Source: Cytophagaceae bacterium (GTDB lineage Bacteria; Bacteroidota; Bacteroidia; Cytophagales; JAIYAX01). Taken from it: DNA of 64,000 nt. Where the stretch lies: contig JAIYAX010000018.1 in assembly GCA_027488815.1 (NCBI GenBank), positions 1-64,000 on the forward strand. The letters run 5' to 3'. The notes beneath the pieces were generated by a model. The model was not told the origin of the DNA. It saw nothing but the letters and a program-made list of their open reading frames with translations, and did not search any database. Both the position numbers and the translations under genes were made by a program. Below, piece after piece: positions 1 through 64,000 of this stretch. Every line of letters begins with the position of its first letter. Position 1 is the stretch's first letter.

Positions 1-110
1 CCTCCGGAATACCTTCTGTATCCCCTCGATGTTTTATCCCCACCTCCTAACACTTCCAACTCATCCCTTTAACTCCCTACTAATTACCCCCCTTCTCGTT
101 AAAGCGGATG

Positions 111-140
111 CAAAGGTAACTATAATCCATACAACCGCAA
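111..140 (-). promoter_or_regulatory. Predicted Bacteroidota promoter reading out of the left edge
   Basis: The minus strand reads TACCTTTG at 118-111, a match to the -7 consensus TAnnTTTG, with TTG at 140-138 exactly 19 bases upstream. It points left. Bases 1-110 hold no start codon followed by a long frame on the minus strand, so this looks like the 5' leader of a gene or RNA beyond the window edge. The rest of 1-200 holds nothing else I can support. Confidence 0.5.
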
Positions 141-200
141 GCGTAGTTCAAAGAAATATTGCTGAGTTTACTGTAATTGACTAGTAATCAATTTAAAAAA

Positions 201-722
201 TTATGCTTTCCTTTTAAAAACAGGAACTGTGCTACATGGCTCACCGAACATAAGGCTATTTGCTACAGGCACTAATCTGTTTACCAGTGACAGATAAACA
301 TTCTCGTCTATCAGCAAGTCTGAACATCCCTTAATGACTAGTTTTTTGCCCTCAAACTGCTTTAAATCGATCTTTTCGATTTGATTGAGCAGATAAAGTG
401 TATCCACATTTGCCCGGGTACCAAAACCTGAAAAATGGCATAAGGGCTGTAAATGGACAGTAATTAAAAAATAAGCCCATAAAGGAATTATAGCATCGCT
501 GCTGCAATAGATATGAACGATCTTACCTTTGAAGCCAGTCAAATCCATCTTCTTAAGTGAGTCCCGAAACTCGGCTTCTTTTAAAATAAGACCCTGAAAC
601 AACAAAGGATTGATATCAAAACCTATTCTTTCAATTTCCTTATGGTAGTATTCAGTAAGGTCAATTAACACCAATGGGCTTTGGGCTACTCTATTTTTAA
701 TTAATTCATTTTCAGTATCCAT
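201..722 (-). CDS. DUF2480 family protein
   Basis: A 173-residue soluble protein of the Bacteroidota-restricted DUF2480 family, whose function is unknown. I recognise the family by the NRVA-S-LV start, the central segment CSSDAIIPLWAY (about residues 73-84) and the C-terminal block VIKGCSD...NSLMFGEPCSTVPVFKRK. The conserved Cys residues at the middle and end, in small-residue contexts, suggest a structural or metal role, but that is inference. There is no signal peptide or membrane segment. It is the last gene of a tight minus-strand run from rpmH, 20 bp after tsaB. No clear terminator hairpin follows before the leftward promoter at 111-140. Confidence 0.85.
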   Translation of the reverse strand: MDTENELIKNRVAQSPLVLIDLTEYYHKEIERIGFDINPLLFQGLILKEAEFRDSLKKMDLTGFKGKIVHIYCSSDAIIPLWAYFLITVHLQPLCHFSGFGTRANVDTLYLLNQIEKIDLKQFEGKKLVIKGCSDLLIDENVYLSLVNRLVPVANSLMFGEPCSTVPVFKRKA

Positions 723-742
723 TGGCTTTAGCTTTAAGTTTT

Positions 743-1387
743 TTACCTGATGTAGACGTCCTTTTGATAAAATGGCTCCTCCAAAGGCCTGATAAGTGAC
801 CCATGGCGGGCAAAATGAGCGATCACTGCTTTAGCCAATGTCTCATGACTGAGGTTCTCTACAAAGATAAGTTCATCTTCGTTCTTCCATTCAATTGTCT
901 TCAACAAGCTTTCATTGTTTGAAACCACAATTAATGGTGCATCTCCCCAAATGGACCTTTTGAGAGATTTTAGTTCAAGATGCCCATATTCAGGTCTAGA
1001 TGATACATTAAAACAACCGTAAAACAATTCCCCTGCCCTTGCATGAATTAGGGTAAGCAAAGGTAATTCATCAGCAGATGGAATTGTTTCTCTAAGCAGT
1101 TCGTGGGTGTTTATTGAAGTTAAAGGAATCCCGAGGGCAAATGAAAGCGCTGAACCAAATGCGTAACTTATTCTAATACCTGTATAAGAACCAGGACCTG
1201 AAACGATGCAAATCGCAGTAAGCTGCTTGAAGTCAAGCTCTGAGGAGTCAGAAAACTGTTGAAACAATGAGTTTATGTTTACATCTGACGGAGAGTCAAT
1301 GTACTTAGGTAGCTCATTCGATTTTGAATTGATATCCAAAAGGAGGAGCCTGTAACGCTGAAAAACCGTTTCGACACAAAGTACCAC
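743..1387 (-). CDS. tsaB: tRNA N6-threonylcarbamoyladenosine biosynthesis protein TsaB
   Basis: TsaB is the non-catalytic partner of TsaD. Together with TsaE they transfer the threonylcarbamoyl group to A37 of ANN-decoding tRNAs in the cytoplasm. The 214-residue length fits. The signature SGPGSYTGIR lies near residues 63-72, followed by the conserved small-residue helix (FGSALSFALGIPL). The N-terminus (MVLCVET) matches the usual M-L-IDTS strand but diverges, and the start is GTG. It lies 1 bp after the TauE/SafE gene stop, so translation is probably coupled. The Asp that usually follows the first strand is not obvious, but the family assignment is secure. Confidence 0.9.
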   Translation of the reverse strand: MVLCVETVFQRYRLLLLDINSKSNELPKYIDSPSDVNINSLFQQFSDSSELDFKQLTAICIVSGPGSYTGIRISYAFGSALSFALGIPLTSINTHELLRETIPSADELPLLTLIHARAGELFYGCFNVSSRPEYGHLELKSLKRSIWGDAPLIVVSNNESLLKTIEWKNEDELIFVENLSHETLAKAVIAHFARHGSLIRPLEEPFYQKDVYIR

Positions 1388-1388
1388 G

Positions 1389-2213
1389 TTACAGCACTTC
1401 TAGAATTTTTTTGAAAAGCACTCCTATAAGTAATAATAAAAAGCCTATTGACAACTTGCGGGAGGGTATTTTTCGGGACCAAATGGCTCCAAGAGGTGAG
1501 GAAATAACTACTGAAATGCCAAGTACTGCGGCGACCGGCCATAAAATAAAGCCAGTTTGAAGTTTGATAACGCTATGTGCATTTGGACTAAAAAAGGTAT
1601 TGATGACTGAACTAGATAATGATTGAATGAAAACAACTCCATTGGCAACAACAGCCGCCTTTTTCATATCAATATGTCTCCAGTTAACCATTAAAGGGAT
1701 CATGACCAAACTTCCTCCCAAACCTGTTAGCGGTGCTGTAATGCCACCGGAAGTGCCAATTAAAAGTGAAGGGCCACTACCTAGTTTATTATTTAATGGA
1801 CTAGCAGAATTACTATATAGCCTGATTAAAGTAATTGAAGCCATGTAAATCAGAATTACAATTAACATCCAATTAAAAATCTTGGTGCTGTAGAAAGGTT
1901 GGTTTACAATAAAAATTATAGTGAGGGAAGAAGACAATATCGCCGAAAAGCCAATTAACATACTCTCCCTCCAAAAAAAGTTCCCATTTCTGAAGTGGGT
2001 ATAAACAGCAGTTGCTGAGGCCAACATGGTTGCAAAAAGAGAGTTTGCAATCGTAAACTGTGCGATCTGAACTTCAGGGACAAATAATCTTTCTGCTATG
2101 GTAGGCAAGACAATGATATACAACAGCCCTCCTCCAATGCCTAAAAGACCGGCAAGAAAACCTCCGGCAAGTCCAAATAAGGCTATATAAAGATAGAGCT
2201 CAAGCTCCAGCAT
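1389..2213 (-). CDS. TauE/SafE (TSUP) family membrane permease
   Basis: A 274-residue integral membrane protein with about eight hydrophobic segments arranged as two repeats. Both repeats carry the glycine-rich motif of the sulfite exporter TauE/SafE family: FLAGLLGIGGGLLYI near residues 18-33 and TAPLTGLGGSLVMIP near 158-173. Family members move small anions such as sulfite or sulfonates, but the substrate cannot be read from the sequence. The gene is 3 bp after the S41 protease and 1 bp before tsaB, so it belongs to the rpmH-to-DUF2480 run. No sulfur-metabolism gene is nearby. Confidence 0.85.
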   Translation of the reverse strand: MLELELYLYIALFGLAGGFLAGLLGIGGGLLYIIVLPTIAERLFVPEVQIAQFTIANSLFATMLASATAVYTHFRNGNFFWRESMLIGFSAILSSSLTIIFIVNQPFYSTKIFNWMLIVILIYMASITLIRLYSNSASPLNNKLGSGPSLLIGTSGGITAPLTGLGGSLVMIPLMVNWRHIDMKKAAVVANGVVFIQSLSSSVINTFFSPNAHSVIKLQTGFILWPVAAVLGISVVISSPLGAIWSRKIPSRKLSIGFLLLLIGVLFKKILEVL

Positions 2214-2216
2214 CGT

Positions 2217-3884
2217 TTATTTGCCTGCAAGTATTTTACTGTACTTAGCTGAGTCGTTCAAAGCGGAAACAGCGGCTAATATCTCATCGTCATGAGTGAA
2301 CGAGGACTCAATAACTCCCTTTTGAAAATAATACCTTGAAACAATTTCTTCTTTCAGACTCCTTTTTACTTCCTCCTTGAAGAGCTGAAGATCCTGATCT
2401 TTATTGTGAGAAACCTTATTTCTTAAGGCATCAATGCCTTCTTTAATGGAGTCATAATACTTCTCGAGCTTGGCGGCTTCTTCGAGTTGCTTCAGGTTGT
2501 TCTCAACCTTGGTCACATAATCGTACTCTTTCCCTTGAAGCCATTGCGTAAATTCTGCGTAAAGTTGATCGCTAATCTGAAAGTCTTTGGCGGGAGGAAT
2601 GCTTGGGTTTTTGGAAGCAAAGTGCGTTGCAAAATCGAATAGTAGACCTTTGTTGATCAAACTCTGTGTGATCGGTGCCAATAGACCCTGTTCAATAGGT
2701 ATATCAGGAGTAACGCCACCGCCATCATAAACCAGTCTTCCGTTTTTAGTTTTAAATGCTGTCTTAAGTGAGTCAGGGATGGCCCCTACGCTTCCATCTT
2801 CATTTCGGTGGCTGTAGTCAACCGCCTGAATGCATCTGCCACTTGGGATGTAGTATTTAGCAGTGGTTACCTTAAGTTGTGAATTGTAAGAAAGCTGACG
2901 AGTGGTTTGTACCAGGCCTTTGCCAAAACTTTTCTGTCCAATAAGAACTCCTCTGTCATAATCCTGAATCACCCCGGCAACAATCTCAGATGCTGATGCA
3001 CTTCTGGAATTTGTCAGAATGGCCATAGGCATTTGGGTGTCCAATGGGGGATTTAATGCTGTATATGTTTTATTCCATTCAGCTACCTTGCCCTTTGTAC
3101 TTACAACCTCTTTGTCTTTTGGGATAAACAGATTTGAAATATCAACGGCCTCGCTGAGTAAGCCTCCGGGGTTATCTCTAAGGTCAAAAATCAATTTTTT
3201 AGCTCCTTCTGCCTTCAGTTTATTTACAGCGTTTCTTACTTCCCCTGAAGCATTAACAGTGAAATCGGTCAGCACAATGTAGCCAATGTCCTCGGTCACC
3301 ATTCCGTAGTAAGGAACGTTATCAATTTTGATAATCACTCTATTCACAGTAAACTCTCTTGGGCTGCTTTCACCATAGCGCTGAACAAGCACCTTCACTT
3401 TTGTGTCTTTTTGCCCCTTTAGATACTTGCTCACATCCGCAGAACTCTTGTCCTTCACAATGATACCATCTACCTGAAGGATTTCATCTCCAATTTTTAA
3501 ACCTGCTTTGGCTGCAGGGTAGTTCTCATATGGCATGAGCACTAAGGTCTTGCCGTTTCTTTTGCCAATCACAGCACCGATACCTCCATATTGTCCGGTG
3601 GTCATGGTGCGATAATCTTCTATATCGTCCTCAGGAATATAGTTGGTGTACGGGTCGAGTGAAGAGAGCATACCATCAATGCTGGTTTTAACCAATGAAT
3701 TGGGGTTAATCTCATCGACATAATACAGGTTGAGCTCTTTAAAAAGGGAAGCAAAAATGTCAAGGTTCTTAGAAACAAGAAAAAACTTCTCTCCGGTAGG
3801 CGTAAACGAAAACAGACCTACAGTAATTGAAAAAACCAATATTAAGAGCCAGTTCTTTCTGAAAAAGCGATTTCGCATGTTCAA
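2217..3884 (-). CDS. S41 family carboxy-terminal processing peptidase (CtpA/Prc-like)
   Basis: A 555-residue envelope protease. A hydrophobic N-terminal segment (about residues 12-28) is a signal peptide or anchor. A PDZ domain (about 88-170) includes GIGAVIG and the AGLKIGDEI loop. The S41 core carries FDLRDNPGG (about 233-241) and NSRSASASE (292-300), which holds the nucleophile Ser, and GQKSFGKG with the general-base Lys at about 322. A helical C-terminal tail follows the core. The family trims the C-termini of periplasmic proteins. It starts 6 bp after the rnpA stop. A second ATG two codons in (MRNRFF) is an equally good start. Confidence 0.9.
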   Translation of the reverse strand: MNMRNRFFRKNWLLILVFSITVGLFSFTPTGEKFFLVSKNLDIFASLFKELNLYYVDEINPNSLVKTSIDGMLSSLDPYTNYIPEDDIEDYRTMTTGQYGGIGAVIGKRNGKTLVLMPYENYPAAKAGLKIGDEILQVDGIIVKDKSSADVSKYLKGQKDTKVKVLVQRYGESSPREFTVNRVIIKIDNVPYYGMVTEDIGYIVLTDFTVNASGEVRNAVNKLKAEGAKKLIFDLRDNPGGLLSEAVDISNLFIPKDKEVVSTKGKVAEWNKTYTALNPPLDTQMPMAILTNSRSASASEIVAGVIQDYDRGVLIGQKSFGKGLVQTTRQLSYNSQLKVTTAKYYIPSGRCIQAVDYSHRNEDGSVGAIPDSLKTAFKTKNGRLVYDGGGVTPDIPIEQGLLAPITQSLINKGLLFDFATHFASKNPSIPPAKDFQISDQLYAEFTQWLQGKEYDYVTKVENNLKQLEEAAKLEKYYDSIKEGIDALRNKVSHNKDQDLQLFKEEVKRSLKEEIVSRYYFQKGVIESSFTHDDEILAAVSALNDSAKYSKILAGK

Positions 3885-3890
3885 CGGATT

Positions 3891-4280
3891 TTAAATTTTG
3901 GAATTAAGTAAATGGATCAACTTCTCCAAAAGGAGATGCTGAGCATGTTCGATATCCTGAAACGAATGTAAATCTTTGGAAGTATATAAAAAAGCGATTT
4001 GTGATGGAAGGCAATTCCCCCTTTGCTGAGCCTCAATCAGCCAACCCTTGTTATTCCGGTATGCCTCTCTTATCCTGCGTTTGAGGAGATTCCTATCGAC
4101 TGATTTTTTGAATTGCCTTTTCGGAACCCCAATGAGTATCTGAGGTAAGCCATTATTTGACTTTGACTGCTGGTGGAATACGATTTTAAGAGGTGTATGA
4201 CTAACTGTTCTTCCCTTACTGAAGAGCAGATTAATTAAAGGTCTGGAACTAAGACGTTCTTTTTTGAGAAATCTTGCCAC
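3891..4280 (-). CDS. rnpA: Ribonuclease P protein component
   Basis: The protein subunit of RNase P, which helps the catalytic RNA remove 5' leaders from pre-tRNAs. The 129-residue length is normal. It shows the N-terminal FLKKERLSSR motif and the RNR-type signature KKSVDRNLLKRRIREAYR (about residues 58-75), which contacts RNA. It lies directly downstream of rpmH, the classical rpmH-rnpA order, with the gene for an S41 protease next. Start chosen at MARFLKKERL. Confidence 0.93.
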   Translation of the reverse strand: MARFLKKERLSSRPLINLLFSKGRTVSHTPLKIVFHQQSKSNNGLPQILIGVPKRQFKKSVDRNLLKRRIREAYRNNKGWLIEAQQRGNCLPSQIAFLYTSKDLHSFQDIEHAQHLLLEKLIHLLNSKI

Positions 4281-4312
4281 TATTGAAGATTCTCAACTTA
4301 GGTGATACTTAA

Positions 4313-4471
4313 TCAGCCCTTATTTTTCTTCTCGCTGGAAACAGTCAATTTCTTGCGGCCTCTTGCTCTTCTGGCTGCCAATACCCGACGGCCATTAGCT
4401 GTCGCCATGCGCTGACGGAAACCGTGCTTGTTTCTTCTTTTACGAACCGAGGGTTGAAATGTCCTTTTCAT
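4313..4471 (-). CDS. rpmH: 50S ribosomal protein L34
   Basis: A 52-residue, very basic protein starting [19 protein letters not shown] and continuing through [21 protein letters not shown], the textbook L34 sequence. A short acidic/basic tail ([10 protein letters not shown]) follows, as in other Bacteroidota. It is transcribed from the promoter at 4531-4560 and followed after 32 bp by rnpA. Confidence 0.97.
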
Positions 4472-4530
4472 AAGCCTTGCCGCTAGTTAATATGATGCTC
4501 TTTTTATGCTCCTAAATTCAATCAGGGCCG

Positions 4531-4560
4531 CAAATGTAGTATTTTTTTATATACTACAAA
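4531..4560 (-). promoter_or_regulatory. rpmH promoter with an inverted repeat in its spacer
   Basis: On the minus strand the -7 element is TACATTTG (4538-4531) and TTTG (4560-4557) lies 18 bases upstream. Between and partly over them is an 8-bp perfect inverted repeat, TGTAGTAT (4535-4542) and ATACTACA (4551-4558), with an 8-base A/T loop. The leader to the rpmH ATG is about 50 nt. Confidence 0.65.
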
Positions 4561-4571
4561 AGAGTTCTTGC

Positions 4572-5495
4572 TTACGCCAAAGAAATTTGGAACTGCACTA
4601 GATCAATAAAATCCTGAACCCGATCATCAAGCTCATGCGATGCCAGATTGACAATTCGCTCAGTACCAAACTTTTCTACACAAAATGAGGCCATTGCTGA
4701 GCCATAAATGACTGCTCTTTTCATGTTATCAAAAGAGATGTCATTCGTCCCTGCAAGATAACCAATAAATCCTCCGGCAAATGTGTCACCGGCTCCGGTT
4801 GGGTCAAATACCTCTTCAAGTGGTAAAGCCGGGGCAAAGAAAACTTCCCTGCCATGGAAAAGCAGTGCGCCATGCTCCCCTTTTTTTATAATGAGGAATT
4901 TGGGGCCCATGTCGAGGATTTTTCTGCTGGCTTTAACGAGTGAGTACTCTCCTGAAAGCTGTCTGGCTTCCTCATCATTGATCGATAAAACATCAACGAG
5001 GGTAAGGGTTTTCTTTAAATCGTCCAAAGCAATTTGCATCCAGAAATTCATAGTATCCATGACAATCAGCTTGGGACGATTCTTCAATCTGCCGATCACT
5101 GTGGATTGCACAGAGGGAGACAGATTACCCAGCATGAGGTACTGGCAATCCTGGTAGGTCTCTGGGATGACAGGATCAAAGGTGCCCAGAACATTGAGTT
5201 CCGTGACAAGAGTATCCCGGCTGTTCATATCGTTGTGGTATTTGCCAGACCAAAAAAAGGATTTCTCATCTTTCTTTATTTGCAAGCCGCTAGTATTCAC
5301 CCCATGTTCATTTAGGATGTCAATTTTGGTTTGTGGGAAGTCACCACCAACAACAGCGACCAAATTGACTTGCTTAGTAAAGTAAGTTGCTGCCAATGAG
5401 ATGTAGGTGGCTGCACCTCCAATGATTTTATCTGTTTTGCCAAAAGGGGTTTCGATGGCATCAAATGCTACGCTTCCAATTACGAGTAGTGACAT
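4572..5495 (-). CDS. PfkB family sugar/nucleoside kinase
   Basis: A 307-residue ribokinase-fold kinase that phosphorylates a sugar or nucleoside. The N-terminal strand MSLLVIGSVAFDAIETP and the GGAATYISLAATYF segment form the substrate side. The C-terminal PfkB signature DPTGAGDTFAGGFIGYL (about residues 232-248) supplies the anion hole and catalytic Asp in GAGD. The substrate cannot be told from sequence; homologues are often annotated simply as sugar kinase. I chose the ATG at 5495 because a possible TTG start 18 bp upstream adds six residues the family lacks. It follows the GNAT-like gene by 10 bp, so the two are probably co-transcribed. Confidence 0.87.
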   Translation of the reverse strand: MSLLVIGSVAFDAIETPFGKTDKIIGGAATYISLAATYFTKQVNLVAVVGGDFPQTKIDILNEHGVNTSGLQIKKDEKSFFWSGKYHNDMNSRDTLVTELNVLGTFDPVIPETYQDCQYLMLGNLSPSVQSTVIGRLKNRPKLIVMDTMNFWMQIALDDLKKTLTLVDVLSINDEEARQLSGEYSLVKASRKILDMGPKFLIIKKGEHGALLFHGREVFFAPALPLEEVFDPTGAGDTFAGGFIGYLAGTNDISFDNMKRAVIYGSAMASFCVEKFGTERIVNLASHELDDRVQDFIDLVQFQISLA

Positions 5496-5505
5496 ATTGT
5501 TTGTT

Positions 5506-6681
5506 TTAATCAATCATAGGTGCTCTTTCCACCGGTTTGCTTGGATCAAAATTGATCCTATAGGTTCTGTGGATCTTTACGATTTTACCCCCTACATCCT
5601 CGGCCACCCTCATCATTTTTGGGTTAAAATCTCCAATCCAATTCATTTCGAAATCTTCATATTGGAATTTATCATTCCAGGCAAATCGAGTCAGGTGAAC
5701 CACTATGGCTGCCTCCACTCCTTTACCCTGATGCTCCGGTACAACACCAAACACAACTCCAAACATTTTTTTATTGGTCTTAAGCAGTTTATGGTAAAGG
5801 AAAATGAGTTTTCCCAACCAATTGAGCTTACCATTTATGTGTTTGAAGATCTGATTAAGCTCGGGCAATATTAGAAAAAACGCTACAGGCTCATCCTTAT
5901 AAAACCCGAAAAGAAGTATCTTCTCATCAATAACAGGCTTCAGCCGTTTCATGATGGATTTTGCCTGAGCCTCTGACATTTCTCCAACTCCTTTGTGTTT
6001 CACCCAGGCTTTGTTGTAAATCGACCTGAAATACTCAGCGTATTTATCTAGCTCTTTTATTTTCAGTGATCCAAACCGATAATCTGGATTGGCAAATATC
6101 CGGTCAGCTTTTTCGATAACTTTAGGAAGCAAGCCACCGATTTTGACTTTTCTGGCATAGGTTAACTGATTGAAATACAGTTTAAAACCATAAGAGTCAA
6201 ACAAGCTCTGATAATAAGCATGGTGAAAAGGCATTCCATAGTTTGGTTCTGTCCAGCCTTCAATCAGCAGGCCCCACCACTTGTCACGGTCACCAAAGTT
6301 AATTGGGCCATCCATTGCTTCCATGCCTCTTTCCTGCAGCCATTCTTTACAAGTATCGAAGAGTATAAATGCGGCTTTCTTGTCATTAATGCACTCAAAA
6401 AAGCCCATGCCTCCTGTAGGCTGGTCAAAGGTTTTGGATGTTTTGTGGTTGATGAAAGCGGCTACCCTGCCAATGACTTTGCCTTCATCTGATTTTAGCA
6501 ACCATCTGCAAGCCTCACCATGTCTGAAGAATTTGTTTTTTGAAGGATCAAAAACATCTTCAATATCATGATCAAGGGGTCTGATCCAATTAGGAACTCC
6601 CTTGTATAATTTAATCGCTATCTCGAGAAAATCCTTTCTATCCTCTTTGGTTTTTACCTCAACGACTTTCACAACCAACAA
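5506..6681 (-). CDS. GNAT-superfamily-like protein of about 390 residues (YghO-like)
   Basis: A 391-residue soluble protein widespread in Bacteroidota and usually annotated as a GNAT-like or hypothetical protein. Visible features are an N-terminal domain with FLEIAIKLYKGVPNWIRPLDHDI, the segment GRVAAFINH, and the motif DGPINFGDRDKWWGLL (about residues 145-160). A C-terminal acyltransferase-like fold contains VFGVVPEHQGKGVEAAIV, resembling the acetyl-CoA-binding Q/RxxGxG/A loop. The substrate is unknown. It precedes the PfkB kinase gene in the same orientation. Confidence 0.75.
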   Translation of the reverse strand: MLVVKVVEVKTKEDRKDFLEIAIKLYKGVPNWIRPLDHDIEDVFDPSKNKFFRHGEACRWLLKSDEGKVIGRVAAFINHKTSKTFDQPTGGMGFFECINDKKAAFILFDTCKEWLQERGMEAMDGPINFGDRDKWWGLLIEGWTEPNYGMPFHHAYYQSLFDSYGFKLYFNQLTYARKVKIGGLLPKVIEKADRIFANPDYRFGSLKIKELDKYAEYFRSIYNKAWVKHKGVGEMSEAQAKSIMKRLKPVIDEKILLFGFYKDEPVAFFLILPELNQIFKHINGKLNWLGKLIFLYHKLLKTNKKMFGVVFGVVPEHQGKGVEAAIVVHLTRFAWNDKFQYEDFEMNWIGDFNPKMMRVAEDVGGKIVKIHRTYRINFDPSKPVERAPMID

Positions 6682-6716
6682 TCAAAAATGCAAGTAATTG
6701 AACCTAAATAAATAGG

Positions 6717-6959
6717 TTAGCCCTGCTCGCTGTCCAAAGGTTTGGGCTGGGGCTTGAACTCCGACATGTATTCGTGGCTACTTTCCTCCTTGCGTCTCAA
6801 GAGATAACCGATTGTGAAGAAAAATACCCAGGTAGGATAAAGAGCCCAGATCCGATCGATATGTTTGCCAAGTAAAAACAACAGAAGCTGAATGATGATT
6901 GCAGTGATTATCCCGATTAAGCTGATAATCTGGAATGAATGCCAACGATGTAAGTTCAT
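6717..6959 (-). CDS. Small two-helix membrane protein
   Basis: An 80-residue protein with two hydrophobic segments (about residues 9-31 and 38-55), an RRKEE stop-transfer stretch and a polar Pro-rich tail (FKPQPKPLDSEQG). I do not recognise a named family. It resembles the short 2TM proteins common in Bacteroidota. It lies 35 bp upstream of the GNAT-like gene on the same strand. The 180 bp on its 5' side (6960-7139), shared with the divergent DinB gene, holds no clear consensus promoter. Confidence 0.6.
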   Translation of the reverse strand: MNLHRWHSFQIISLIGIITAIIIQLLLFLLGKHIDRIWALYPTWVFFFTIGYLLRRKEESSHEYMSEFKPQPKPLDSEQG

Positions 6960-7139
6960 AAGTGCTGCAAGTTAACCCCTTAAGCAAGATTTTCCTAGTT
7001 TAAAAGGTATCTATTGTCATGGTTGATTTATAAATCGTATTAACAATGTACAGAAGTGATCCTTGCGAATGAGTTGTGATTAATGAAACAATCATGGTCA
7101 TAGCTTGTTTACACTTTGGATCGTGGGAAAACCGGAAGC

Positions 7140-7631
7140 ATGGAACTGCAAAAAACATCACAAATCATTTTACTACAACTGGTAAGGCTATTGGAGAGCC
7201 TTTCCGATAACCAGTACCGGAAGAGTCTGGATGTTGTAAGTGATGTTAGCATTGGTGTGCAGGTACAGCACATTATTAAACTCTACACCAACCTGTTGGA
7301 GGGGATGTCAAAAGGTGAAATCAACTATGCCGGGAGATTGAGCGATTGTGTTGCGGAAATTGACAGATCAAAGGGTATCGAACGACTAAGAACCATCATT
7401 CATCAGCTTGACAAGTGGCCCCAGCATGCAGGGATCAAGATCAACAGCGATATTGGCTGCCTTGAAAATCACCAGGTGAGCACTGCCTCCACCTATGGCC
7501 GAGAGCTATTGTTTTGCCTTGAGAACAGCATTCATCACATGATTCTGATCAAAACAGGAGTGTACATCAAGTGGCCTGATGTGGCGTTGCCAATGAATTT
7601 TGGAATGATTTCAGAAAGTTATTTCAATTAA
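7140..7631 (+). CDS. DinB-like four-helix-bundle protein
   Basis: A 163-residue protein of the DinB/YfiT-like superfamily, putative metal-dependent enzymes on a four-helix bundle. Supporting features are SIGVQVQHIIKLYTNLLEGM (about residues 39-58), matching the usual S-G-HVRHVLEFY segment, the NYAGR turn, and SIHHMILIKTG near residues 135-145, whose His residues could be metal ligands. The ATG at 7140 is preferred over a TTG 24 bp upstream. The reaction is unknown. It is followed after 41 bp by the VWA gene. Confidence 0.75.
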   Translation: MELQKTSQIILLQLVRLLESLSDNQYRKSLDVVSDVSIGVQVQHIIKLYTNLLEGMSKGEINYAGRLSDCVAEIDRSKGIERLRTIIHQLDKWPQHAGIKINSDIGCLENHQVSTASTYGRELLFCLENSIHHMILIKTGVYIKWPDVALPMNFGMISESYFN

Positions 7632-7672
7632 TCTCTAGCTTTCGAGGCCATCCCGTTTAGGGTATAAATACT

Positions 7673-8779
7673 ATGATTAACGGAGTAATTTTTAGCCAAT
7701 TTGTCCCAGCTTTGAGCCAAAAAGCAAAAGGCTTCGAGCAGTTATTTGACCTGTTCAGGCAGTTGCTAACCATGACTTCAGGTGATGTAGCAGAAGCCAT
7801 GAATTACTTAACTCAATTGGACCGAAAGTACCAATTGACTGATGATCAGTATGGAATTGGTCAGTTTTATGAAGATCTAAAAGAGCGGGGATATATTGTA
7901 GAAGAGCAGCCTGATGGTGGCAATCGATTTAAGATCACCCCCAAAACAGAACAGGCCATTCGAAAAGGAGCGCTGGAAGAAATTTTTGGCAAGCTTAAAA
8001 AAACACCCAGAGGTGACCATCAGATGAACCGAACCGGGCAAGGTGAAGAGCTCTCTGCAGATCGGAGAGACTACAGGTTTGGCGATACCCTTGATCATAT
8101 TGACATGACGGAGTCATTGAAAAATGCCCAGATCAATCATGGCCTGATGGACTTTTCGCTGGCAGAGGGTGACCTGGAAATCATTGAGAAAGAGACCAAG
8201 AGTCAAACTTCAACGGTATTGATGATCGATATCTCTCACTCCATGATACTATATGGAGAAGACCGCATCACTCCTGCAAAAAAAGTGGCGATGGCTTTAG
8301 CTGAGATGATTACCACCAAATACCCAAAAGATACTTTGGACATCATTGTATTTGGAAACGATGCCTGGCAAATCAAAATCAAAGATCTCCCCTACCTTGA
8401 AGTAGGTCCTTACCATACCAATACCATCTCCGGCCTGGAGCTTGCACAGGATCTGCTAAGACGTAAAAAGACGCCAAACAAACAGATTTTTATGATCACC
8501 GATGGCAAACCTACTTGTATGAAAGTAGGACTTCGCTACTATAAAAACAGCTTCGGACTAGATCGAAAAATCATCAACAAAACACTCAATCTTGGTGCTC
8601 ATTTGAAAAAAATGAACATCCCTGTAACCACATTTATGATTGCCACCGATCCGTATTTGCAACAATTTGTACGTGATTTCACCGAGGCAAATAGTGGGCA
8701 GGCTTACTACAGCAGCCTCCAGGGGCTTGGAAAGCTGGTGTTTGAAGATTACAAAAAGAACCGAAAAAAGAACTTATAA
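7673..8779 (+). CDS. von Willebrand factor type A domain protein, partner of an AAA+ ATPase
   Basis: A 368-residue soluble protein. The N-terminal half is helical and charged. The C-terminal half (about residues 180-360) is a VWA domain with the MIDAS motif DISHSM (about 187-192) and the later TDGKPT segment. Together with the next gene it resembles the chelatase D/I-type arrangement, in which an AAA+ ring works with a MIDAS protein. Homologous pairs occur widely in Bacteroidota without an assigned substrate. No porphyrin or cobalamin genes are nearby, so a true magnesium-chelatase role is unlikely. Only 3 bp separate it from the ATPase gene. Confidence 0.85.
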   Translation: MINGVIFSQFVPALSQKAKGFEQLFDLFRQLLTMTSGDVAEAMNYLTQLDRKYQLTDDQYGIGQFYEDLKERGYIVEEQPDGGNRFKITPKTEQAIRKGALEEIFGKLKKTPRGDHQMNRTGQGEELSADRRDYRFGDTLDHIDMTESLKNAQINHGLMDFSLAEGDLEIIEKETKSQTSTVLMIDISHSMILYGEDRITPAKKVAMALAEMITTKYPKDTLDIIVFGNDAWQIKIKDLPYLEVGPYHTNTISGLELAQDLLRRKKTPNKQIFMITDGKPTCMKVGLRYYKNSFGLDRKIINKTLNLGAHLKKMNIPVTTFMIATDPYLQQFVRDFTEANSGQAYYSSLQGLGKLVFEDYKKNRKKNL

Positions 8780-8782
8780 TCC

Positions 8783-10312
8783 ATGGACTATCGCAAGCTT
8801 AGTAGTGAGCAAAAACTGAAAATTAAAACACTGGCCGAACTAAAAGCTGTCAATTACGAACCAAAATCAATCAAACAAGAACTAAGAGACAATCTTATTG
8901 AGGCCTTGAAAACTGGCCGAAATGTATTTGAAGGGATTTGGGGATACGACGAAACGGTCATTCCGGAAATTGAAAGGGCACTTCTCTCGACACACCATAT
9001 GCTTTTATTGGGCCTGAGGGGGCAAGCCAAAACCAGATTGGCCAGAATGATGGTTCTACTGCTTGATGAATACATTCCGGTAGTTGAAGACTCCGAATTG
9101 AATGACGACCCTATGCAACCGCTATCCTGGTTTGCAAAAAAGCAAGTGATGGACCTGGGGGATAGGCTTCCTATCGCATGGATGCATCGGACAGAGCGTT
9201 ACACAGAAAAGCTGGCAACTCCTGATGTCAATATTTCTGACCTGATCGGTGATGTTGACCCCATAAAGGCCGCCTCTCTTAAACTGAGCTATGCCGATGA
9301 GCGAGTGATTCACTACGGGCTTATTCCCCGTTCACACAGATGTATTTTTGTGATCAATGAATTGCCTGACTTGCAGGCCCGAATTCAGGTTGGATTGTTT
9401 AACATTTTGCAGGAAGGAGATATTCAAATACGAGGTTTTAAATTACGATTGCCTCTAGATGTGCAATTTGTGTTCACCGCAAACCCAGAGGACTACACCA
9501 ACCGGGGATCGATTGTTACTCCGCTCAAGGACCGAATTGATAGTCAGATCATCACACATTATCCAAGATCGATTGAAACCGGAAGAAAAATCACCCAACA
9601 GGAAGCAAAGACACAAGATGGTCAAAATGAATTGGTTGAAGTTGTTCCTTTGGTTTATGATCTGATCGAGCAGGTGGCTGTTGAGGCCAGGAAAAGCGAA
9701 TACATAGATGCAAAAAGCGGGGTATCAGCCAGGCTAACCATTTCGGCAGCTGAAAACCTGATGGCCTCTGCTGAGCGCAGATGTCTGAAGTTTAAAGAAC
9801 CCAAGACTACTACCCGTGTGAGTGATCTGCTTGCCACCATTCCATCAATTACCGGTAAAGTGGAGTTGGTATATGAGGGCGAACAGGAAGGTGCCGCAAT
9901 TGTGGCTTTTAGCCTGTTGGGAAAGGCTATCCGAAGCCAGTTTGAGCTCTATTTTCCGAATCCGGAGCAAATCAGGAAACAGAAAGCACAGAATCCCTAC
10001 AAACCGATCATTGATTGGTTTGGACAAGGTGCCTTGGTTGAGTTGCCGAATGACCTAACCGAGCAAGAGTATAGGGCCAGATTATCAAAAGTCACCGGGC
10101 TGAAAGAATTGGTAAAATCAAAAATGCCGGGATTGAGTGAAGGTAGTATGTTCTTTTACATGGAATTTGTACTTCATGGGTTATCTGAGTTTTCACAAAT
10201 CAACAAAGCCCCTCTCATAGCAGGGATACAGTTCAGCGATTTATTAAGCAGTATGTTTAATAAAATGCAAGACGGTGACTCTGAGGAAATGGATGAAGAG
10301 GACAACCAATAA
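8783..10312 (+). CDS. AAA+ ATPase of the magnesium-chelatase/MoxR-like type
   Basis: A 509-residue ATPase. The nucleotide loop near residues 76-84 reads GLRGQAKTRL, so the last Gly of the usual GxxGxGKT is Ala. Walker B is in CIFVINELPDL, and sensor-type residues follow in FVFTANPEDYTNRGSIVTPLKDRID, typical of chelatase I and MoxR proteins. The C-terminus is acidic (DGDSEEMDEEDNQ). It should act with the VWA protein encoded 3 bp upstream, probably as a remodelling or insertion machine; the target is unknown. A bidirectional terminator follows directly. Confidence 0.85.
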   Translation: MDYRKLSSEQKLKIKTLAELKAVNYEPKSIKQELRDNLIEALKTGRNVFEGIWGYDETVIPEIERALLSTHHMLLLGLRGQAKTRLARMMVLLLDEYIPVVEDSELNDDPMQPLSWFAKKQVMDLGDRLPIAWMHRTERYTEKLATPDVNISDLIGDVDPIKAASLKLSYADERVIHYGLIPRSHRCIFVINELPDLQARIQVGLFNILQEGDIQIRGFKLRLPLDVQFVFTANPEDYTNRGSIVTPLKDRIDSQIITHYPRSIETGRKITQQEAKTQDGQNELVEVVPLVYDLIEQVAVEARKSEYIDAKSGVSARLTISAAENLMASAERRCLKFKEPKTTTRVSDLLATIPSITGKVELVYEGEQEGAAIVAFSLLGKAIRSQFELYFPNPEQIRKQKAQNPYKPIIDWFGQGALVELPNDLTEQEYRARLSKVTGLKELVKSKMPGLSEGSMFFYMEFVLHGLSEFSQINKAPLIAGIQFSDLLSSMFNKMQDGDSEEMDEEDNQ

Positions 10313-10336
10313 AAAAGCCCCTTTTCAGGGGCTTTT
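10313..10336 (+). terminator. Bidirectional intrinsic terminator
   Basis: The stem AAGCCCC/GGGGCTT (10315-10321 and 10329-10335) has a short TTTTCA-type loop with A and T runs on either side. It can end the plus-strand AAA+ gene and the minus-strand tRNA-Pro transcript. Confidence 0.8.
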
Positions 10337-10341
10337 GCCTG

Positions 10342-10415
10342 TCGGGGTGGCGGGATTTGAACCCACGACCTCTCGCACCCCATGCGAACACGCTACCGAA
10401 CTGCGCTACACCCCG
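10342..10415 (-). tRNA. tRNA-Pro(GGG)
   Basis: A 74-nt cloverleaf: acceptor CGGGGTG pairs with CACCCCG, discriminator A, D arm GCGC...GTAGCGT, anticodon stem TTCGC/GCGAG with loop ATGGGGT giving anticodon GGG, and T arm GTGGGTTCAAATCCCGC. CCA is not encoded. It decodes CCC/CCU proline codons. Confidence 0.95.
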
Positions 10416-10491
10416 AGATATCCCGTATGAAACGAGGTATCCCGGGTATTAACATGGCGAGGTGAACACGACGCACCCATCGACAAGGCTG

Positions 10492-10499
10492 CAAAGATA
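10492..10499 (-). promoter_or_regulatory. -7 element upstream of tRNA-Pro
   Basis: The minus strand reads TATCTTTG, a perfect TAnnTTTG. No clear TTTG lies 19 bases upstream. Transcription from here would leave a leader of about 70 nt before the tRNA, which contains an imperfect hairpin (10419-10442). Confidence 0.45.
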
Positions 10500-10527
10500 A
10501 CAATTAACCTTTTAGAGCTACTAAGGT

Positions 10528-12858
10528 CTATTTTTTGTTAGAGTCCCTCTCTTTTTGCATAGGGTTTTGCTCCCTGAATCTTCTCTGATCTTTGAACATT
10601 TTAAAGCGGTCTGCAGTGATTTGGCGAGGGATGCTGTTGTTTCCCTGATTGATGTCCGCCGTTTCAAAAAATGGATCAAGCACGAATTGCTTCACAGGCT
10701 TTTGGGTCACCAGTGTCTTGGTGATTTCCTGTTCATTGTACCTCCATATTTCAGCAGGAATTCGAACGATCTCTTCTCCACCATCTTCGTAAATCATCTT
10801 CACAATAACAGGCATAACCAACCCTCCACTATTCTTAATCTTCAGTACATGATAAAAGGCTTTTTCATTGATGATGGCTTTTTCTTCCGGGCTTAAGCCT
10901 TCGAACATCTTTTCAAAAGCTTTAACATCCTCATCGTAGACTTTATAGCGATCGTAGGTATTGTAAAAGTCCAGAAGTTCAGGCTTCTCCTCTGTATATC
11001 GCCTCAGTTTAATCTTTTCATTGATTTGATAACTATAGCTTTTTTGTCTGGCAAGATCGTTCTCTTTGCTTTTTTGATTTTCCACTCTGGGGTCTTGTGT
11101 GTCGAGTTGAAAAGTTTTCACTTCCGTTAATTCCTGATCAACCGGTTCGATACCATAAAACCATCCTCTCCAAAACCAGTCCAGGTCTGTTCCCGAGGCA
11201 TCTTCCATAGTGCGGAAAAAGTCAGCTGGCTTAGGGTGTTTAAACGCCCATCTTCTTGAGTATTCCTTAAACGCATAATCAAAAAGCTCACGGCCCAAAA
11301 TGGTTTCACGTAAGATGTTCAATGCTGTAGCAGGTTTGCCATAGGCATTGTTTCCAAAGTTTTTGATTGATTCCGAGTTGGTCATGATCGGTTCAAGCAT
11401 TTTTGGGTCGCTGCTCATGTAGGGGACAATATCTCTTGGGTCACCTCTTCTGGACGGGTAACCTGCCTCCCACTCCTGCTCGGCTAAAAACTGTAGGAAA
11501 GTATTCAGTCCTTCATCCATCCAGGTCCATTGCCTTTCGTCAGAATTAATGATCATAGGGAAAAAGTTATGTCCCACTTCATGTATGACCACCGATGTAA
11601 GCCCGTATTTGGTTCGCTCTGAATAGGTGCCGTCTGCCTCCGGTCTTGGTCCATTGAAACAGATCATCGGGTATTCCATTCCTCCTACTGGCCCATTAAC
11701 CGAAATGGCCACCGGATAGGGATAATCGATACTGAATTTCGAATATACCCTTAAGGTATGGGCAACTGCTTCAGTTGAATATTTCTCCCAAAGTGGATTT
11801 CCTTCTTTAGGGTAGTATGACATGGCCATAACGGTATTTGCACCCACAGGAACGCCCATGGCATCCCAGATAAATTTACGGGAACTCACCCATGCGAAAT
11901 CCCTGACATTTTTTGCTTCAAACACCCATGTTTTGTTCTCTTTCGACTTAGACTTCTCGTTTGTTTCTGCCTCTTGCTGGGTTATGACTACTACCGGACG
12001 CTTAGCCGATTTGGCTTTTATCAATCGTTCTTGTTGTGTTTTAGTGAGCACTTGTGAGGCATTGACCAATACTCCGGTAGCTCCTACAACATGGTCAGCA
12101 GGTGCAGTAATGCTTACTTTATAGTCTCCAAAAACAAGTGCAAACTCACCCGAACCCAAAAATTGCTTATGCTGCCAGCCATTGACATCGTCATAAACAG
12201 CCATTCGAGGATACCACTGGGCCATCTCATAGAGGTAGTTTGCATCGGTGCTAAAGTATTCATAGCCTGACCGACCACCCAGAGTCCGCACCTCATTTAT
12301 TTTGTTGCTCCACTCTACTACAAAAGTGATCTGAGCACCGGGCTTCAACATAGCAGGCAAATCAATTCTCATCATTGTGCCATTTACACTATAGCTCAAG
12401 GCTTTACCAGATGCATCATGCACTTTCCTGATCTTAAATCCACCATCAAAACTTTCTTTTCGGAGTCTTCTCGACAGGTTAGATGAGCTAGTAGTCTCTG
12501 AAATACCGCCGGTTTCCGTCAGATTACTCATTGAGTTCTTCTCAAAAATGTTTTGATCCAACTGCATCCACAGGTATTTCAATTCATCCGGAGAGCGATT
12601 GAAATAGGTCACTTTTTCAGTGCCTGAAATCATTTGATTGGCATCGTCCAGAGTTACATTGATCTCAAAGTCTGCTTTTTGTTGCCAATAGTCAGGCCCG
12701 GCTTGACCGGATGCAGATCTGTAGCGGTTTGGTGTGGGGAGTTCCTGAGCCAACTGGGCAAATTTTGAATACTTGCTTTCCAAATTCTGTCCAATGGAAC
12801 TTCCCAGCATTGAGGTTGTAAGCAATGCTGCTAAAGAGATTTTTCTCAACATTTTCAT
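10528..12858 (-). CDS. M1 family zinc metallopeptidase, exported
   Basis: A 776-residue protein with a signal peptide (cleavage near GSSIGQ). Residues 60-340 form the M1-type N-terminal beta domain. The catalytic site is HEVGH at 426-430 with the third zinc ligand Glu at 449 (WTWMDEG), the HExxH-x18-E spacing of gluzincins. The exopeptidase motif is GGMEYP (about 393-398), in the place of the classical GAMEN. The family releases N-terminal residues from peptides; here it would act in the periplasm or outer membrane. The C-terminal third lacks a T9SS domain. It follows the HupE/UreJ gene by 34 bp, a likely two-gene operon. Confidence 0.9.
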   Translation of the reverse strand: MKMLRKISLAALLTTSMLGSSIGQNLESKYSKFAQLAQELPTPNRYRSASGQAGPDYWQQKADFEINVTLDDANQMISGTEKVTYFNRSPDELKYLWMQLDQNIFEKNSMSNLTETGGISETTSSSNLSRRLRKESFDGGFKIRKVHDASGKALSYSVNGTMMRIDLPAMLKPGAQITFVVEWSNKINEVRTLGGRSGYEYFSTDANYLYEMAQWYPRMAVYDDVNGWQHKQFLGSGEFALVFGDYKVSITAPADHVVGATGVLVNASQVLTKTQQERLIKAKSAKRPVVVITQQEAETNEKSKSKENKTWVFEAKNVRDFAWVSSRKFIWDAMGVPVGANTVMAMSYYPKEGNPLWEKYSTEAVAHTLRVYSKFSIDYPYPVAISVNGPVGGMEYPMICFNGPRPEADGTYSERTKYGLTSVVIHEVGHNFFPMIINSDERQWTWMDEGLNTFLQFLAEQEWEAGYPSRRGDPRDIVPYMSSDPKMLEPIMTNSESIKNFGNNAYGKPATALNILRETILGRELFDYAFKEYSRRWAFKHPKPADFFRTMEDASGTDLDWFWRGWFYGIEPVDQELTEVKTFQLDTQDPRVENQKSKENDLARQKSYSYQINEKIKLRRYTEEKPELLDFYNTYDRYKVYDEDVKAFEKMFEGLSPEEKAIINEKAFYHVLKIKNSGGLVMPVIVKMIYEDGGEEIVRIPAEIWRYNEQEITKTLVTQKPVKQFVLDPFFETADINQGNNSIPRQITADRFKMFKDQRRFREQNPMQKERDSNKK

Positions 12859-12892
12859 TCATTAAAAATTCAAAAATAACAACAATCCGGAA

Positions 12893-13489
12893 CTAGAATG
12901 GCCAGTTTTTACCAATGAGGCTCAAGGACACTCCCAGCACTATGCCCGAAGCAACCATTACATAGGAGGATCGACGGGGCCTGAATAACAAAAAGATCCC
13001 CTGCTGAGCCAGTAAAACTGCAAGAACCAAAAACAACTGTGCCATCTCAATGCCCAGATTAAAAGAGATCAGGGGAAGCAAAATAGAAGCCTCTTTACCC
13101 AACAGACTGCTCAGGTAACCGGAAAAACCAAAGCCATGAACAAGCCCAAAAAGCAAAATCCAGATGTAAACCCAGGAAAAGGAATTTTTTAAAGGATCAA
13201 CCCTTCGACCTGATAGTTGGGTAAGGTGACTTACTGCTGTTGAAGCTATGGTCAAAGGAATTAAAAACTCGATCAACTCAGAGACCGGCCTAAAGTAACC
13301 AAGCGTTGCTAAGGCAAGGGAAAGGGTATGACCCAGGGTAAATCCTGTCACCATGATCAACAACGGCCTCCATTTACTGAAGGAATAGGGAATACAAATA
13401 GAAACAATAAAGACGAGGTGATCATACGCTTGCAAATCAAGGATATGAGCCCAACCCAGAGAAAGAAAGACAGTAAACTCTTCAATCAT
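12893..13489 (-). CDS. HupE/UreJ family membrane protein
   Basis: A 198-residue membrane protein with six or seven hydrophobic helices. HupE/UreJ features are the first helix with HILDLQAYDHLVFI, then FTLGHTLSLALA (His in helix) and LLFGLVHGFGFSGYL. The conserved His and Asp residues bind transition metals. Proteobacterial HupE and UreJ are nickel transport accessories, but no hydrogenase or urease genes are present here, so the transported ion is open. It is divergent from the cupredoxin-like gene and shares a 143-bp control region with a palindrome. Confidence 0.85.
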   Translation of the reverse strand: MIEEFTVFLSLGWAHILDLQAYDHLVFIVSICIPYSFSKWRPLLIMVTGFTLGHTLSLALATLGYFRPVSELIEFLIPLTIASTAVSHLTQLSGRRVDPLKNSFSWVYIWILLFGLVHGFGFSGYLSSLLGKEASILLPLISFNLGIEMAQLFLVLAVLLAQQGIFLLFRPRRSSYVMVASGIVLGVSLSLIGKNWPF

Positions 13490-13533
13490 GTGTAAAAAAA
13501 GCAGAAGACTTTATTTCAGTCAATTACCTTAAA

Positions 13534-13549
13534 TTGCTAAACTTAGCAA
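13534..13549. promoter_or_regulatory. Palindrome in the divergent HupE/cupredoxin control region
   Basis: TTGCTAA-AC-TTAGCAA is a perfect 7-bp inverted repeat with a 2-bp centre. Its position between two divergent genes, both possibly metal-related, makes it a candidate operator. No regulator gene is adjacent. Confidence 0.35.
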
Positions 13550-13632
13550 CTTAATAATTTGTTCATTTTGAAAATCCAAGCGGACTGACTAATTTCGAAC
13601 ATTGATCGTTGCATCGTATTAATGCTTATTCA

Positions 13633-14274
13633 ATGAAGCAAATTATACTCGTATTTTTATTTTGTTGTGTGTTGACCCTCAGTGTGTATGGTCAACAGAC
13701 TCATGTGATCAACACGGTGTCAAATACATTTTCCCCTTCTGTTGTTTATGCCTCAGTTGGAGATCAAATCATAGTTCAATTAAGCACAGGCCATTCCTTC
13801 ACTCAGGTTAATAAGACAAATTACCTCAATAACAGCAACATGCCTTACAGCGGCGGGGTGCAGTTTTTGCCTAATTCTGGAGGAGGTTCATTCACCGTTC
13901 AATCACTCGATACCATCTATTTTGTAAGCTCAGCTTATGCTCACACCGGCATGAAGGGCAAAATCGTAGTGTCAGGAGTAAGTGGTATTCGTGATGTAGG
14001 TATACAAAAACTTCAAGACCTAAGTATTTATCCAAACCCAACCAAGACTCAGGCTACTTTATCATTTTATTTGCCAAGACCAGGGTTGGTTGAATTTTCG
14101 GTGATTAATGCAATTGGTAAAAAAATTAAACCCTTGACGTTTGCTAAGAGCTTGGGCGATGGCGAACAAACTGTAGTTTTAGAAACCAGCTCACTTCCTC
14201 AGGGGATGTACTTCGTGGAAGTCATTTTTAATAACCATAAACTCGTTAAAAGACTATACGTTGTAAACGAATAG
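13633..14274 (+). CDS. Secreted cupredoxin-like protein with T9SS sorting domain
   Basis: A 213-residue exported protein. A signal peptide ends near SVYGQ. Residues about 20-118 look like a plastocyanin/azurin fold: a first His in STGHSF, and the C-terminal loop YFVSSAYAHTGMKGKIVV has the His and Met ligands. The Cys that normally lies three residues before that His is missing (Ser/Ala there). Residues about 133-213 are a type A T9SS sorting domain (IYPNPTKTQATLSF...LPQGMYFVEV). The ATG at 13633 is preferred because it opens the signal peptide directly; a TTG 24 bp upstream is possible. Electron transfer by a type 1 copper site is doubtful. Confidence 0.8.
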   Translation: MKQIILVFLFCCVLTLSVYGQQTHVINTVSNTFSPSVVYASVGDQIIVQLSTGHSFTQVNKTNYLNNSNMPYSGGVQFLPNSGGGSFTVQSLDTIYFVSSAYAHTGMKGKIVVSGVSGIRDVGIQKLQDLSIYPNPTKTQATLSFYLPRPGLVEFSVINAIGKKIKPLTFAKSLGDGEQTVVLETSSLPQGMYFVEVIFNNHKLVKRLYVVNE

Positions 14275-14303
14275 AGCTTTAGACAACTTAATCTTTCCTT
14301 TTT

Positions 14304-15095
14304 ATGATGAATGCTTTTAACTCTCATTATTTTGAAGAGGGTACTATTGCAAAGCTCCAAAAAGAATTTAATGAGTCGAAACCTTACAGGCATCTGATGA
14401 TGGACGGGTTTCTAAATGCCGAACTTGCAGATAGCCTTTACAACAATTTCCCAAGCGTTGAAAAGCTCAACAAGCATTACCATGGCCTAAATGAGCAAAA
14501 ATCTGAAGGTTCAAACTTCAGTGACTTCCATCCGGACTTTACCGTGCTCAGAAGTTCATTGATGAGCAAGGATCTTTACCAATGGCTAAGCAAAGTTACT
14601 GGTATCGAGGATGTATTTATCACCGATGACAATTTAGGAACAGGTCTTCACCAAGGTGCAAATGGAAGCTTTCTCGATATTCATATTGACTTTAACATAC
14701 ATAGTAAGCTTAATGTGCATCGCCGCCTTAACTTACTGATCTACATGAACAAAGGCTGGCAAACCAGTTGGGGAGGTCAGTTGGAAATGTGGAATGCCGA
14801 TATGACCCAGTTGATCAAAAGTGTGAATCCAGAGTTTAATCGTTGTGTAATCTTCGAAACAAGCGAGATCTCGTATCACGGCTATTCAAAAATCACAGTG
14901 CCTGAAGGTGTTACCCGTAAATCATTTTACTCCTACTTCTATACCAAAGAGAGAATGGGGGCAGCTAAATTTCATGATACGGTTTTCAAAGCGAAACCTG
15001 AAGACAGCACTGCTAAGAAGGTGAAAACTACAGTTAAAGAAAACCTCAAGAATTTCACCAAAAAGCAATTGAAAAAGGTTGGCATCAATATCTGA
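14304..15095 (+). CDS. 2OG-Fe(II) oxygenase (prolyl 4-hydroxylase-like)
   Basis: A 263-residue soluble protein. The double-stranded beta-helix core shows the HxD iron ligands in LDIHIDFNIH, a distal His in SYHGYSKI, and the 2-oxoglutarate-binding Arg in GVTRKSFYSYFY. Such enzymes hydroxylate proteins or small molecules using Fe(II), O2 and 2-oxoglutarate. Homologues often accompany glycan or surface-structure genes, but none is seen here, so the substrate is unknown. The C-terminal 40 residues are Lys-rich. A bidirectional terminator separates it from convergent tsf. Confidence 0.82.
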   Translation: MMNAFNSHYFEEGTIAKLQKEFNESKPYRHLMMDGFLNAELADSLYNNFPSVEKLNKHYHGLNEQKSEGSNFSDFHPDFTVLRSSLMSKDLYQWLSKVTGIEDVFITDDNLGTGLHQGANGSFLDIHIDFNIHSKLNVHRRLNLLIYMNKGWQTSWGGQLEMWNADMTQLIKSVNPEFNRCVIFETSEISYHGYSKITVPEGVTRKSFYSYFYTKERMGAAKFHDTVFKAKPEDSTAKKVKTTVKENLKNFTKKQLKKVGINI

Positions 15096-15113
15096 TGACC
15101 CATTCCGTGCAAT

Positions 15114-15143
15114 AAAAAAAGGAGCCCAAAGGCTCCTTTTTTT
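15114..15143 (+). terminator. Bidirectional intrinsic terminator
   Basis: The stem GGAGCC/GGCTCC (15121-15136) has an A run on the left and a T run on the right. It can terminate the plus-strand oxygenase gene and minus-strand tsf. Confidence 0.85.
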
Positions 15144-15161
15144 ATGATTATCTCTCAAGGA

Positions 15162-15995
15162 TTAAGCACCGATGGCAAAGCGCACAAAGGTTGACACTGT
15201 TAAGCCTATGCTGTGATTATCCAGCATCTGGGCGATGGTCATAGAGCCATCCTTTACAAAATCCTGATTGAGCAGGGTGCTGTCTTTGTAGAACTTATTG
15301 AGTTTGCCTAAAGCAATTTTTTCAAGCATGGCTTCCGGCTTTCCTTCTGCACGAGCTTGCTCTTTACCAATCTCGATTTCTCTTTCGATGGTCTTGGCAT
15401 CTACTCCATCCTTGTCTACGGCTACTGGCTTCATAGCGGCAATTTGCATTGCAACATCTTTGCCTACCTCAGTTACAGAGGCGCCATTTACGTTTTTCAT
15501 GGCCACCATCACACCAAGTTTTCCATTTGAGTGGATGTATGGGATTACTTTTTCTCCTTTTACCACTTCATAGGCTGAAACTTCTACTTTCTCACCGATT
15601 TTACCTACCAGGTCTGTGATATGGTCCGCCACTGGCCTGCCTGCAATTGATAAAGAAAGCACATCATCGATTGATCCTGATTTTGCCGTAATTGCTGCCT
15701 CCAAAATAGATTGACCTAATTTAATGAAGTCTTCAGTTTTGGCTACAAAGTCAGTTTCGCAGCTCAATGCAAGCAGAACTCCCTCAGAATCCGAATTTGT
15801 GGTTTGAATAAATATTGCTCCTTCGGAGGTTTGCTTGTCGCTTCTTGAGGCGGATACTTTCTGTCCCTTTTTCCTTAAGATGTCGATGGCTGCATCAAAA
15901 TCGCCTCCTGCTTCTGTCAGGGCTTTCTTACAATCCATCATACCGGCACCTGTCATTTGGCGCAGCTTATTCACATCTTGTGCTGAAATACTCAT
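15162..15995 (-). CDS. tsf: Translation elongation factor Ts
   Basis: A 277-residue guanine-nucleotide exchange factor for EF-Tu. The N-terminal UBA-like domain ISAQDVNKLRQMTGAGMMDCKKAL and the core motif LSCETDFVAKTEDF (about residues 77-90) are diagnostic. The C-terminal segment has LLNQDFVKDGSMTI. It is the last gene of the rplM-rpsI-rpsB-tsf set, but is separated from rpsB by 99 bp with a strong terminator hairpin. Confidence 0.97.
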   Translation of the reverse strand: MSISAQDVNKLRQMTGAGMMDCKKALTEAGGDFDAAIDILRKKGQKVSASRSDKQTSEGAIFIQTTNSDSEGVLLALSCETDFVAKTEDFIKLGQSILEAAITAKSGSIDDVLSLSIAGRPVADHITDLVGKIGEKVEVSAYEVVKGEKVIPYIHSNGKLGVMVAMKNVNGASVTEVGKDVAMQIAAMKPVAVDKDGVDAKTIEREIEIGKEQARAEGKPEAMLEKIALGKLNKFYKDSTLLNQDFVKDGSMTIAQMLDNHSIGLTVSTFVRFAIGA

Positions 15996-16030
15996 GATTC
16001 TAGGTTTTTGAAATGTTGGGTTTAAACTCT

Positions 16031-16065
16031 AAAAAAAATGAACATCGGTTAGAAGCCGATGTTCA
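16031..16065 (-). terminator. Intrinsic terminator between rpsB and tsf
   Basis: A 10-bp perfect stem, TGAACATCGG (16039-16048) and CCGATGTTCA (16056-16065), with a 7-base loop, followed on the minus strand by eight T residues (16038-16031). It would stop or attenuate transcripts coming from rpsB before tsf. Confidence 0.85.
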
Positions 16066-16094
16066 CTGTATTATTAAATTGTTATGAAATAGGA

Positions 16095-16880
16095 TTACTC
16101 TTCTGTCTCTTCGGCAACTACAGGAGCACCGGCAAGTTCTCTTTTCTCGTCCTCATCCTCTCTGGAAGCATCGTCCTTATCTTTCTTGCGCTCCATCAAC
16201 CCTTCTTCGATGGCTTTTCCAAAAGCTTGTACAATCAAAGAAATCGATTTGAAGGCATCATCATTGGCTGGGATCAGGAAGTCGACATTTGAAGGATCAG
16301 AGTTGGTATCCACAATCGCAAATACCGGAATGTTGAGCTTACGAGCTTCAGTAACAGCGATATGTTCCTTTTTAACATCAACTATGAAAATGGCTGAAGG
16401 TAATCTGGTAGAGTCAGAGATTCCACCTAACACTCTTTCGAGCTTGTCTTTCTCTCTCATCAGCATGAGTTTCTCTTTCTTCTGAAGGTTACTTGCACCT
16501 TCTTCTTTGAGAAGTTTCTCAATGGTTCCCAATTTTTTAAGTGACTTTCTTACCGTCACAAAATTGGTAAGCATTCCACCCAGCCAGCGCTCAGTGACAT
16601 AAGGCATTTTAAGCCTTCTGGCTTCATCTGCCACGATCTCTTTCGCTTGCTTTTTAGTCGCTACAAACATGATCTTACGGCCGGAGCGAACAACATGCTT
16701 CACTGCAGCACAAGCTTCATCCAGGCAGGCGAGGGTCTTGTTAATATCGATGATGTGGATACCATTTTTCTCCATGAAAATATATGGAGCCATTTTGGGG
16801 TTCCACTTACGGGTAAGGTGCCCAAAATGAACACCGGCATCCAAAAGGTCTTTGTATTCTAACTGGTGGTTGTTAGCCAT
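16095..16880 (-). CDS. rpsB: 30S ribosomal protein S2
   Basis: A 261-residue S2 protein. Motifs seen are LLDAGVHFGHLTRKWNPKMAPYIF (about residues 12-35), RWLGGMLTNF, and IPVFAIVDTNSDP (about 186-198). The reading frame is open 87 bp further upstream, into the end of rpsI, but the family start MANNHQLEYKDLLDAG fixes the ATG at 16880. The C-terminus is acidic. It lies 10 bp after rpsI. Confidence 0.97.
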   Translation of the reverse strand: MANNHQLEYKDLLDAGVHFGHLTRKWNPKMAPYIFMEKNGIHIIDINKTLACLDEACAAVKHVVRSGRKIMFVATKKQAKEIVADEARRLKMPYVTERWLGGMLTNFVTVRKSLKKLGTIEKLLKEEGASNLQKKEKLMLMREKDKLERVLGGISDSTRLPSAIFIVDVKKEHIAVTEARKLNIPVFAIVDTNSDPSNVDFLIPANDDAFKSISLIVQAFGKAIEEGLMERKKDKDDASREDEDEKRELAGAPVVAEETEE

Positions 16881-16890
16881 GTAACTGTTC

Positions 16891-17277
16891 TTATCGTTTG
16901 CTAAACTGGAATCTTCTGCGTGCTTTTCTTCTTCCGTATTTCTTACGCTCGACCATTCTCGGGTCACGTGTCAGGAAGCCTTCTTTCTTGATCTCTACTC
17001 TCTTCTCAGGGTCGATTTTCACCATGGCACGTGCTATTGCAAGGCGTATGGCTTCAGCCTGACCTGCTACCCCACCACCGGTTACATTGGCATTGATGTC
17101 AAACTTGTTAACCGCATCGATTTTTGTCAAAGGCTGCTTGATGATGATGTCAAGAATATCAGAAGAGAAGTATTCTTGTGCAGTACGGTCGTTAACGGTG
17201 ATTTTGCCTGTTCCAGGAGTTACATAAATTCTGGCAACCGAGGTCTTTCTACGTCCAAGCGTATTAGTAATCTCCAT
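16891..17277 (-). CDS. rpsI: 30S ribosomal protein S9
   Basis: A 128-residue S9. It begins MEITNTLGRRKTSVARIYV, contains GGGVAGQAEAIRLAIARAM, and ends in the basic KKYGRRKARRRFQFSKR tail that reaches the P-site tRNA. It is 5 bp after rplM, the usual L13-S9 pair. Confidence 0.97.
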   Translation of the reverse strand: MEITNTLGRRKTSVARIYVTPGTGKITVNDRTAQEYFSSDILDIIIKQPLTKIDAVNKFDINANVTGGGVAGQAEAIRLAIARAMVKIDPEKRVEIKKEGFLTRDPRMVERKKYGRRKARRRFQFSKR

Positions 17278-17282
17278 GAAAA

Positions 17283-17732
17283 TTATAGTGTAAGTTTAAT
17301 TTCTTTCGGGTTTTGTTCGGCATGTTTATGCTCTGGCCCATTGTACACTCTAAGGTTGTTGAACAGATCTCTGCCAAGTCTGTTTTTTGGAAGCATACCT
17401 CTTACGGCACGCTCGATCAGGATACTGGCTGATTTGTTCATCACTTCACGAGGAGTGCTGAATCGTTGACCACCCGGATAACCTGTATGTCTGATCATCA
17501 CTTTGTCGGTCATTTTTTTACCTGTCAAAACGATCTTATCAGCATTGATCACGATCACATTGTCTCCGCAGTCTACATTTGGGGTGTAGCCGGCCTTATG
17601 CTTGCCCTTAAGCAAAACGGCCACTCGACTGGCCAGGCGGCCTAGTGTGGCGGAAGTAGCGTCCACGATAACCCACTCTTTCTGAGTAGTTTCCCTGTTT
17701 AGGGATCGTGTTTTGTAGCTTAAACTATCCAA
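17283..17732 (-). CDS. rplM: 50S ribosomal protein L13
   Basis: A 149-residue L13. Signature segments are WVIVDATSATLGRLASRVA (about residues 20-38), YTPNVDCGDNVIVINADKI and AVRGMLPKNRLGR. It is first in the ribosomal operon and lies downstream of a consensus promoter. Confidence 0.97.
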   Translation of the reverse strand: MDSLSYKTRSLNRETTQKEWVIVDATSATLGRLASRVAVLLKGKHKAGYTPNVDCGDNVIVINADKIVLTGKKMTDKVMIRHTGYPGGQRFSTPREVMNKSASILIERAVRGMLPKNRLGRDLFNNLRVYNGPEHKHAEQNPKEIKLTL

Positions 17733-17774
17733 GATTTATCTGAATTAAATGGTCTGCTTCTCGAAAATGGACTG

Positions 17775-17808
17775 CAAAGTTAGCAGGATGATTTTTCACA
17801 AACAATAG
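17775..17808 (-). promoter_or_regulatory. rplM operon promoter
   Basis: The minus strand carries TAACTTTG (17782-17775), matching TAnnTTTG, with a TTG about 20 bases upstream (ATTGTTTGTG region near 17798-17808). The leader to the rplM ATG is about 35 nt. Confidence 0.7.
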
Positions 17809-17824
17809 GCAACCCTCTATTTTT

Positions 17825-18550
17825 CTATTGATCATGTAATTGTAGCTGGCGAAGCAGTGCTTGCATATCCTTGGGATAGGGCGCAGTGACCTCTATAACG
17901 CTTTGTTGATCCATATCTAAAAACCGAATTTGATAGGCATGCAGTGCAACTCTTTTGATCAGGGGTTCTTCTTCAGTGTTTTTGGCAAGTTTAAACTTCC
18001 GCTTGATCTGTGACAGATACAATGAGCTTCCTCCATACATCTCATCTGCCAGGATGGGTGCCTTGAGGGAAGCAAGATGAACTCTGATCTGATGCATACG
18101 GCCGGTCACTGGCTCGCATTGCACCAAAGTTGCGTGCTTAAACACTTCCAACGAGTTAAATATGGTGAGAGAAGGTTTACCACTTTGCCAGTCGATACGC
18201 ACCTGCCCGCTTCGTTGCACGGTGATGGGTCTGTCTACCTCTATCTCCTGAAATCGATGCACTCCCGTCACAACAGCATGATAGATTTTATGAACTTTCC
18301 TGCTTTCGAACTGGATGGCCATGTGCCTGTACGCTTCAGGATGTTTGGCGAAGATCAAAATGCCGCTGGTCTCTTTATCGAGCCGATGGCAAGCCTGTGC
18401 CTGAGGATGATACGCTCTGGCAATCAAAATCATGGAGCTTTTGTCTTTGTGGCGATCATCAAGCGTGGCTACACCATAAGGCTTTGACAGAACAAAAAAG
18501 TTATCGTTTTCAAAGAGGATATCCTCTTTCAGTAAGGTGTTTGCTGCCAT
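17825..18550 (-). CDS. RluA family RNA pseudouridine synthase
   Basis: A 241-residue pseudouridine synthase that isomerises uridine in rRNA or tRNA. The catalytic motif HRLDKETSGILIFAK (about residues 56-70) holds the active Asp. The downstream GRMHQIRVHLA motif (about 146-156) is also typical. No N-terminal S4 domain is present, so it resembles the short RluA/TruC-type members; the target position cannot be told. It starts 2 bp after the histidine kinase stop. Confidence 0.9.
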   Translation of the reverse strand: MAANTLLKEDILFENDNFFVLSKPYGVATLDDRHKDKSSMILIARAYHPQAQACHRLDKETSGILIFAKHPEAYRHMAIQFESRKVHKIYHAVVTGVHRFQEIEVDRPITVQRSGQVRIDWQSGKPSLTIFNSLEVFKHATLVQCEPVTGRMHQIRVHLASLKAPILADEMYGGSSLYLSQIKRKFKLAKNTEEEPLIKRVALHAYQIRFLDMDQQSVIEVTAPYPKDMQALLRQLQLHDQ

Positions 18551-18552
18551 GA

Positions 18553-19641
18553 TCAGGGAGCAAACTGAACAGCTGCCGATTTTCCTGGAGCTTTCTCTTC
18601 TTTCAGTTTAAACCGATCCAGTCTAAACGAAAAAGCTGCTCCTTTACCGGGTTTGGACGTGACTGAAACTCTTGAGTTGTGTCCTTCACAAATGTATTTT
18701 ACAATGGCCAGTCCCAGTCCGGTGCCGCCCTCATCTCCTTTGGCCCTGCTCTTTTCGATCCGGTAAAACCGCTCAAAAATCCTGGAGAGGTGCTCTGATG
18801 GAATTCCCGGGCCGTCATCTTTCACGGTTACCTGCACATACTCTTTCTCTTGAACCAGGCTGATCGTCACTTTACCGCCTTCGTTTCCATATTTGATCGC
18901 ATTTTCCATCAAGTTTCTGAAAACCCTTTCAACACGTGGTTTATCGATGTTGACCAACATGGGGCGCTCCCCTTTTATATCGATGCGCAGCTCAGTATGC
19001 CGTTTCTTGGCCATTTCCTCCAGCTGGTCGATTTGTTCTTTGACCAGTTCGATAAGGTCTTCGGCCATAAGGTTCATTTTTACTTGCCCGGTTTCCATTT
19101 GAGAAAGTGTGAGCAGGTCTTCTACCAATCGCTGAAGGCCGTCCAGACTTCGGGCTGCTTTCTTCAAAAACTTTTCCCTAACGTTTTTGTCGTTAATCGC
19201 TCCATCGAGAAGGGTGTGAACAAAACCTTGCGCAGCAAATATGGGGGTCTTAAGTTCATGAGAGACATCAGCAAGAAACTCCCTGCGGTAAGCCTCCAGT
19301 CGCTTGAGCTCGTCAATTTCCTGCTGCTTTTTGGTTGCCAGAGAAAAAATCTCCTGGTTCAATCGTTGCAAAGGGTTCAGTTTACCTTGAAAAGAGCGCC
19401 AGGTCATTTTCAGATCTTTCCTTTTGATCTTCTCCAACATAGAGTAGATGTTGTTGATCTCTCTGAATATGAGGAATTCTAAGGTGATATAGGTCAGCAC
19501 AAATCCCAAGGCAAAATGAATCAGCAATATGATGGTGGCCTGGGTAGTACTTAGAGGATAAAAAACACTGATGGCAGCCACGGTAAACAATGCCATAGCC
19601 AACGATAATATAAATGCGACTGTACGTGAACTGAAAAACAT
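18553..19641 (-). CDS. Sensor histidine kinase, PhoR-like
   Basis: A 362-residue membrane kinase. Two transmembrane helices (about residues 8-28 and 35-55) enclose almost no periplasmic loop, so it probably senses the membrane or a partner protein. HisKA has the phospho-acceptor His128 in DVSHELKTPI. HATPase_c shows the N box (NLMENAIKYG), DDGPGIP, FERFYR and GGTGLGLAIVK. The lack of a periplasmic sensor fits PhoR-type kinases, which read PstSCAB/PhoU. It lies 4 bp after the response regulator. Confidence 0.88.
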   Translation of the reverse strand: MFFSSRTVAFILSLAMALFTVAAISVFYPLSTTQATIILLIHFALGFVLTYITLEFLIFREINNIYSMLEKIKRKDLKMTWRSFQGKLNPLQRLNQEIFSLATKKQQEIDELKRLEAYRREFLADVSHELKTPIFAAQGFVHTLLDGAINDKNVREKFLKKAARSLDGLQRLVEDLLTLSQMETGQVKMNLMAEDLIELVKEQIDQLEEMAKKRHTELRIDIKGERPMLVNIDKPRVERVFRNLMENAIKYGNEGGKVTISLVQEKEYVQVTVKDDGPGIPSEHLSRIFERFYRIEKSRAKGDEGGTGLGLAIVKYICEGHNSRVSVTSKPGKGAAFSFRLDRFKLKEEKAPGKSAAVQFAP

Positions 19642-19645
19642 CGGG

Positions 19646-20335
19646 TTAACCCTCCCGCTGGAACTTGTATCCTACTCCTTTCACCGTTGCGATCAGATCC
19701 TCTCCGATTTTCTCTCTTACTTTTCTGATATGAACATCGACCGTTCTGGCAAGTACATAAACATCGGTACCCCAAATGTTTTGCAACAGGTCATCACGAC
19801 TAAAGACTTTGTTGGGGTTTTGTGCCAAAAAAAACAACAGCTCAAATTCCTTTTTTGGGAGAACGATGCGTTCACCATCTTTGACTACTGTGTAACTGGC
19901 TTTGTCGATGATAAGACCTGAGGTGTCAATTTTGCTGGATTGCTTACTCTTCTTTGATTCTCTTTTGAAGTAGGCATTTATTCTGCTGGTGAGCGCTCTG
20001 GGTTTAATGGGCTTGGTAATGTAATCATCTGCTCCAACGTCAAAAGCTGCGATTTCGGAGTATTCCTCAGTGCGTGCAGTCAGGAATATAATGATCGAGT
20101 TGGCCATGGCGGGCATCTCCCTTAATTGCCTGCAGGTTTCTACCCCATCCATCACCGGCATCATGATATCGACAATTACAAGATCTGGTTTGAACTCTTT
20201 GGCAATCTCAATGGCAGTACGGCCGTCTCTGGCGCTTTCGATTTGATAGCCCTCTTTCTCTAAGTTGTAGGTGAGCAGTTCAATTATGTCCGGCTCATCG
20301 TCTACAATTAGTATTTTTTTGTTGTTCTTGTTCAT
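19646..20335 (-). CDS. OmpR/PhoB family response regulator
   Basis: A 229-residue DNA-binding regulator. The receiver domain (1-120) has the acidic pair VDDEPD at 11-16, phospho-acceptor Asp56 (VIVDIMMP), the switch Thr in IIFLTARTEEYS and Lys in DDYITKPIKP. The winged-helix domain (about 135-229) contains FELLFFLAQNPNKVFSRDDLLQNIWG and DVHIRKVREKIG. OmpR/PhoB proteins bind 11-bp direct repeats, so it is a candidate for the phased boxes at 60703 and 63720, though that link is inference. It sits 21 bp after the TlpA-like gene and is cotranscribed with the kinase. Confidence 0.9.
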   Translation of the reverse strand: MNKNNKKILIVDDEPDIIELLTYNLEKEGYQIESARDGRTAIEIAKEFKPDLVIVDIMMPVMDGVETCRQLREMPAMANSIIIFLTARTEEYSEIAAFDVGADDYITKPIKPRALTSRINAYFKRESKKSKQSSKIDTSGLIIDKASYTVVKDGERIVLPKKEFELLFFLAQNPNKVFSRDDLLQNIWGTDVYVLARTVDVHIRKVREKIGEDLIATVKGVGYKFQREG

Positions 20336-20356
20336 GGTTGGTTTAGTCTGAAAGAG

Positions 20357-21694
20357 CTACCTGAACAGTTCCTCAAGTTTTTGCTCCAAATATGGGCCTC
20401 TGAGGTTTTTGGCGATGATTTTGCCTTTTTGATCCACAAGAAAGGTGGCCGGTATTCCTCTTACTTTATACAATGCTGCTCCAGCTGACTGCCAGCCTTT
20501 AAGGTCGCTCACGTGGCTAGGCCAGCCGAGGTTGTCCTTTGCAATGGCTTCAATCCAGCGGTCCTTACTATTGTCCAACGAAACACTGTAAATATCGAAG
20601 CCTTTTGATTTGTATTGCTCATAGACCTTCACAACGTTTGGATTTTCACGACGGCAGGGTCCACACCATGAAGCCCAAAAGTCAATCAGTACTACTTTGC
20701 CCCTTAGGTCTGTAAGTTTCATTGTTTTTCCATCCGCATTTTGCAGCACGATGTCCGGAGCATCGTCACCTACTTCGGGCTCTATGTTCAATATTGCACT
20801 GTATCGTGCCAGTGCCCCTTTACGTGGGAACTCCTTGTCGTATTTTTTTGCAAGAGCAACGGCAGTGCTTTGGTCTACGCTTTGAAGATTATCAATCAAG
20901 GCCTGATAGGTAAGTTCCCGAATGGCTGAGTCAGTTGGCAGGCTTGCCAAAAGTGCTTCGGCTTTAGGCAGGTACTGGGTGGAACGGCCAAAAACAAAAT
21001 TCTGCAGGTAAATGCTCACCCGATTGTAAATCTGGTCACCTCGAAGCAGATTAATACCCTTTTGTGAAAAACCACTCAAATATGCCTCTTCCGACTCGCT
21101 TCCTTTGAACTCAAGATAACTAATGATAGAGGCGATAAATGACCCCTTTTCTTTGGCGGCCAGGTCATCCAATATCGCTTGTCTGATGTTATTCAATGAG
21201 TCAAAAAGTGCTTTCTCCCCCTGAAGCATTTTGTTAAACTTATCGTTGTTTGTACCGTTTGCTTCAGCGAACTGCCTGATACGGGCATTAATTTCATTTA
21301 CCTTAACCGAGAAGTTGTTGTTTGCCTCAAGGTATTTGAAATAGGCTGCATTTTCTTTTGAGTTTGACAGCTTTACGGAACTAACAAAAGAGGTCGCATC
21401 AGCGGCAAAAACGACTTGTTCTTTACCTAAAATTAGTGTGACCCCATTCTCCTTGTCAAGACTAAGTCTGTAAAAGCCAGGTTCCTGGTTCTTTTTAAAA
21501 ACCACCTTGCTATCCTTTATTTTAGCGGAGTCGGTGAGTTGCAGATTTCGTCCGTAATATTCCAGCAGGTAAACCCATTTTCCGTCCCCTTTGGCGACTG
21601 AACCGGAGAGTTGCTGACTTTCAGCAACGGTGTAATTCAATAGGAGTACAATGCAAAAACAGAAGGGAAGAATGAATTTTTCTAAGATACGCAT
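20357..21694 (-). CDS. TlpA-like thiol-disulfide oxidoreductase with DUF4369
   Basis: A 445-residue envelope protein. The signal peptide ends near VAESQQ. Residues about 28-130 resemble the DUF4369 beta domain (SGSVAKGDGKWVYLLEYYGRN), then a helical region, then a thioredoxin fold (about 305-445) with the redox motif WASWCGPCRRE and the cis-Pro loop RGIPATFLVD. It probably reduces or isomerises cysteines in periplasmic proteins. Two TTAA motifs 11 bp apart lie upstream (21750, 21761). Confidence 0.88.
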   Translation of the reverse strand: MRILEKFILPFCFCIVLLLNYTVAESQQLSGSVAKGDGKWVYLLEYYGRNLQLTDSAKIKDSKVVFKKNQEPGFYRLSLDKENGVTLILGKEQVVFAADATSFVSSVKLSNSKENAAYFKYLEANNNFSVKVNEINARIRQFAEANGTNNDKFNKMLQGEKALFDSLNNIRQAILDDLAAKEKGSFIASIISYLEFKGSESEEAYLSGFSQKGINLLRGDQIYNRVSIYLQNFVFGRSTQYLPKAEALLASLPTDSAIRELTYQALIDNLQSVDQSTAVALAKKYDKEFPRKGALARYSAILNIEPEVGDDAPDIVLQNADGKTMKLTDLRGKVVLIDFWASWCGPCRRENPNVVKVYEQYKSKGFDIYSVSLDNSKDRWIEAIAKDNLGWPSHVSDLKGWQSAGAALYKVRGIPATFLVDQKGKIIAKNLRGPYLEQKLEELFR

Positions 21695-21760
21695 AGCGGA
21701 AAATCAAGCCAAAAATAGGTAGAAAACAGTTTACGGGGAATGCCCAATGTTAAATGAATG

Positions 21761-22582
21761 TTAATTCCTTGCTGAGAAAGGATGCTTAAGCCCTTTGTAA
21801 CTGATAAGTTCCACCTCTACTGCACCAACAAGCATTTCAGCTTTTACCTTGAGTGGCACCCTGTTCTGGTCGTCTGAAATCCACACTTTAATGGACTCGC
21901 CACCTTTGAAAAGTTGGTTGTCAGGCATGACAGGCACCATTTTGATGGCTCTGACTTTCCCAACAGGTGTCCTGATCGTTTCTTTTCCCAGATACCTTAC
22001 TTTGAAGTCATAGCTTTTATCTTCGAAAAATGCGTCTACCCCTACTACAGTTCCAGGACTTATTGAATTGAAGTCGACATTTCGGAGAAAGAAATAGCCG
22101 GATATCAAATCCTGAACATTTGGCTTCACTTCATAAATCTTTGTTTCGACCAGTTTACCCGGGTCTCTGATTTCCACTTTGGCAATCTTTTTTTCCTGAT
22201 CAAAATAGGTGGACTCCTGCCTGCGGTAGCTTCCCTCTTCAACATTTCTGTAAAACATCAAAGGATTTAACGTAGAGGTATCGATGTAGGAACGATAGGT
22301 ATTCCTGATTCTGATAAACACATCAAACGCTCCTGTTGATTTACCCAGGACATTCACTTTGTATACAGGCTTGTCTTCATAGCTTCCAATGGCCGGTTCA
22401 ATATCCATGTAGGCTTCTCCTGCGGTAATAAATCCATAGTGAAGTCTGAATTTTAATTGCTCTCCGGGAGCAAACGTAATCGGCTGATGTGTGTGTCTGC
22501 TGCCCAGGTAATCATCAAATTGAAAAGCGGTCAACCCAATGACCAGGATCAGAACGATGGTTAAGGAATATTTGGTTTTCAT
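21761..22582 (-). CDS. DUF3108 domain protein, exported
   Basis: A 273-residue protein with an N-terminal signal or anchor (about residues 7-23). The rest is beta-rich with the DUF3108 pattern: FAPGEQLKFRLHYGFITAGEAYMDI near residues 38-62 and KVWISDDQNRVPLKVKAEM near 234-252. Members are thought to be periplasmic lipocalin-like proteins of unknown function. It lies between the TlpA-like gene and a beta-barrel gene on the same strand. Confidence 0.83.
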   Translation of the reverse strand: MKTKYSLTIVLILVIGLTAFQFDDYLGSRHTHQPITFAPGEQLKFRLHYGFITAGEAYMDIEPAIGSYEDKPVYKVNVLGKSTGAFDVFIRIRNTYRSYIDTSTLNPLMFYRNVEEGSYRRQESTYFDQEKKIAKVEIRDPGKLVETKIYEVKPNVQDLISGYFFLRNVDFNSISPGTVVGVDAFFEDKSYDFKVRYLGKETIRTPVGKVRAIKMVPVMPDNQLFKGGESIKVWISDDQNRVPLKVKAEMLVGAVEVELISYKGLKHPFSARN

Positions 22583-22635
22583 ATCAAATAGAATGTTTTA
22601 AAGAAAATTCAAATTCCATACCAAGGCGATTAGGA

Positions 22636-23739
22636 TCATTTCAAACGAAGCCTTTGAATAATCCTGCTGTTGATATAAAAACCGTAGCTATACTCCACCA
22701 AGCCCGTGGCAAGGTCTAAAAATGGTTCTGCTCGTAGCGTCAAACTTGTAGAAGCAGACAAAGGAATGTCCGCTAGAACCCGCAGCCAAATGAGTTCTCT
22801 TTTTGGAGAAACAATTGGGGTGTTGGGATCGATAGAAGAAAAAGACTGATAAACCGAACCCCCTTGCAGAGAATAAAATCCTTCTGTCTGCCAATAGTTA
22901 GCCATCAGGCATAGCCCTTTTCGCTTCATGCTCAGACTTGCCAGATGCCCCTGGCCCAGGCCGGTAGGTATGGCTTCAAAACTTCCTGTCGATTGCTGAT
23001 GGAGGTATTGGTATTCAGCTTTCCATTGAAAAGTTTCTGAATTGTGGATGATCCTTAAAATAGGACTCAGGTTCATTTGAGTGATCGTTGGTTGGTTCAT
23101 AGTGTCCAACTGCCCGCCGACATGATAGGCTGTTATTTGCCAGGCGGCTTCTGCTACCCATGATTTTGATTTTATAAAAGCAAAAGCACCAGTTGATCCC
23201 GCCCAAAAGGCTTCTTTGGATTGAGAACCCTGGTAAGTGGCCTGCTGCCATTCAATCCAGGCCTCTGCTGAGAGCCGTGTTGATTTCCATTTAAACTGCG
23301 CCCCTTGCTCAATTCTTCTCCTGATCAGGTTGTCAAAGTCATACAAGGGCTCAGCCAGGCCATGCCTGAGCGCTCCTTCGATGGAACCAAACAGCATACT
23401 AAAACGACCCTTGTCATAGCGTATCGTAAAGATGGGTTGAACCCATTGTATCCCACCGGAACCAAAATCTTGTCGAACAAATGCCCCTGCATGAAGTGAA
23501 ATACCTGATCCGGCGGTATAATGAACCGTTGGGAGAACATGAAGTCCAAACAATGTGGCTCCAGCCTGGTAATCATTGAAGTACTCTGTATTTCGTATGT
23601 AGCCTAGCACCCGAAGCCCCAATTGCAGTTCCCCTTCCTCTCCTGTACTGAGGCTGTCGTAAAATACTTCATTTGGCAATTGGGCAAAGCCTGACCGGGC
23701 AGTCATGAAAAGCAAAAGGAGAAGGAAGAGTTTCTTCAT
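22636..23739 (-). CDS. Putative outer-membrane beta-barrel protein
   Basis: A 367-residue protein starting MKKLFLLLLLFMTARSGFAQ, a clear signal peptide. The remainder alternates polar and hydrophobic residues with many aromatic strand ends (for example VLPTVHYTAGSGISLHAGAFVRQDFG), consistent with an outer-membrane barrel of roughly 14-18 strands. I recognise no named family. The frame extends 13 codons upstream, but this ATG opens the signal peptide. It is divergent from recA. Confidence 0.65.
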   Translation of the reverse strand: MKKLFLLLLLFMTARSGFAQLPNEVFYDSLSTGEEGELQLGLRVLGYIRNTEYFNDYQAGATLFGLHVLPTVHYTAGSGISLHAGAFVRQDFGSGGIQWVQPIFTIRYDKGRFSMLFGSIEGALRHGLAEPLYDFDNLIRRRIEQGAQFKWKSTRLSAEAWIEWQQATYQGSQSKEAFWAGSTGAFAFIKSKSWVAEAAWQITAYHVGGQLDTMNQPTITQMNLSPILRIIHNSETFQWKAEYQYLHQQSTGSFEAIPTGLGQGHLASLSMKRKGLCLMANYWQTEGFYSLQGGSVYQSFSSIDPNTPIVSPKRELIWLRVLADIPLSASTSLTLRAEPFLDLATGLVEYSYGFYINSRIIQRLRLK

Positions 23740-23801
23740 TTGAATTCGAAAGCTATAAAATGATCCGTAGCAGAGCATCGGTTCAGGTATGGAAAATGAA
23801 T

Positions 23802-23832
23802 TTTGCTAAATTAATTGGCAATATGTACTTTG
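23802..23832 (+). promoter_or_regulatory. Putative recA promoter
   Basis: TTTG (23802-23805) is followed after exactly 19 bases by GTACTTTG (23825-23832), which keeps the TTTG of the -7 element but not its TA. The predicted start lies about 30 nt before the recA ATG. Confidence 0.45.
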
Positions 23833-23871
23833 CATGCTCATTCAACAATTGAACTCCTAAGCGCCCAAAAC

Positions 23872-24903
23872 ATGGCAGACACACAGGCAGAAAAACTCAA
23901 AGCCCTACAACTTACGATCGATAAGCTCGAAAAGACCTATGGCAAGGGCACCATTATGAAGCTGAGCGATGAGAAGGTGATGGATGTACCGGTGATCCCT
24001 ACCGGCTCAATTGGTCTCGATATGGCACTTGGCATAGGTGGCGTGCCTCGTGGCCGGATTGTAGAAATCTTTGGACCGGAATCTTCTGGAAAGACGACCC
24101 TCACCATGCATTGCATTGCGGAGGCACAGAAGCAAGGTGGCTTGGCTGCTTTTATCGATGCAGAGCATGCTTTTGATAAGACTTATGCGGAAAAGTTGGG
24201 GATCGATACTCAAAATCTGCTGATCTCACAGCCGGACAATGGTGAGCAAGCACTCGAAATTGCCGAGCACCTCATTCGCTCAGGAGCCATTGACATCATT
24301 GTGATTGACTCTGTGGCAGCCTTAGTGCCCAAAGGAGAGCTTGAGGGTGAAATGGGGGAAAGCAAGATGGGTCTTCAGGCTAGGCTTATGAGTCAAGCAT
24401 TGAGAAAACTGACCGGGTCAATTAACAAATCCGGCTGTTGCTGCATTTTCATTAACCAGTTACGTGATAAAATCGGGGTTATGTTTGGTAACCCAGAGAC
24501 CACAACAGGTGGTAATGCGCTTAAGTTTTATGCCTCTTTGCGTTTGGATATCCGCAGGCTCGCTCAGATCAAAGAAGGACCAGACCATGTGGTAGGTAAC
24601 CGTACCAAAGTAAAAGTGGTAAAGAACAAAATGGCTCCTCCCTTTAAGGTAGTTGAGTTTGACATTATCTACGGAGAAGGCATCTCCAAGACCGGAGAGA
24701 TCATTGATCTGGGCGTTGAACTGGGATTTATTCAAAAATCAGGTTCATGGTTCAGCTATGAGGGCAACAAACTAGGGCAGGGAAGAGAGTCTGTGAAGGC
24801 CATGCTGCTCGATAATCCTGAACTGATGGAGGAACTAGAGTTGAAGATTAAAGAAAAAGTGAAAGGGGGAGATGTAAAAGTGACTGCCCCGGTTGAGGAA
24901 TAA
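23872..24903 (+). CDS. recA: Recombinase RecA
   Basis: A 343-residue RecA, the ATP-dependent DNA strand-exchange protein that also triggers SOS cleavage. Walker A GPESSGKT is at 68-75, Walker B in [14 protein letters not shown], and loop 2 includes [22 protein letters not shown]. The frame is open 57 bp upstream, but the ATG at 23872 gives the normal N-terminus and length. A strong terminator follows. Confidence 0.97.
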
Positions 24904-24924
24904 ATCCTGACTTTCAACTACATG

Positions 24925-24956
24925 AAGAAAAGGCTGCTTTGGGACAGCCTTTTCTT
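24925..24956 (+). terminator. Bidirectional terminator after recA
   Basis: A perfect 12-bp stem, left arm 24925-24936 and right arm 24945-24956, with an 8-base loop, A-rich on the left and T-rich on the right. Its right arm touches the 3' end of the convergent permease gene. Confidence 0.8.
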
Positions 24957-26223
24957 ATTTGGAGCGGATAGCCTCCACGGGATCCATTCTTGACGCAACG
25001 ATCGCCGGAGCGATACCGCTGATGATTCCGATCAGGCTAGAGATCACCAAACCGATCATGACGTTTTTGGTTGATAAAATGATCTCCAGAGTGTCCTGTG
25101 GAATGATGGTGATCAAAGAAACCAGTGCAAGTCCCAGAAATCCGCCAATCAAGCTTAGAAAAACAGCCTCAAACAAAAACTGCATCAGGATAAACCAATT
25201 TTTAGCTCCTAGTGCTTTTTGAATTCCAATGATGTTGGTTCGCTCTTTAACAGAAACAAACATAATGTTGGCAATACCAAAGCCCCCTACCAACAAGGCA
25301 AAGGCTCCGATCACGCCACCGGCCACACTGATCACTGCAAAAAGCGAAGAGATTGCATTGGTAATCATCTCCGGCCTGTTGAGTGCAAAATTATCTTCGT
25401 CCCTAGGTTTAAGCTCACGGCTGCCTCTCAGAAGGCCTCTGAGTTCAGACTCAAGATTAATAAGCCCTTTATCATCTTCTCTTCCTTTGATTCCGATCAT
25501 CGGTTCGATCCCTCTTCTACCTGATGAGAACAACTTTTTACTCAACCCATAAGGAATAAGGCAACTGTTATCGCTGCTGGGAGTACCCAGAAAATTACTC
25601 CCCTGCCTGGCCATTACTCCAATCACTTTCAGTTTCACCCCTTTTATCTTGATATCCTTACCCAACGCACTACCCTCAGGGAATAGTGCCTGGCCAATAT
25701 CATGACCAATGATGGCTACTTGTGAGGCGGCAGACACTTCCATCTGGGTGAAATAGCGACCCTCCTTCATGTCAACATTGCTTATCTTATCAAAGCCATA
25801 GCTGATTCCCTGTACGCCGATATTGGTGATGCTTGAGTTTTTATGCTTGAGTATCTGACCACTCTTCGTAGCGAAGATGGCTACACCGGATGCGCTCTTG
25901 AGGTTCTTTTCAAGAAACCTAAAGTCATCAATGGAGGGGGCAGGTCGTTTTACATATTTCCACCAGGGGTAGTTGGGGTCATCAAAATCCCAGGGAAAAC
26001 GCTGGACGTAAATCACCTCCGAGCCTAAGAAATTCATACTGTCCTTGATGCTTTTTTCCAATGAGTCAACCAGTGTAAAAACAGCAATGATTGAAAAAAT
26101 ACCTACCGTGACGCCCAACAGCGATAAAATTGTCCTGAGGAGGTTGCTCTTAAGGGCTCCTAAGGAGAAAGCGATGCTTTCCACGAACAGGTAGGCATTT
26201 GAGAAGATTTTTTTCCAATTCAT
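24955..26223 (-). CDS. ABC transporter permease, MacB/FtsX type
   Basis: A 422-residue inner-membrane protein. An N-terminal helix (SNLLRTILSLLGVTVGIFSIIAVFTL, residues 26-51) is followed by a periplasmic MacB-PCD domain (about 52-275), then three C-terminal FtsX helices (about 290-315, 340-370, 385-405) and the conserved end PAIVASRMDPVEAIRSK. Such permeases work with an ATPase to export lipoproteins, peptides or signals by mechanotransmission. No ATPase gene is adjacent, so the partner must be elsewhere. Confidence 0.88.
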   Translation of the reverse strand: MNWKKIFSNAYLFVESIAFSLGALKSNLLRTILSLLGVTVGIFSIIAVFTLVDSLEKSIKDSMNFLGSEVIYVQRFPWDFDDPNYPWWKYVKRPAPSIDDFRFLEKNLKSASGVAIFATKSGQILKHKNSSITNIGVQGISYGFDKISNVDMKEGRYFTQMEVSAASQVAIIGHDIGQALFPEGSALGKDIKIKGVKLKVIGVMARQGSNFLGTPSSDNSCLIPYGLSKKLFSSGRRGIEPMIGIKGREDDKGLINLESELRGLLRGSRELKPRDEDNFALNRPEMITNAISSLFAVISVAGGVIGAFALLVGGFGIANIMFVSVKERTNIIGIQKALGAKNWFILMQFLFEAVFLSLIGGFLGLALVSLITIIPQDTLEIILSTKNVMIGLVISSLIGIISGIAPAIVASRMDPVEAIRSK

Positions 26224-26312
26224 AGCAGGATCAATTTATAAAGGAGACCTTTGTTGGCAAGGTAAGCGACCGGATCGGTTTTTCATCTAGCAATATTATA
26301 AACTGCTTGCTA

Positions 26313-26320
26313 CCTTTGCG
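26313..26320 (+). promoter_or_regulatory. -7 element upstream of queA
   Basis: TACCTTTG matches TAnnTTTG and lies 38 bp before the queA ATG. No good TTTG is seen 19 bases upstream. Confidence 0.45.
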
Positions 26321-26358
26321 ACCATTTTTAGGATAAGCGGTTCCTATTTTCCTCTACC

Positions 26359-27411
26359 ATGAAATTATCAGAATTTAAATTTGATCTCCCCACCTCTTTA
26401 ATTGCTGAACATCCGACACCCAACAGGGATGAGTCCAGGCTCATGATTGTTCACAAGAAGTCAGGTCAGGTAGAGCACAAAATTTTTAAGGACATTATCA
26501 ACTATATGGATGATGGGGATGCCATGGTGGTGAACAACACCAAAGTATTTCCGGCAAGACTATATGGTAACAAGGAAAAAACAGGTGCTAAGATTGAAGT
26601 CTTCCTTTTGAGAGAACTCAACGCTGATGCTCATCTTTGGGATGTACTGGTTGACCCGGCTCGTAAAATCAGGGTAGGTAATAAGCTTTATTTTGGAGAC
26701 AGTGACCTGGTTGCTGAAGTGATTGACAATACCACCTCAAGAGGGCGTACCATTCGGTTTTTATTTGATGGCACATCTGATGATTTTCAAAAAGCCATCG
26801 ACCAACTAGGCGAAACCCCATTGCCAAAATACATCAAAAGACCGGTGGTTGAAGAAGACCGTGAGCGTTTTCAGACCATTTTTGCTCAGGAGGAGCTAAA
26901 GGGTGCTGTGGCTGCCCCTACTGCGGGAATGCACTTTACACGTCAGTTGGTTAAGAGGCTTGAACTGAAGGGCATAGAAGTGGCTCCCATCACGTTGCAC
27001 GTTGGCCTTGGCACCTTCAGGCAGGTGGATGTTGAAGACCTCACCAAACATAAAACGGATAGTGAGAACTTCGATATCAAAGATAAGTCAGCATTGATCA
27101 TCAACAAGGCTCTGGATAATAAGAAGCGTGTTTTTGCAATCGGAACAACCAGCCTGCGCACTATTGAGTCAAATGTATCAGCAAACAACAGAGTTAAGGC
27201 AGGAAGCGGCTGGACTGACCGGTTTATCTTCCCACCCTACGATTTCAAAATAGCAAGTGCATTGGTTACCAATTTTCATGCACCTGAGTCAACTTTGTAC
27301 ATGATGGCCTGCGCATTTGGTGGCTTTAATACCATCAAAAAAGCCTACGAGACGGCAATAAAAGAGAAGTATCGCTTTTTGAGCTATGGCGATGCGATGC
27401 TTATTCTGTAA
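26359..27411 (+). CDS. queA: S-adenosylmethionine:tRNA ribosyltransferase-isomerase
   Basis: A 350-residue QueA, which transfers the ribose of SAM to preQ1 at tRNA position 34 during queuosine synthesis. Diagnostic segments are [19 protein letters not shown] at the start, [17 protein letters not shown] (about 53-69), [13 protein letters not shown] (about 182-194), and TSLRTIES. The C-terminus [21 protein letters not shown] is typical. It is followed after 15 bp by ispD. Confidence 0.95.
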
Positions 27412-27426
27412 CAAAACGCAGCCATT

Positions 27427-28110
27427 TTGAACACTGACCGATACCTGGTCATCGTCGCAGGGGGTAAAGGTCTGCGAATGGGAATGGACACTCCCAAGCA
27501 GTTTCTGCTTGTAAAAGGCAAGCCCATCCTCATGCATACGCTGGATAGGTTTATTGGGTCAGGAATCTCCTTGCCCATCATTCTTGTTATTCCGGAGGAT
27601 CAGATCAAGTACTGGGAGCAGCTTTGCCAGACTTACAATTTTGATCGTTCAACCCTAAAAGTCTTAGCCGGGGGGCACAGCAGAGATGCCTCGGTTAAAA
27701 ATGGCCTAAATGAATTAGCAAACGATGGTATTGTCGGTATTCATGATGGCGTGCGGCCGCTGGTTTCAACAGATCTGATTGAACGAGCATATCGCTCCGC
27801 TGAACTGACCGGCAGTGGCATTCCGGCAGTTGCTCTCAAGGAATCCATTCGGCAAAAAATTGACCGACAATGGACACATCAGGATCGGGCTTTGTTTCAG
27901 GTCATCCAGACGCCGCAATGTTTTTCCTTAGCGAAGTTGAAAGAAGCCTATGGCTCAGTAGATAGCACTCAGTATACCGACGATGCCGGAGTATATGAGG
28001 CGGCAGGTCATCCAATAGCACTTGTGGAAGGAGAATACAGCAATATCAAAATCACCACCGAGAGTGACCTTCCCCTTCTGGAGTACTGGCTGGGTAAGGA
28101 AAAGAAATAA
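27427..28110 (+). CDS. ispD: 2-C-methyl-D-erythritol 4-phosphate cytidylyltransferase
   Basis: A 227-residue IspD, which forms CDP-methylerythritol in the MEP isoprenoid pathway. The CTP-binding loop reads LVIVAGGKGLRMGMDTPKQF (about residues 7-26), and IHDGVRPLVS and YTDDAGVYEAAG are also typical. The usual AAG of the loop is VAG here. The only start giving a complete loop is TTG at 27427. It is second in the queA operon and is followed by a terminator. Confidence 0.92.
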   Translation: MNTDRYLVIVAGGKGLRMGMDTPKQFLLVKGKPILMHTLDRFIGSGISLPIILVIPEDQIKYWEQLCQTYNFDRSTLKVLAGGHSRDASVKNGLNELANDGIVGIHDGVRPLVSTDLIERAYRSAELTGSGIPAVALKESIRQKIDRQWTHQDRALFQVIQTPQCFSLAKLKEAYGSVDSTQYTDDAGVYEAAGHPIALVEGEYSNIKITTESDLPLLEYWLGKEKK

Positions 28111-28136
28111 AAAAGCCTCTTTCGAGGCTTTTTTTA
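28111..28136 (+). terminator. Bidirectional terminator after ispD
   Basis: The stem AAGCCTC/GAGGCTT (28113-28130) has loop TTTC with A and T runs on the two sides. It serves ispD and the convergent DUF2795 gene. Confidence 0.85.
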
Positions 28137-28161
28137 TAAACAAGAAGTTAATTCCGGCTAA

Positions 28162-28383
28162 TCAATATTCATCTTCATTGAAGAAGAAATCGTCCTTGGT
28201 AGGATAATCTGGCCATATTTCTTCAATACTTTCAAACGGCTGTCCGTCATCTTCCAGCTCCTGCAGGTTTTCCACTACTTCCATAGGTGCGCCTGATCGA
28301 ATCGAATAGTCAATCAGCTCATCTTTGGTGGCGGGCCAGGGTGCATCTTCAAGATAGGAAGCAAGTTCAAGTGTCCAGTACAT
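28162..28383 (-). CDS. DUF2795 domain protein
   Basis: A 73-residue acidic protein. The DUF2795 core is LASYLEDAPWPATKDELIDYSIRSGAP (residues 7-33) followed by VENLQELEDDGQPFESIEEIWPDYPT. Bacteroidota encode one or more such small soluble proteins of unknown role. It ends with an acidic/aromatic tail (KDDFFFNEDEY). It is monocistronic in appearance, 100 bp downstream of the DUF349 gene. Confidence 0.85.
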   Translation of the reverse strand: MYWTLELASYLEDAPWPATKDELIDYSIRSGAPMEVVENLQELEDDGQPFESIEEIWPDYPTKDDFFFNEDEY

Positions 28384-28483
28384 AGCTCGTCGTTTTTTTT
28401 AAATTTTCCGCAAATGTAGAATTTTCAACGTAACGACCAATTGCCTTCAGGTAAGTCATTCATCCACATGAGAATTTGTAGGA

Positions 28484-29908
28484 TCAATTACTAGCCAGAT
28501 ACAGCAATTCCAACTCATGGAGCAGCAAATTCTTGACACTTATTTTTCTTCTTTGCTCGTGGAGTTTACCGGCTATGATCTTATCCATAGTGAACACATC
28601 GCTTCTGGAGCTTTGGTTTCCGGCATTATCCTCCATCTCACGGAGCTCATTTTCATCCTCTCTAATCATTGCTTTTAGAGCAATGATTTGGGTCTTGACC
28701 TGATCGCCTTTTGAAAGGGCAGTATAGTTTTCTTCCAGCTTGCGTGCGTTGATGTAGATGCTTCTCTTTTGAAACACGATATCAATAGCATTCCGAAACC
28801 TATCCTGAAGTTCTTTTTTGCGCAATCGGGGTACAAGTCCGGAGTTTTTCCAGAGCTCCTGTAGTTTCCTGCCTTGAGCGATGGCTTTAGGGGTCTCTTC
28901 GTTTCGAAGGGCTTCTGCTCTTTGGCATAGCTTCAATTTGTACTCCAGCCTGTCCCTTTCAGTGAGCAGCTTAGGCACAGTTTCTTCATCAACATGTCCC
29001 TCAGGCCTAGGGAACGGTTGGCGTTGAAAACCGGTACCTGCCGGCCTTGGGCTGTTTCCATAGCTTCTTGGGCCACGATTGAACTTATCTTGCCCATCAA
29101 ACCTCCTTGGAGGTCTCTGCGATTTTGACTCCTTCAGTCTTTTGTAAAAATGATCGGATATCTCTCTGAATTTGGCCCAGGGATCATACTCCTCCGATTT
29201 GGGCACCTTGCCCAGCTGCTTCCAATCCTGAAAAAGTTTCCTGAATTGAAACTTAGCCATTTTCAGATTGGGATGATCTTTGATTGCATCAGCTTGTTCA
29301 ATAAGCTTATCAAAGTGAACCGCCTTAGCCGCTAGTTCAATGTTAAGGGCTTCCAGATAGGCTCTGCGCTTTTCTGTAAAGTACTCAATGATTTTTTGGT
29401 ATTGCCCTTCTATTTCCTCCTCTTTTTCTTCAACCACTCGGCCGGTTTTAAGCCAACGAAGCTTGAAGTCTTTGTAAAAAGGTATGATTTCTTTCCAGTC
29501 TTCCTTGGTTTTGTAAGGCTCGATTTCTTCAAGTAAGGCCTTCTTGATCTCCAGATTTCGCTCTCTGTTATGCTCAACCAGACTTTTGATTTCAGCCTCA
29601 ATTTCCTCAAGCATGTCAAGCAGAGGCACATAATCTCCCAGACCGTCATACTGAGGGAGGGTATCTCTGAGGTGTTGCAACTTCATGAGAAAAGAGCCCT
29701 TGTTTTGCGAGCTGCGAACAACTTCCCGAAGGTGCTCTATCTTTCTTCTGAGCAATTCATATTTGTTGATGAAATAGTCAACGGTGGCCTGTTCACTTTC
29801 CTTCACCACTCCAATCTTTCTGTCCGGGTAGCCATTGTAGCCACTAAGGAAAATATCACCATCGATGATATATCCATACGGAACTTCTTTTTTCTGTACG
29901 GTAGACAC
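28484..29908 (-). CDS. DUF349 domain protein
   Basis: A 474-residue, highly charged, largely coiled-coil protein. It contains three helical repeats of the DUF349 type, for example WKEIIPFYKDFKLRWLKTGRV (about 137-157), FRKLFQDWKQLGKVP (about 223-237) and GRKLQELWKNSGLVPRLRKKELQDRFRNAI (about 343-372). A disordered linker rich in Arg/Gly/Pro lies near 265-305. The function is unknown; DUF349 proteins have been tied to RNA or ribosome-related roles in some bacteria. The start is GTG at 29908. It is divergent from ettA. Confidence 0.8.
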   Translation of the reverse strand: MSTVQKKEVPYGYIIDGDIFLSGYNGYPDRKIGVVKESEQATVDYFINKYELLRRKIEHLREVVRSSQNKGSFLMKLQHLRDTLPQYDGLGDYVPLLDMLEEIEAEIKSLVEHNRERNLEIKKALLEEIEPYKTKEDWKEIIPFYKDFKLRWLKTGRVVEEKEEEIEGQYQKIIEYFTEKRRAYLEALNIELAAKAVHFDKLIEQADAIKDHPNLKMAKFQFRKLFQDWKQLGKVPKSEEYDPWAKFREISDHFYKRLKESKSQRPPRRFDGQDKFNRGPRSYGNSPRPAGTGFQRQPFPRPEGHVDEETVPKLLTERDRLEYKLKLCQRAEALRNEETPKAIAQGRKLQELWKNSGLVPRLRKKELQDRFRNAIDIVFQKRSIYINARKLEENYTALSKGDQVKTQIIALKAMIREDENELREMEDNAGNQSSRSDVFTMDKIIAGKLHEQRRKISVKNLLLHELELLYLASN

Positions 29909-29972
29909 CTGTCTAAAAATTTAGTTTACAACACTTTGGATTATTCCAGTGTACGCCTAGCAAAGACATACA

Positions 29973-30002
29973 TTGGACAAACCGAAAACGACCTTAAATT
30001 TG
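29973..30002 (+). promoter_or_regulatory. ettA promoter
   Basis: TTG (29973-29975), exactly 19 bases, then TAAATTTG (29995-30002), a perfect TAnnTTTG. The leader to the ATG at 30022 is about 13 nt. Confidence 0.75.
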
Positions 30003-30021
30003 GCAAAAAAGATACCACAAA

Positions 30022-31692
30022 ATGAGCGGAGAAACAATAATATTTTCAATGGCAGGGCTGAACAAGATCTATCCGCCCAAAAAACAAGTCTTAAAAAACA
30101 TCTACCTGTCATTTTTTTACGGAGCGAAGATTGGGGTTCTGGGTTTAAATGGGTCAGGAAAATCGTCTCTGTTAAGGATTATTGCAGGTATTGACAAAGA
30201 GTACCAGGGTGAAGTGGTCTTTTCTCCCGGGTATACCGTTGGTTATTTGTCTCAGGAGCCGGAGTTTGACAAATCAAAGACCGTAAGGGAAGTCGTAGAA
30301 GAAGGGGTGCAGGAGATTGTTGACCTGCTTCGGGAGTTCGACGAGATCAATTTGAAGTTTGCTGAAGAAATGAGCGATGATCAAATGAACAAACTCATCG
30401 AAAGGCAAGGGGAGGTTCAGGAAAAACTGGATGCGATGGATGCCTGGGAATTGGACAACCGATTGGAAAAGGCTATGGATGCCCTACGCTGTCCTCCCCA
30501 GGAAGCACTAATCGCAAACCTGAGTGGTGGAGAAAAAAGAAGGGTGGCGCTCTGTAGACTGCTGCTTAAAAAGCCGGATGTGCTACTGCTGGATGAACCC
30601 ACTAACCACCTGGACGCTGAAAGTGTGCAGTGGCTGGAGCAACATCTGCAACAATATGAAGGTACGGTTATCGCCGTTACTCACGATCGTTATTTCCTTG
30701 ATAATGTGGCGGGATGGATACTTGAGCTCGACCGTGGCGAGGGAATTCCCTGGAAAGGCAACTACTCCTCATGGCTGGAGCAAAAACAAAACCGTTTAGC
30801 ACAGGAAGAAAAAACCGAAAGCAAACGCCAAAAGACGCTTCAAAGGGAATTAGAGTGGATACGTATGTCACCCAAGGCGAGGCAGGCAAAAAGTAAAGCA
30901 AGGGTTTCTGCCTATGAAAAGTTGGTGGGTGAGGACGCAAGGGAAAAGGAAGAGCGCCTGGAACTTTTTATCCCTCCCGGACCCAGATTGGGGGCTAAAG
31001 TCATCGAAACAAAAGGGATAAGTAAGGCCTATGGAGACCGCCTTCTGATCGAAAACCTCAGTTTCAGCTTACCGCAGGGAGGAATTGTAGGTATCATTGG
31101 GCCAAATGGCGCCGGAAAATCAACCTTGTTTGATATGCTTACCGGAAAAGAAAAACCGGATACAGGGGAAATTGAAGTGGGAGAAACGGTTGATATCGCC
31201 TATGTTGATCAGGAACATGATCTGCTCGACCCCAATCAGAGTGTCTTTAACACCATCACCGGAGGCCACGAAACCATGATGCTAGGAGGTAAGCAAGTCA
31301 ATGGCCGAGCTTACGTATCCAGATTTAACTTTACTGGTGCTGATCAGGAGAAAAAAGTCGGAGTTCTGTCAGGAGGTGAGCGCAACCGGGTGCATCTGGC
31401 GATGACCCTGAAAAAAGGAGCCAATGTCATCTTGCTTGATGAGCCTACCAACGACCTGGATGTCAACACTCTGCGTGCCCTGGAAGAAGCTCTTGAGAAT
31501 TTTGGAGGCTGTGCCTTGGTGATTTCCCACGACAGATGGTTCCTCGATCGCATCGCAACCCATATTCTGGCATTTGAGGGCGACTCTCAGGTCTATTTCT
31601 TCGAAGGCAACTACAGTGATTACGAAGAAGCCAAAAAGAAAAGACTTGGCGATACTGAGCCCAAGAGAATTCGCTATAAAAAACTGGTTTAA
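30022..31692 (+). CDS. ettA: Energy-dependent translational throttle protein EttA (ABC-F)
   Basis: A 556-residue ABC-F protein with two nucleotide-binding domains and no membrane segment. Domain 1 has [12 protein letters not shown] (about 38-49), signature [12 protein letters not shown] and Walker [13 protein letters not shown]; domain 2 has [21 protein letters not shown] and [12 protein letters not shown]. The linker (about 240-310) and the arm insertion in domain 1 match EttA, which binds the ribosomal E site and gates the first peptide bond according to ATP level. It is 1 bp from the gamma carbonic anhydrase gene. Confidence 0.93.
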
Positions 31693-31693
31693 C

Positions 31694-32212
31694 ATGGCAC
31701 TCATCAAGTCAGTGAAGGGCATCAAGCCTGTCTTTGGAGCCAATACTTTTTTGGCTGATAATGCAACTGTCGTTGGCGATGTGGTGATGGGCGACGAATG
31801 TAGCGTTTGGTTCAATGCCGTTGTAAGAGGCGATGTTCACAGCATCAGGATAGGCAACCGATGCAATATTCAGGATGGGGCTGTAGTTCACTGTACGTAT
31901 CAAAAAGCCTCAACCACCATCGGAAATTATGTTTCCATCGCTCACAATGCCATTGTACATGGTTGTACAATAGAGGACAAGGTACTCATCGGTATGGGAG
32001 CCATTGTGATGGATCATGCAGTGATTGGTACCGGAAGCATCATTGCGGCGGGTGCAATCGTTTTGCAAAACACCAAAGTAGAGCCGGGCAGCATCTATGC
32101 AGGCAACCCTGCCCGAAAGATCAAAGAGGTAAGCCCTGAGCAAGCAGAAGTGTTTATGCGCACGGCTACTAATTATGTGATGTACGCTACCTGGTTTGAT
32201 CCGGAAAACTGA
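31694..32212 (+). CDS. Gamma carbonic anhydrase family protein
   Basis: A 172-residue left-handed beta-helix hexapeptide protein. The three zinc-ligand His positions of gamma-class enzymes are present in VVHCTY and IAHNAIVHGC. The helix turns run from VVGDVVMGDECSVWFNAVVRGDV to the C-terminal helix starting VSPEQ. It may hydrate CO2, but many YrdA-like members are inactive when tested. The frame is open into ettA, but the ATG at 31694 gives the family start MALIKSVKG. Its stop overlaps the next ATG (TGATG). Confidence 0.88.
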   Translation: MALIKSVKGIKPVFGANTFLADNATVVGDVVMGDECSVWFNAVVRGDVHSIRIGNRCNIQDGAVVHCTYQKASTTIGNYVSIAHNAIVHGCTIEDKVLIGMGAIVMDHAVIGTGSIIAAGAIVLQNTKVEPGSIYAGNPARKIKEVSPEQAEVFMRTATNYVMYATWFDPEN

Positions 32213-32733
32213 TGTTTTCATTTGTTTCAAAGCTAGAGAAGTTCGACTCAAACCTTTGGCACCACCATCTGCCTGTCCCTGATGACATCGCCGCTTCACT
32301 CATCGAAGGCAGCCATCGTCGGGTTATATGCCATCTTAATGGAGAGTTTAAATGGCCGGCTGCTCTCATGAAATCAGAGCACTACTGGTTTATTCTCGTC
32401 AATAAAACCGTCATTCATAAACTGCAGCTGCATACCGGAAGCACTTGTAATGTCATGCTGGAGAAAGACTTGTCTACTTACGGGCATGAAATGACTGAAG
32501 AAATGGCTGTTTTGCTGGATCAGGATGAGGAGGGCAGGCACTGGTTTGAACAATTGACTCCGGGAAAGCAGCGCAGTTTGATCTACCTTGCCAGTCAGGT
32601 GAAGAACAGTGACAGCAGGTTAAGGAAGGCAATGGCTATAGTTGAGCATTTAAAAGAGGCCAAAGGCCAACTGGATTTCAGGCAACTGAACGAAAAGATT
32701 AAATTTTTCAACCAGAAGACCAGGCTTTGGTAA
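32212..32733 (+). CDS. YdeI/OmpD-associated family protein with DUF1905
   Basis: A 173-residue protein. Residues 1-85 match DUF1905 (WHHHLPVPDDIA, RVICHLNGEFKWPAALM), and about 100-170 match the OmdA/YdeI bacteriocin-protection-like region (FEQLTPGKQRSLIYLASQVKNSDSRLRKA). The molecular role is unknown. It is coupled to the preceding gene by a 1-bp stop/start overlap and to the helicase gene by a 5-bp gap, so ettA through the helicase form one unit. Confidence 0.85.
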   Translation: MFSFVSKLEKFDSNLWHHHLPVPDDIAASLIEGSHRRVICHLNGEFKWPAALMKSEHYWFILVNKTVIHKLQLHTGSTCNVMLEKDLSTYGHEMTEEMAVLLDQDEEGRHWFEQLTPGKQRSLIYLASQVKNSDSRLRKAMAIVEHLKEAKGQLDFRQLNEKIKFFNQKTRLW

Positions 32734-32738
32734 ATCTT

Positions 32739-34952
32739 ATGGATAAAATCAATCTTGCTGCCAGGTTTATCAACAACACCTCTAGAACCATTTTTTTAAC
32801 CGGTAAGGCTGGAACGGGCAAGACTACTTTTTTACGGAACCTCACCCGCCAAACCCATAAGCGACATGTGGTCGTTGCGCCTACCGGCATAGCTGCTTTA
32901 CAGGCTCAGGGGGTCACTATTCATTCTCAGTTTCTCTTGCCCCTTGGAGGATTTATTCCTTTGGATGAATTGCCTTCGGAAGCAGCCTATGGCGCATTTT
33001 ACAGCAAAAAAAGCCTGCTCACCCGGCACCCACTCAATTATGAACGAAGACGTGTGCTGGGGTCCATCGACCTGTTAATCATCGATGAGGTGAGTATGCT
33101 CAGAGCGGATGTGCTGGATGCGATCGATTTCAGACTGAGACAGGCCAAACGCAACTTTCAAAGCGTTTTTGGTGGAGTTCAGGTTCTGTTTATCGGTGAC
33201 CTTTATCAATTGCCGCCGATCATGAGAGAGGAGGAGCGAAAAGTCATGGAAGCCTATTATGACAGCCCTCATTTTTTTCAATCCTATGCATTTAAAGAAG
33301 CTGACGCTCAGTTTATTGAACTGGATAAAATCTATCGTCAGGAAGACCCGGTTTTTATAAACCTTCTAAACCGGTTCAGAGAAGATGAAGTAATTCCTGA
33401 AGATCTGGAATTGCTCAACAACAAATACAGGAAATTGGATGAGCTTCCCCACCCGATCATCATCTTAACTACCCACAACCAAAAGGCTTTTGAGATCAAC
33501 CAAAGGGAATTAGAGCGACTTAACGAAGACCCATTGACTTTTCAGGCCAAAATCACCGGGGAGTTTCCTAAAAGCATGTACCCTTTACCAATGGAGATCG
33601 AACTAAAAGTAGGTGCAAGGGTGATGTTTATCAAAAATGATGTTTCGGAAAAACAATGGGTTAATGGAACCTTAGGGACAGTGCTTAGTATGGGGGCCAG
33701 AGGAGAGGTAGTGGTTCAAAAGGACGATGGAGGGCCTCCTGTCAAAGTGCGGGAGGACTTTTGGGTCAACAAAAGGTACCATACCAATGACAATGGAGAA
33801 ATCGAAGAGGAGGAACTGGGTAGGTTCACCCAACTGCCTTTGCGACATGCCTGGGCGATCACCGTTCATAAGAGCCAGGGATTGACCTTTAGCAGGGCTG
33901 CACTAGATCTCGGCCGCTCCTTCTCACCCGGACAGGTGTATGTAGCCCTCTCGAGGCTTACCTCCCTGGATGAGATGTACCTCTGCAGCCGGCTGGATTC
34001 ATCCTTGCTGCCTTCGGATGAGGCTGTAATCGAATTTACCCGTAAAGAAAATAAACCCACCCTGCTGGGAAGAAATCTGGAATTGGCAGAAAGGAATTAT
34101 CTGGAGACTCTTCTTATGGGCTGCTTTGATTTTCAAAACAGCATCCTTTGGCTTAAAAAACTGATCGAAAAAAAGGAGTTAAATGAAAACCGGTCGGAAC
34201 TTCAGTCAGTACTGGATCATCTGATGGATCAATTACTGGTTGAACAAGCCATTTGTGCTAAATTTCAAAACGAACTCAGCCATCGCCTCAGCCAAAAGCA
34301 GTTAACCGACCTGCCGGAACGAGTCAATAAGGCATCTGCCTACTTTATACAAAAGCTGCTGGAAGCCATGCTACCGATACGAGTGCTGATGCACAAACTG
34401 GATGGGCAAAAAAGAGTGAAAGCTGCTCTTGAAACCATAGAGGAAACAGACATGCAGTTGCAGGTGATCCTTGAGCGCATGGTGATGGTCCCGTATCAAT
34501 GTACCTGTCTGCTTGAAGGTCGGGAGATTGATCATAATGAAAATCTTCGTGTGCAAGTTCAGGGGCTTAGAGCAGAGCTTGAAAAACAAGTAGCAGAACT
34601 TTTGCCCCTTCAAAAGCAGGAAGAGCCCAAAACCAAAAAGAAGGTCAAAGGGGAAACTTATGAAACCACTTATGCCTTGATTGATAAAGGCATGAACATC
34701 CTGCAAGTAGCCCAGTTAAGAAACCTCAGCAATGGAACGATTGAAGGCCATGTTGCAAGGGCGGTTCAGACCGGCAGACTAAAGGCAACAGATTTTTTAG
34801 AGCAGAAGTGGCTGGACAAAATCAATCGCCTTAAATCGAAAAGCCCGCATCTAAGTGCCAATGACATAAGGGAGCAATTGAACGGAGAGTTAAGCTATGG
34901 GGAGGTGAAAATAGCTTTAGCACATTTGGGCTGGCTTGCCAATTCAAATTAG
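32739..34952 (+). CDS. PIF1-like helicase with C-terminal helix-turn-helix domain
   Basis: A 737-residue superfamily 1 helicase. Walker A GKAGTGKT is at 22-29, Walker B in LLIIDEVSML, then RecD/PIF1 motifs (FIGDLYQLPP, KIYRQED) and the C-terminal HAWAITVHKSQGLTF / YVALSRLTSL pair. After a coiled region (about 440-630) comes a helix-turn-helix segment, TYALIDKGMNILQVAQLRNLSNGTIEGHV (about 645-673), of the HTH_40 type found in RecQ-family tails. It probably unwinds or remodels DNA. The ATG at 32739 is preferred over an in-frame TTG at 32727. Its stop overlaps the convergent gene by 4 bp. Confidence 0.87.
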   Translation: MDKINLAARFINNTSRTIFLTGKAGTGKTTFLRNLTRQTHKRHVVVAPTGIAALQAQGVTIHSQFLLPLGGFIPLDELPSEAAYGAFYSKKSLLTRHPLNYERRRVLGSIDLLIIDEVSMLRADVLDAIDFRLRQAKRNFQSVFGGVQVLFIGDLYQLPPIMREEERKVMEAYYDSPHFFQSYAFKEADAQFIELDKIYRQEDPVFINLLNRFREDEVIPEDLELLNNKYRKLDELPHPIIILTTHNQKAFEINQRELERLNEDPLTFQAKITGEFPKSMYPLPMEIELKVGARVMFIKNDVSEKQWVNGTLGTVLSMGARGEVVVQKDDGGPPVKVREDFWVNKRYHTNDNGEIEEEELGRFTQLPLRHAWAITVHKSQGLTFSRAALDLGRSFSPGQVYVALSRLTSLDEMYLCSRLDSSLLPSDEAVIEFTRKENKPTLLGRNLELAERNYLETLLMGCFDFQNSILWLKKLIEKKELNENRSELQSVLDHLMDQLLVEQAICAKFQNELSHRLSQKQLTDLPERVNKASAYFIQKLLEAMLPIRVLMHKLDGQKRVKAALETIEETDMQLQVILERMVMVPYQCTCLLEGREIDHNENLRVQVQGLRAELEKQVAELLPLQKQEEPKTKKKVKGETYETTYALIDKGMNILQVAQLRNLSNGTIEGHVARAVQTGRLKATDFLEQKWLDKINRLKSKSPHLSANDIREQLNGELSYGEVKIALAHLGWLANSN

Positions 34953-35977
34953 TTCTTAGCCATCAGCCGCTGAAAACCCATAAAATGAGATTCGTGTGGG
35001 CGAACATCCAGAGGTTTGCCTGCGGGCAGAGGTTCATCTTCTAGGGCCTTTTTTTGTTGCTCGGTCAGTTTTTGCTCCAAAAGTTTATTCAAGTCAGGCT
35101 GCCCCGCTTCGATCCAGCAGGTGTACCAGAAATCCCCAACCATTTGAATAGACGCCAGCATGCGCCTTTCAACCTGTCCATTCAGGGCATCATGGTACGC
35201 TTTTGAAAAGGATTGGCTATAGCTTCTTGTGGTGATCCCGTTACGATCATCAAATCCATACGCTTTGTCCTCCCCTATTTGCTCCTTTAAGCTTTTCTCA
35301 AAACCAAGCACGCTATCCAGTGCCATATTGGCCTTACGTACAGCCGACCAGGCTTCTGCCTGCGGGTCTCGGATGAGTTCAGCAGGTCTGGTCCAATAGC
35401 TGTAACCTTCAGCAAAAAGTTCAGGCAATCTTGACTCCCAAAAGCCATGGATACCATACTGATTGGTATACTGCCCGTTGTAATTGCTGGTGGTATGCAA
35501 GGGGACATTGGCATCGCCGATGTAATGACCGATATCTGCCGACAGGCTTAATATCCGGGGGATGTCCTGATTCTTAAATGCTTCTACCAAACGGTACCGC
35601 ATGGTATTGATATGCCAGGGCACAATTCCATACGCTTTCAGAGTGTCTTCGGTGTAGATGGCTACTGCTTCTTTCCAGTACTTGGGCATTTTATAGGCTG
35701 CGCTGTCACCATAAACATCTAAATCGATGTAGTGTCTTGGAGCCTCGTCTACCACAGCGTACCTTCTTCTGTCAGGATTTACAGCATTGTCAGTCAGATA
35801 ATTAATGTGATACTTGTAAAAAGTAAGCATCTCTGGTGGTAAGGAAAAAACCGCCAAACGGTTGATGCGTTTATGGGCAAAGAAGCCCCAGGCACCTGCC
35901 GGATGAGTCGAAAACAGGATCAGCCCAGCTAAGATGAGTACTTGGGCTTTTTGGTAGCAGTTTTTAAACATGGTCAA
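34949..35977 (-). CDS. Zinc-dependent phospholipase C / S1-P1 nuclease family protein
   Basis: A 342-residue exported protein. The signal peptide ends at THPAGA and the mature chain begins WGFFAHKRINRLA; an N-terminal Trp followed by His is the hallmark of this fold, because the Trp amino group binds zinc. Further ligands are seen in APRHYIDLD, ADIGHYIGDANVPLHTTSNY and GIHGFWES. Members hydrolyse phospholipids or single-stranded nucleic acids; which one applies here is not decidable by eye. Its 3' end overlaps the helicase stop codon. Confidence 0.85.
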   Translation of the reverse strand: MTMFKNCYQKAQVLILAGLILFSTHPAGAWGFFAHKRINRLAVFSLPPEMLTFYKYHINYLTDNAVNPDRRRYAVVDEAPRHYIDLDVYGDSAAYKMPKYWKEAVAIYTEDTLKAYGIVPWHINTMRYRLVEAFKNQDIPRILSLSADIGHYIGDANVPLHTTSNYNGQYTNQYGIHGFWESRLPELFAEGYSYWTRPAELIRDPQAEAWSAVRKANMALDSVLGFEKSLKEQIGEDKAYGFDDRNGITTRSYSQSFSKAYHDALNGQVERRMLASIQMVGDFWYTCWIEAGQPDLNKLLEQKLTEQQKKALEDEPLPAGKPLDVRPHESHFMGFQRLMAKN

Positions 35978-36081
35978 ATATAAAACATGTGAAGCCAGTT
36001 CTAGATTAAGAAATGATGATGATTACTTAACTGTCAGTCTATTTCTTCTCAGAATTTCACAAAGCCCCGTATGTTTGCTAG

Positions 36082-37110
36082 ATGAACAGACTATCCATCT
36101 ATTTTCTGGTGCTCCTGAGCATTTCAGCCTGTAACAAATCTGTTTCGCTCAGTGCATGGCAACCAGCTCCAATTACAGTGCCAAGGCATATACAAAAAAT
36201 TACTTTGGTTAACCGTACCTTGCCTGAGAGCAAAATTGCAAATGTGATCGAGGGGGTGCTCACGGGAGAGCTTCCTTTTCAGGATAAAAATGCTGTACAG
36301 GCTTCGATGAACTCATTGCTGAACTCATTGAGCGAGTCCTCACGTTTTCAGTCGGGAGTGTACCCAACGGTGCTGAAAGGCTCCGGCTCAGGTGGCTTGT
36401 TGCCTATGCCATTGGATTGGCCTACGGTAGAGCGTATTTGCAGAGAGACCCAGGCAGATGCTGTGCTTGCATTGGAAACCTACGACTCTGACTTCATCGT
36501 TACCAATGCCGAAAAACTGGAAGACCAAAAGCAAAAAGATGGAACGGTGATCAAGACTAAGGTATATACGGCCCAAGGGGTGGCAACCATTAAGTTAGGC
36601 TTCCGGCTTTATGACATGAAAAACAGAGTGATCATAGATCAGCACCAATACAATCATGGAAACACCTGGAATGCACGGGGAAGCACCGCTGCTCAGGCTG
36701 CCCTGGCTCTGATTGCAAAAAACGATGCCGTTATGAGGGTGAGCGAAAGCTCAGGATATGTGTATGGCAAGCGCATCGTTCCCATGCAGGTTTGGCTTAG
36801 CCGACGAGTGTACTCCAAGGGAGGAGGAAACCCCCAGCTCAAAGCAGGTGCAAGAGCCGCCCTTGTGAATGATTGGGACAATGCCATCCGAAACTGGGAA
36901 CAAACGGCGAACTCAGGATCAAGCAAAAGTGCAGGCAAAGCATGCTACAATCTGGCCATCGCCTACGAAGTGCAAGGTGATTTTGAAAAAGCTCTTCAAT
37001 GGGCTAGAAGAGGCTATAGTCAATATGGCTTCAAACCCTCAAGGCAATATGTGGCTCAGTTGGAACAAAGAGTGATCAATGAGCAAAGGCTTAAGGAGCA
37101 GATGGAGTGA
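36082..37110 (+). CDS. DUF6340 family lipoprotein
   Basis: A 342-residue lipoprotein. The signal has a lipobox at LSISAC (Cys17). The middle region matches DUF6340: KITLVNRTLP, VIEGVLTGELPFQDK, ADAVLALETYDSDF. A C-terminal TPR-like pair of helices (about 268-330) contains AGKACYNLAIAYEVQGDFEKALQWA. The function is unknown; it is probably anchored to the inner face of the outer membrane. The gene stands alone on the plus strand between the phospholipase and the T9SS operon. No clear terminator is seen in 37111-37180. Confidence 0.8.
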   Translation: MNRLSIYFLVLLSISACNKSVSLSAWQPAPITVPRHIQKITLVNRTLPESKIANVIEGVLTGELPFQDKNAVQASMNSLLNSLSESSRFQSGVYPTVLKGSGSGGLLPMPLDWPTVERICRETQADAVLALETYDSDFIVTNAEKLEDQKQKDGTVIKTKVYTAQGVATIKLGFRLYDMKNRVIIDQHQYNHGNTWNARGSTAAQAALALIAKNDAVMRVSESSGYVYGKRIVPMQVWLSRRVYSKGGGNPQLKAGARAALVNDWDNAIRNWEQTANSGSSKSAGKACYNLAIAYEVQGDFEKALQWARRGYSQYGFKPSRQYVAQLEQRVINEQRLKEQME

Positions 37111-37180
37111 TCTTTCAAATAGGTACTTCCACACTGATATCTTCCAGGAAACTCCATGTGGCTGTTTGGAAAAAAAGGAA

Positions 37181-37291
37181 TTAGTTGTTAGCCATGGCTT
37201 CAATGTCTATTCCAAAAATAATGTTTGGACAACTACCTTGTGATTTCAAAAAAGCACCGTGGCTGAGGTATATGAATTGTAAGGCTCCCAT
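37181..37291 (-). pseudogene. Decayed fragment of a T9SS beta-helix protein gene
   Basis: This stretch is a 36-codon frame, ATG at 37291 to TAA at 37183-37181. Its product is homologous to an internal segment of the large T9SS protein encoded at 39088-43704. The shared protein pattern is YLSHGA-L--QG-CPNI-FGI--EAM-NN, and the DNA matches along 37187-37283 and 39646-39716. In the intact gene the next codon after Asn-Asn is GAA; here it is TAA, and similarity ends within two codons. It begins 3 bp after the stop of the 37295-39091 gene. I read it as a remnant of a duplicated paralogue. Confidence 0.75.
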
Positions 37292-37294
37292 CCC

Positions 37295-39091
37295 CTACTC
37301 CTTCACAAACTTAAACCGCTGCGGCCGCCCACTTACTTGCAGTTGAAGGATATAAAGCCCTGAGGGCAGGTTGTTCAGCCTGATTTCCCCAACTGCATCC
37401 CCATGAAGGTAGCCCTTGAGCATCTGTTGGCCTGTGATGGACCGAACTTCGTAAGGCACCTGTTGACTTGAAGAAACTGGCAGCTGCACCTGTAAGACCT
37501 CATTTGCCGGGTTGGGATACAGGTAAATTTGATCTGAAACAGCTAAAGCATCAGTTCCCAGAACCTGTCCGGTTGTATTGACCACTTTGGCGTTGAGGGT
37601 ATCCTTACACCCGAAGTAGTTGCTCACCACCAGTCTAACCCTCAGCGTATCAAGTGTAGGAGCCTTGGGCACCCGCAGGTCCTGGTCATCAGAGAGGAGC
37701 TGGTAGTTGTCGATGAACCATTCCGTGCTTTTCAAATCAGGCTGGCATTGCAGACTGGAAACGGAGGTATTGGTAAAAAAGATCGAATCTGCTGTGGCGA
37801 CTGCCGTAAATGCTGCGCTAGGCTTCTTACGAATGCTGTCCGGCCAGTTAAGCCCGCAGTAGTCATGCACATAGGGCGCACCGTAGCTATGGTTGACCAC
37901 CGAAAAGTACATGTCGCTCTGGGCAAAGTTGGAAGCAGAAGTAGCTAAGGCTCCATAGGCAATCCACTGGTTGGCCTCAAACTGCTCTAGGTCAGGAGAT
38001 ATGACCATACTAGAGGGCTGAAAATTGAATGATGAATCTAGTAAGCCAAGTTGATTATTGAAGAGATAAACTCGAGTGAGCAGTGGGTTGGCAAAATAAG
38101 CAACGCCTATGTTAGCGAAATGACCATTGGCTAAAAAAGCCATATCATTTAATGTTTGATTAGGAAGAGTGAATCTTACTTTTTCGTTGAGTGTTAAATC
38201 TAACTTAACAATTATGGCATTTCTGTTATTAGTAATGCTAAAAGATACAAAGTTCCTAAAGTCACCAGATAAAAAAATTTCATTCTGATAAAACTGCATA
38301 TACCTCAGCTCAAAGTTATTAGCCACCCCATTGGGCTGGATAAGTCTGGTTTGAATGGTATCACCTGTGGAAAGATCAAATTTTACAAGCCTGGGACGAG
38401 TCATATTTGGATTAAACAACTGCTCGGTAAATAGTAGAAGCCCGCAACCATCGTTGGTGATTAGCACCTCGTGCGCTCCAGACTGGCTCGAAATAGACTG
38501 CGGCATGACTTGTCGGTACCATTTGGGATTGAGGCTGCTGTCATACAATGCCAGGAATACCCTGAAATCGATAGAAGAGGGAGAAAACAGCTCATATCCC
38601 GAAGCTAAAATATCTCCATTGGGCAGCTTTCTGGCAAGTATGGTATTCCCTACCAAGTTGCCGTAAGTATGATTCGCCAATGGCACTCCATTCGAGTCGA
38701 TGAGCATAATAAATGGACTGAATGGATGATTACCTACACTTGGAAACTGATTATTGGCCACCCCACCAGACACGACATACCGATTATGGGCTATTCTTTC
38801 TATAGAATTTATACCTCCAGGCCCAAAAGGGGTATACTGTTTCATCCACAAAGTATCACATTGGTTGTTCAGCTTGAATATGGTCATTTGAGCCATAGGC
38901 ACCAGCGGAGGCAATGATATCTTGAACGTATCGATAGCAGCAGCAACTAAATAGGTGCTGGGACTTATTGGGGCAACTGAAGTAAACTGATCCGTGTTTT
39001 GATACCCAAAAGTCAAATGGCAATGGCTGGTCTGTGACCTTACAGAGCCACAGACAAGCACCAAAAGACATATCAATACGTTAACCCTCAT
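37295..39091 (-). CDS. Secreted T9SS type A sorting domain protein
   Basis: A 598-residue exported protein. The signal peptide ends near GSVRSQ. Residues about 20-410 have repeating strand patterns resembling a beta-propeller-like or delta-60-type repeat region (MLIDSNGVPLANHTYG, ILATNGDILASGYE-like turns). A PKD-like domain follows (AAFTAVATADSIFFTNTS to FGCKDTLNAKV, about 425-508). The C-terminal sorting domain begins LYPNPANEVLQVQL and ends GRPQRFKFVKE. It is the third gene of a coupled operon: its ATG overlaps the upstream stop by 4 bp (ATGA). The ligand or substrate is unknown. Confidence 0.85.
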   Translation of the reverse strand: MRVNVLICLLVLVCGSVRSQTSHCHLTFGYQNTDQFTSVAPISPSTYLVAAAIDTFKISLPPLVPMAQMTIFKLNNQCDTLWMKQYTPFGPGGINSIERIAHNRYVVSGGVANNQFPSVGNHPFSPFIMLIDSNGVPLANHTYGNLVGNTILARKLPNGDILASGYELFSPSSIDFRVFLALYDSSLNPKWYRQVMPQSISSQSGAHEVLITNDGCGLLLFTEQLFNPNMTRPRLVKFDLSTGDTIQTRLIQPNGVANNFELRYMQFYQNEIFLSGDFRNFVSFSITNNRNAIIVKLDLTLNEKVRFTLPNQTLNDMAFLANGHFANIGVAYFANPLLTRVYLFNNQLGLLDSSFNFQPSSMVISPDLEQFEANQWIAYGALATSASNFAQSDMYFSVVNHSYGAPYVHDYCGLNWPDSIRKKPSAAFTAVATADSIFFTNTSVSSLQCQPDLKSTEWFIDNYQLLSDDQDLRVPKAPTLDTLRVRLVVSNYFGCKDTLNAKVVNTTGQVLGTDALAVSDQIYLYPNPANEVLQVQLPVSSSQQVPYEVRSITGQQMLKGYLHGDAVGEIRLNNLPSGLYILQLQVSGRPQRFKFVKE

Positions 39092-42000
39092 CGCTTGAGC
39101 ACAAAATTCATTCTTTCGCTATAGCCTCCTTCACCACTAAGCTTTAAGATGTAAACCCCGTTTGGCAATTCATAAGAGGTTAAGTCAAACTGAAGTTCTG
39201 AGGCTTCAGCATCAAAAGACTTTAAAAACACCAATTCTCCAAGTGTATTCAATACCTCCATTTCCTTGAGGGTTTGTTTACCGGATGTTTTTATTGTAAA
39301 TACACCATTGCTGGGATTAGGGTAAAGGCTAAACAGATTCACCTCATCCTGTTTTACCTTAACGCTTCGATCTGCAACCCCAAAAAAGCTGGGACAAGTA
39401 GAAGTGATCGAACTAGTATATGATGGTGCAACTCCGCATAAGTTAACTGTTGCCCCCAACTTTTGAACAGATGAGCCTGGTCCTAAATTTTCATTATATG
39501 CAGCCGTATAACTGAGTGCTGTAGAGTTAAGATTCGCAATTCCATAATAATCATTCAACCAGTCATAGCCAACAGCAAAAACCGCTTGTGTTCCGTTGTT
39601 GATGTACTGCAATGGGTATCCGTCGGAGAGGAATTCGTTGTTGGACATAGCTTCAAGCCCTATTCCAAAATTAATGTTTGGACAACCACCCTGTGCATTT
39701 AAAACAGCTCCATGGCTGAGGTAGATGCCATAGGTTTGCGTACCCGATGTATTTTGGTCCTTCACAAAGTCATTGCATTTGATTTGAAATAGGGCAGGGT
39801 TGCTAAGGGTGCTGTTACCTTGTCTTAGTTCAAAGCCTTTCTCATTGTTGTAGAACTGATTGCCGGTGATCGATGAGCTTGCAAAGTCTCCTCCTTTATC
39901 GGATATGCCAACGGTGATGAACTGAAACACATTGTTGGAAGCTGTATAACTCAAACCTCCCGAAAAGGCTGCATAGTCCCCATAAATGCCATATTGGGTT
40001 GGGAATACACCGGATGAGACCGATGTCGGGTTAAAATTATTCCCATCGATCACGCTTGAAGCCATAGCAAGACCTTTGATATAAACCCCTGTAGGTGCCA
40101 GTATAGTCTGAATGAATGCCCCTGCAACATGATTATATACAGGCATCGAAGGCGGTGTTGAAGGTATCTCAAAAGTGGAATTCCTCAAATCAATTGCCCC
40201 ATTCAATACGACTGCTGCCTTGTAGCAATTGCTGAAGAAATTGTTCTGTCCGATGGTATTCCTTACTCCCTTAAACTGGCATATTCCGGTAAACCCTTCA
40301 CTAAAGACATTTTGTTCAATCAGTAGGTTTTGTAGGTTCCCAAAGTCACCGCTGAACATGAGAAAGCTCATTGGCAGATAATCACCGGTGTTGTAAGGTT
40401 GGATCATCGTATTGGCATTGCCATTGAACTGGTTGGAGGTGATCAGACTTCCTGCGGGTAATGTCCCACCTGAAAGATCATCCTGTATAGAGGCATTCAG
40501 GTTATTGTGAAAGGTATTGTTAAACACCTGATAAGCACATGATCCATTTGAGTGATCAATGAAAATCCCATTAAAGCTGTGCTCCAAAGTAGATCCATCC
40601 ATCGTTAAGGTCGAGCTATTGGCCACCTCTACTCCCCACCACATTTGACCGCAATCACTGGTTAGTAAGGCATTTCTGATGGTTAATTTAGCATTCCTTA
40701 GTACCAATTTGCTTTTTACCACATTTAAAAAGTTATCCCAGTCACCACTAAAGTAAAGGATTGAGCCTGGATTGATGTAATAATCACCTTCTGCCAAAGT
40801 CAATGTCCCATCCACAAACAAGGATCCATTGATGGTGCCACCCCCGTATACAATATCGACCCCGTTACCTGAACCTACGAATTTTTCATACACCGTTCCG
40901 GAATTGAGTGCCAATGTGCCGTTGTAAGCATGGCAACAGGCAAGGTTCCAGATATTCTCGGTATGGCTAATGACCCAATGGACTCCATTGTTGAAATTGA
41001 TTTCTAGGGTAATCGCCTGTGGCCCAACAGCATTAAAAAAGACACCTGTAGGGTCTGTTGAATTCCACAATTGAACACTTGCGTTGCTGCCTAAATCCCA
41101 GGTAAAAGAAGAAACCAAATTCATATCAACTCCGGTGAAGCTGAGACTTAGCCCATTAACACATTGGTTGCCGGAGGAAACAATTTGAACTACACTTTCA
41201 TCTATAATCGTCACCTCAACAGTATCAAACGAATAGCAGCCGGAAGGTGTAGTGTACTTAACGATAAATGTCTGGTCATGTGTAAGACTGCTGATGGTCG
41301 GGTTACCAGAGCTTGGATTGACAAAATACTGGCTGGGGGTCCACTGATATGTGCCAGCAGGGTTTGTAGCTGACCCCAAAGTATAGCCGGTAGCATCGCC
41401 GTAGGCTTGAAAATCTGCACCTGCGGTAAAGGACAAGAAGGTGTTGTCAATGATCCCATCACTACCGTTGGTGGCAAGCAAAGCTTGTATCTGACACCTG
41501 CTCATACATCCTGTAGTAGGTGTAGCCAATGAAACATTTGGGTTACTTCCAATAGTAGCTGCCTGCCTTACAAAAATTCGTGAAGGTGGATCAACCAATT
41601 GCAAATTGGCCCCTGGCTCAATGCAGATAAAGGCATTGTCTTTGACATCAATTCGGCCACTTCCTTGTACAATGACATTGGCACCTGATTTTATAATCAA
41701 CGTTGACTTCGGGTTAACAATGAGTTCAGCCTGATCTTCAATGAGCAAAGTGGTGCCTGAGTTAATCTGTAGATAGGTTGGAGTGACGAAATCGGGATAG
41801 GTATATTGCCCATTGGGCAATAATGCACCTCTTGTTTCCCTATTGGGAGTTCCTGAATGATCAATGGTCAGTTTTTTACCTGCCTTGATGACCAGATCAC
41901 GGAACGCACCCGGGATGTCTGATAGCTGGATTTGCCCGGTCATTCTTTGGTCGTTGGCTATATCCACATCGTTGTACTTGATCTGTAGCTGTATGTCTCC

Positions 42001-43704
42001 GGAAACGGTATTGTAGTTCACTATCTCAAAAGAAATTCCGTTTAGGTGAAAATCTTCAAGCCTCTGGGTAGTAGAATTATATTTCAAATGAGGCACTATG
42101 GCCGGGTTACCCGTGATGCCAACTTTCTTGCCTACCTGGTTGAGGGCGGAGTTGATACCTTTTACACCGTACTCGAACTGACCATTGACTTGATCAATCC
42201 AAAAACATTCATTAAAAGTTCCCTGAAATTGTGGGTCATACATTATTCTATTAACACTTAAATTAACACCTTGTGGGGCATGAATAAAAAAAGGATAATC
42301 TCCTCGTATTGCTGCAAAATTACTATGGTGAGAAAAAGAGTTTTTAAAACCACGTGAATGATTAGTGAAAAATGCACTCCAATTTGTTACATCAAGTCCA
42401 GTATTTAAAAATTGAAAGTCTGAATGCCCTGTTCCCAAATTTAAATATTTGAAGCCATTTGATTGAGCACCAAGATTATAAATATGTTGCAAACTTCCGC
42501 CTGTTTCAGACTCGATATAAGCATAAATACCTTTGGAGGGCAAAGGAAAGGGATCGCCATTCTGTTTGTGTGTCCAATTACCTAAATCAAAATGAGAATT
42601 GTGTTGCCTATTCTCTAAATACAAATATTGAACTGGATTAGTATTCGGTAGTCTAATTCTGATAAAATCATTATAAGTTAAATGATCTCTCAGTGTATAA
42701 ATTCCATTTTGACTAAAGCTACTGATGTCATTCTGAGGATTCAAGGGTATCCAACCCAATTGATATCGCTCAAAAGCATTGGCCGAAGTGTTCATCTCAG
42801 AATAATCCATCAAACTCCAACCACTGTAGGCATAAAACTTGTTACCAACGGCTTTATGCTCACCTCCATGATGTGGGCAATCATAAAAGCTATGAGCCAT
42901 TTCGTGAATAATCGTATTGCGTATCCAGTTGATTTCGAAATAGCCGCTTGTTAAAGTAATTCCGTTTGTTATACTGTAAGCAGGCGTGACATTAGGGGGA
43001 GTAACAATACCAGTGAAGTTGGGACCGCTGAAGCCTCCAGCTCCTTCCTGACGGTAAATATAAACTGTGTAATCAATTTTATTGTCTGGGAGAGACATAC
43101 TATTATCTGTCAAATATTGAGGGTTATTGGTATGAAGATCAAAACGAGACCAATCAAAACTTGGAATTAAAGTTCTTAGTTGATTAGGTACCTGATTCCA
43201 ATCATTTACATTCCATTGATTTACTCTTAAAGGAAAGGGTTCTGCAATGATACGCAATTGACCATTGCTCATTTTATAGAAGTAGTTAGATAAAGTATTA
43301 TCTGTTGCAGATAAACTAAATTGTGCGGAATCATTATAAAACAACTCATTCTGATACCATGAATTGGGCAAAGTTCTACAGCAAGCATCTGGGTCATTAG
43401 GTTTAAACGGCAGGTTCTCCCAGCCTGAAAGATTGTAATCACTTCTGATTATACCCGTTGCACCAGGGTTATCAAATCCAACATAAACTATTAAAAATCG
43501 GTAATCCCCTTTAGGAGTAAAAGTTCTACCGTTCTTAGTAAAAAGTGTACTTTGCGGTCCAGAAGGTTTTGCAAATGCATGATACAGATTTACCAAAGAG
43601 TCATTAAGCAAACACTTTGGGCCAGGTAGGATTGGCTGACCCACTGATTTAGCAAAAAAGAAAAAAATACTAAACAGAGTTAAAACAAAATTGAATATTC
43701 TCAT
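39088..43704 (-). CDS. Large secreted T9SS protein with zincin-like domain and beta-helix
   Basis: A 1538-residue exported protein. The signal peptide ends near AKSVGQ. The N-terminal domain (about 60-480) has the zinc-peptidase motif HEMAH at 267-271, followed by the His/Cys-rich FYDCPHHGGEH and then SGWSLMDYSEM, reminiscent of M6 or reprolysin-like enzymes. The middle has strand-rich repeats and a PKD-like segment. About 1000-1400 has right-handed beta-helix repeats (NNTFHNN, SNQFNGNAN, NNVFQFI). The sorting domain starts LYPNPSNGVFTIKT and ends MNFVLKR. Neighbours on both sides overlap by ATGA, so the three proteins are made together. Confidence 0.8.
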   Translation of the reverse strand: MRIFNFVLTLFSIFFFFAKSVGQPILPGPKCLLNDSLVNLYHAFAKPSGPQSTLFTKNGRTFTPKGDYRFLIVYVGFDNPGATGIIRSDYNLSGWENLPFKPNDPDACCRTLPNSWYQNELFYNDSAQFSLSATDNTLSNYFYKMSNGQLRIIAEPFPLRVNQWNVNDWNQVPNQLRTLIPSFDWSRFDLHTNNPQYLTDNSMSLPDNKIDYTVYIYRQEGAGGFSGPNFTGIVTPPNVTPAYSITNGITLTSGYFEINWIRNTIIHEMAHSFYDCPHHGGEHKAVGNKFYAYSGWSLMDYSEMNTSANAFERYQLGWIPLNPQNDISSFSQNGIYTLRDHLTYNDFIRIRLPNTNPVQYLYLENRQHNSHFDLGNWTHKQNGDPFPLPSKGIYAYIESETGGSLQHIYNLGAQSNGFKYLNLGTGHSDFQFLNTGLDVTNWSAFFTNHSRGFKNSFSHHSNFAAIRGDYPFFIHAPQGVNLSVNRIMYDPQFQGTFNECFWIDQVNGQFEYGVKGINSALNQVGKKVGITGNPAIVPHLKYNSTTQRLEDFHLNGISFEIVNYNTVSGDIQLQIKYNDVDIANDQRMTGQIQLSDIPGAFRDLVIKAGKKLTIDHSGTPNRETRGALLPNGQYTYPDFVTPTYLQINSGTTLLIEDQAELIVNPKSTLIIKSGANVIVQGSGRIDVKDNAFICIEPGANLQLVDPPSRIFVRQAATIGSNPNVSLATPTTGCMSRCQIQALLATNGSDGIIDNTFLSFTAGADFQAYGDATGYTLGSATNPAGTYQWTPSQYFVNPSSGNPTISSLTHDQTFIVKYTTPSGCYSFDTVEVTIIDESVVQIVSSGNQCVNGLSLSFTGVDMNLVSSFTWDLGSNASVQLWNSTDPTGVFFNAVGPQAITLEINFNNGVHWVISHTENIWNLACCHAYNGTLALNSGTVYEKFVGSGNGVDIVYGGGTINGSLFVDGTLTLAEGDYYINPGSILYFSGDWDNFLNVVKSKLVLRNAKLTIRNALLTSDCGQMWWGVEVANSSTLTMDGSTLEHSFNGIFIDHSNGSCAYQVFNNTFHNNLNASIQDDLSGGTLPAGSLITSNQFNGNANTMIQPYNTGDYLPMSFLMFSGDFGNLQNLLIEQNVFSEGFTGICQFKGVRNTIGQNNFFSNCYKAAVVLNGAIDLRNSTFEIPSTPPSMPVYNHVAGAFIQTILAPTGVYIKGLAMASSVIDGNNFNPTSVSSGVFPTQYGIYGDYAAFSGGLSYTASNNVFQFITVGISDKGGDFASSSITGNQFYNNEKGFELRQGNSTLSNPALFQIKCNDFVKDQNTSGTQTYGIYLSHGAVLNAQGGCPNINFGIGLEAMSNNEFLSDGYPLQYINNGTQAVFAVGYDWLNDYYGIANLNSTALSYTAAYNENLGPGSSVQKLGATVNLCGVAPSYTSSITSTCPSFFGVADRSVKVKQDEVNLFSLYPNPSNGVFTIKTSGKQTLKEMEVLNTLGELVFLKSFDAEASELQFDLTSYELPNGVYILKLSGEGGYSERMNFVLKR

Positions 43705-44648
43705 GGACGTAAGAGTTTATAATTGATAAAGCTTTTTTGAGTAAAAATCGAGCAATGCAATACACCCTCAGGGAAATCACCTGTCAGCGTTAAATTACCA
43801 TCTTGGTCAAGAAAACAATCTTCCTTATTGTAAACAATTCTACCGATAGCATCATAGAGTTTCACTGAAAAACTCTGGCCCACGTGCTTTTCCGAAACAA
43901 TTTGCAATTGCCAGGATGAAGTGAAAAAGGCATTAAAATCAGTTTTCCTTGATGAAAAGGTCTCGAACGCTAGAACTTGAGTACAACTCTGTAAAAATGG
44001 ATTGATGTAGATTAATAATGAACTGTCTCTTTTACATGATAAAAAAAGATAAGAAGTTGGATCATCACCAAAATTCTGATAATAATTTAATCCTAGCGGA
44101 GTTCCAATCCCTTCAATCCAAACCAGATTACTTGGGATAAAAGTTGTTAGGGGATTATGATTTAAAAAATCAGCATAATTAATGCCCGGTGTGCTTAAGT
44201 AAACAAACTTACGCTGCGCATTAGCAAAAAACATCGATTTAGTAGAATCAACATAAAATGTTCCCCCATAAATCGAATTTGTTGTGCCACTTAGCAATGA
44301 GTCTCCTGTATTTAATGTAAAGTCATATAGGGTTATCCATGTCTGACTTGCTATATGTCTGATCAACACTTTTCGATTAGCTGTATCTTCTGCCACATAG
44401 TAGCCTAAATTACCTTGGCTAGGGTTAGCAATAGCATTCCAATGGACTAATGGCTGAGATGGTGAAGTTGTTGGAAATAATAAGATTTCACTCCAGTAAG
44501 TAATCTGAGCACCTTGAGGCATGTTGGTTCGATTGCCAATCACCCACACAGCCGAGTCATTCAACATCGGTATATACCCCTGCGCCTGAGTATTTCTGTT
44601 GATCATACATAAGATCAGCAGCACAAGATACTTTAATGCCTTTTTCAT
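43701..44648 (-). CDS. Secreted protein with T9SS-like C-terminal domain
   Basis: A 315-residue exported protein. The signal peptide ends at NTQAQ. Residues about 22-225 are beta-rich without a family I recognise (SAVWVIGNRTNMPQGAQITYW...). The last 80 residues (WQLQIVSEKHVGQSFSVKLYDAIGRIVYN to SFINYKLLRP) resemble a divergent T9SS type A domain, but lack the usual YPNP start. It is the first gene of the three-gene operon; its stop overlaps the next start as ATGA. The 190 bp upstream is AT-rich and shows no consensus promoter. Confidence 0.7.
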   Translation of the reverse strand: MKKALKYLVLLILCMINRNTQAQGYIPMLNDSAVWVIGNRTNMPQGAQITYWSEILLFPTTSPSQPLVHWNAIANPSQGNLGYYVAEDTANRKVLIRHIASQTWITLYDFTLNTGDSLLSGTTNSIYGGTFYVDSTKSMFFANAQRKFVYLSTPGINYADFLNHNPLTTFIPSNLVWIEGIGTPLGLNYYQNFGDDPTSYLFLSCKRDSSLLIYINPFLQSCTQVLAFETFSSRKTDFNAFFTSSWQLQIVSEKHVGQSFSVKLYDAIGRIVYNKEDCFLDQDGNLTLTGDFPEGVLHCSIFTQKSFINYKLLRP

Positions 44649-44838
44649 CGCATTTGGTTAAAGTAATGCCAAATTAGGCAGAAAAATGAATTATCCAAGC
44701 GGTATTTTAAGATATTTATCAAATATATAATTATTTATATTTTCCGTATAATTATTCGTAGTCACTAATTGCGATTATATTTAACCGAGTGTTGGGTAAA
44801 GATTAAAAGACGTGGCAGAAAAGTATCTACTTCTCGAT

Positions 44839-45399
44839 TTAAAACATGAACAATTCAATCTCCACGCTAAATCTGATGGTGTTGGGTCCGGCTCCCTGTG
44901 TACGATTATAGGTCTGCGTAGGGATTTTAAAGGTCACTTTATCTTCTTTAAAAGTAATCTCGACAGGTTTGCTGACAGATTGAGAGAAGTAATAGGTTCC
45001 CATATTTTGGTAGATCACATAAAATTGATCTGCCTTTTCAGATGACCTAAACGAAAAAAGATTCTGCATTCTAAAGTATCCCGATATAGGTAGTCCCTTA
45101 AAGTAGAAAAATACCCCAGAGACTGTGTCATTACTTGCCCCAATAATGTACTCACGCTCAGGACCTACCTCGCAGAAAGAGTAAACATCGGCAAAAGACA
45201 AAGTATCATTGCTGCTAAACCTGACTATTGCTTTTCCACTAGCCCCGGCACGGCAAGTGTCGGCAATCTTACCAGCCTGAAGGGTACCTGAGCCTCCTGA
45301 GGGTCCAGGATCATCATTTTTATCACTACAGCCTACAAAAGCCAAAAAGAAGATGATGTAGAAGAATAACCCGACTGAGTTAAAGAGGTTCGATCGCAT
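44839..45399 (-). CDS. Putative lipoprotein
   Basis: A 186-residue protein starting MRSNLFNSVGLFFYIIFF, with a lipobox near LAFVGC and a following acidic/Gly-rich linker (SDKNDDPGPSGGSG), typical of Bacteroidota surface or outer-membrane lipoproteins. The mature part is beta-rich with two Cys residues (DTCRAG, YSFCEVG) that could pair. I recognise no family. The ATG at 45399 is preferred to one 27 bp upstream because it opens the signal. The 205 bp before it (45400-45604) shows no gene or clear signal. Confidence 0.65.
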   Translation of the reverse strand: MRSNLFNSVGLFFYIIFFLAFVGCSDKNDDPGPSGGSGTLQAGKIADTCRAGASGKAIVRFSSNDTLSFADVYSFCEVGPEREYIIGASNDTVSGVFFYFKGLPISGYFRMQNLFSFRSSEKADQFYVIYQNMGTYYFSQSVSKPVEITFKEDKVTFKIPTQTYNRTQGAGPNTIRFSVEIELFMF

Positions 45400-45604
45400 G
45401 TACACCTTACTTAAGTACGATCTCAAAAATGAGCATTATCCGGTAAAAATAAAAAAGCCAAACAGTCTCATTCAGGGAAAAGACAGAGTTAATATCCAAA
45501 ATTCTTCAAAATATCTTTTTTTAGGCAAACTTATCATTGAGTTTAGCCTAATCTTAAAAAATTAAATAGTTACTTTTATTCGCAGAGGAGACTATAAAAC
45601 ATAA

Positions 45605-45630
45605 ATAAAAAAAGCCGCTTGTTGCGGCTT
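45605..45630 (-). terminator. Terminator after tRNA-Val
   Basis: The minus strand reads AAGCCGC, loop AACAA, GCGGCTT, then a T run (45612-45606). It ends the transcript that carries the tRNA-like modules and tRNA-Val. Confidence 0.85.
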
Positions 45631-45635
45631 ATGTG

Positions 45636-45710
45636 TGGGAGCTGAGGGATTCGAACCCCCGACCCTCTGCTTGTAAGGCAGATGCTCTGAACCAGCTGAG
45701 CTAAGCTCCC
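45636..45710 (-). tRNA. tRNA-Val(TAC)
   Basis: A 75-nt cloverleaf: acceptor GGGAGCT/AGCTCCC, discriminator A, D arm GCTC...GAGC, anticodon stem TCTGC/GCAGA with loop CTTACAA (anticodon TAC), T arm GGGGGTTCGAATCCC. CCA is not encoded. It decodes GUA/GUG. Its 5' half is repeated three times immediately upstream. Confidence 0.96.
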
Positions 45711-45936
45711 AATTTTATTCCTCTATCTCAGCGACCCGACCACTCCCGAATGTCGGGATGCTCTGAACCAGCTGAGCTAAGCTCCCAATTTTATTCCTTT
45801 TCTCAGCGACCCGACCACTCCCGAATGTCGGGATGCTCTGAACCAGCTGAGCTAAGCTCCCAATTTTATTCCTTTTATCAGCGACCCGACCACTCCCGAA
45901 TGTCGGGATGCTCTGAACCAGCCGAGCTAAGCTCCC
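45711..45936 (-). repeat. Three tandem tRNA-Val-like modules upstream of tRNA-Val
   Basis: Three head-to-tail units of 76, 75 and 75 bp (45711-45786, 45787-45861, 45862-45936), in the same orientation and with the same period as the tRNA. Each begins with about 29 nt identical to the tRNA 5' half: acceptor strand GGGAGCT and the complete D arm through GAGCAT. The 3' half is replaced by a hairpin, TCCCGA-CAT-TCGGGA, then GTGGTCGGGTCGCTGA and an A-rich spacer. No T arm or 3' acceptor strand exists, so the units are not functional tRNAs. Units differ only in the spacer and one D-loop-side base in the outermost copy. A second pairing, CCCGAC with the later GTCGGG, competes with the hairpin. Confidence 0.9.
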
Positions 45937-45951
45937 TTTAAAATCGGACTG

Positions 45952-45982
45952 CAAAGGTAGCGGTCGATTTCAAAAATACAAA
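45952..45982 (-). promoter_or_regulatory. Promoter of the tRNA-like array and tRNA-Val
   Basis: TTTG (45982-45979), exactly 19 bases, TACCTTTG (45959-45952): a full match to the Bacteroidota consensus. The predicted start is about 10 nt before the first tRNA-like module, so the modules and tRNA-Val should share one transcript ending at the hairpin near 45612. Confidence 0.8.
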
Positions 45983-46041
45983 CCAACAAAAAAAATTAAA
46001 TGTTGAGTCAGCCTTCTCACATCCCTTAAATTGCAGCACCA

Positions 46042-48495
46042 ATGCCAACAAGGAATAAACTTTTCGCCTTCTTAAGGTGGTTGCTGATCAGCATCAGTCT
46101 TATTGTCATTCTTTTGGGTGCAGTTTTCATCTACATCATCAGTCAGAAAGACCAGATCATTCGAATGTTTGTCAATCAGGCCAATCAGTATCTGCTGGTC
46201 AAAGTCGAAGTTGAAAAAATCGATCTTACCCTGTTTTCCAGCTTTCCAAAAGCTTCCATACGTCTTAAAGGACTAAAAATGCAAGGTTCGGACGGCCTTA
46301 CAGATCCTTTATTGCTCGATGCTTCTCAATTGTCTTTTCAGCTTGACCTGATTGATCTGCTTCAAAAAAGATACCTCATACAGTACATTGAGCTCAAAGA
46401 TGCAGAGATCAGCCTGGTCACCGATGGCAAGGGTAAACTCAATTACCGCTTCATTTCTGCCGACAGCAGCCAACAGACCAATGAATTTGCGTTTTCACTG
46501 AAAGGGATCTACCTGAACAATACCATCCTGCATTACCGCAGCCCTGAAACTAAGTTTTCCATGGCCTTTGATCGAAGTAAAGCTCAAATCTCAGGGAAAG
46601 AAGACTATACTTTTGGCAACCTGGATGGCTTAGTTACCATTTACAGCTTACAAACGGGGGCGATGACATTGCTTCAAAATACTGATCTTGATTTGGTTGC
46701 CGATTTCAAATACCAGGAAAGCACAAAATACCTAACTATCTCGAAGACCCGACTGAGGTACCGTAATTCAGACTTCCTTATTGATGGCGCATTCCAGTTC
46801 GACCATGAACCCAATTGGGAGGTCAGGATTAAGTCGGAACAACTTGCTTTGGAAGACCTCAAAAACCTGTTACCCGGGCAAATCAGTCAAGTGCTAAGGG
46901 AATACAAAGCTGGAGGACAGGCTTCCGTTGAGTTGTCGATGACAAAAAGAAAAGGTCAGAAATCCGGGACAACAAGTGCGAAATTCAACATCAGAAAAGG
47001 GACGATGAGTCACCCTTCCAGCCCCGGAAACCTAAGCGATATCCACCTCAGCGGAAACCTGAAAAACATAGGAAGAGGCGCCATGGAAGACTATGTGTTG
47101 ACGATTGACACCATGCACTTTCAACTGGACAAAAACAGAGTTGGAGGCACTTTGCGATTGAATAATTTTAATGAACCCTACCTCAACACCAGATTAAGAG
47201 GCAGAATACCAGCTGTTGAACTTCAAGCTTTTATAAAATCGGAGCAGCTTAAAATTAACGACGGCATGCTCAATGTAGCTGTTGCCCTTGAGCAGTCGTT
47301 CGGAACGAAAGGGAGCAGGAAAATATCCGGTGAAGTGAAATGCACTGATCTTAATCTGATGATACCCCCCTTGACATCGCCTGTAAGGGTCACCAATGCA
47401 GACTTGCTTTTTAATGAAAACGATTTAATCATTTCACAATTTGCACTCTACCATCGAGGTCAGCATTTGACGGGCAACGCCATAGTGTTCAACGCTTTCG
47501 CAACAGACAGCACCCTACCCTATCGCATAGGAGCAAATATACGTTCACCTCATCTTGTTTTAGACAGCCTGATTACCTCAAGTGAAGGATCCACGATGAT
47601 CAGTCTCCCAAAAAGGATAATCGCTCAGGCAAAAATTGAGTCAGAACTTCTTCACTATAAAAGACATCGATACAGAAAGATGGAGAGCGCATTTTATCTG
47701 GACTCTACCGTTTTCTCCATTCAGAGCTTAAGTCTGCAAATGGCCGGAGGGCAATTGAAGGCTGATGCTAGTCTTGAGTTGGAAGAAAAAGGAACCTTTA
47801 GGATCAATCTGAATGGGGCCTGCGAAAAAGTACCAATCGATACCTTGTTTTATTATTTCCAGGACTTTGATCAGCAGTTCATTACGCACCAGCATCTGAA
47901 AGGGATACTGACAGCCAATGGCCGAGTGAATGCTCGAATAAAACAAAACGGGGAGCTGATGAAAGAAAGTATTGTCGCAGATATTGAACTGTTGGCTGAA
48001 AGCGGGAGGCTATATCGGTTCGAACCCATGAAACAACTTTCCCGCTTTGCAGATGAGGAAGAGCTCTCCGACATCAAGTTTAAAACCCTGAGTAACAAGT
48101 TTCATATTGAAAATCAAACACTTTTCATCCCTGAAATGGTCATTGGGTCGAGTTTGAGAGACTTGACGGTATCCGGCACGCATAGTTTTGATCAAAAGAT
48201 CAATTATCGTCTCAAAGTACCCATTACCAAGCCCAAGGCTACCGATAAAGATGAGCGCTTTGGGGCCATTGAGCAGGATGTCTCAGGCAAGCTTTATTTG
48301 TATCTGACCATTACCGGTACAACGGACAACATGAAAATTCAGTACGATAAAAAGGCAGTAACTGGCAAAATATCAGAACGGTTCAAAGCAGAAAAAGAAG
48401 AGCTAAAACAGCTGTTCAAATTCAAATCGGATAGCCTGAAGACCAAGCCTAAAAAAATAGAGTTGGAGGAGAACAATTACTTTGATTTTGATTGA
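46042..48495 (+). CDS. AsmA-like envelope protein
   Basis: An 817-residue protein. One N-terminal membrane helix (about residues 11-33) is followed by a long beta-rich region with the AsmA N-terminal pattern VKVEVEKIDLTLFSSFPKASIRLKGLKMQGSD. The AsmA-C-like region near 640-740 contains LKGILTANGRVNARI and IKFKTLSNKFHIENQTLFIPEM. AsmA/TamB relatives form bridge-like grooves between the inner and outer membranes and are implicated in lipid transport or outer-membrane assembly. A Lys/Glu-rich tail follows. The gene is monocistronic in appearance and convergent with the lectin-like T9SS gene. Confidence 0.85.
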   Translation: MPTRNKLFAFLRWLLISISLIVILLGAVFIYIISQKDQIIRMFVNQANQYLLVKVEVEKIDLTLFSSFPKASIRLKGLKMQGSDGLTDPLLLDASQLSFQLDLIDLLQKRYLIQYIELKDAEISLVTDGKGKLNYRFISADSSQQTNEFAFSLKGIYLNNTILHYRSPETKFSMAFDRSKAQISGKEDYTFGNLDGLVTIYSLQTGAMTLLQNTDLDLVADFKYQESTKYLTISKTRLRYRNSDFLIDGAFQFDHEPNWEVRIKSEQLALEDLKNLLPGQISQVLREYKAGGQASVELSMTKRKGQKSGTTSAKFNIRKGTMSHPSSPGNLSDIHLSGNLKNIGRGAMEDYVLTIDTMHFQLDKNRVGGTLRLNNFNEPYLNTRLRGRIPAVELQAFIKSEQLKINDGMLNVAVALEQSFGTKGSRKISGEVKCTDLNLMIPPLTSPVRVTNADLLFNENDLIISQFALYHRGQHLTGNAIVFNAFATDSTLPYRIGANIRSPHLVLDSLITSSEGSTMISLPKRIIAQAKIESELLHYKRHRYRKMESAFYLDSTVFSIQSLSLQMAGGQLKADASLELEEKGTFRINLNGACEKVPIDTLFYYFQDFDQQFITHQHLKGILTANGRVNARIKQNGELMKESIVADIELLAESGRLYRFEPMKQLSRFADEEELSDIKFKTLSNKFHIENQTLFIPEMVIGSSLRDLTVSGTHSFDQKINYRLKVPITKPKATDKDERFGAIEQDVSGKLYLYLTITGTTDNMKIQYDKKAVTGKISERFKAEKEELKQLFKFKSDSLKTKPKKIELEENNYFDFD

Positions 48496-48514
48496 ACTCC
48501 CCAACTCTGCCCTT

Positions 48515-51500
48515 CTATTCTTTTAAGAATTTAAGGATTACTGACCTCTCCTCAAGCCCTATCTGTAAAAAATAAGTTCCGGAGGGCAAATGATCCACTT
48601 TTAGCTCCGATGAGCCTGAATGACTTGAGTTTGGCTGATGACTGATCTCGTGTATTTTGCCTTCCATACTCATACAACGAATGCTCTTAATGCTGCTTTG
48701 GTGAGGCAGACTTAGCATGAGTCGGTCCTGAGCCGGATTAGGGAAAAGGGATACGATTTCCTCACTTCGCTCCTCCTCGATTGCGAGCGGATTACACACA
48801 ATTGAAAGTTGAGCAGTTGGGGAGGGACAGCCATAAATGCTGGACTGAACCAAAGACAACGCACCTGCGGCTCCGTTGAACTGAAGCTGAATAGAAGCGG
48901 TGCCCTGTCCGGAGGCGATGGCTGTTGATGCAGGAGCTGTCCAAACATAAGAGGTTCCGATAACTGGATTTACGGAATAGCTGGCTGAAACACCGCTGCA
49001 CCCCTGAATGCTGACCGGGCCCTGAATTACCGGTGTGGAAGGTGAGGCTTGTATCGTAATGAAATTATTTCGTGTTTCGGAATTAACCGGGAAACCCGAA
49101 AATAGATCTCTGATTTCCATGGTGATGGTCTTACTTCCGGTACTAGTGTAATTCACCTGATGTGGGCCTGCTCCGTTAGCGGTAGCAGGATTTGCCCCTG
49201 GCCCAAAATTCCAGAAAAGCGTGGTGTTGGGAAAGTTAGACATATTTGTGAAGTTGCTGAATGTCAACGTAGTGCCCGGGCAGGTGTTGGTAGGTAAGGC
49301 TCCAAAAGTTGCCGAGGAGGTACAGAAAAAGCCATTGTCAACCGTAAATGACCGGGTCGTAAAGTTGCCTGCTCCACATCCATTAAGTGGTGTTACCCTT
49401 ACCTGAGCATTTTGATTTAGCAAATCGACAATCACAGAAGTTGTACCCTGCCCATCACCAATCGAGCCTGCGCTTGCTGGGATCACTTCCCATCGGTAAA
49501 AACTAGCATTGGCTACACTGCCCACACTAAGTATAACCTCATCTCCGGGGCAAAAAGTCGTCGAGCCTCCCGTAACAGCACCTGCATTTCCGGGAAGGGC
49601 GGTAACGGTCAGGTTGATGGTATTGCTTTCCGCAGTGCATCCGTCATTAACCCTGACTTTATAGGCTCCGGCCTGTGTGGCCAGAAAGAGGGTATCCAGC
49701 AAAACGGGCGCCCCAAGAGATACATTGTTCCTAAACCACTCATAACTAGCCCCTGCAACTCCGATAGCCCTTATAGTCAAATTGCTTCCGGTACAAAAGC
49801 TAGAAGAAGGAGAACTGATGCTTGCAGTAGGTAGTGCCCTGATCGTCGTGACAAAAGGAGCAGATAGACTTGAACAACCTTGTGCATTGGTCAGACGCAC
49901 GGTGTAGCTTCCGGCAGATAGGGCATTAATGGCATTGGCAGTTCCGGGTCCAGTGAGGGTATTGCTTCCCAGAAACCAGGTATACGTTCCACCGGCAAGA
50001 ACTGTGGCTTGTAAGGGTAGGCTGCCCCCTTGACAAATCTGATTGCCCGGTGCCGTGATGCTTACTGTTGGTGCTGTTGCTGTGTTAAAATTCTGTGTGG
50101 CAGACGTGTCTCGGCAACCGGACGCATTGGTCATGATCAGTCGTATGGTGGATGGATTTGTAATTCTTAACACCGAGGCATTGGCGCCTGAAATCGGTAC
50201 TCCTGCATTCAGCCACTGATAACTCAAGCCTGTTCCTGTTGGGGCAGTAAGCACTATCGTATCTGTTCCAGGACAAAAAGAGATCGATGAAGCCGTGAAC
50301 GAAGCAACCGGAGCCGAATTTTGAACTACCACCAATGCATTAGACGTATCCACACAGCCGCTGCTATGACTTACAATCGACCTGTAGGTTCCTGCCTGTG
50401 AAACAGTTAGTGTCGCAGTGATAAAACCGCTCAGGGTAATTCCGTTACGCTGCCAGATGATGCTCTCCCCAGCTAACAAGGTGTTGGCAGTCAACGAGGT
50501 AGACTCAGCAGGGCAAAGAACAGTATCTGCACTCGTAATGCCTGCATTGGGCTGATTACCAGTGCTGATGCTTCGAACGGCGGAAGTATCCATGCACCCG
50601 TTTGATCCGATCACTCTAAGGCGGTAACTACCTGCCGAGGCAGCTGAAAATTGTGTATTTGCAGGGCCTGCTGCTCCTTGAGAAACTCCATTCAACAGCC
50701 ACTGGTAGCTCGCTCCTGAAACTTGTTGGGCTTGTAAAGAAACCGGTGATCCGGAACAAATTACGGGAAGCGATGTGGGTTGAATGAGGGCTTGCGGCAA
50801 GGCTAAAACTTGAATTGTGGCATTGCCAGAGTTAACACATCCGTTACCAGCAGTGAAGGTATAGGTGATGCTTCTTGAGCCAACTCCCGCTGTTGTGGGG
50901 TTAAAGCTGCTGCCGCTTACACCAGGTCCTGAAAAAACACCCCCTGTAGGACTGGCTCCTAATAAGCTTATCGGGCTGCCATTGAAACATACCGGAGCAT
51001 AGCCGGGCATAGTGATGGCTGTACCAGTATTCACCGTGATAACTGCGGTATCAGCATTACTGCAACCAAGGCTATCGGTGAATGTATAAATGATCGGATG
51101 TGTTCCTGCGCCTGCGGTTGTGGGGTTAAACTGTCCTCCTGACACTCCGGGGCCGGAGTAAACACCACCGGAAGGGCTGCCACCACTAAGTGTAAAGGCT
51201 GGCTGCCCGGTACAGTAAGATTGACTAAAAGTGGGTAAACTAACCACAGGAAGAGGCAGAACCGTCACCAGAATGGTATCTCGCTGCACATTGCTACATT
51301 GGTCAGTGATAGTCACGATGTAGCGGGTAGTGGTGTCTGGGAAGATGGTCGGGTTAAAAACGGATGGGTTGCTGATGTTGTAGTTTGGCGACCAGGTGTA
51401 ACTCACCCCTCCAGGGAGCGAAAGTTGAGTACTTGATCCCCGGCACAAGCTTATGTCATCCAACTTCACCACATTGGTAGGGTATTGAATGATACAAACC

Positions 51501-52156
51501 CTCTGTTCGTTGTTGAAACCTCCTGTGGATGCAGTAAAGCCCCAATAGACATAAGGATTGCCGTTAAAAATAGACTGCACGACATTGCCGCTGTATGACA
51601 CCCTAAGCACGTTGGCAACAAAAACCCTCAACGTGGTGTCAAGGGCGGTCCACTCGATCCTCACTTCATGGTTCTGTCCGTTTTCTACATTTCCGCAGTT
51701 GGACAATATACATTGAGGTGCTGCCAGACTGTTGGCGCTGTTGTGGTCTAAGTTTCCATTTTTAAGGATGGCCACATGGTCATTAGCCGGATCAGCAGGG
51801 TTTTGAAACACGTCAAACTCGACCAGAAAGGAAGGTGTCACTCCCCCAATTCCCAGACTACCACCCAGAGAACCGGAGCTTGTGCATTGATTCTGAAAGG
51901 CAAATACAATCCCGTCTGCACCATTGGCATCTTTGGTTCCAAAATTCAGGTTGGCTCTTACAGTAAAGTTGTTTGAAAGATCTGTCTTCTGCCTGTACCA
52001 CATAGAGCCAAAAATGTTTCCTGTGGCAGTCGTCAAGCGGTAGCAATCTCCTCCCTGAGAGATTGCATTTCCATTGAGTTGAAAAAGACCCTGAGCATGC
52101 AAGTGCAGGTCAAGTGCAGGTAAGCAGAGCATTAAAAAGGTAAGTATTCGTCTCAT
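48515..52156 (-). CDS. Giant secreted T9SS protein: L-type lectin-like domain plus Ig-like repeats
   Basis: A 1213-residue exported protein. The signal peptide starts MRRILTFLMLCLPALDLHLHAQ. Residues about 25-245 look like a legume-type lectin domain (FTVRANLNFGTKDANGADGIVFAFQ, FLVEFDVFQNP, GFTASTGG). A tandem series of PKD/Ig-like modules follows, including two near-identical ones with GGV(Y/F)SGPGVSG--FNPTTAG. Many modules carry a single Cys before the terminal strand (GCSNAD, GCVNSG, GCMDTS, GCRDTS). The sorting domain starts LFPNPAQDRLMLSL and ends SVILKFLKE. It is probably a surface adhesin or glycan binder. The frame extends 33 codons upstream, but this ATG opens the signal peptide. Confidence 0.83.
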   Translation of the reverse strand: MRRILTFLMLCLPALDLHLHAQGLFQLNGNAISQGGDCYRLTTATGNIFGSMWYRQKTDLSNNFTVRANLNFGTKDANGADGIVFAFQNQCTSSGSLGGSLGIGGVTPSFLVEFDVFQNPADPANDHVAILKNGNLDHNSANSLAAPQCILSNCGNVENGQNHEVRIEWTALDTTLRVFVANVLRVSYSGNVVQSIFNGNPYVYWGFTASTGGFNNEQRVCIIQYPTNVVKLDDISLCRGSSTQLSLPGGVSYTWSPNYNISNPSVFNPTIFPDTTTRYIVTITDQCSNVQRDTILVTVLPLPVVSLPTFSQSYCTGQPAFTLSGGSPSGGVYSGPGVSGGQFNPTTAGAGTHPIIYTFTDSLGCSNADTAVITVNTGTAITMPGYAPVCFNGSPISLLGASPTGGVFSGPGVSGSSFNPTTAGVGSRSITYTFTAGNGCVNSGNATIQVLALPQALIQPTSLPVICSGSPVSLQAQQVSGASYQWLLNGVSQGAAGPANTQFSAASAGSYRLRVIGSNGCMDTSAVRSISTGNQPNAGITSADTVLCPAESTSLTANTLLAGESIIWQRNGITLSGFITATLTVSQAGTYRSIVSHSSGCVDTSNALVVVQNSAPVASFTASSISFCPGTDTIVLTAPTGTGLSYQWLNAGVPISGANASVLRITNPSTIRLIMTNASGCRDTSATQNFNTATAPTVSITAPGNQICQGGSLPLQATVLAGGTYTWFLGSNTLTGPGTANAINALSAGSYTVRLTNAQGCSSLSAPFVTTIRALPTASISSPSSSFCTGSNLTIRAIGVAGASYEWFRNNVSLGAPVLLDTLFLATQAGAYKVRVNDGCTAESNTINLTVTALPGNAGAVTGGSTTFCPGDEVILSVGSVANASFYRWEVIPASAGSIGDGQGTTSVIVDLLNQNAQVRVTPLNGCGAGNFTTRSFTVDNGFFCTSSATFGALPTNTCPGTTLTFSNFTNMSNFPNTTLFWNFGPGANPATANGAGPHQVNYTSTGSKTITMEIRDLFSGFPVNSETRNNFITIQASPSTPVIQGPVSIQGCSGVSASYSVNPVIGTSYVWTAPASTAIASGQGTASIQLQFNGAAGALSLVQSSIYGCPSPTAQLSIVCNPLAIEEERSEEIVSLFPNPAQDRLMLSLPHQSSIKSIRCMSMEGKIHEISHQPNSSHSGSSELKVDHLPSGTYFLQIGLEERSVILKFLKE

Positions 52157-52378
52157 AATGATGGATTGTTTATGGGCTGTTTGTCCTCTAATTTGAGACA
52201 TATATCCGGCCAAAAAGCAGTTTGTGGAGGAGATGTATACGATTGATAATATCATTACTATTTGATATTCAATATTTTAAACCTGTTAATGGCTCTATCT
52301 TGTAGAGATGATGTAGAGGTATAAAATAGGTTGTGAAGACCGTCAAAGGGTAGATATTTACAGAAAAAATGAAAATCC

Positions 52379-54277
52379 ATGTTGAGGCAAACCCTGATGA
52401 AGATCCTCTTACTCCTGGCATTTGCCGGCTGTGAGAAAGCTCAATTAAGCGATAGCGATCAGAAAAGATTGACCCTTGCAGACAGCCTTGCACAGGTAGC
52501 CTGGAGTCTTCGCAGGGCTGACCCAGCTGCTAGCGACAGCTTAAGTCTTCTCATCAATTCTGAGGTAGACTCCATTACAGGATCAGAGGCTGTGAAAGCA
52601 CAGCTTTATAAAAACAGAGCAGCGACACAATGGATCAGAGGAAACTTTGAGTCGGCTATGCCGCTAGCGGATTCTTCTCTGGGTTTGTTTTTAAAAGTGA
52701 ATGATAGCACTCAGGCGGGTAACTTATACAACCTGAAAGGGCTCATTTCATGGAACGCAGCCCAATATGAGCAGGCTCTGCTTTTTTATGGTCAGGCTGA
52801 ACGTATTTTTCAAGTACTAGGAGATACTGACGGGATTATGAAAGTCTGGAACAACACAGGCATTATTCTTTACCAAACGGGAGATTTCGCCAAGGCGATG
52901 GAGTATTTTGTGAAAACCTTGCCTTACAATGAGGCCAAAGGTGCAAGTCAGGCATTGATTGATAACTACACCAATATGGCAATCATTCTGGAGGTTCAAA
53001 AAGACATTCCCAAGGCCAGTAGCTATAAAAGGAAGGCATTGAACCTATCAAAAGAGATTAATGATCCGAGGTCTGAGCTACAAGCCCTTGCTAATCTGGG
53101 CACCTTGTTTTTCAATGCCTCCACTTATGACTCAGCCAGGTATTACAACCTATTGGCTGTTCCTCTGGCAGAGCAACTTGGAGATGCTTATTCTGGTTCA
53201 TTTGTTTTAAATAATCTGGCCGAATGTGCCATTGCTGAAGGTCAGTTGAAAGAGGCTGAGAAGTATGTGCTTAGGGCGCTGGAGATGAGACGGGCAATTG
53301 GAGATCCACTTGGACAGTCCATTTCATTACGGGTCTATGGGATCATTCAGGAGAACAGGGGACAATCTGAAAAGGCGATAACTGCTTATAAAAATGCCTT
53401 GAAGCTTGCCGAAGACATACATTCAAGAGAGCAGGAAATGAATTGCCATGAGCAAATGGCTGATGCCTACAAAAAGTTGAAGAAAATCGATCAGGCTTTT
53501 TTTCATCTGGAGCACTATCGAAGTTTGAAGGACAGTTTGTTTTCTGAAAAGCAAAACGAAAAGATCAGAGAACTGGAGATCAAGTACCAGAGTAGTAAAA
53601 ACGAGGCCAAAGTGCTTGAGCAACAGTTGGAAATACAGGAATACGAACTCAACCAGGAGGCTCAGCGCAGGAACATATTGGTTATGGGGGCCGTTGGCAT
53701 CTCCTTTATCCTTCTGTTGGGCAGCTTGTATCTGGGCAGTCGCAAGAAGCGGGCGCATGAACAATTGCTATCCAGAAAGGAGCATGAAATGCTGGCCTTA
53801 AAGCTTCACAATGAAGCATTGCAGAAGGAACAGCTTCAACAGGAGGTAGCGTACAAAAACAAAGAAATTACCACACTTGCCCTGATGATGGCCTCCAAGC
53901 GGGCAGTGATTGAGGAATTGGAAGAGCAGGTCAAATTACTTAAAAGTCAACCTGTTGATGAGTGGCCTGGAAGAGTAGCGAGCCTGCTGAGGGAGCTAAA
54001 AATAAAGAGGACCATGGAAAAGGAGATGGAAGAGTTTGATCACTATGTTCACCAGGTATGCGAAGGCTTTTTCGAACGCTTGCAACAACTTTACCCCGGC
54101 ATCACACCGACGGAAAAACGATTAGCAGCACTGCTGCGCATGGAACTAAGTTCTAAAGAAATTGCCAGCATCATGAATATCTCACCCAAAAGTGTGGACA
54201 TGAGCCGCTACCGATTAAGGAAAAAAATGCAGATAGAAACGGAAGAAAATCTGGTCAGCTCTTTGAGCCGGCTTTAG
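52379..54277 (+). CDS. Membrane-tethered TPR protein with C-terminal LuxR-like helix-turn-helix
   Basis: A 632-residue protein. The N-terminus is a signal with a lipobox-like LLAFAGC (Cys18). TPR repeats fill about 70-385 (for example AGNLYNLKGLISWNAAQYEQALLFYGQAE). Then comes a coiled coil, a transmembrane helix at about 434-453, a second coiled coil (455-530) and a winged/LuxR-type HTH at the end: YPGITPTEKRLAALLRMELSSKEIASIMNISPKSVDMSRYRLRKKM. This is the Bacteroidota class of periplasmic-TPR, cytoplasmic-HTH regulators. Signal and targets are unknown. It is divergent from the lectin-like T9SS gene, and its 3' end overlaps the sigma-partner gene by 23 bp. Confidence 0.85.
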   Translation: MLRQTLMKILLLLAFAGCEKAQLSDSDQKRLTLADSLAQVAWSLRRADPAASDSLSLLINSEVDSITGSEAVKAQLYKNRAATQWIRGNFESAMPLADSSLGLFLKVNDSTQAGNLYNLKGLISWNAAQYEQALLFYGQAERIFQVLGDTDGIMKVWNNTGIILYQTGDFAKAMEYFVKTLPYNEAKGASQALIDNYTNMAIILEVQKDIPKASSYKRKALNLSKEINDPRSELQALANLGTLFFNASTYDSARYYNLLAVPLAEQLGDAYSGSFVLNNLAECAIAEGQLKEAEKYVLRALEMRRAIGDPLGQSISLRVYGIIQENRGQSEKAITAYKNALKLAEDIHSREQEMNCHEQMADAYKKLKKIDQAFFHLEHYRSLKDSLFSEKQNEKIRELEIKYQSSKNEAKVLEQQLEIQEYELNQEAQRRNILVMGAVGISFILLLGSLYLGSRKKRAHEQLLSRKEHEMLALKLHNEALQKEQLQQEVAYKNKEITTLALMMASKRAVIEELEEQVKLLKSQPVDEWPGRVASLLRELKIKRTMEKEMEEFDHYVHQVCEGFFERLQQLYPGITPTEKRLAALLRMELSSKEIASIMNISPKSVDMSRYRLRKKMQIETEENLVSSLSRL

Positions 54278-54614
54278 AAGTTGAGCCACGCCTTTTTTCG
54301 ATCAAAATGATCATCCAAACCCCGGCAGCAAGTGCAATGGTAGCAATTGACATGCGGTAGTCGATACTGATTTTACCTAAATCAGGCCACTGAATTGAAC
54401 CAAAGTACCCATCAAGCCTTAGGCTCAGCCCCAGGCATATACCAAGGACGGATAAAATTCCTGTCAGCAGAACTCTTCTGGTAATCCTTTCCCTACGTCG
54501 TTCCAACTCCAAGTCCATCACCTTACGCATCACCTGTTGGGTAAAGCCCATAGGTGGGGTTTCGAGCACATTGCTCATCCACTTTTTAATGGAAGCGTTT
54601 TCCTCTTTGTTCAT
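54255..54614 (-). CDS. Small membrane protein encoded with an ECF sigma factor (possible anti-sigma)
   Basis: A 119-residue protein with a polar N-terminus of about 45 residues (KKWMSNVLETPPMGFTQQVMRKVMDLELERRRE) and two transmembrane helices (about 47-66 and 88-106). It starts 5 bp after the sigma gene. Position and topology, with a cytoplasmic N-terminal segment and a membrane anchor, suggest an anti-sigma factor, but I see no zinc-binding HxxxCxxC motif, so this is inference. The 3' end overlaps the convergent regulator gene. Confidence 0.6.
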   Translation of the reverse strand: MNKEENASIKKWMSNVLETPPMGFTQQVMRKVMDLELERRRERITRRVLLTGILSVLGICLGLSLRLDGYFGSIQWPDLGKISIDYRMSIATIALAAGVWMIILIEKRRGSTSKAGSKS

Positions 54615-54619
54615 TGCTG

Positions 54620-55198
54620 CTAATTTAAGGTAACCATTGATTTTATGAGCTTTTTTTCAAGCCTTTGTCTCGCCCGGTGCAATTTTACTTTAAGTGTATT
54701 TCGGTTTATTCCGGTAATCTTTTCCATCTCCTCAAGGCTTTGTTCCTCCAGGTAAAAGAGTTGAAGCACCATCTGATCGTCATAGGCTAGTTCCCGTATG
54801 CAACTATGCACCATCTGTTGCTTTTCTTTGGCTTCATAGGCTGACCAGTCAGTGCCGCTAGATTCCTGAGCTATCTCCTGATCGGTCTCATCCCAGGAGA
54901 TCTCCGGCCTTCGCTTGAGCTTACGAAGCATACTGCCGCATTGGTTAAATGCAATCCTGTACAACCAAGTGGAGAATTTTGCATCCATCCTAAAGGTATG
55001 TAGTTTTTCATATGCACTGATAAATGCTTCCTGAGCCGCATCAGTGGCCAGGTCACGATCCTTGAGCATCTGCAGGCACATGGAAAAAACAGGTCGTTCA
55101 AACTGCCCAATCAATTGAGCATAGGCCTGAGAACTACCCTTTGTCACTTGCCTTATCAGGCCTTGTAATTGATCTTCGCTCAAGCGCATGTTGCCCAT
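54620..55198 (-). CDS. ECF-type RNA polymerase sigma factor
   Basis: A 192-residue sigma-70 family member with regions 2 and 4. Region 2 includes DRDLATDAAQEAFISAYEKLHTFRMDAKFSTWLYRIAFNQC (about 48-88). Region 4 has LAYDDQMVLQLFYLEEQSLEEMEKITGINRNTLKVKLHRARQRL (about 136-180). It directs RNA polymerase to a specialised promoter set. An ATG 9 bp downstream (MRLSEDQ) is an alternative start. It is cotranscribed with the small membrane protein and divergent from the DUF6249 gene, with an imperfect inverted repeat between them. Confidence 0.93.
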   Translation of the reverse strand: MGNMRLSEDQLQGLIRQVTKGSSQAYAQLIGQFERPVFSMCLQMLKDRDLATDAAQEAFISAYEKLHTFRMDAKFSTWLYRIAFNQCGSMLRKLKRRPEISWDETDQEIAQESSGTDWSAYEAKEKQQMVHSCIRELAYDDQMVLQLFYLEEQSLEEMEKITGINRNTLKVKLHRARQRLEKKLIKSMVTLN

Positions 55199-55220
55199 TG
55201 GACGACAGATTGATCTTAAA

Positions 55221-55259
55221 GGTAACAGTTTGAAAAAAATAATTTTTGGGACTGTAACC
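55221..55259. promoter_or_regulatory. Imperfect inverted repeat between the sigma factor and DUF6249 genes
   Basis: GGTAACAGT (55221-55229) and ACTGTAACC (55251-55259) are inverted with one mismatch, 21 bp of A/T-rich DNA apart. A further GTAACC follows at 55261-55266. GTAAC-type sequences resemble -35 elements of some ECF promoters, so this may be a divergent autoregulated promoter. Confidence 0.3.
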
Positions 55260-55320
55260 AGTAACCTGCTTAAGGCATCCTATGCTCAACAACGACAAAA
55301 AATTAAAAACACAAACTCAA

Positions 55321-55722
55321 ATGGAACCCGTTATCATCATGATCTCCTTGTGTGCCACTGTATTTGGCATCGCTTACTACTACCTTTTTACCCGTAACAA
55401 AGAACGTCTGGCCCTTATTCAGTCCGGTGCTGATGCTTCCCTTTTCAAAGCTCCTCCTCGCAAAGGTCCAAACTGGACTTACTCAATCTCCCTGATCATT
55501 GGGTTTATGGCCATGGGAATTGGGCTGGGAGTATTTCTTGCCACAATAGTGGAGCAGGGGATGGTCAATCAGCAGCTTCAAATGGTTAAGCAGGGTTTGC
55601 TTCAGGAAGCACAAATGGAGTTCCCTCAAGCGTATGTGACCGGAATATTCTTCTTTGGAGGGGCGGGTTTAGTGGCAGCTTTTTATCAACTGAAGCATCT
55701 GTATAAAAAGGAAAATGTGTGA
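55321..55722 (+). CDS. DUF6249-like small membrane protein
   Basis: A 133-residue protein with three hydrophobic segments (about 3-20, 55-78, 105-124). The segment between has FTRNKERLALIQSGADASLF, the conserved cytosolic motif seen in DUF6249 proteins next to ECF sigma factors in Bacteroidota. The ATG at 55321 (MEPVIIMISL) is preferred over one 39 bp upstream. The function is unknown; its divergent arrangement with the sigma operon suggests it is a target of that sigma factor. Confidence 0.75.
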   Translation: MEPVIIMISLCATVFGIAYYYLFTRNKERLALIQSGADASLFKAPPRKGPNWTYSISLIIGFMAMGIGLGVFLATIVEQGMVNQQLQMVKQGLLQEAQMEFPQAYVTGIFFFGGAGLVAAFYQLKHLYKKENV

Positions 55723-55740
55723 TCATTTTTGTGATCATAA

Positions 55741-55766
55741 AAAAAAGGCCTTTGAGGCCTTTTTTC
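55741..55766 (+). terminator. Bidirectional terminator
   Basis: AAAAAAGGCC-TTTGA-GGCCTTTTTT: a 10-bp stem whose outer A/T pairs give U runs for either strand. It separates the DUF6249 gene from the convergent flavoprotein gene. Confidence 0.85.
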
Positions 55767-55798
55767 ATTTTTCACGTGGTCGAAATATAGTTCAGTAT

Positions 55799-57214
55799 TT
55801 AAAAAATCTTCCCCGGATTCAGGATGCCCTTAGGATCAAATACCTGCTTAATGCCCCGCATCAGATCAATCTTAGCAGGGGCATTGGCCAAGTGCATATA
55901 GGGTCTTTTGGCGATCCCTATGCCGTGTTCGCCTGATAGAGTACCACCAAGACTGACCACCAACTTGAATATTTGCTCTATCCCTTCATTAACTCCGTTG
56001 TCCCATTGCTCATCACTCATTTGTTCCTTCATGATGTTGATGTGCAGGTTACCATCACCAAGGTGACCGTAGCAAACAGAATTAAAACCAAATTTGCTTC
56101 CTATTTCCTTGATGCCCTTGACCAGGTCTGGTAGGTTGGCACGGGGCACCACCACATCTTCAGACTTCGTAAGGGAATAGGCATTTACAGCAGGCGAAAC
56201 ATTTCGACGAAGTTTCCACAATTGCTCCTTTTGCTGACTGGTTTGTGCCAAAAGAATTTCGCCGGTCTCAAAACCTTCCAATACCTCATAGACTTTTTCC
56301 GCTTCTGACATCAGTTGGTTATCATCATTTCCGTCTAGCTCAATCAAGAGATGGGCTTCGATACCATCCGGCACTTCAATATTGACTTTGTAGTTGAGTT
56401 TATCTTCAAGGTACTTTTTGGTTTTTTCTATCGCACTCCTCTCCATAAACTCCATGCCTGATGGCGAAATCCCTGCAATAAATATAGCCGCAATTGCCCT
56501 GCATGCCTCCTCAGAACTTCTAAAAGGAACCAGCATGGTCACATCCTTTTGTGGATAAGCCCTTAGTTTAAAAACAACTTTGGTAATGATGCCCAAGGTA
56601 CCCTCACTACCAATCATCAATTGAGTAAGGTTATAGCCTGTTGAATTCTTCAGCACATTTGCTCCTGTCCAAATCACCTCACCGTTGGGTAAAACCATTT
56701 CAAGGTTAAGCACATAGTCTCGGGTCACTCCATATTTCACCGCTTTGGGGCCACCCGCATTTTCAGCCAGATTGCCTCCTATAAAACAACTCCCTTTGCT
56801 GGAAGGATCAGGTGGATAAAACAAATCAAGGGCTTTCACAGCATCCTGAAATACTTCGGTGATCACACCCGGCTCTACGATGGCTTGCAGGTTGAGCGTA
56901 TCGATGTTGATGATCTTATTGAAACGCTCCATTGCCAGCACAATACCTCCCTGAGTTGGCAAGGCTCCTCCACTAAGTCCCGTTCCGGCTCCTCTGGGGG
57001 TTACTACAATTCCATGCTGGTCACATAGCCTCATGATGCGACTTACTTCTTCTGTGGTGCCGGGTTTCACCACCAGATCAGGGGGAAAGCAATAGTCTTC
57101 GGTTTCATCACTACCATGCTGCCGGAGGATTGATTCATCAGCAAACACATAGGCATCGCCTACGATTTCAGCCATTAAGGAGTGAATGTGTGTAAGTGAA
57201 ACCCCTACCTGCAT
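55799..57214 (-). CDS. FAD-linked oxidoreductase, GlcD/D-lactate dehydrogenase type
   Basis: A 471-residue flavoprotein. The FAD_binding_4 domain (about 40-180) has VVTPRGAGTGLSGGALP, GSCFIGGNLAENAGGPKAVKYG and LMIGSEGTLGIIT. The C-terminal FAD-oxidase domain (about 220-470) has YGHLGDGNLHINI, LSGEHGIGIAKRPY and KQVFDPKGILNPGKIF, all typical of GlcD-type 2-hydroxyacid dehydrogenases. It probably oxidises glycolate or D-lactate, passing electrons to the quinone pool or a partner. There are no glcE/glcF genes nearby, so it likely works alone. Confidence 0.9.
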   Translation of the reverse strand: MQVGVSLTHIHSLMAEIVGDAYVFADESILRQHGSDETEDYCFPPDLVVKPGTTEEVSRIMRLCDQHGIVVTPRGAGTGLSGGALPTQGGIVLAMERFNKIINIDTLNLQAIVEPGVITEVFQDAVKALDLFYPPDPSSKGSCFIGGNLAENAGGPKAVKYGVTRDYVLNLEMVLPNGEVIWTGANVLKNSTGYNLTQLMIGSEGTLGIITKVVFKLRAYPQKDVTMLVPFRSSEEACRAIAAIFIAGISPSGMEFMERSAIEKTKKYLEDKLNYKVNIEVPDGIEAHLLIELDGNDDNQLMSEAEKVYEVLEGFETGEILLAQTSQQKEQLWKLRRNVSPAVNAYSLTKSEDVVVPRANLPDLVKGIKEIGSKFGFNSVCYGHLGDGNLHINIMKEQMSDEQWDNGVNEGIEQIFKLVVSLGGTLSGEHGIGIAKRPYMHLANAPAKIDLMRGIKQVFDPKGILNPGKIF

Positions 57215-57274
57215 GTCTTCATTGATTTTAAAAGTTAAAATTAGGGATAAAAAGAATGGCTAATAAGGTTGATC

Positions 57275-57754
57275 ATGAGCAAACATCGATACAGCTGGGT
57301 GGTATTGTTACTGGTAGTACTGTTTGCTTCCTGTAAAAGTTCAAGCCGAATACCGAAAGAAGAAAAAGCTGAGACGAGAAAACTCATCAAAGCAGCAAGA
57401 AGCTATCGGGGAACGCCTTATTTGTATGGTGGCATGAGCAAATCGGGCATTGACTGCTCTGGACTTTTGGTAAGCAGTTACAGGGAAGTTGGAAAGAAAA
57501 TACCCAGATCCACTGCGGAACAAATCAAATGGGGGAAAACGGTTAAGAAAGAAGAACTTATTCCCGGAGACTGGCTTTTTTTTGCGGAGAAAAAAGGAAG
57601 TAAAAAAGTAGCGCATGTTGGACTTGTAACGGAGGTAAATGGGGATGATGATGTTCAATTTATTCACTCCTCCACTAAGCTGGGTGTCGTTGAAGATAAT
57701 TTGTATGCTCCTTACTATCTGGTCCTTTTTTTACAAGCCCGAAGGCCATTTTAA
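57275..57754 (+). CDS. NlpC/P60 family cell-wall peptidase, lipoprotein
   Basis: A 159-residue lipoprotein with lipobox VLFASC. The C40 peptidase domain (about 40-159) has the Cys nucleophile in GIDCSGLLVSSYR, the His in KVAHVGLVTE and a third polar residue in FIHSST. The RGTPYLYGG motif before the Cys is typical. It probably cleaves peptidoglycan stem peptides at the outer membrane's periplasmic side. The ATG at 57275 is preferred to a TTG 6 bp upstream. Divergent from the flavoprotein gene. Confidence 0.9.
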   Translation: MSKHRYSWVVLLLVVLFASCKSSSRIPKEEKAETRKLIKAARSYRGTPYLYGGMSKSGIDCSGLLVSSYREVGKKIPRSTAEQIKWGKTVKKEELIPGDWLFFAEKKGSKKVAHVGLVTEVNGDDDVQFIHSSTKLGVVEDNLYAPYYLVLFLQARRPF

Positions 57755-57786
57755 TCAACCCTTCAACTGAGATAGTTGATTTGTCC

Positions 57787-57794
57787 TATATTTG
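57787..57794 (+). promoter_or_regulatory. -7 element for tRNA-Ala
   Basis: TATATTTG matches TAnnTTTG and lies 13 bp before the mature tRNA 5' end, the expected distance. No good TTTG at -33 is visible. Confidence 0.6.
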
Positions 57795-57807
57795 CATCCT
57801 GTTTTAT

Positions 57808-57881
57808 GGGGAATTAGCTCAGCTGGCTAGAGCGCTACAATGGCATTGTAGAGGTCATCGGTTCGACTCCGTTATTCTCCA
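57808..57881 (+). tRNA. tRNA-Ala(GGC)
   Basis: A 74-nt cloverleaf: acceptor GGGGAAT/ATTCTCC with one G-U pair, D arm GCTC...GAGC, anticodon stem CTACA/TGTAG with loop ATGGCAT (anticodon GGC), T arm ATCGGTTCGACTCCGTT. CCA is not encoded. It decodes GCC/GCU. Confidence 0.95.
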
Positions 57882-57885
57882 CTTC

Positions 57886-57912
57886 AAAAAGGCTCCTTGA
57901 GGAGCCTTTTTT
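57886..57912 (+). terminator. Terminator after tRNA-Ala
   Basis: AAAAAGGCTCC-TTGA-GGAGCCTTTTT forms an 11-bp stem followed by T residues, 5 bp after the tRNA. Confidence 0.85.
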
Positions 57913-58071
57913 TATGACTTTCAAACTGAAATACGTCATTATGTCCGATATATTCTTATACCAAATCTATATTTTATGCCACATTGACCGTTTTTGGAGG
58001 CTGAAAAGGGCTGATTAGTGAGGTGGCATTTGACTTGAGTAGTCAGAAGAAAAAAATAAACATCTACGACT

Positions 58072-58503
58072 ATGACACTGATGAAATTCAACCACAGCCC
58101 TATGTTCAGCGGATTGGTGGACAACTTTTTAGGAAAAGAGTTAGGAGGCCTGATGGACAGCAACAGCGGATTTAGCAGCCCTGCAGTCAACATCAAAGAA
58201 AACAAGGATGGATTTATGCTGGAGATTGCTGCACCCGGCTTTCAAAAGGACCAATTCAAATTGAGTCTGGACCATAACGTGCTCACCGTAAGTGCGGAAA
58301 ACAAGCAGGAAACCGAAAAGACAGAAGGGAAATACACCCGTAGGGAATTTTCTTATGGATCATTCCGCAGGTCTTTCACGTTGCCCGAAACCATTCAGGC
58401 GGAAAAGATCGATGCTGAGTACCAGTATGGAGTATTGATGGTGAACCTTCCCAAAAAGGACGAAGCCAAAGTAAAAGCTGTTAAAGAAATCAGCGTACGC
58501 TAA
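58072..58503 (+). CDS. Hsp20/alpha-crystallin family small heat-shock protein
   Basis: A 143-residue ATP-independent chaperone that holds unfolding proteins in large oligomers. The alpha-crystallin domain spans about 40-135: PAVNIKENKDGFMLEIAAPGFQKDQFKLSLDHNVLTVSAE, then RREFSYGSFRRSFTLPETI and YGVLMVNLPK. The C-terminal IxI-type anchor is only weakly present (ISVR). The 190 bp upstream (57913-58071) shows no CIRCE element or consensus promoter that I can recognise. Confidence 0.93.
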   Translation: MTLMKFNHSPMFSGLVDNFLGKELGGLMDSNSGFSSPAVNIKENKDGFMLEIAAPGFQKDQFKLSLDHNVLTVSAENKQETEKTEGKYTRREFSYGSFRRSFTLPETIQAEKIDAEYQYGVLMVNLPKKDEAKVKAVKEISVR

Positions 58504-58513
58504 TCCAAGCTTG

Positions 58514-58554
58514 AGAAATAAAAAAAGGCGCCTGAGGCGCCTTTTTTTATTTCT
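58514..58554 (+). terminator. Bidirectional terminator after hsp20
   Basis: The core stem AGGCGCC-TGA-GGCGCCT (58526-58542) is extended by A/T pairs to 58514-58554. The stop codon of the convergent lipoprotein gene lies inside the T tract. Confidence 0.88.
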
Positions 58555-59104
58555 GCGAACCAAAGACCCAACGACGTTGGTCAACATCGTAACGATTTTT
58601 TTCATCAGGATACTCAATCCATTCTTCTTGACTATTCTGAGGATAGAACTTACTCAAATCTTCCCCTTTCACCATCAGATGGAACAGCTTGATGGATTTT
58701 TCACGCAACTGAGCTTCCTTCATTTTAAAGGTCCAGAACACCTCTTCATAGTATTCAAATTCGCCGGATGGGGCATACTTTAGTTTCCCGGCTATGCAGA
58801 TACGTTTTTGATGAAGACTAGGGGCAGGCCTGGATACCATGAAGTAATGTATTCCTGTTTCATCATCAACGTAATAGGCTTCTAGGAGATAGCTAGGTAA
58901 AATCTGTTTGTATAGCTTATTGAGAACCGTATCAAACCGCCTGTCCGGGCCAAAGCCATCGGGTAACTTCGCATAATAAGGTAAGGTGGATCTTAAAAAC
59001 CTGACCTGATCAGAAGGCTCTTTGAGATGTCTTTCTACTTTGTAATCAGGTGCCCCGCAGGCCACAAGAAAGAAAAGGGAAATGAAGAAAACGTTTGATT
59101 TCAT
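58547..59104 (-). CDS. Putative lipoprotein of unknown function
   Basis: A 185-residue lipoprotein with lipobox FFLVAC (Cys16). The mature part has no repeats or motifs I recognise; it is a mixed alpha/beta sequence (VRFLRSTLPYYAKLPDGFGPDRRF..., YYVDDETGIHYFMVSRPAPSLH) conserved in style with Bacteroidota outer-membrane lipoproteins. It lies downstream of the beta-helix lipoprotein gene, but a terminator between them makes it a separate unit or one reached by read-through. Confidence 0.65.
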   Translation of the reverse strand: MKSNVFFISLFFLVACGAPDYKVERHLKEPSDQVRFLRSTLPYYAKLPDGFGPDRRFDTVLNKLYKQILPSYLLEAYYVDDETGIHYFMVSRPAPSLHQKRICIAGKLKYAPSGEFEYYEEVFWTFKMKEAQLREKSIKLFHLMVKGEDLSKFYPQNSQEEWIEYPDEKNRYDVDQRRWVFGSQK

Positions 59105-59112
59105 AATGCAAC

Positions 59113-59138
59113 ATAAAAAAAAGGGGCCGAAGCCCCTT
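59113..59138 (-). terminator. Terminator after the beta-helix lipoprotein gene
   Basis: The minus strand reads AAGGGGC-TTCG-GCCCCTT followed by a T run (59121-59114), a textbook intrinsic terminator with a UUCG tetraloop, 22 bp after the stop codon. Confidence 0.9.
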
Positions 59139-59159
59139 TTAGTTTAGATCAAATTGATA

Positions 59160-60659
59160 TTAATACTTCTTGCTTTGAGGGAAGAAGTTAGACCAACCAT
59201 TGGTCCAGTCAGTTCCATTGGCAAATGCTCCACGGTAGGTAGTAGTTGTGAAGAAGTTTGCAGGCAGTGTAGTTGTCAACTTTGAGTTGGTAAATGCCGC
59301 ACCAGTCAAAGCATTTCCTGTAACTGTTGCCAATTCAGTTGGGTCAGCTGGATAATTGAAAGCTGTGTTTCCATCTACACTTCTAGACTTCATCACTATG
59401 TTACGGCTGATACCTGCATTGTCAAAGAAGTTCTGACCACTGTTAACAGTACCAGCAGTGTAGGAATTACGGAAAGTTGAATTGCTTCTTGAAGAAGCCA
59501 ACCAATAAGTAGAGTCATTGCCATCAGCATAAACGAATGCAGTAGCACCTGTAGGAGCAACCCAAGCCGGAGTAGCTCTTTGACCAAGAACATAAAGAAT
59601 GTTGTTCTCAAGAGTTGCTGTTGCAAGACCAGTTCCGCTATAGTTGTTTTGTGCATCTCCACCATCTATGTTCAATCCACGTGGGAAACCACCGATGATA
59701 GAATTGAATATAGAAACTGCAGTTCTTCTTCTTAGGTGCATAGCATGCTGATAGTTAGCACTTAGAGCGTTACCTCCAGCTAAAGTATCAAGATACTGAG
59801 GCCCGAAAACGGTAATATTAGAGAAAACACCTGAAGTGATAGGAAGTGCTGAAGAACCAGTTGCATCATTATCACACTCAAATGCATTTGATCCTGACTG
59901 GTCACCCTGAAATGGGTCACGTACAACTAAACCAAACTGTACATTACCAGACCAACCGAAATCGCAATCAAAATCATCATCCCAAGTTCCGAAAGAAATC
60001 AAGTTTTTACCATTGATTGTTCCACCGAACCACTCAAAACCATCATCACCACCGTAAGATACCTGAACAAATTCCATCTTAGTTCCACGTCCAACACCAC
60101 CCATAGTGATTGAGTTTGTTTCGTTGTTTGGAGACAAAGAGATTCCAGCGTATTCAACTCTTACATAACAGAAGCTGCCAGAAGATTCGCCATCATTTGC
60201 TGTAGAGTTTAGTGTTCCGTAAGTAACCGCTGGCTCTACACCTTCAATGGCTGGAGCATTTTGATTACAGTTTGCGTTACCGAGAAGGATAATTCCACCC
60301 CAATCACCTTTATCACGCTCATTAGTCTCTTGGTTTGAGGTGAATACAATAGGACTTGTTGCTGTACCGCAGGCTTCTATCTTTCCACCTGGTCTAACAA
60401 TGATTGTGCCTTTAGTTCTTTTTTCTCCTTTGATAACTGTTCCAGCAGGAATAGTAAGAGTTACACCACTATTTACAAATACCTGTCCTGAAAGTAAGTA
60501 AACTTTTGTAGGATTCCAGGTTGTGTTAGCGGTTATAGAACCAGTTACAGAAATCTGGTTGCTCGGAGTAGGAGCAGGAGGATCATCATCATCATCGTTG
60601 TTACAAGCTGAGAAGGCAAACACAGATGCGATTGCCAACATAGAGAGGAATTTCTTCAT
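59160..60659 (-). CDS. Beta-helix lipoprotein associated with a TonB-dependent receptor
   Basis: A 499-residue lipoprotein: lipobox FAFSAC (Cys19), then an Asp-rich linker (NNDDDDDPPAP). The mature chain has regular strand repeats of a right-handed beta-helix (VYLLSGQVFVNSGVTLTIPAGTVIKGEKRTKGTIIVRPGGKIEACG...), with GDWGGIILLGNANCNQNAP, VRVEYAGISLSP and FEWFGGTINGKNLISFGTWDDDFD. Homologues in Bacteroidota commonly sit beside a TonB-dependent receptor, as here. It probably sits on the outer-membrane surface and helps capture the receptor's ligand; that is inference. The upstream region has four TTA-boxes at 11-bp spacing. Confidence 0.8.
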   Translation of the reverse strand: MKKFLSMLAIASVFAFSACNNDDDDDPPAPTPSNQISVTGSITANTTWNPTKVYLLSGQVFVNSGVTLTIPAGTVIKGEKRTKGTIIVRPGGKIEACGTATSPIVFTSNQETNERDKGDWGGIILLGNANCNQNAPAIEGVEPAVTYGTLNSTANDGESSGSFCYVRVEYAGISLSPNNETNSITMGGVGRGTKMEFVQVSYGGDDGFEWFGGTINGKNLISFGTWDDDFDCDFGWSGNVQFGLVVRDPFQGDQSGSNAFECDNDATGSSALPITSGVFSNITVFGPQYLDTLAGGNALSANYQHAMHLRRRTAVSIFNSIIGGFPRGLNIDGGDAQNNYSGTGLATATLENNILYVLGQRATPAWVAPTGATAFVYADGNDSTYWLASSRSNSTFRNSYTAGTVNSGQNFFDNAGISRNIVMKSRSVDGNTAFNYPADPTELATVTGNALTGAAFTNSKLTTTLPANFFTTTTYRGAFANGTDWTNGWSNFFPQSKKY

Positions 60660-60683
60660 TTTGGATAGTCAATTTTGTTTGCG

Positions 60684-60741
60684 CAAAACTGACGAAGGCA
60701 TGTTAACCGAGTGTTACGCTTGAGTTAGTAAATCATTAAAC
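60684..60741 (-). promoter_or_regulatory. Promoter of the beta-helix lipoprotein gene with 11-bp-phased boxes
   Basis: On the minus strand the -7-like element CAGTTTTG is at 60691-60684. Upstream, plus-strand TTA motifs begin at 60703 (TTAAC), 60714 (TTACG), 60725 (TTAGT) and 60736 (TTAAA), each exactly 11 bp apart. The first begins 12 bp past the -7-like element. Phased 11-bp direct repeats are the layout of PhoB/OmpR-family sites. No TTTG stands at -33, as expected for an activator-dependent promoter. Confidence 0.6.
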
Positions 60742-60789
60742 TAAGTGCGATCTGCTTAGATCAATGACTTGGTTTTCAAGCATTTTTAC

Positions 60790-60828
60790 AAAAAACAAAA
60801 ACTCATGTTAACCAATTGTTAACATGAG
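60790..60828 (-). terminator. Terminator after the TonB-dependent receptor gene
   Basis: An 11-bp perfect stem, CTCATGTTAAC (60802-60812) and GTTAACATGAG (60818-60828), with loop CAATT, is followed on the minus strand by T-rich sequence to about 60790. It separates the receptor from the lipoprotein gene, consistent with each having its own promoter. Confidence 0.75.
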
Positions 60829-60861
60829 CCTTTAGTGGTAACTGATATTTTAAGTTTGCCC

Positions 60862-63678
60862 TTACAACTTGATGGATAAGCCCATCGTAAATACTGCACC
60901 TCTTCTGAAAAGGAAAATGGGTTCGTCTACGGAAGTATCGATCTTTGTATCCCGGTTTGAGTCCTGATAAAAACGATATTGATAGTTTAACAGGTCCTGA
61001 ATACCTAATTTTCCTTCTATTCTTTTAGTTAGCTTTTTGTTTAATGTTAAATCGATGGTATGTCTGGGCAACTCATAAACGGTAGGGAAGAGGTTGTCAC
61101 CCACAGTAAAAATCCTTGGACCAAACACATTATATACGGCACTTGCTGTAATCCCTTTATCAAGATTTGTGTAGTACAATGCACCATTGATCAAATAAGG
61201 CGATTGTCCCTGCATGATCCGGTTTTTGTCTTGAGCAACTACATTACCTAAATCAACGGCACTATTGATGATTGAAGCATTCAGGTTAACACCCATGTCT
61301 TTTAAAAATTTGGTAGAGAACCAATTACTAAATGACTTCCTGAACTCCAACTCAAGTCCAAGTGACCTTGCAGAAACGGCATTTCCAAACTCAAACTGTT
61401 GAGCTTCACCCGCCTGACGGATATAGGTCTCAATTGGGTTTTGGAAAAACTTACTGAAGGCACCTATGGAAATGATCTCCGCCTCTGTCGGATAGAACTC
61501 CCAACGTAGGTCTATGTTGTCAATTGTCGCCACTTTGAGTCTGGGGTTACCCACCACATTCGCCTCAAGGTTAAAGTCATAATACAGGAACTCAGCTAAC
61601 TCTCGGAATTCAGGGCGATTGATGGTTCTGCAATAAGCCAGACGTAAAATGTTCTGCTCATTAAGATTGTATCCCAAATTTATAGAAGGAAGTATGGGCG
61701 TAACATTAAGATTAACATTTATGCTTTCAAGATTACGGTTACGGCTGTCAAGTATTTGACTGCTGTTTTCAACCCGCACACCTCCTGAAACATTTAAGCT
61801 TTTCAAAGGAACTGTTCCTCCGACATACCCTGAAGCTATTGTGGTAGATGCTTCGTATCTGTCTGAAGGATTTGTACCCTCTACAACTCTCCAACCATCC
61901 GCCCCAACATTCTCAGAGTTAAAGATCTGATCAACAGGAAGTGCTAAAAGCTCTATTCTCCTCTGGGTTGGAAGATTGGATGGTAAGGTGTAGGATAACC
62001 AACGTGCTTCAAAGGTTCTGGCTTTACGCTCCAAATAATAACCTGCTTTCAACGTAGCAAACTTTACATCTTCCTCATTCTCGGACTTATTCATGGCAAC
62101 TTTATGCTCATATGAGGTAGATTGCATAAAGGTGTTTTCGACCAGGCCTGAATAAAACCTGGCATTGTCAAATAATGCTGCACCCGGAGGATCAATGTTC
62201 GTAAACTGTGCATTAGGATCATTTCTTGGCCTTGTATATCTAAGTCTTCTGTAGTCGGGTTCGTTCCTATTGATGTAGTTATAACCTGCCACCCAAGTAA
62301 TTGAAGATTTATTATTGTTGAAATCATGCTTCCCTTGCAATTGCGAGGAAAGAATTGACCGACTCATGTATCTGAAAGCATAGTTGTTAAACAAATCCCC
62401 AGACCGCTGTAGTGTATTTACCCCTTCTCTGAATGTCATTTCATTCTCAGAAAGCTGATTAAACATGTTCCTGAAATCAAGCTTGAAATTGGGATTCACA
62501 ATTAGAGACCAGTTAGAAATAGCACCCATACGCACAGCATGGTTGTAGTTTTCATCTTCAAATTCGAACTGTGTAGGGCTCTTTTGTTCCTGTTTGTTAA
62601 AATCCTGGTATCGGAAACGCTGAATTCGGGCATACTGATATCTACTGCTGTAGCTTAGCTGACTTACTGTCGTCAATTTCATGTCTCCAACATTCATCTT
62701 TCTTGAAAAGCCAAGAGTGGCACTTCCATCAGGGAGGGCTGAAAACTTGTCAAAACCAAAGTTATTCTTCAGGTCTTTAGCCAGAAGGTTGGTTTGTGTG
62801 ATGGTGTTGTTTGCGAGATTGCTGGGGAATGAGGATGGTATTGCCCGGTCGCCATTATCAAATGGAAGTGCTTCACCACCAACTCTATTCAATTGAAAGT
62901 TTTGAAAGGTGGTTCCAAAGCGATTTCCAAGGTTTAAAGAAAGGGTAGTAGCATTCTCATTTGGAACGCTTTTAGTAAAAATTTTAATTACCCCACCTGC
63001 AAAATCTCCGGGATATTCTGGTGAACCTGATTTAAAAATCAGCATTCTGTCAATGATGTTACTTGGCACTAGATCAAACGAGAAGGCCCTGGAGTCAACC
63101 TCTGTACTTGGAGAGATGGCATCATTGATCATGACGTTATTGTATCGTTCACTCAATCCACGGATCATAACAAAACGGTTATCTACGATAGATACTCCTG
63201 GCACCCTTTGGATCACCTGTGCTGCGTTATTGTCTTGAGACTTATTTATTTGTTCTGCTGATATACCGGTTACTACCTGTTCAGCTTCTCTGACTTCGTT
63301 GATCACTGATACTTCTGAACTGGTGATTCGCTCCGCCACAATCACAACCCCTTCAAGTACTGCTGCATCTTCTTCAATAGTAGAATTGAAAATGACCGTT
63401 TTGCCCGGACTGATTACGACACCTTCAATTTCTCTTGTTTTGTAAGAGATATAAGAAATCTGAATGGTGTATGTACCCGGATTGATTTTGGGAATGATGT
63501 ATTCTCCGTCAAGGTTTGTGGATGAACCGATCGTCGTTCCTTTGATAACGACATTACCACCAATGATGGCCTCTTGAGTTTTGGCATCCCGAATAACTCC
63601 TTTGAGTGCTCCAGACTGTGCAATGGAGGTCAATGGAATAAAAAGAATTAAAATTAAGTGTAGAGTTGATTTAGCCAT
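60862..63678 (-). CDS. TonB-dependent outer-membrane receptor
   Basis: A 938-residue receptor. The signal peptide ends near LTSIAQ. A carboxypeptidase-regulatory-like beta-sandwich (about 24-105: GVIRDAKTQEAIIGGNVVIKGT) precedes the plug domain (about 125-250, with NNAAQVIQRVPGVSIVD, FVMIRGLSERYNNVMIND and YPGDFAGGVIKI). The remainder is a 22-stranded barrel ending in FTMGLSIKL, a typical terminal strand with an aromatic-rich end. No SusD partner is adjacent; the partner is more likely the beta-helix lipoprotein encoded downstream. The ligand is unknown; the promoter suggests control by a phosphate-type regulator. The ATG at 63678 opens the signal peptide. Confidence 0.9.
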   Translation of the reverse strand: MAKSTLHLILILFIPLTSIAQSGALKGVIRDAKTQEAIIGGNVVIKGTTIGSSTNLDGEYIIPKINPGTYTIQISYISYKTREIEGVVISPGKTVIFNSTIEEDAAVLEGVVIVAERITSSEVSVINEVREAEQVVTGISAEQINKSQDNNAAQVIQRVPGVSIVDNRFVMIRGLSERYNNVMINDAISPSTEVDSRAFSFDLVPSNIIDRMLIFKSGSPEYPGDFAGGVIKIFTKSVPNENATTLSLNLGNRFGTTFQNFQLNRVGGEALPFDNGDRAIPSSFPSNLANNTITQTNLLAKDLKNNFGFDKFSALPDGSATLGFSRKMNVGDMKLTTVSQLSYSSRYQYARIQRFRYQDFNKQEQKSPTQFEFEDENYNHAVRMGAISNWSLIVNPNFKLDFRNMFNQLSENEMTFREGVNTLQRSGDLFNNYAFRYMSRSILSSQLQGKHDFNNNKSSITWVAGYNYINRNEPDYRRLRYTRPRNDPNAQFTNIDPPGAALFDNARFYSGLVENTFMQSTSYEHKVAMNKSENEEDVKFATLKAGYYLERKARTFEARWLSYTLPSNLPTQRRIELLALPVDQIFNSENVGADGWRVVEGTNPSDRYEASTTIASGYVGGTVPLKSLNVSGGVRVENSSQILDSRNRNLESINVNLNVTPILPSINLGYNLNEQNILRLAYCRTINRPEFRELAEFLYYDFNLEANVVGNPRLKVATIDNIDLRWEFYPTEAEIISIGAFSKFFQNPIETYIRQAGEAQQFEFGNAVSARSLGLELEFRKSFSNWFSTKFLKDMGVNLNASIINSAVDLGNVVAQDKNRIMQGQSPYLINGALYYTNLDKGITASAVYNVFGPRIFTVGDNLFPTVYELPRHTIDLTLNKKLTKRIEGKLGIQDLLNYQYRFYQDSNRDTKIDTSVDEPIFLFRRGAVFTMGLSIKL

Positions 63679-63700
63679 AGTACAACCGTGAAGACGATCG

Positions 63701-63787
63701 CAAAACTGCCATCTCAATATTAACCCTTGCCTTTCCTTACATTAAGATTTTGTTAAGTATTTAACATTGCCTTAACGCTAACTTAAC
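63701..63787 (-). promoter_or_regulatory. Promoter of the TonB-dependent receptor gene with phased TTAA boxes
   Basis: The minus strand has CAGTTTTGCG (63708-63699), the same -7-like sequence as the lipoprotein promoter. The plus strand has TTAAC at 63720, 12 bp past it, again the same distance; then TTAAG at 63742 and 63753 (22 and 33 bp on) and a second phased set at 63761, 63772 and 63783. All are TTAA followed by C or G. Confidence 0.6.
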
Positions 63788-63789
63788 CT

Positions 63790-64000
63790 CTACCCGATCT
63801 TGATCTGTTTAATAAGGGTCTGAATGATCTGGGCGGTGGTGATGCCATCGGCTTGTGCCTCAAAATTGAGAATGATACGATGATTTAGTACATCATGCGC
63901 TATGGCTTTGATGTCCTCCGGTAACACAAAGTCACGCCCATTCAGGTAGGCATGTGCTTTGGAGGCCAGGTTCAGGTTGATGCTTGCCCTTGGTGAGGCT
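63790..64000 (-). CDS. MoxR family AAA+ ATPase, C-terminal part
   Basis: The last 70 codons of a gene that continues beyond the right edge. The sequence ASPRASINLNLASKAHAYLNGRDFVLPEDIKAIAHDVLNHRIILNFEA is the conserved C-terminal helical lid of MoxR ATPases (usual form GASPRAS...AL.GRDYV.P.DV....VLRHR). These chaperone-like ATPases are usually followed by DUF58 and VWA genes; here it ends the cluster, so those would lie elsewhere or upstream. The stop is at 63792-63790. Confidence 0.85.
   Translation of the reverse strand, partial: ASPRASINLNLASKAHAYLNGRDFVLPEDIKAIAHDVLNHRIILNFEAQADGITTAQIIQTLIKQIKIG

Follow-up and report, generated by a model that had tools for sequence, protein, structure and literature searches.

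Tandem half-tRNA units upstream of a tRNA-Val gene in Bacteroidota as probable scars of a SegB-like GIY-YIG element

The window, a stretch of 64,000 nucleotides from a single contig of a Cytophagaceae bacterium, harbours an intact tRNA-Val(TAC) gene which is separated from its promoter by three head-to-tail units of 75, 75 and 76 bp, all on the minus strand (Table 1). Each unit proceeds from nucleotides 1–30 of tRNA-Val to a hairpin, TCCCGACATTCGGGA (TCCCGA-CAT-TCGGGA), located where the anticodon arm would be, and from there to GTGGTCGGGTCGCTGA and a short A/T-rich spacer. Identity to tRNA-Val nucleotides 1–30 is 100%, 100% and 97% in the units starting at 45936, 45861 and 45786, respectively. 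The initial annotation had described three tandem half-tRNA units with this hairpin, flanked by a promoter and a terminator, and direct reading of the sequence agrees on all of these elements. It had also stated that the units lack a T arm and a 3′ acceptor strand. The 5′ part of the T arm is present, as the stump GGTCGGG-TCG against GGTCGGGGGTTCG of the intact gene, and is broken at the T loop; the rest of the anatomy had been read correctly. ARAGORN and Rfam did not call the units as tRNAs and report one tRNA at the locus, not four. The units differ from each other by one change in the D arm and several changes in the spacer, to which most of the differences are confined, and the copies are thus distinct and not one misassembled unit, contrary to the assembly artefact that had been considered earlier. 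No tRNA fragments were found near the two other tRNAs of the window (Pro and Ala), nor was any downstream 3′-half module found at the tRNA-Val locus.

Table 1. Features of the tRNA-Val(TAC) locus in the window.
Feature	Position	Strand	Basis
Promoter TTTG-N19-TACCTTTG, Bacteroidetes-type (TTTG 45982-45979, TACCTTTG 45959-45952)	45952..45982	(-)	direct reading
Unit 1: tRNA-Val nt 1-30, hairpin (45894-45908), broken T arm, spacer; 75 bp	45862..45936	(-)	
Unit 2: layout as unit 1, hairpin 45819-45833; 75 bp	45787..45861	(-)	
Unit 3: layout as unit 1, hairpin 45744-45758; 76 bp	45711..45786	(-)	
Intact tRNA-Val (TAC)	45635..45710	(-)	ARAGORN; Rfam RF00005 73.5 bits
Intrinsic terminator AAGCCGC-AACAA-GCGGCTT-T(n)	45607..45630	(-)	direct reading; folds as 7-bp hairpin

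The palindrome is rare in this genome. In the window, TCCCGA-N1-14-TCGGGA matches the three hairpins of the array only (0.01 expected), and the 3.37 Mb genome contains 10 TCCCGA..TCGGGA sites, the three in the array included. A dispersed REP-like palindrome was rejected on account of this rarity, the other sites having the appearance of terminators or of a different repeat. One conceivable origin of the array is that such a palindrome was moved into a tRNA copy by a Y1 (RAYT-type) transposase and then amplified, and the genome does encode five Y1 transposase (PF01797) domains (L058-L062), at least two of which look complete, and does hold a few further TCCCGA..TCGGGA sites. We nevertheless consider this history highly improbable, given the scarcity and nature of those sites and the observation that the interior of the palindrome varies between genomes and always replaces a tRNA arm, never adding to one. 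Of all the readings in the initial annotation, its alternative, in which a small palindromic element struck a tRNA that was then amplified, came closest to the evidence, although this genome does not contain the palindrome as a dispersed insertion element. The exact hairpin-tail string of the window gave no match when searched in genome contigs, and the tail is thus lineage-specific. A separate dispersed repeat, ..GTTGCACAACTTGTCCCGATACTTCGGGAACT.., occurs with small variations four times in the genome (C9, C13, C14 and C25; L052-L054 and L056) and resembles an attC-type or cassette-end repeat.

Modules of the same kind are found at tRNA-Val(TAC) across the Bacteroidota and the wider FCB group. 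A pattern combining the D-loop with CCCG..CGGG was present in 11 of 391 genomes of the same order, most likely the Cytophagales to judge by two members (Cytophaga aurantiaca and Algoriphagus lacus) with loci that recur among named records, while the reversed control gave 0 matches, and a wider contig scan returned at least 118 stretches, nearly all from the Bacteroidota or the wider FCB group; the loci counted include related species and are not independent samples. As some of the hairpin is prescribed by the pattern, modules with different hairpins are underrepresented in these counts, and the outer stem carries no evidence of its own. Among the matches listed, a tRNA-Val or a GIY-YIG gene lay within 1.2 kb at 66 of 80 loci. 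Four matches apparently outside the FCB group (L078, L091, L126 and L132) had neither nearby, as is expected of chance matches. Most tRNA-Val loci of the order are without modules, as seen at 40 loci unselected in this respect, and some genomes carry two to three tandem copies of the intact tRNA-Val gene. The arrangement, whose absence from all close relatives had been named as an argument against it, is accordingly widespread. Tandem upstream arrays occur elsewhere as well, with at least five units of 75–77 bp in Mucilaginibacter X4EP1 and four units of 80 bp in L117, and these two are close parallels to the array in the window. The window array shares the tRNA-Val 5′ half, the palindrome in place of the anticodon arm, the end of tRNA homology at the T loop and the upstream position, and its membership in a recurrent class of split tRNAs is, as judged from these sequence comparisons, well supported. 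Some hairpin modules (L119, L120, L133, L110 and L127) are called by ARAGORN as tRNA-Val, tRNA-Gly or tRNA-Stop(tta), and annotation pipelines may therefore list hairpin pseudo-tRNAs as real or suppressor tRNAs.

The modules of this class are distinctly polar. Upstream modules lie inside the tRNA operon, single ones usually 29–60 nt before the intact tRNA, while downstream modules lie behind the terminator and usually directly after a small GIY-YIG open reading frame. Altogether 39 upstream and 47 downstream modules were compared with the intact tRNA of their own locus among the matches listed, of which 35 and 44, respectively, were counted after the window and genomes present twice had been dropped. 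Of the upstream modules, 30 of 35 retained the 5′ acceptor strand and none the 3′ acceptor strand, whereas of the downstream modules 38 of 44 retained the 3′ acceptor strand and 5 of 44 the 5′ acceptor strand. This pattern is what would remain of one tRNA gene whose two halves had been separated by an intact tRNA plus a nuclease gene. The 5′ acceptor strands of upstream modules agreed better with the tRNA of their own genome (6.2/7) than with those of other genomes (5.1/7). Furthermore, 33 of 37 upstream modules (three of the 37 being those of the window) lose their homology to the tRNA of their own locus between -3 and +7 relative to GTTCGA. In the downstream pseudo-tRNAs L032, L035, L037 and L074, a second palindrome (e.g. 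TCCCGAT..ATCGGGA) is found exactly in the T loop, after GGTTC. The numbers of downstream and upstream modules at a locus are often unequal, with at least five upstream and one downstream in L085, and the arrays thus call for more than simple nested insertion; a strictly nested insertion leaving equal numbers of 5′ and 3′ scars was rejected as not generally seen.

The palindrome itself is one end of this recurrent structure, the 3′ half in related loci being found elsewhere, usually behind the GIY-YIG gene. Beyond CCCG/CGGG it continues into further inner pairs (1.84 vs 0.46 when shuffled), and the first inner pair is of Watson-Crick type in 93% of 89 distinct palindrome interiors. In a test of eleven locus pairs compiled by hand, upstream and downstream hairpins of one locus shared 56 inner stem bases as opposed to 25.5 when shuffled, and none of 20000 shuffles reached 56. 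The two hairpin ends of a locus thus probably have a common origin, and the palindrome structure is, in view of the excess of inner pairing and the likeness within loci, either maintained or repeatedly regenerated. Its formation could be a side effect of break repair, or the palindrome may be a form which the nuclease spares or recognises.

The split layout is not restricted to tRNA-Val and was also found at tRNA-Pro, -Asp, -Ser, -Lys, -Thr and -Leu. Pieces of the 5′ part precede the intact tRNA for Asp (nucleotides 1–31), Ser (1–14 and 21–36) and Pro (1–46, in tandem), and pieces of the 3′ part follow the nuclease gene for Lys (13–77), Thr (56–74 and 63–75), Pro (45–75) and Leu (41–83). One tRNA-Pro(CGG) locus has its upstream pieces arrayed in tandem at 65 bp, and there the palindrome takes the place of the D arm. 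The gene order within the element varies, in that the 5′ piece of tRNA-Asp and of tRNA-Ser is separated from the intact tRNA by the nuclease gene. Small GIY-YIG genes of the Bacteroidota (L186-L210, e.g. L189, L191, L197, L201 and L207) adjoin tRNA-Thr, -Pro, -Met, -Asp, -Ser, -Leu, -Lys and -Gly, and partial copies of the same tRNA are often present on the other side.

Of the loci with upstream modules whose sequence extends 600 bp or more past the tRNA, 13 of 19 had a GIY-YIG gene within 1 kb downstream of the tRNA (14 of 20 before removal of a genome counted twice), compared with 2 of 40 Cytophagales tRNA-Val loci chosen regardless of modules; since these groups are not matched in taxonomic composition or in E-value limit (1e-2 vs 1e-3), the contrast is strong but inexact. 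The GIY-YIG proteins of split-tRNA loci are about 85 aa in length, and two of them match PF01541 at 1.3e-14 and 5e-16. Conversely, a tRNA was called within about 1.5 kb at 19 of 30 GIY-YIG loci from relatives, although two of these calls are hairpin modules and several of the 30 loci are repeat views of one place. In a GIY-YIG tree the label of the neighbouring tRNA changed 21 times (shuffled mean 35, minimum 30), some labels being hairpin modules misread as other tRNAs, and the GIY-YIG genes without a tRNA neighbour fell mostly in one separate clade. In L030 and L028 the GIY-YIG frame runs into the pseudo-tRNA, so that tRNA-derived DNA encodes the C-terminus of the protein (..AGSAHPA and ..SSAGSAHPDL). 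No Val-type GIY-YIG gene was matched in 50,697 phage records.

The genome of the window encodes three GIY-YIG domains, in proteins of UvrC size, 492 aa and 115 aa, none of them at the tRNA-Val locus, the only place in this genome where tRNA-Val-type sequence was found. The 115-aa gene was considered as a nuclease gene that had moved elsewhere and was rejected, there being no tRNA within 1.4 kb of it. The window locus is not exceptional in this regard, as 6 of the 19 comparable loci are likewise without a GIY-YIG gene. The absence of the gene here, along with the genomes that carry two or three intact tRNA-Val genes in tandem, would fit a simple tandem duplication of tRNA-Val and later asymmetric decay of the copies without any nuclease, GIY-YIG genes merely tending to adjoin tRNAs. 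Such a scenario seems unlikely to us in view of the polarity of the decay, 5′ upstream and 3′ downstream, over many tRNA families and genomes, the clustering of breaks at the T loop, the presence, in place of an arm, of a long GC palindrome that has additional covarying pairs, and the enrichment of GIY-YIG genes at module loci.

The leader is probably transcribed, since it directly follows a promoter, as do the modules in 22 of 25 module-bearing operons, where TAnnTTTG is found no more than 70 nt upstream (against a background of 0.04 per 70 nt). As a whole the leader folds better than shuffled sequences (z -3.3), and in the predicted minimum-energy fold the 5′ acceptor strand of the first module pairs with the 3′ strand of the tRNA, so some effect on tRNA output is conceivable. 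Together with the near confinement of differences between copies to the spacer, these observations might favour a functional leader or small RNAs, with half-tRNAs that are transcribed together with tRNA-Val and either serve as decoys for enzymes of processing or modification or alter its folding and output. We regard such a function as doubtful. Single modules do not exceed shuffles in stability (z -0.7 to -1.5), the D arm or the acceptor has decayed in L117, L094 and L113, the letters of the hairpin vary between genomes and modules are missing from most tRNA-Val loci of the order. The decoy RNA, RNase P bait and leader switch put forward in the initial annotation found no positive support in these data. 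The two alternative pairings of CCCGAC proposed there do both appear, but their stability against shuffles is not significant (z -1.5 and -0.7), and an RNA switch between two folds was rejected on this ground.

We favour the explanation that the units are 5′ scars of a tRNA-Val gene which was cut and split by a SegB-like GIY-YIG element carrying an intact replacement tRNA, and that they were amplified in this genome while the nuclease gene is absent; on comparison with the related loci this is the probable origin of the array. In many Bacteroidota a small GIY-YIG gene accompanies an intact tRNA-Val(TAC) and is lodged inside an older tRNA-Val copy, the order being old promoter and 5′ part, intact replacement tRNA, its terminator, nuclease gene and old 3′ part. 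The T loop (GTTCGA) of tRNA genes would be the cleavage site of the nuclease, apparently as for phage SegB, and tRNA copies recombining at the broken site may both install the element, in a form of homing, and multiply short segments. The breakpoint at the T loop is consistent with a nuclease of this kind as the maker of the splits. In the genome of the window, amplification would have raised the 5′ scar to three copies, and the nuclease gene would have been lost along with the 3′ scar, leaving a transcribed and presumably neutral leader; with neither a GIY-YIG gene nor a 3′ scar at the locus, the former presence of the element is deduced from relatives. The copies of the array are almost identical, and local tandem duplication is therefore more likely than three separate insertions.

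More broadly, the evidence leaves evenly balanced whether these loci represent a new class of chromosomal selfish elements in the Bacteroidota, in which small GIY-YIG nucleases attack the universal T-loop motif, bring a replacement tRNA that lets the host survive and leave polar scars whose 5′ parts develop into tandem arrays. If so, odd half-tRNA repeats of single genomes would be the footprint of a widespread selfish nuclease, which could strike essential tRNA genes because a spare tRNA is supplied, and the small GIY-YIG genes beside many different tRNAs in the phylum would be explained. The amplification of tRNAs recently shown for a phage GIY-YIG enzyme would then extend to bacterial chromosomes, and apparent half-tRNA RNAs of this kind may be scars and not regulators.

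The array can be compared with several known systems. The rtT repeats of the tyrT operon in E. coli are tandem, co-transcribed units of about 178 bp located downstream, each with a tRNA 3′ end. They resemble the window array in being tandem repeats beside a tRNA gene that each hold a fragment of the adjoining tRNA and are co-transcribed with it, but the units of the window contain the tRNA 5′ half (nucleotides 1–30), are positioned upstream and measure 75 bp, and their class recurs with GIY-YIG genes. Tyrosine-integrase islands split a tRNA gene and supply what keeps the tRNA working. The elements described here likewise split a tRNA gene while a working tRNA is kept, as in integrative elements of tRNA genes generally, yet, unlike these islands, no integrase was seen at the loci, a whole extra tRNA is brought along and both 5′ and 3′ scars are left. 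In a literature search of mostly open-access papers, we found no published description of a split-tRNA/GIY-YIG class, the work on SegB being the only close match. SegB is a free-standing GIY-YIG homing endonuclease of phages T4 and T6 with cleavage motif RAWTSGAAC, whose breaks map inside tRNA genes and which drives tandem amplification of tRNA-containing segments by recombination (PMC13096335). The reverse complement of that motif, GTTCSAWTY, was found in the present analysis to correspond to the tRNA T loop. Whereas SegB belongs to phages and amplifies an intact tRNA segment, the genes reported here are chromosomal genes of Bacteroidota without a phage match, encode proteins of about 85 aa and accompany split tRNAs with GC palindromes. 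Both systems nevertheless have in common a GIY-YIG gene beside tRNA genes, a GIY-YIG catalytic domain, a motif or breakpoint in the T loop and tandem amplification.
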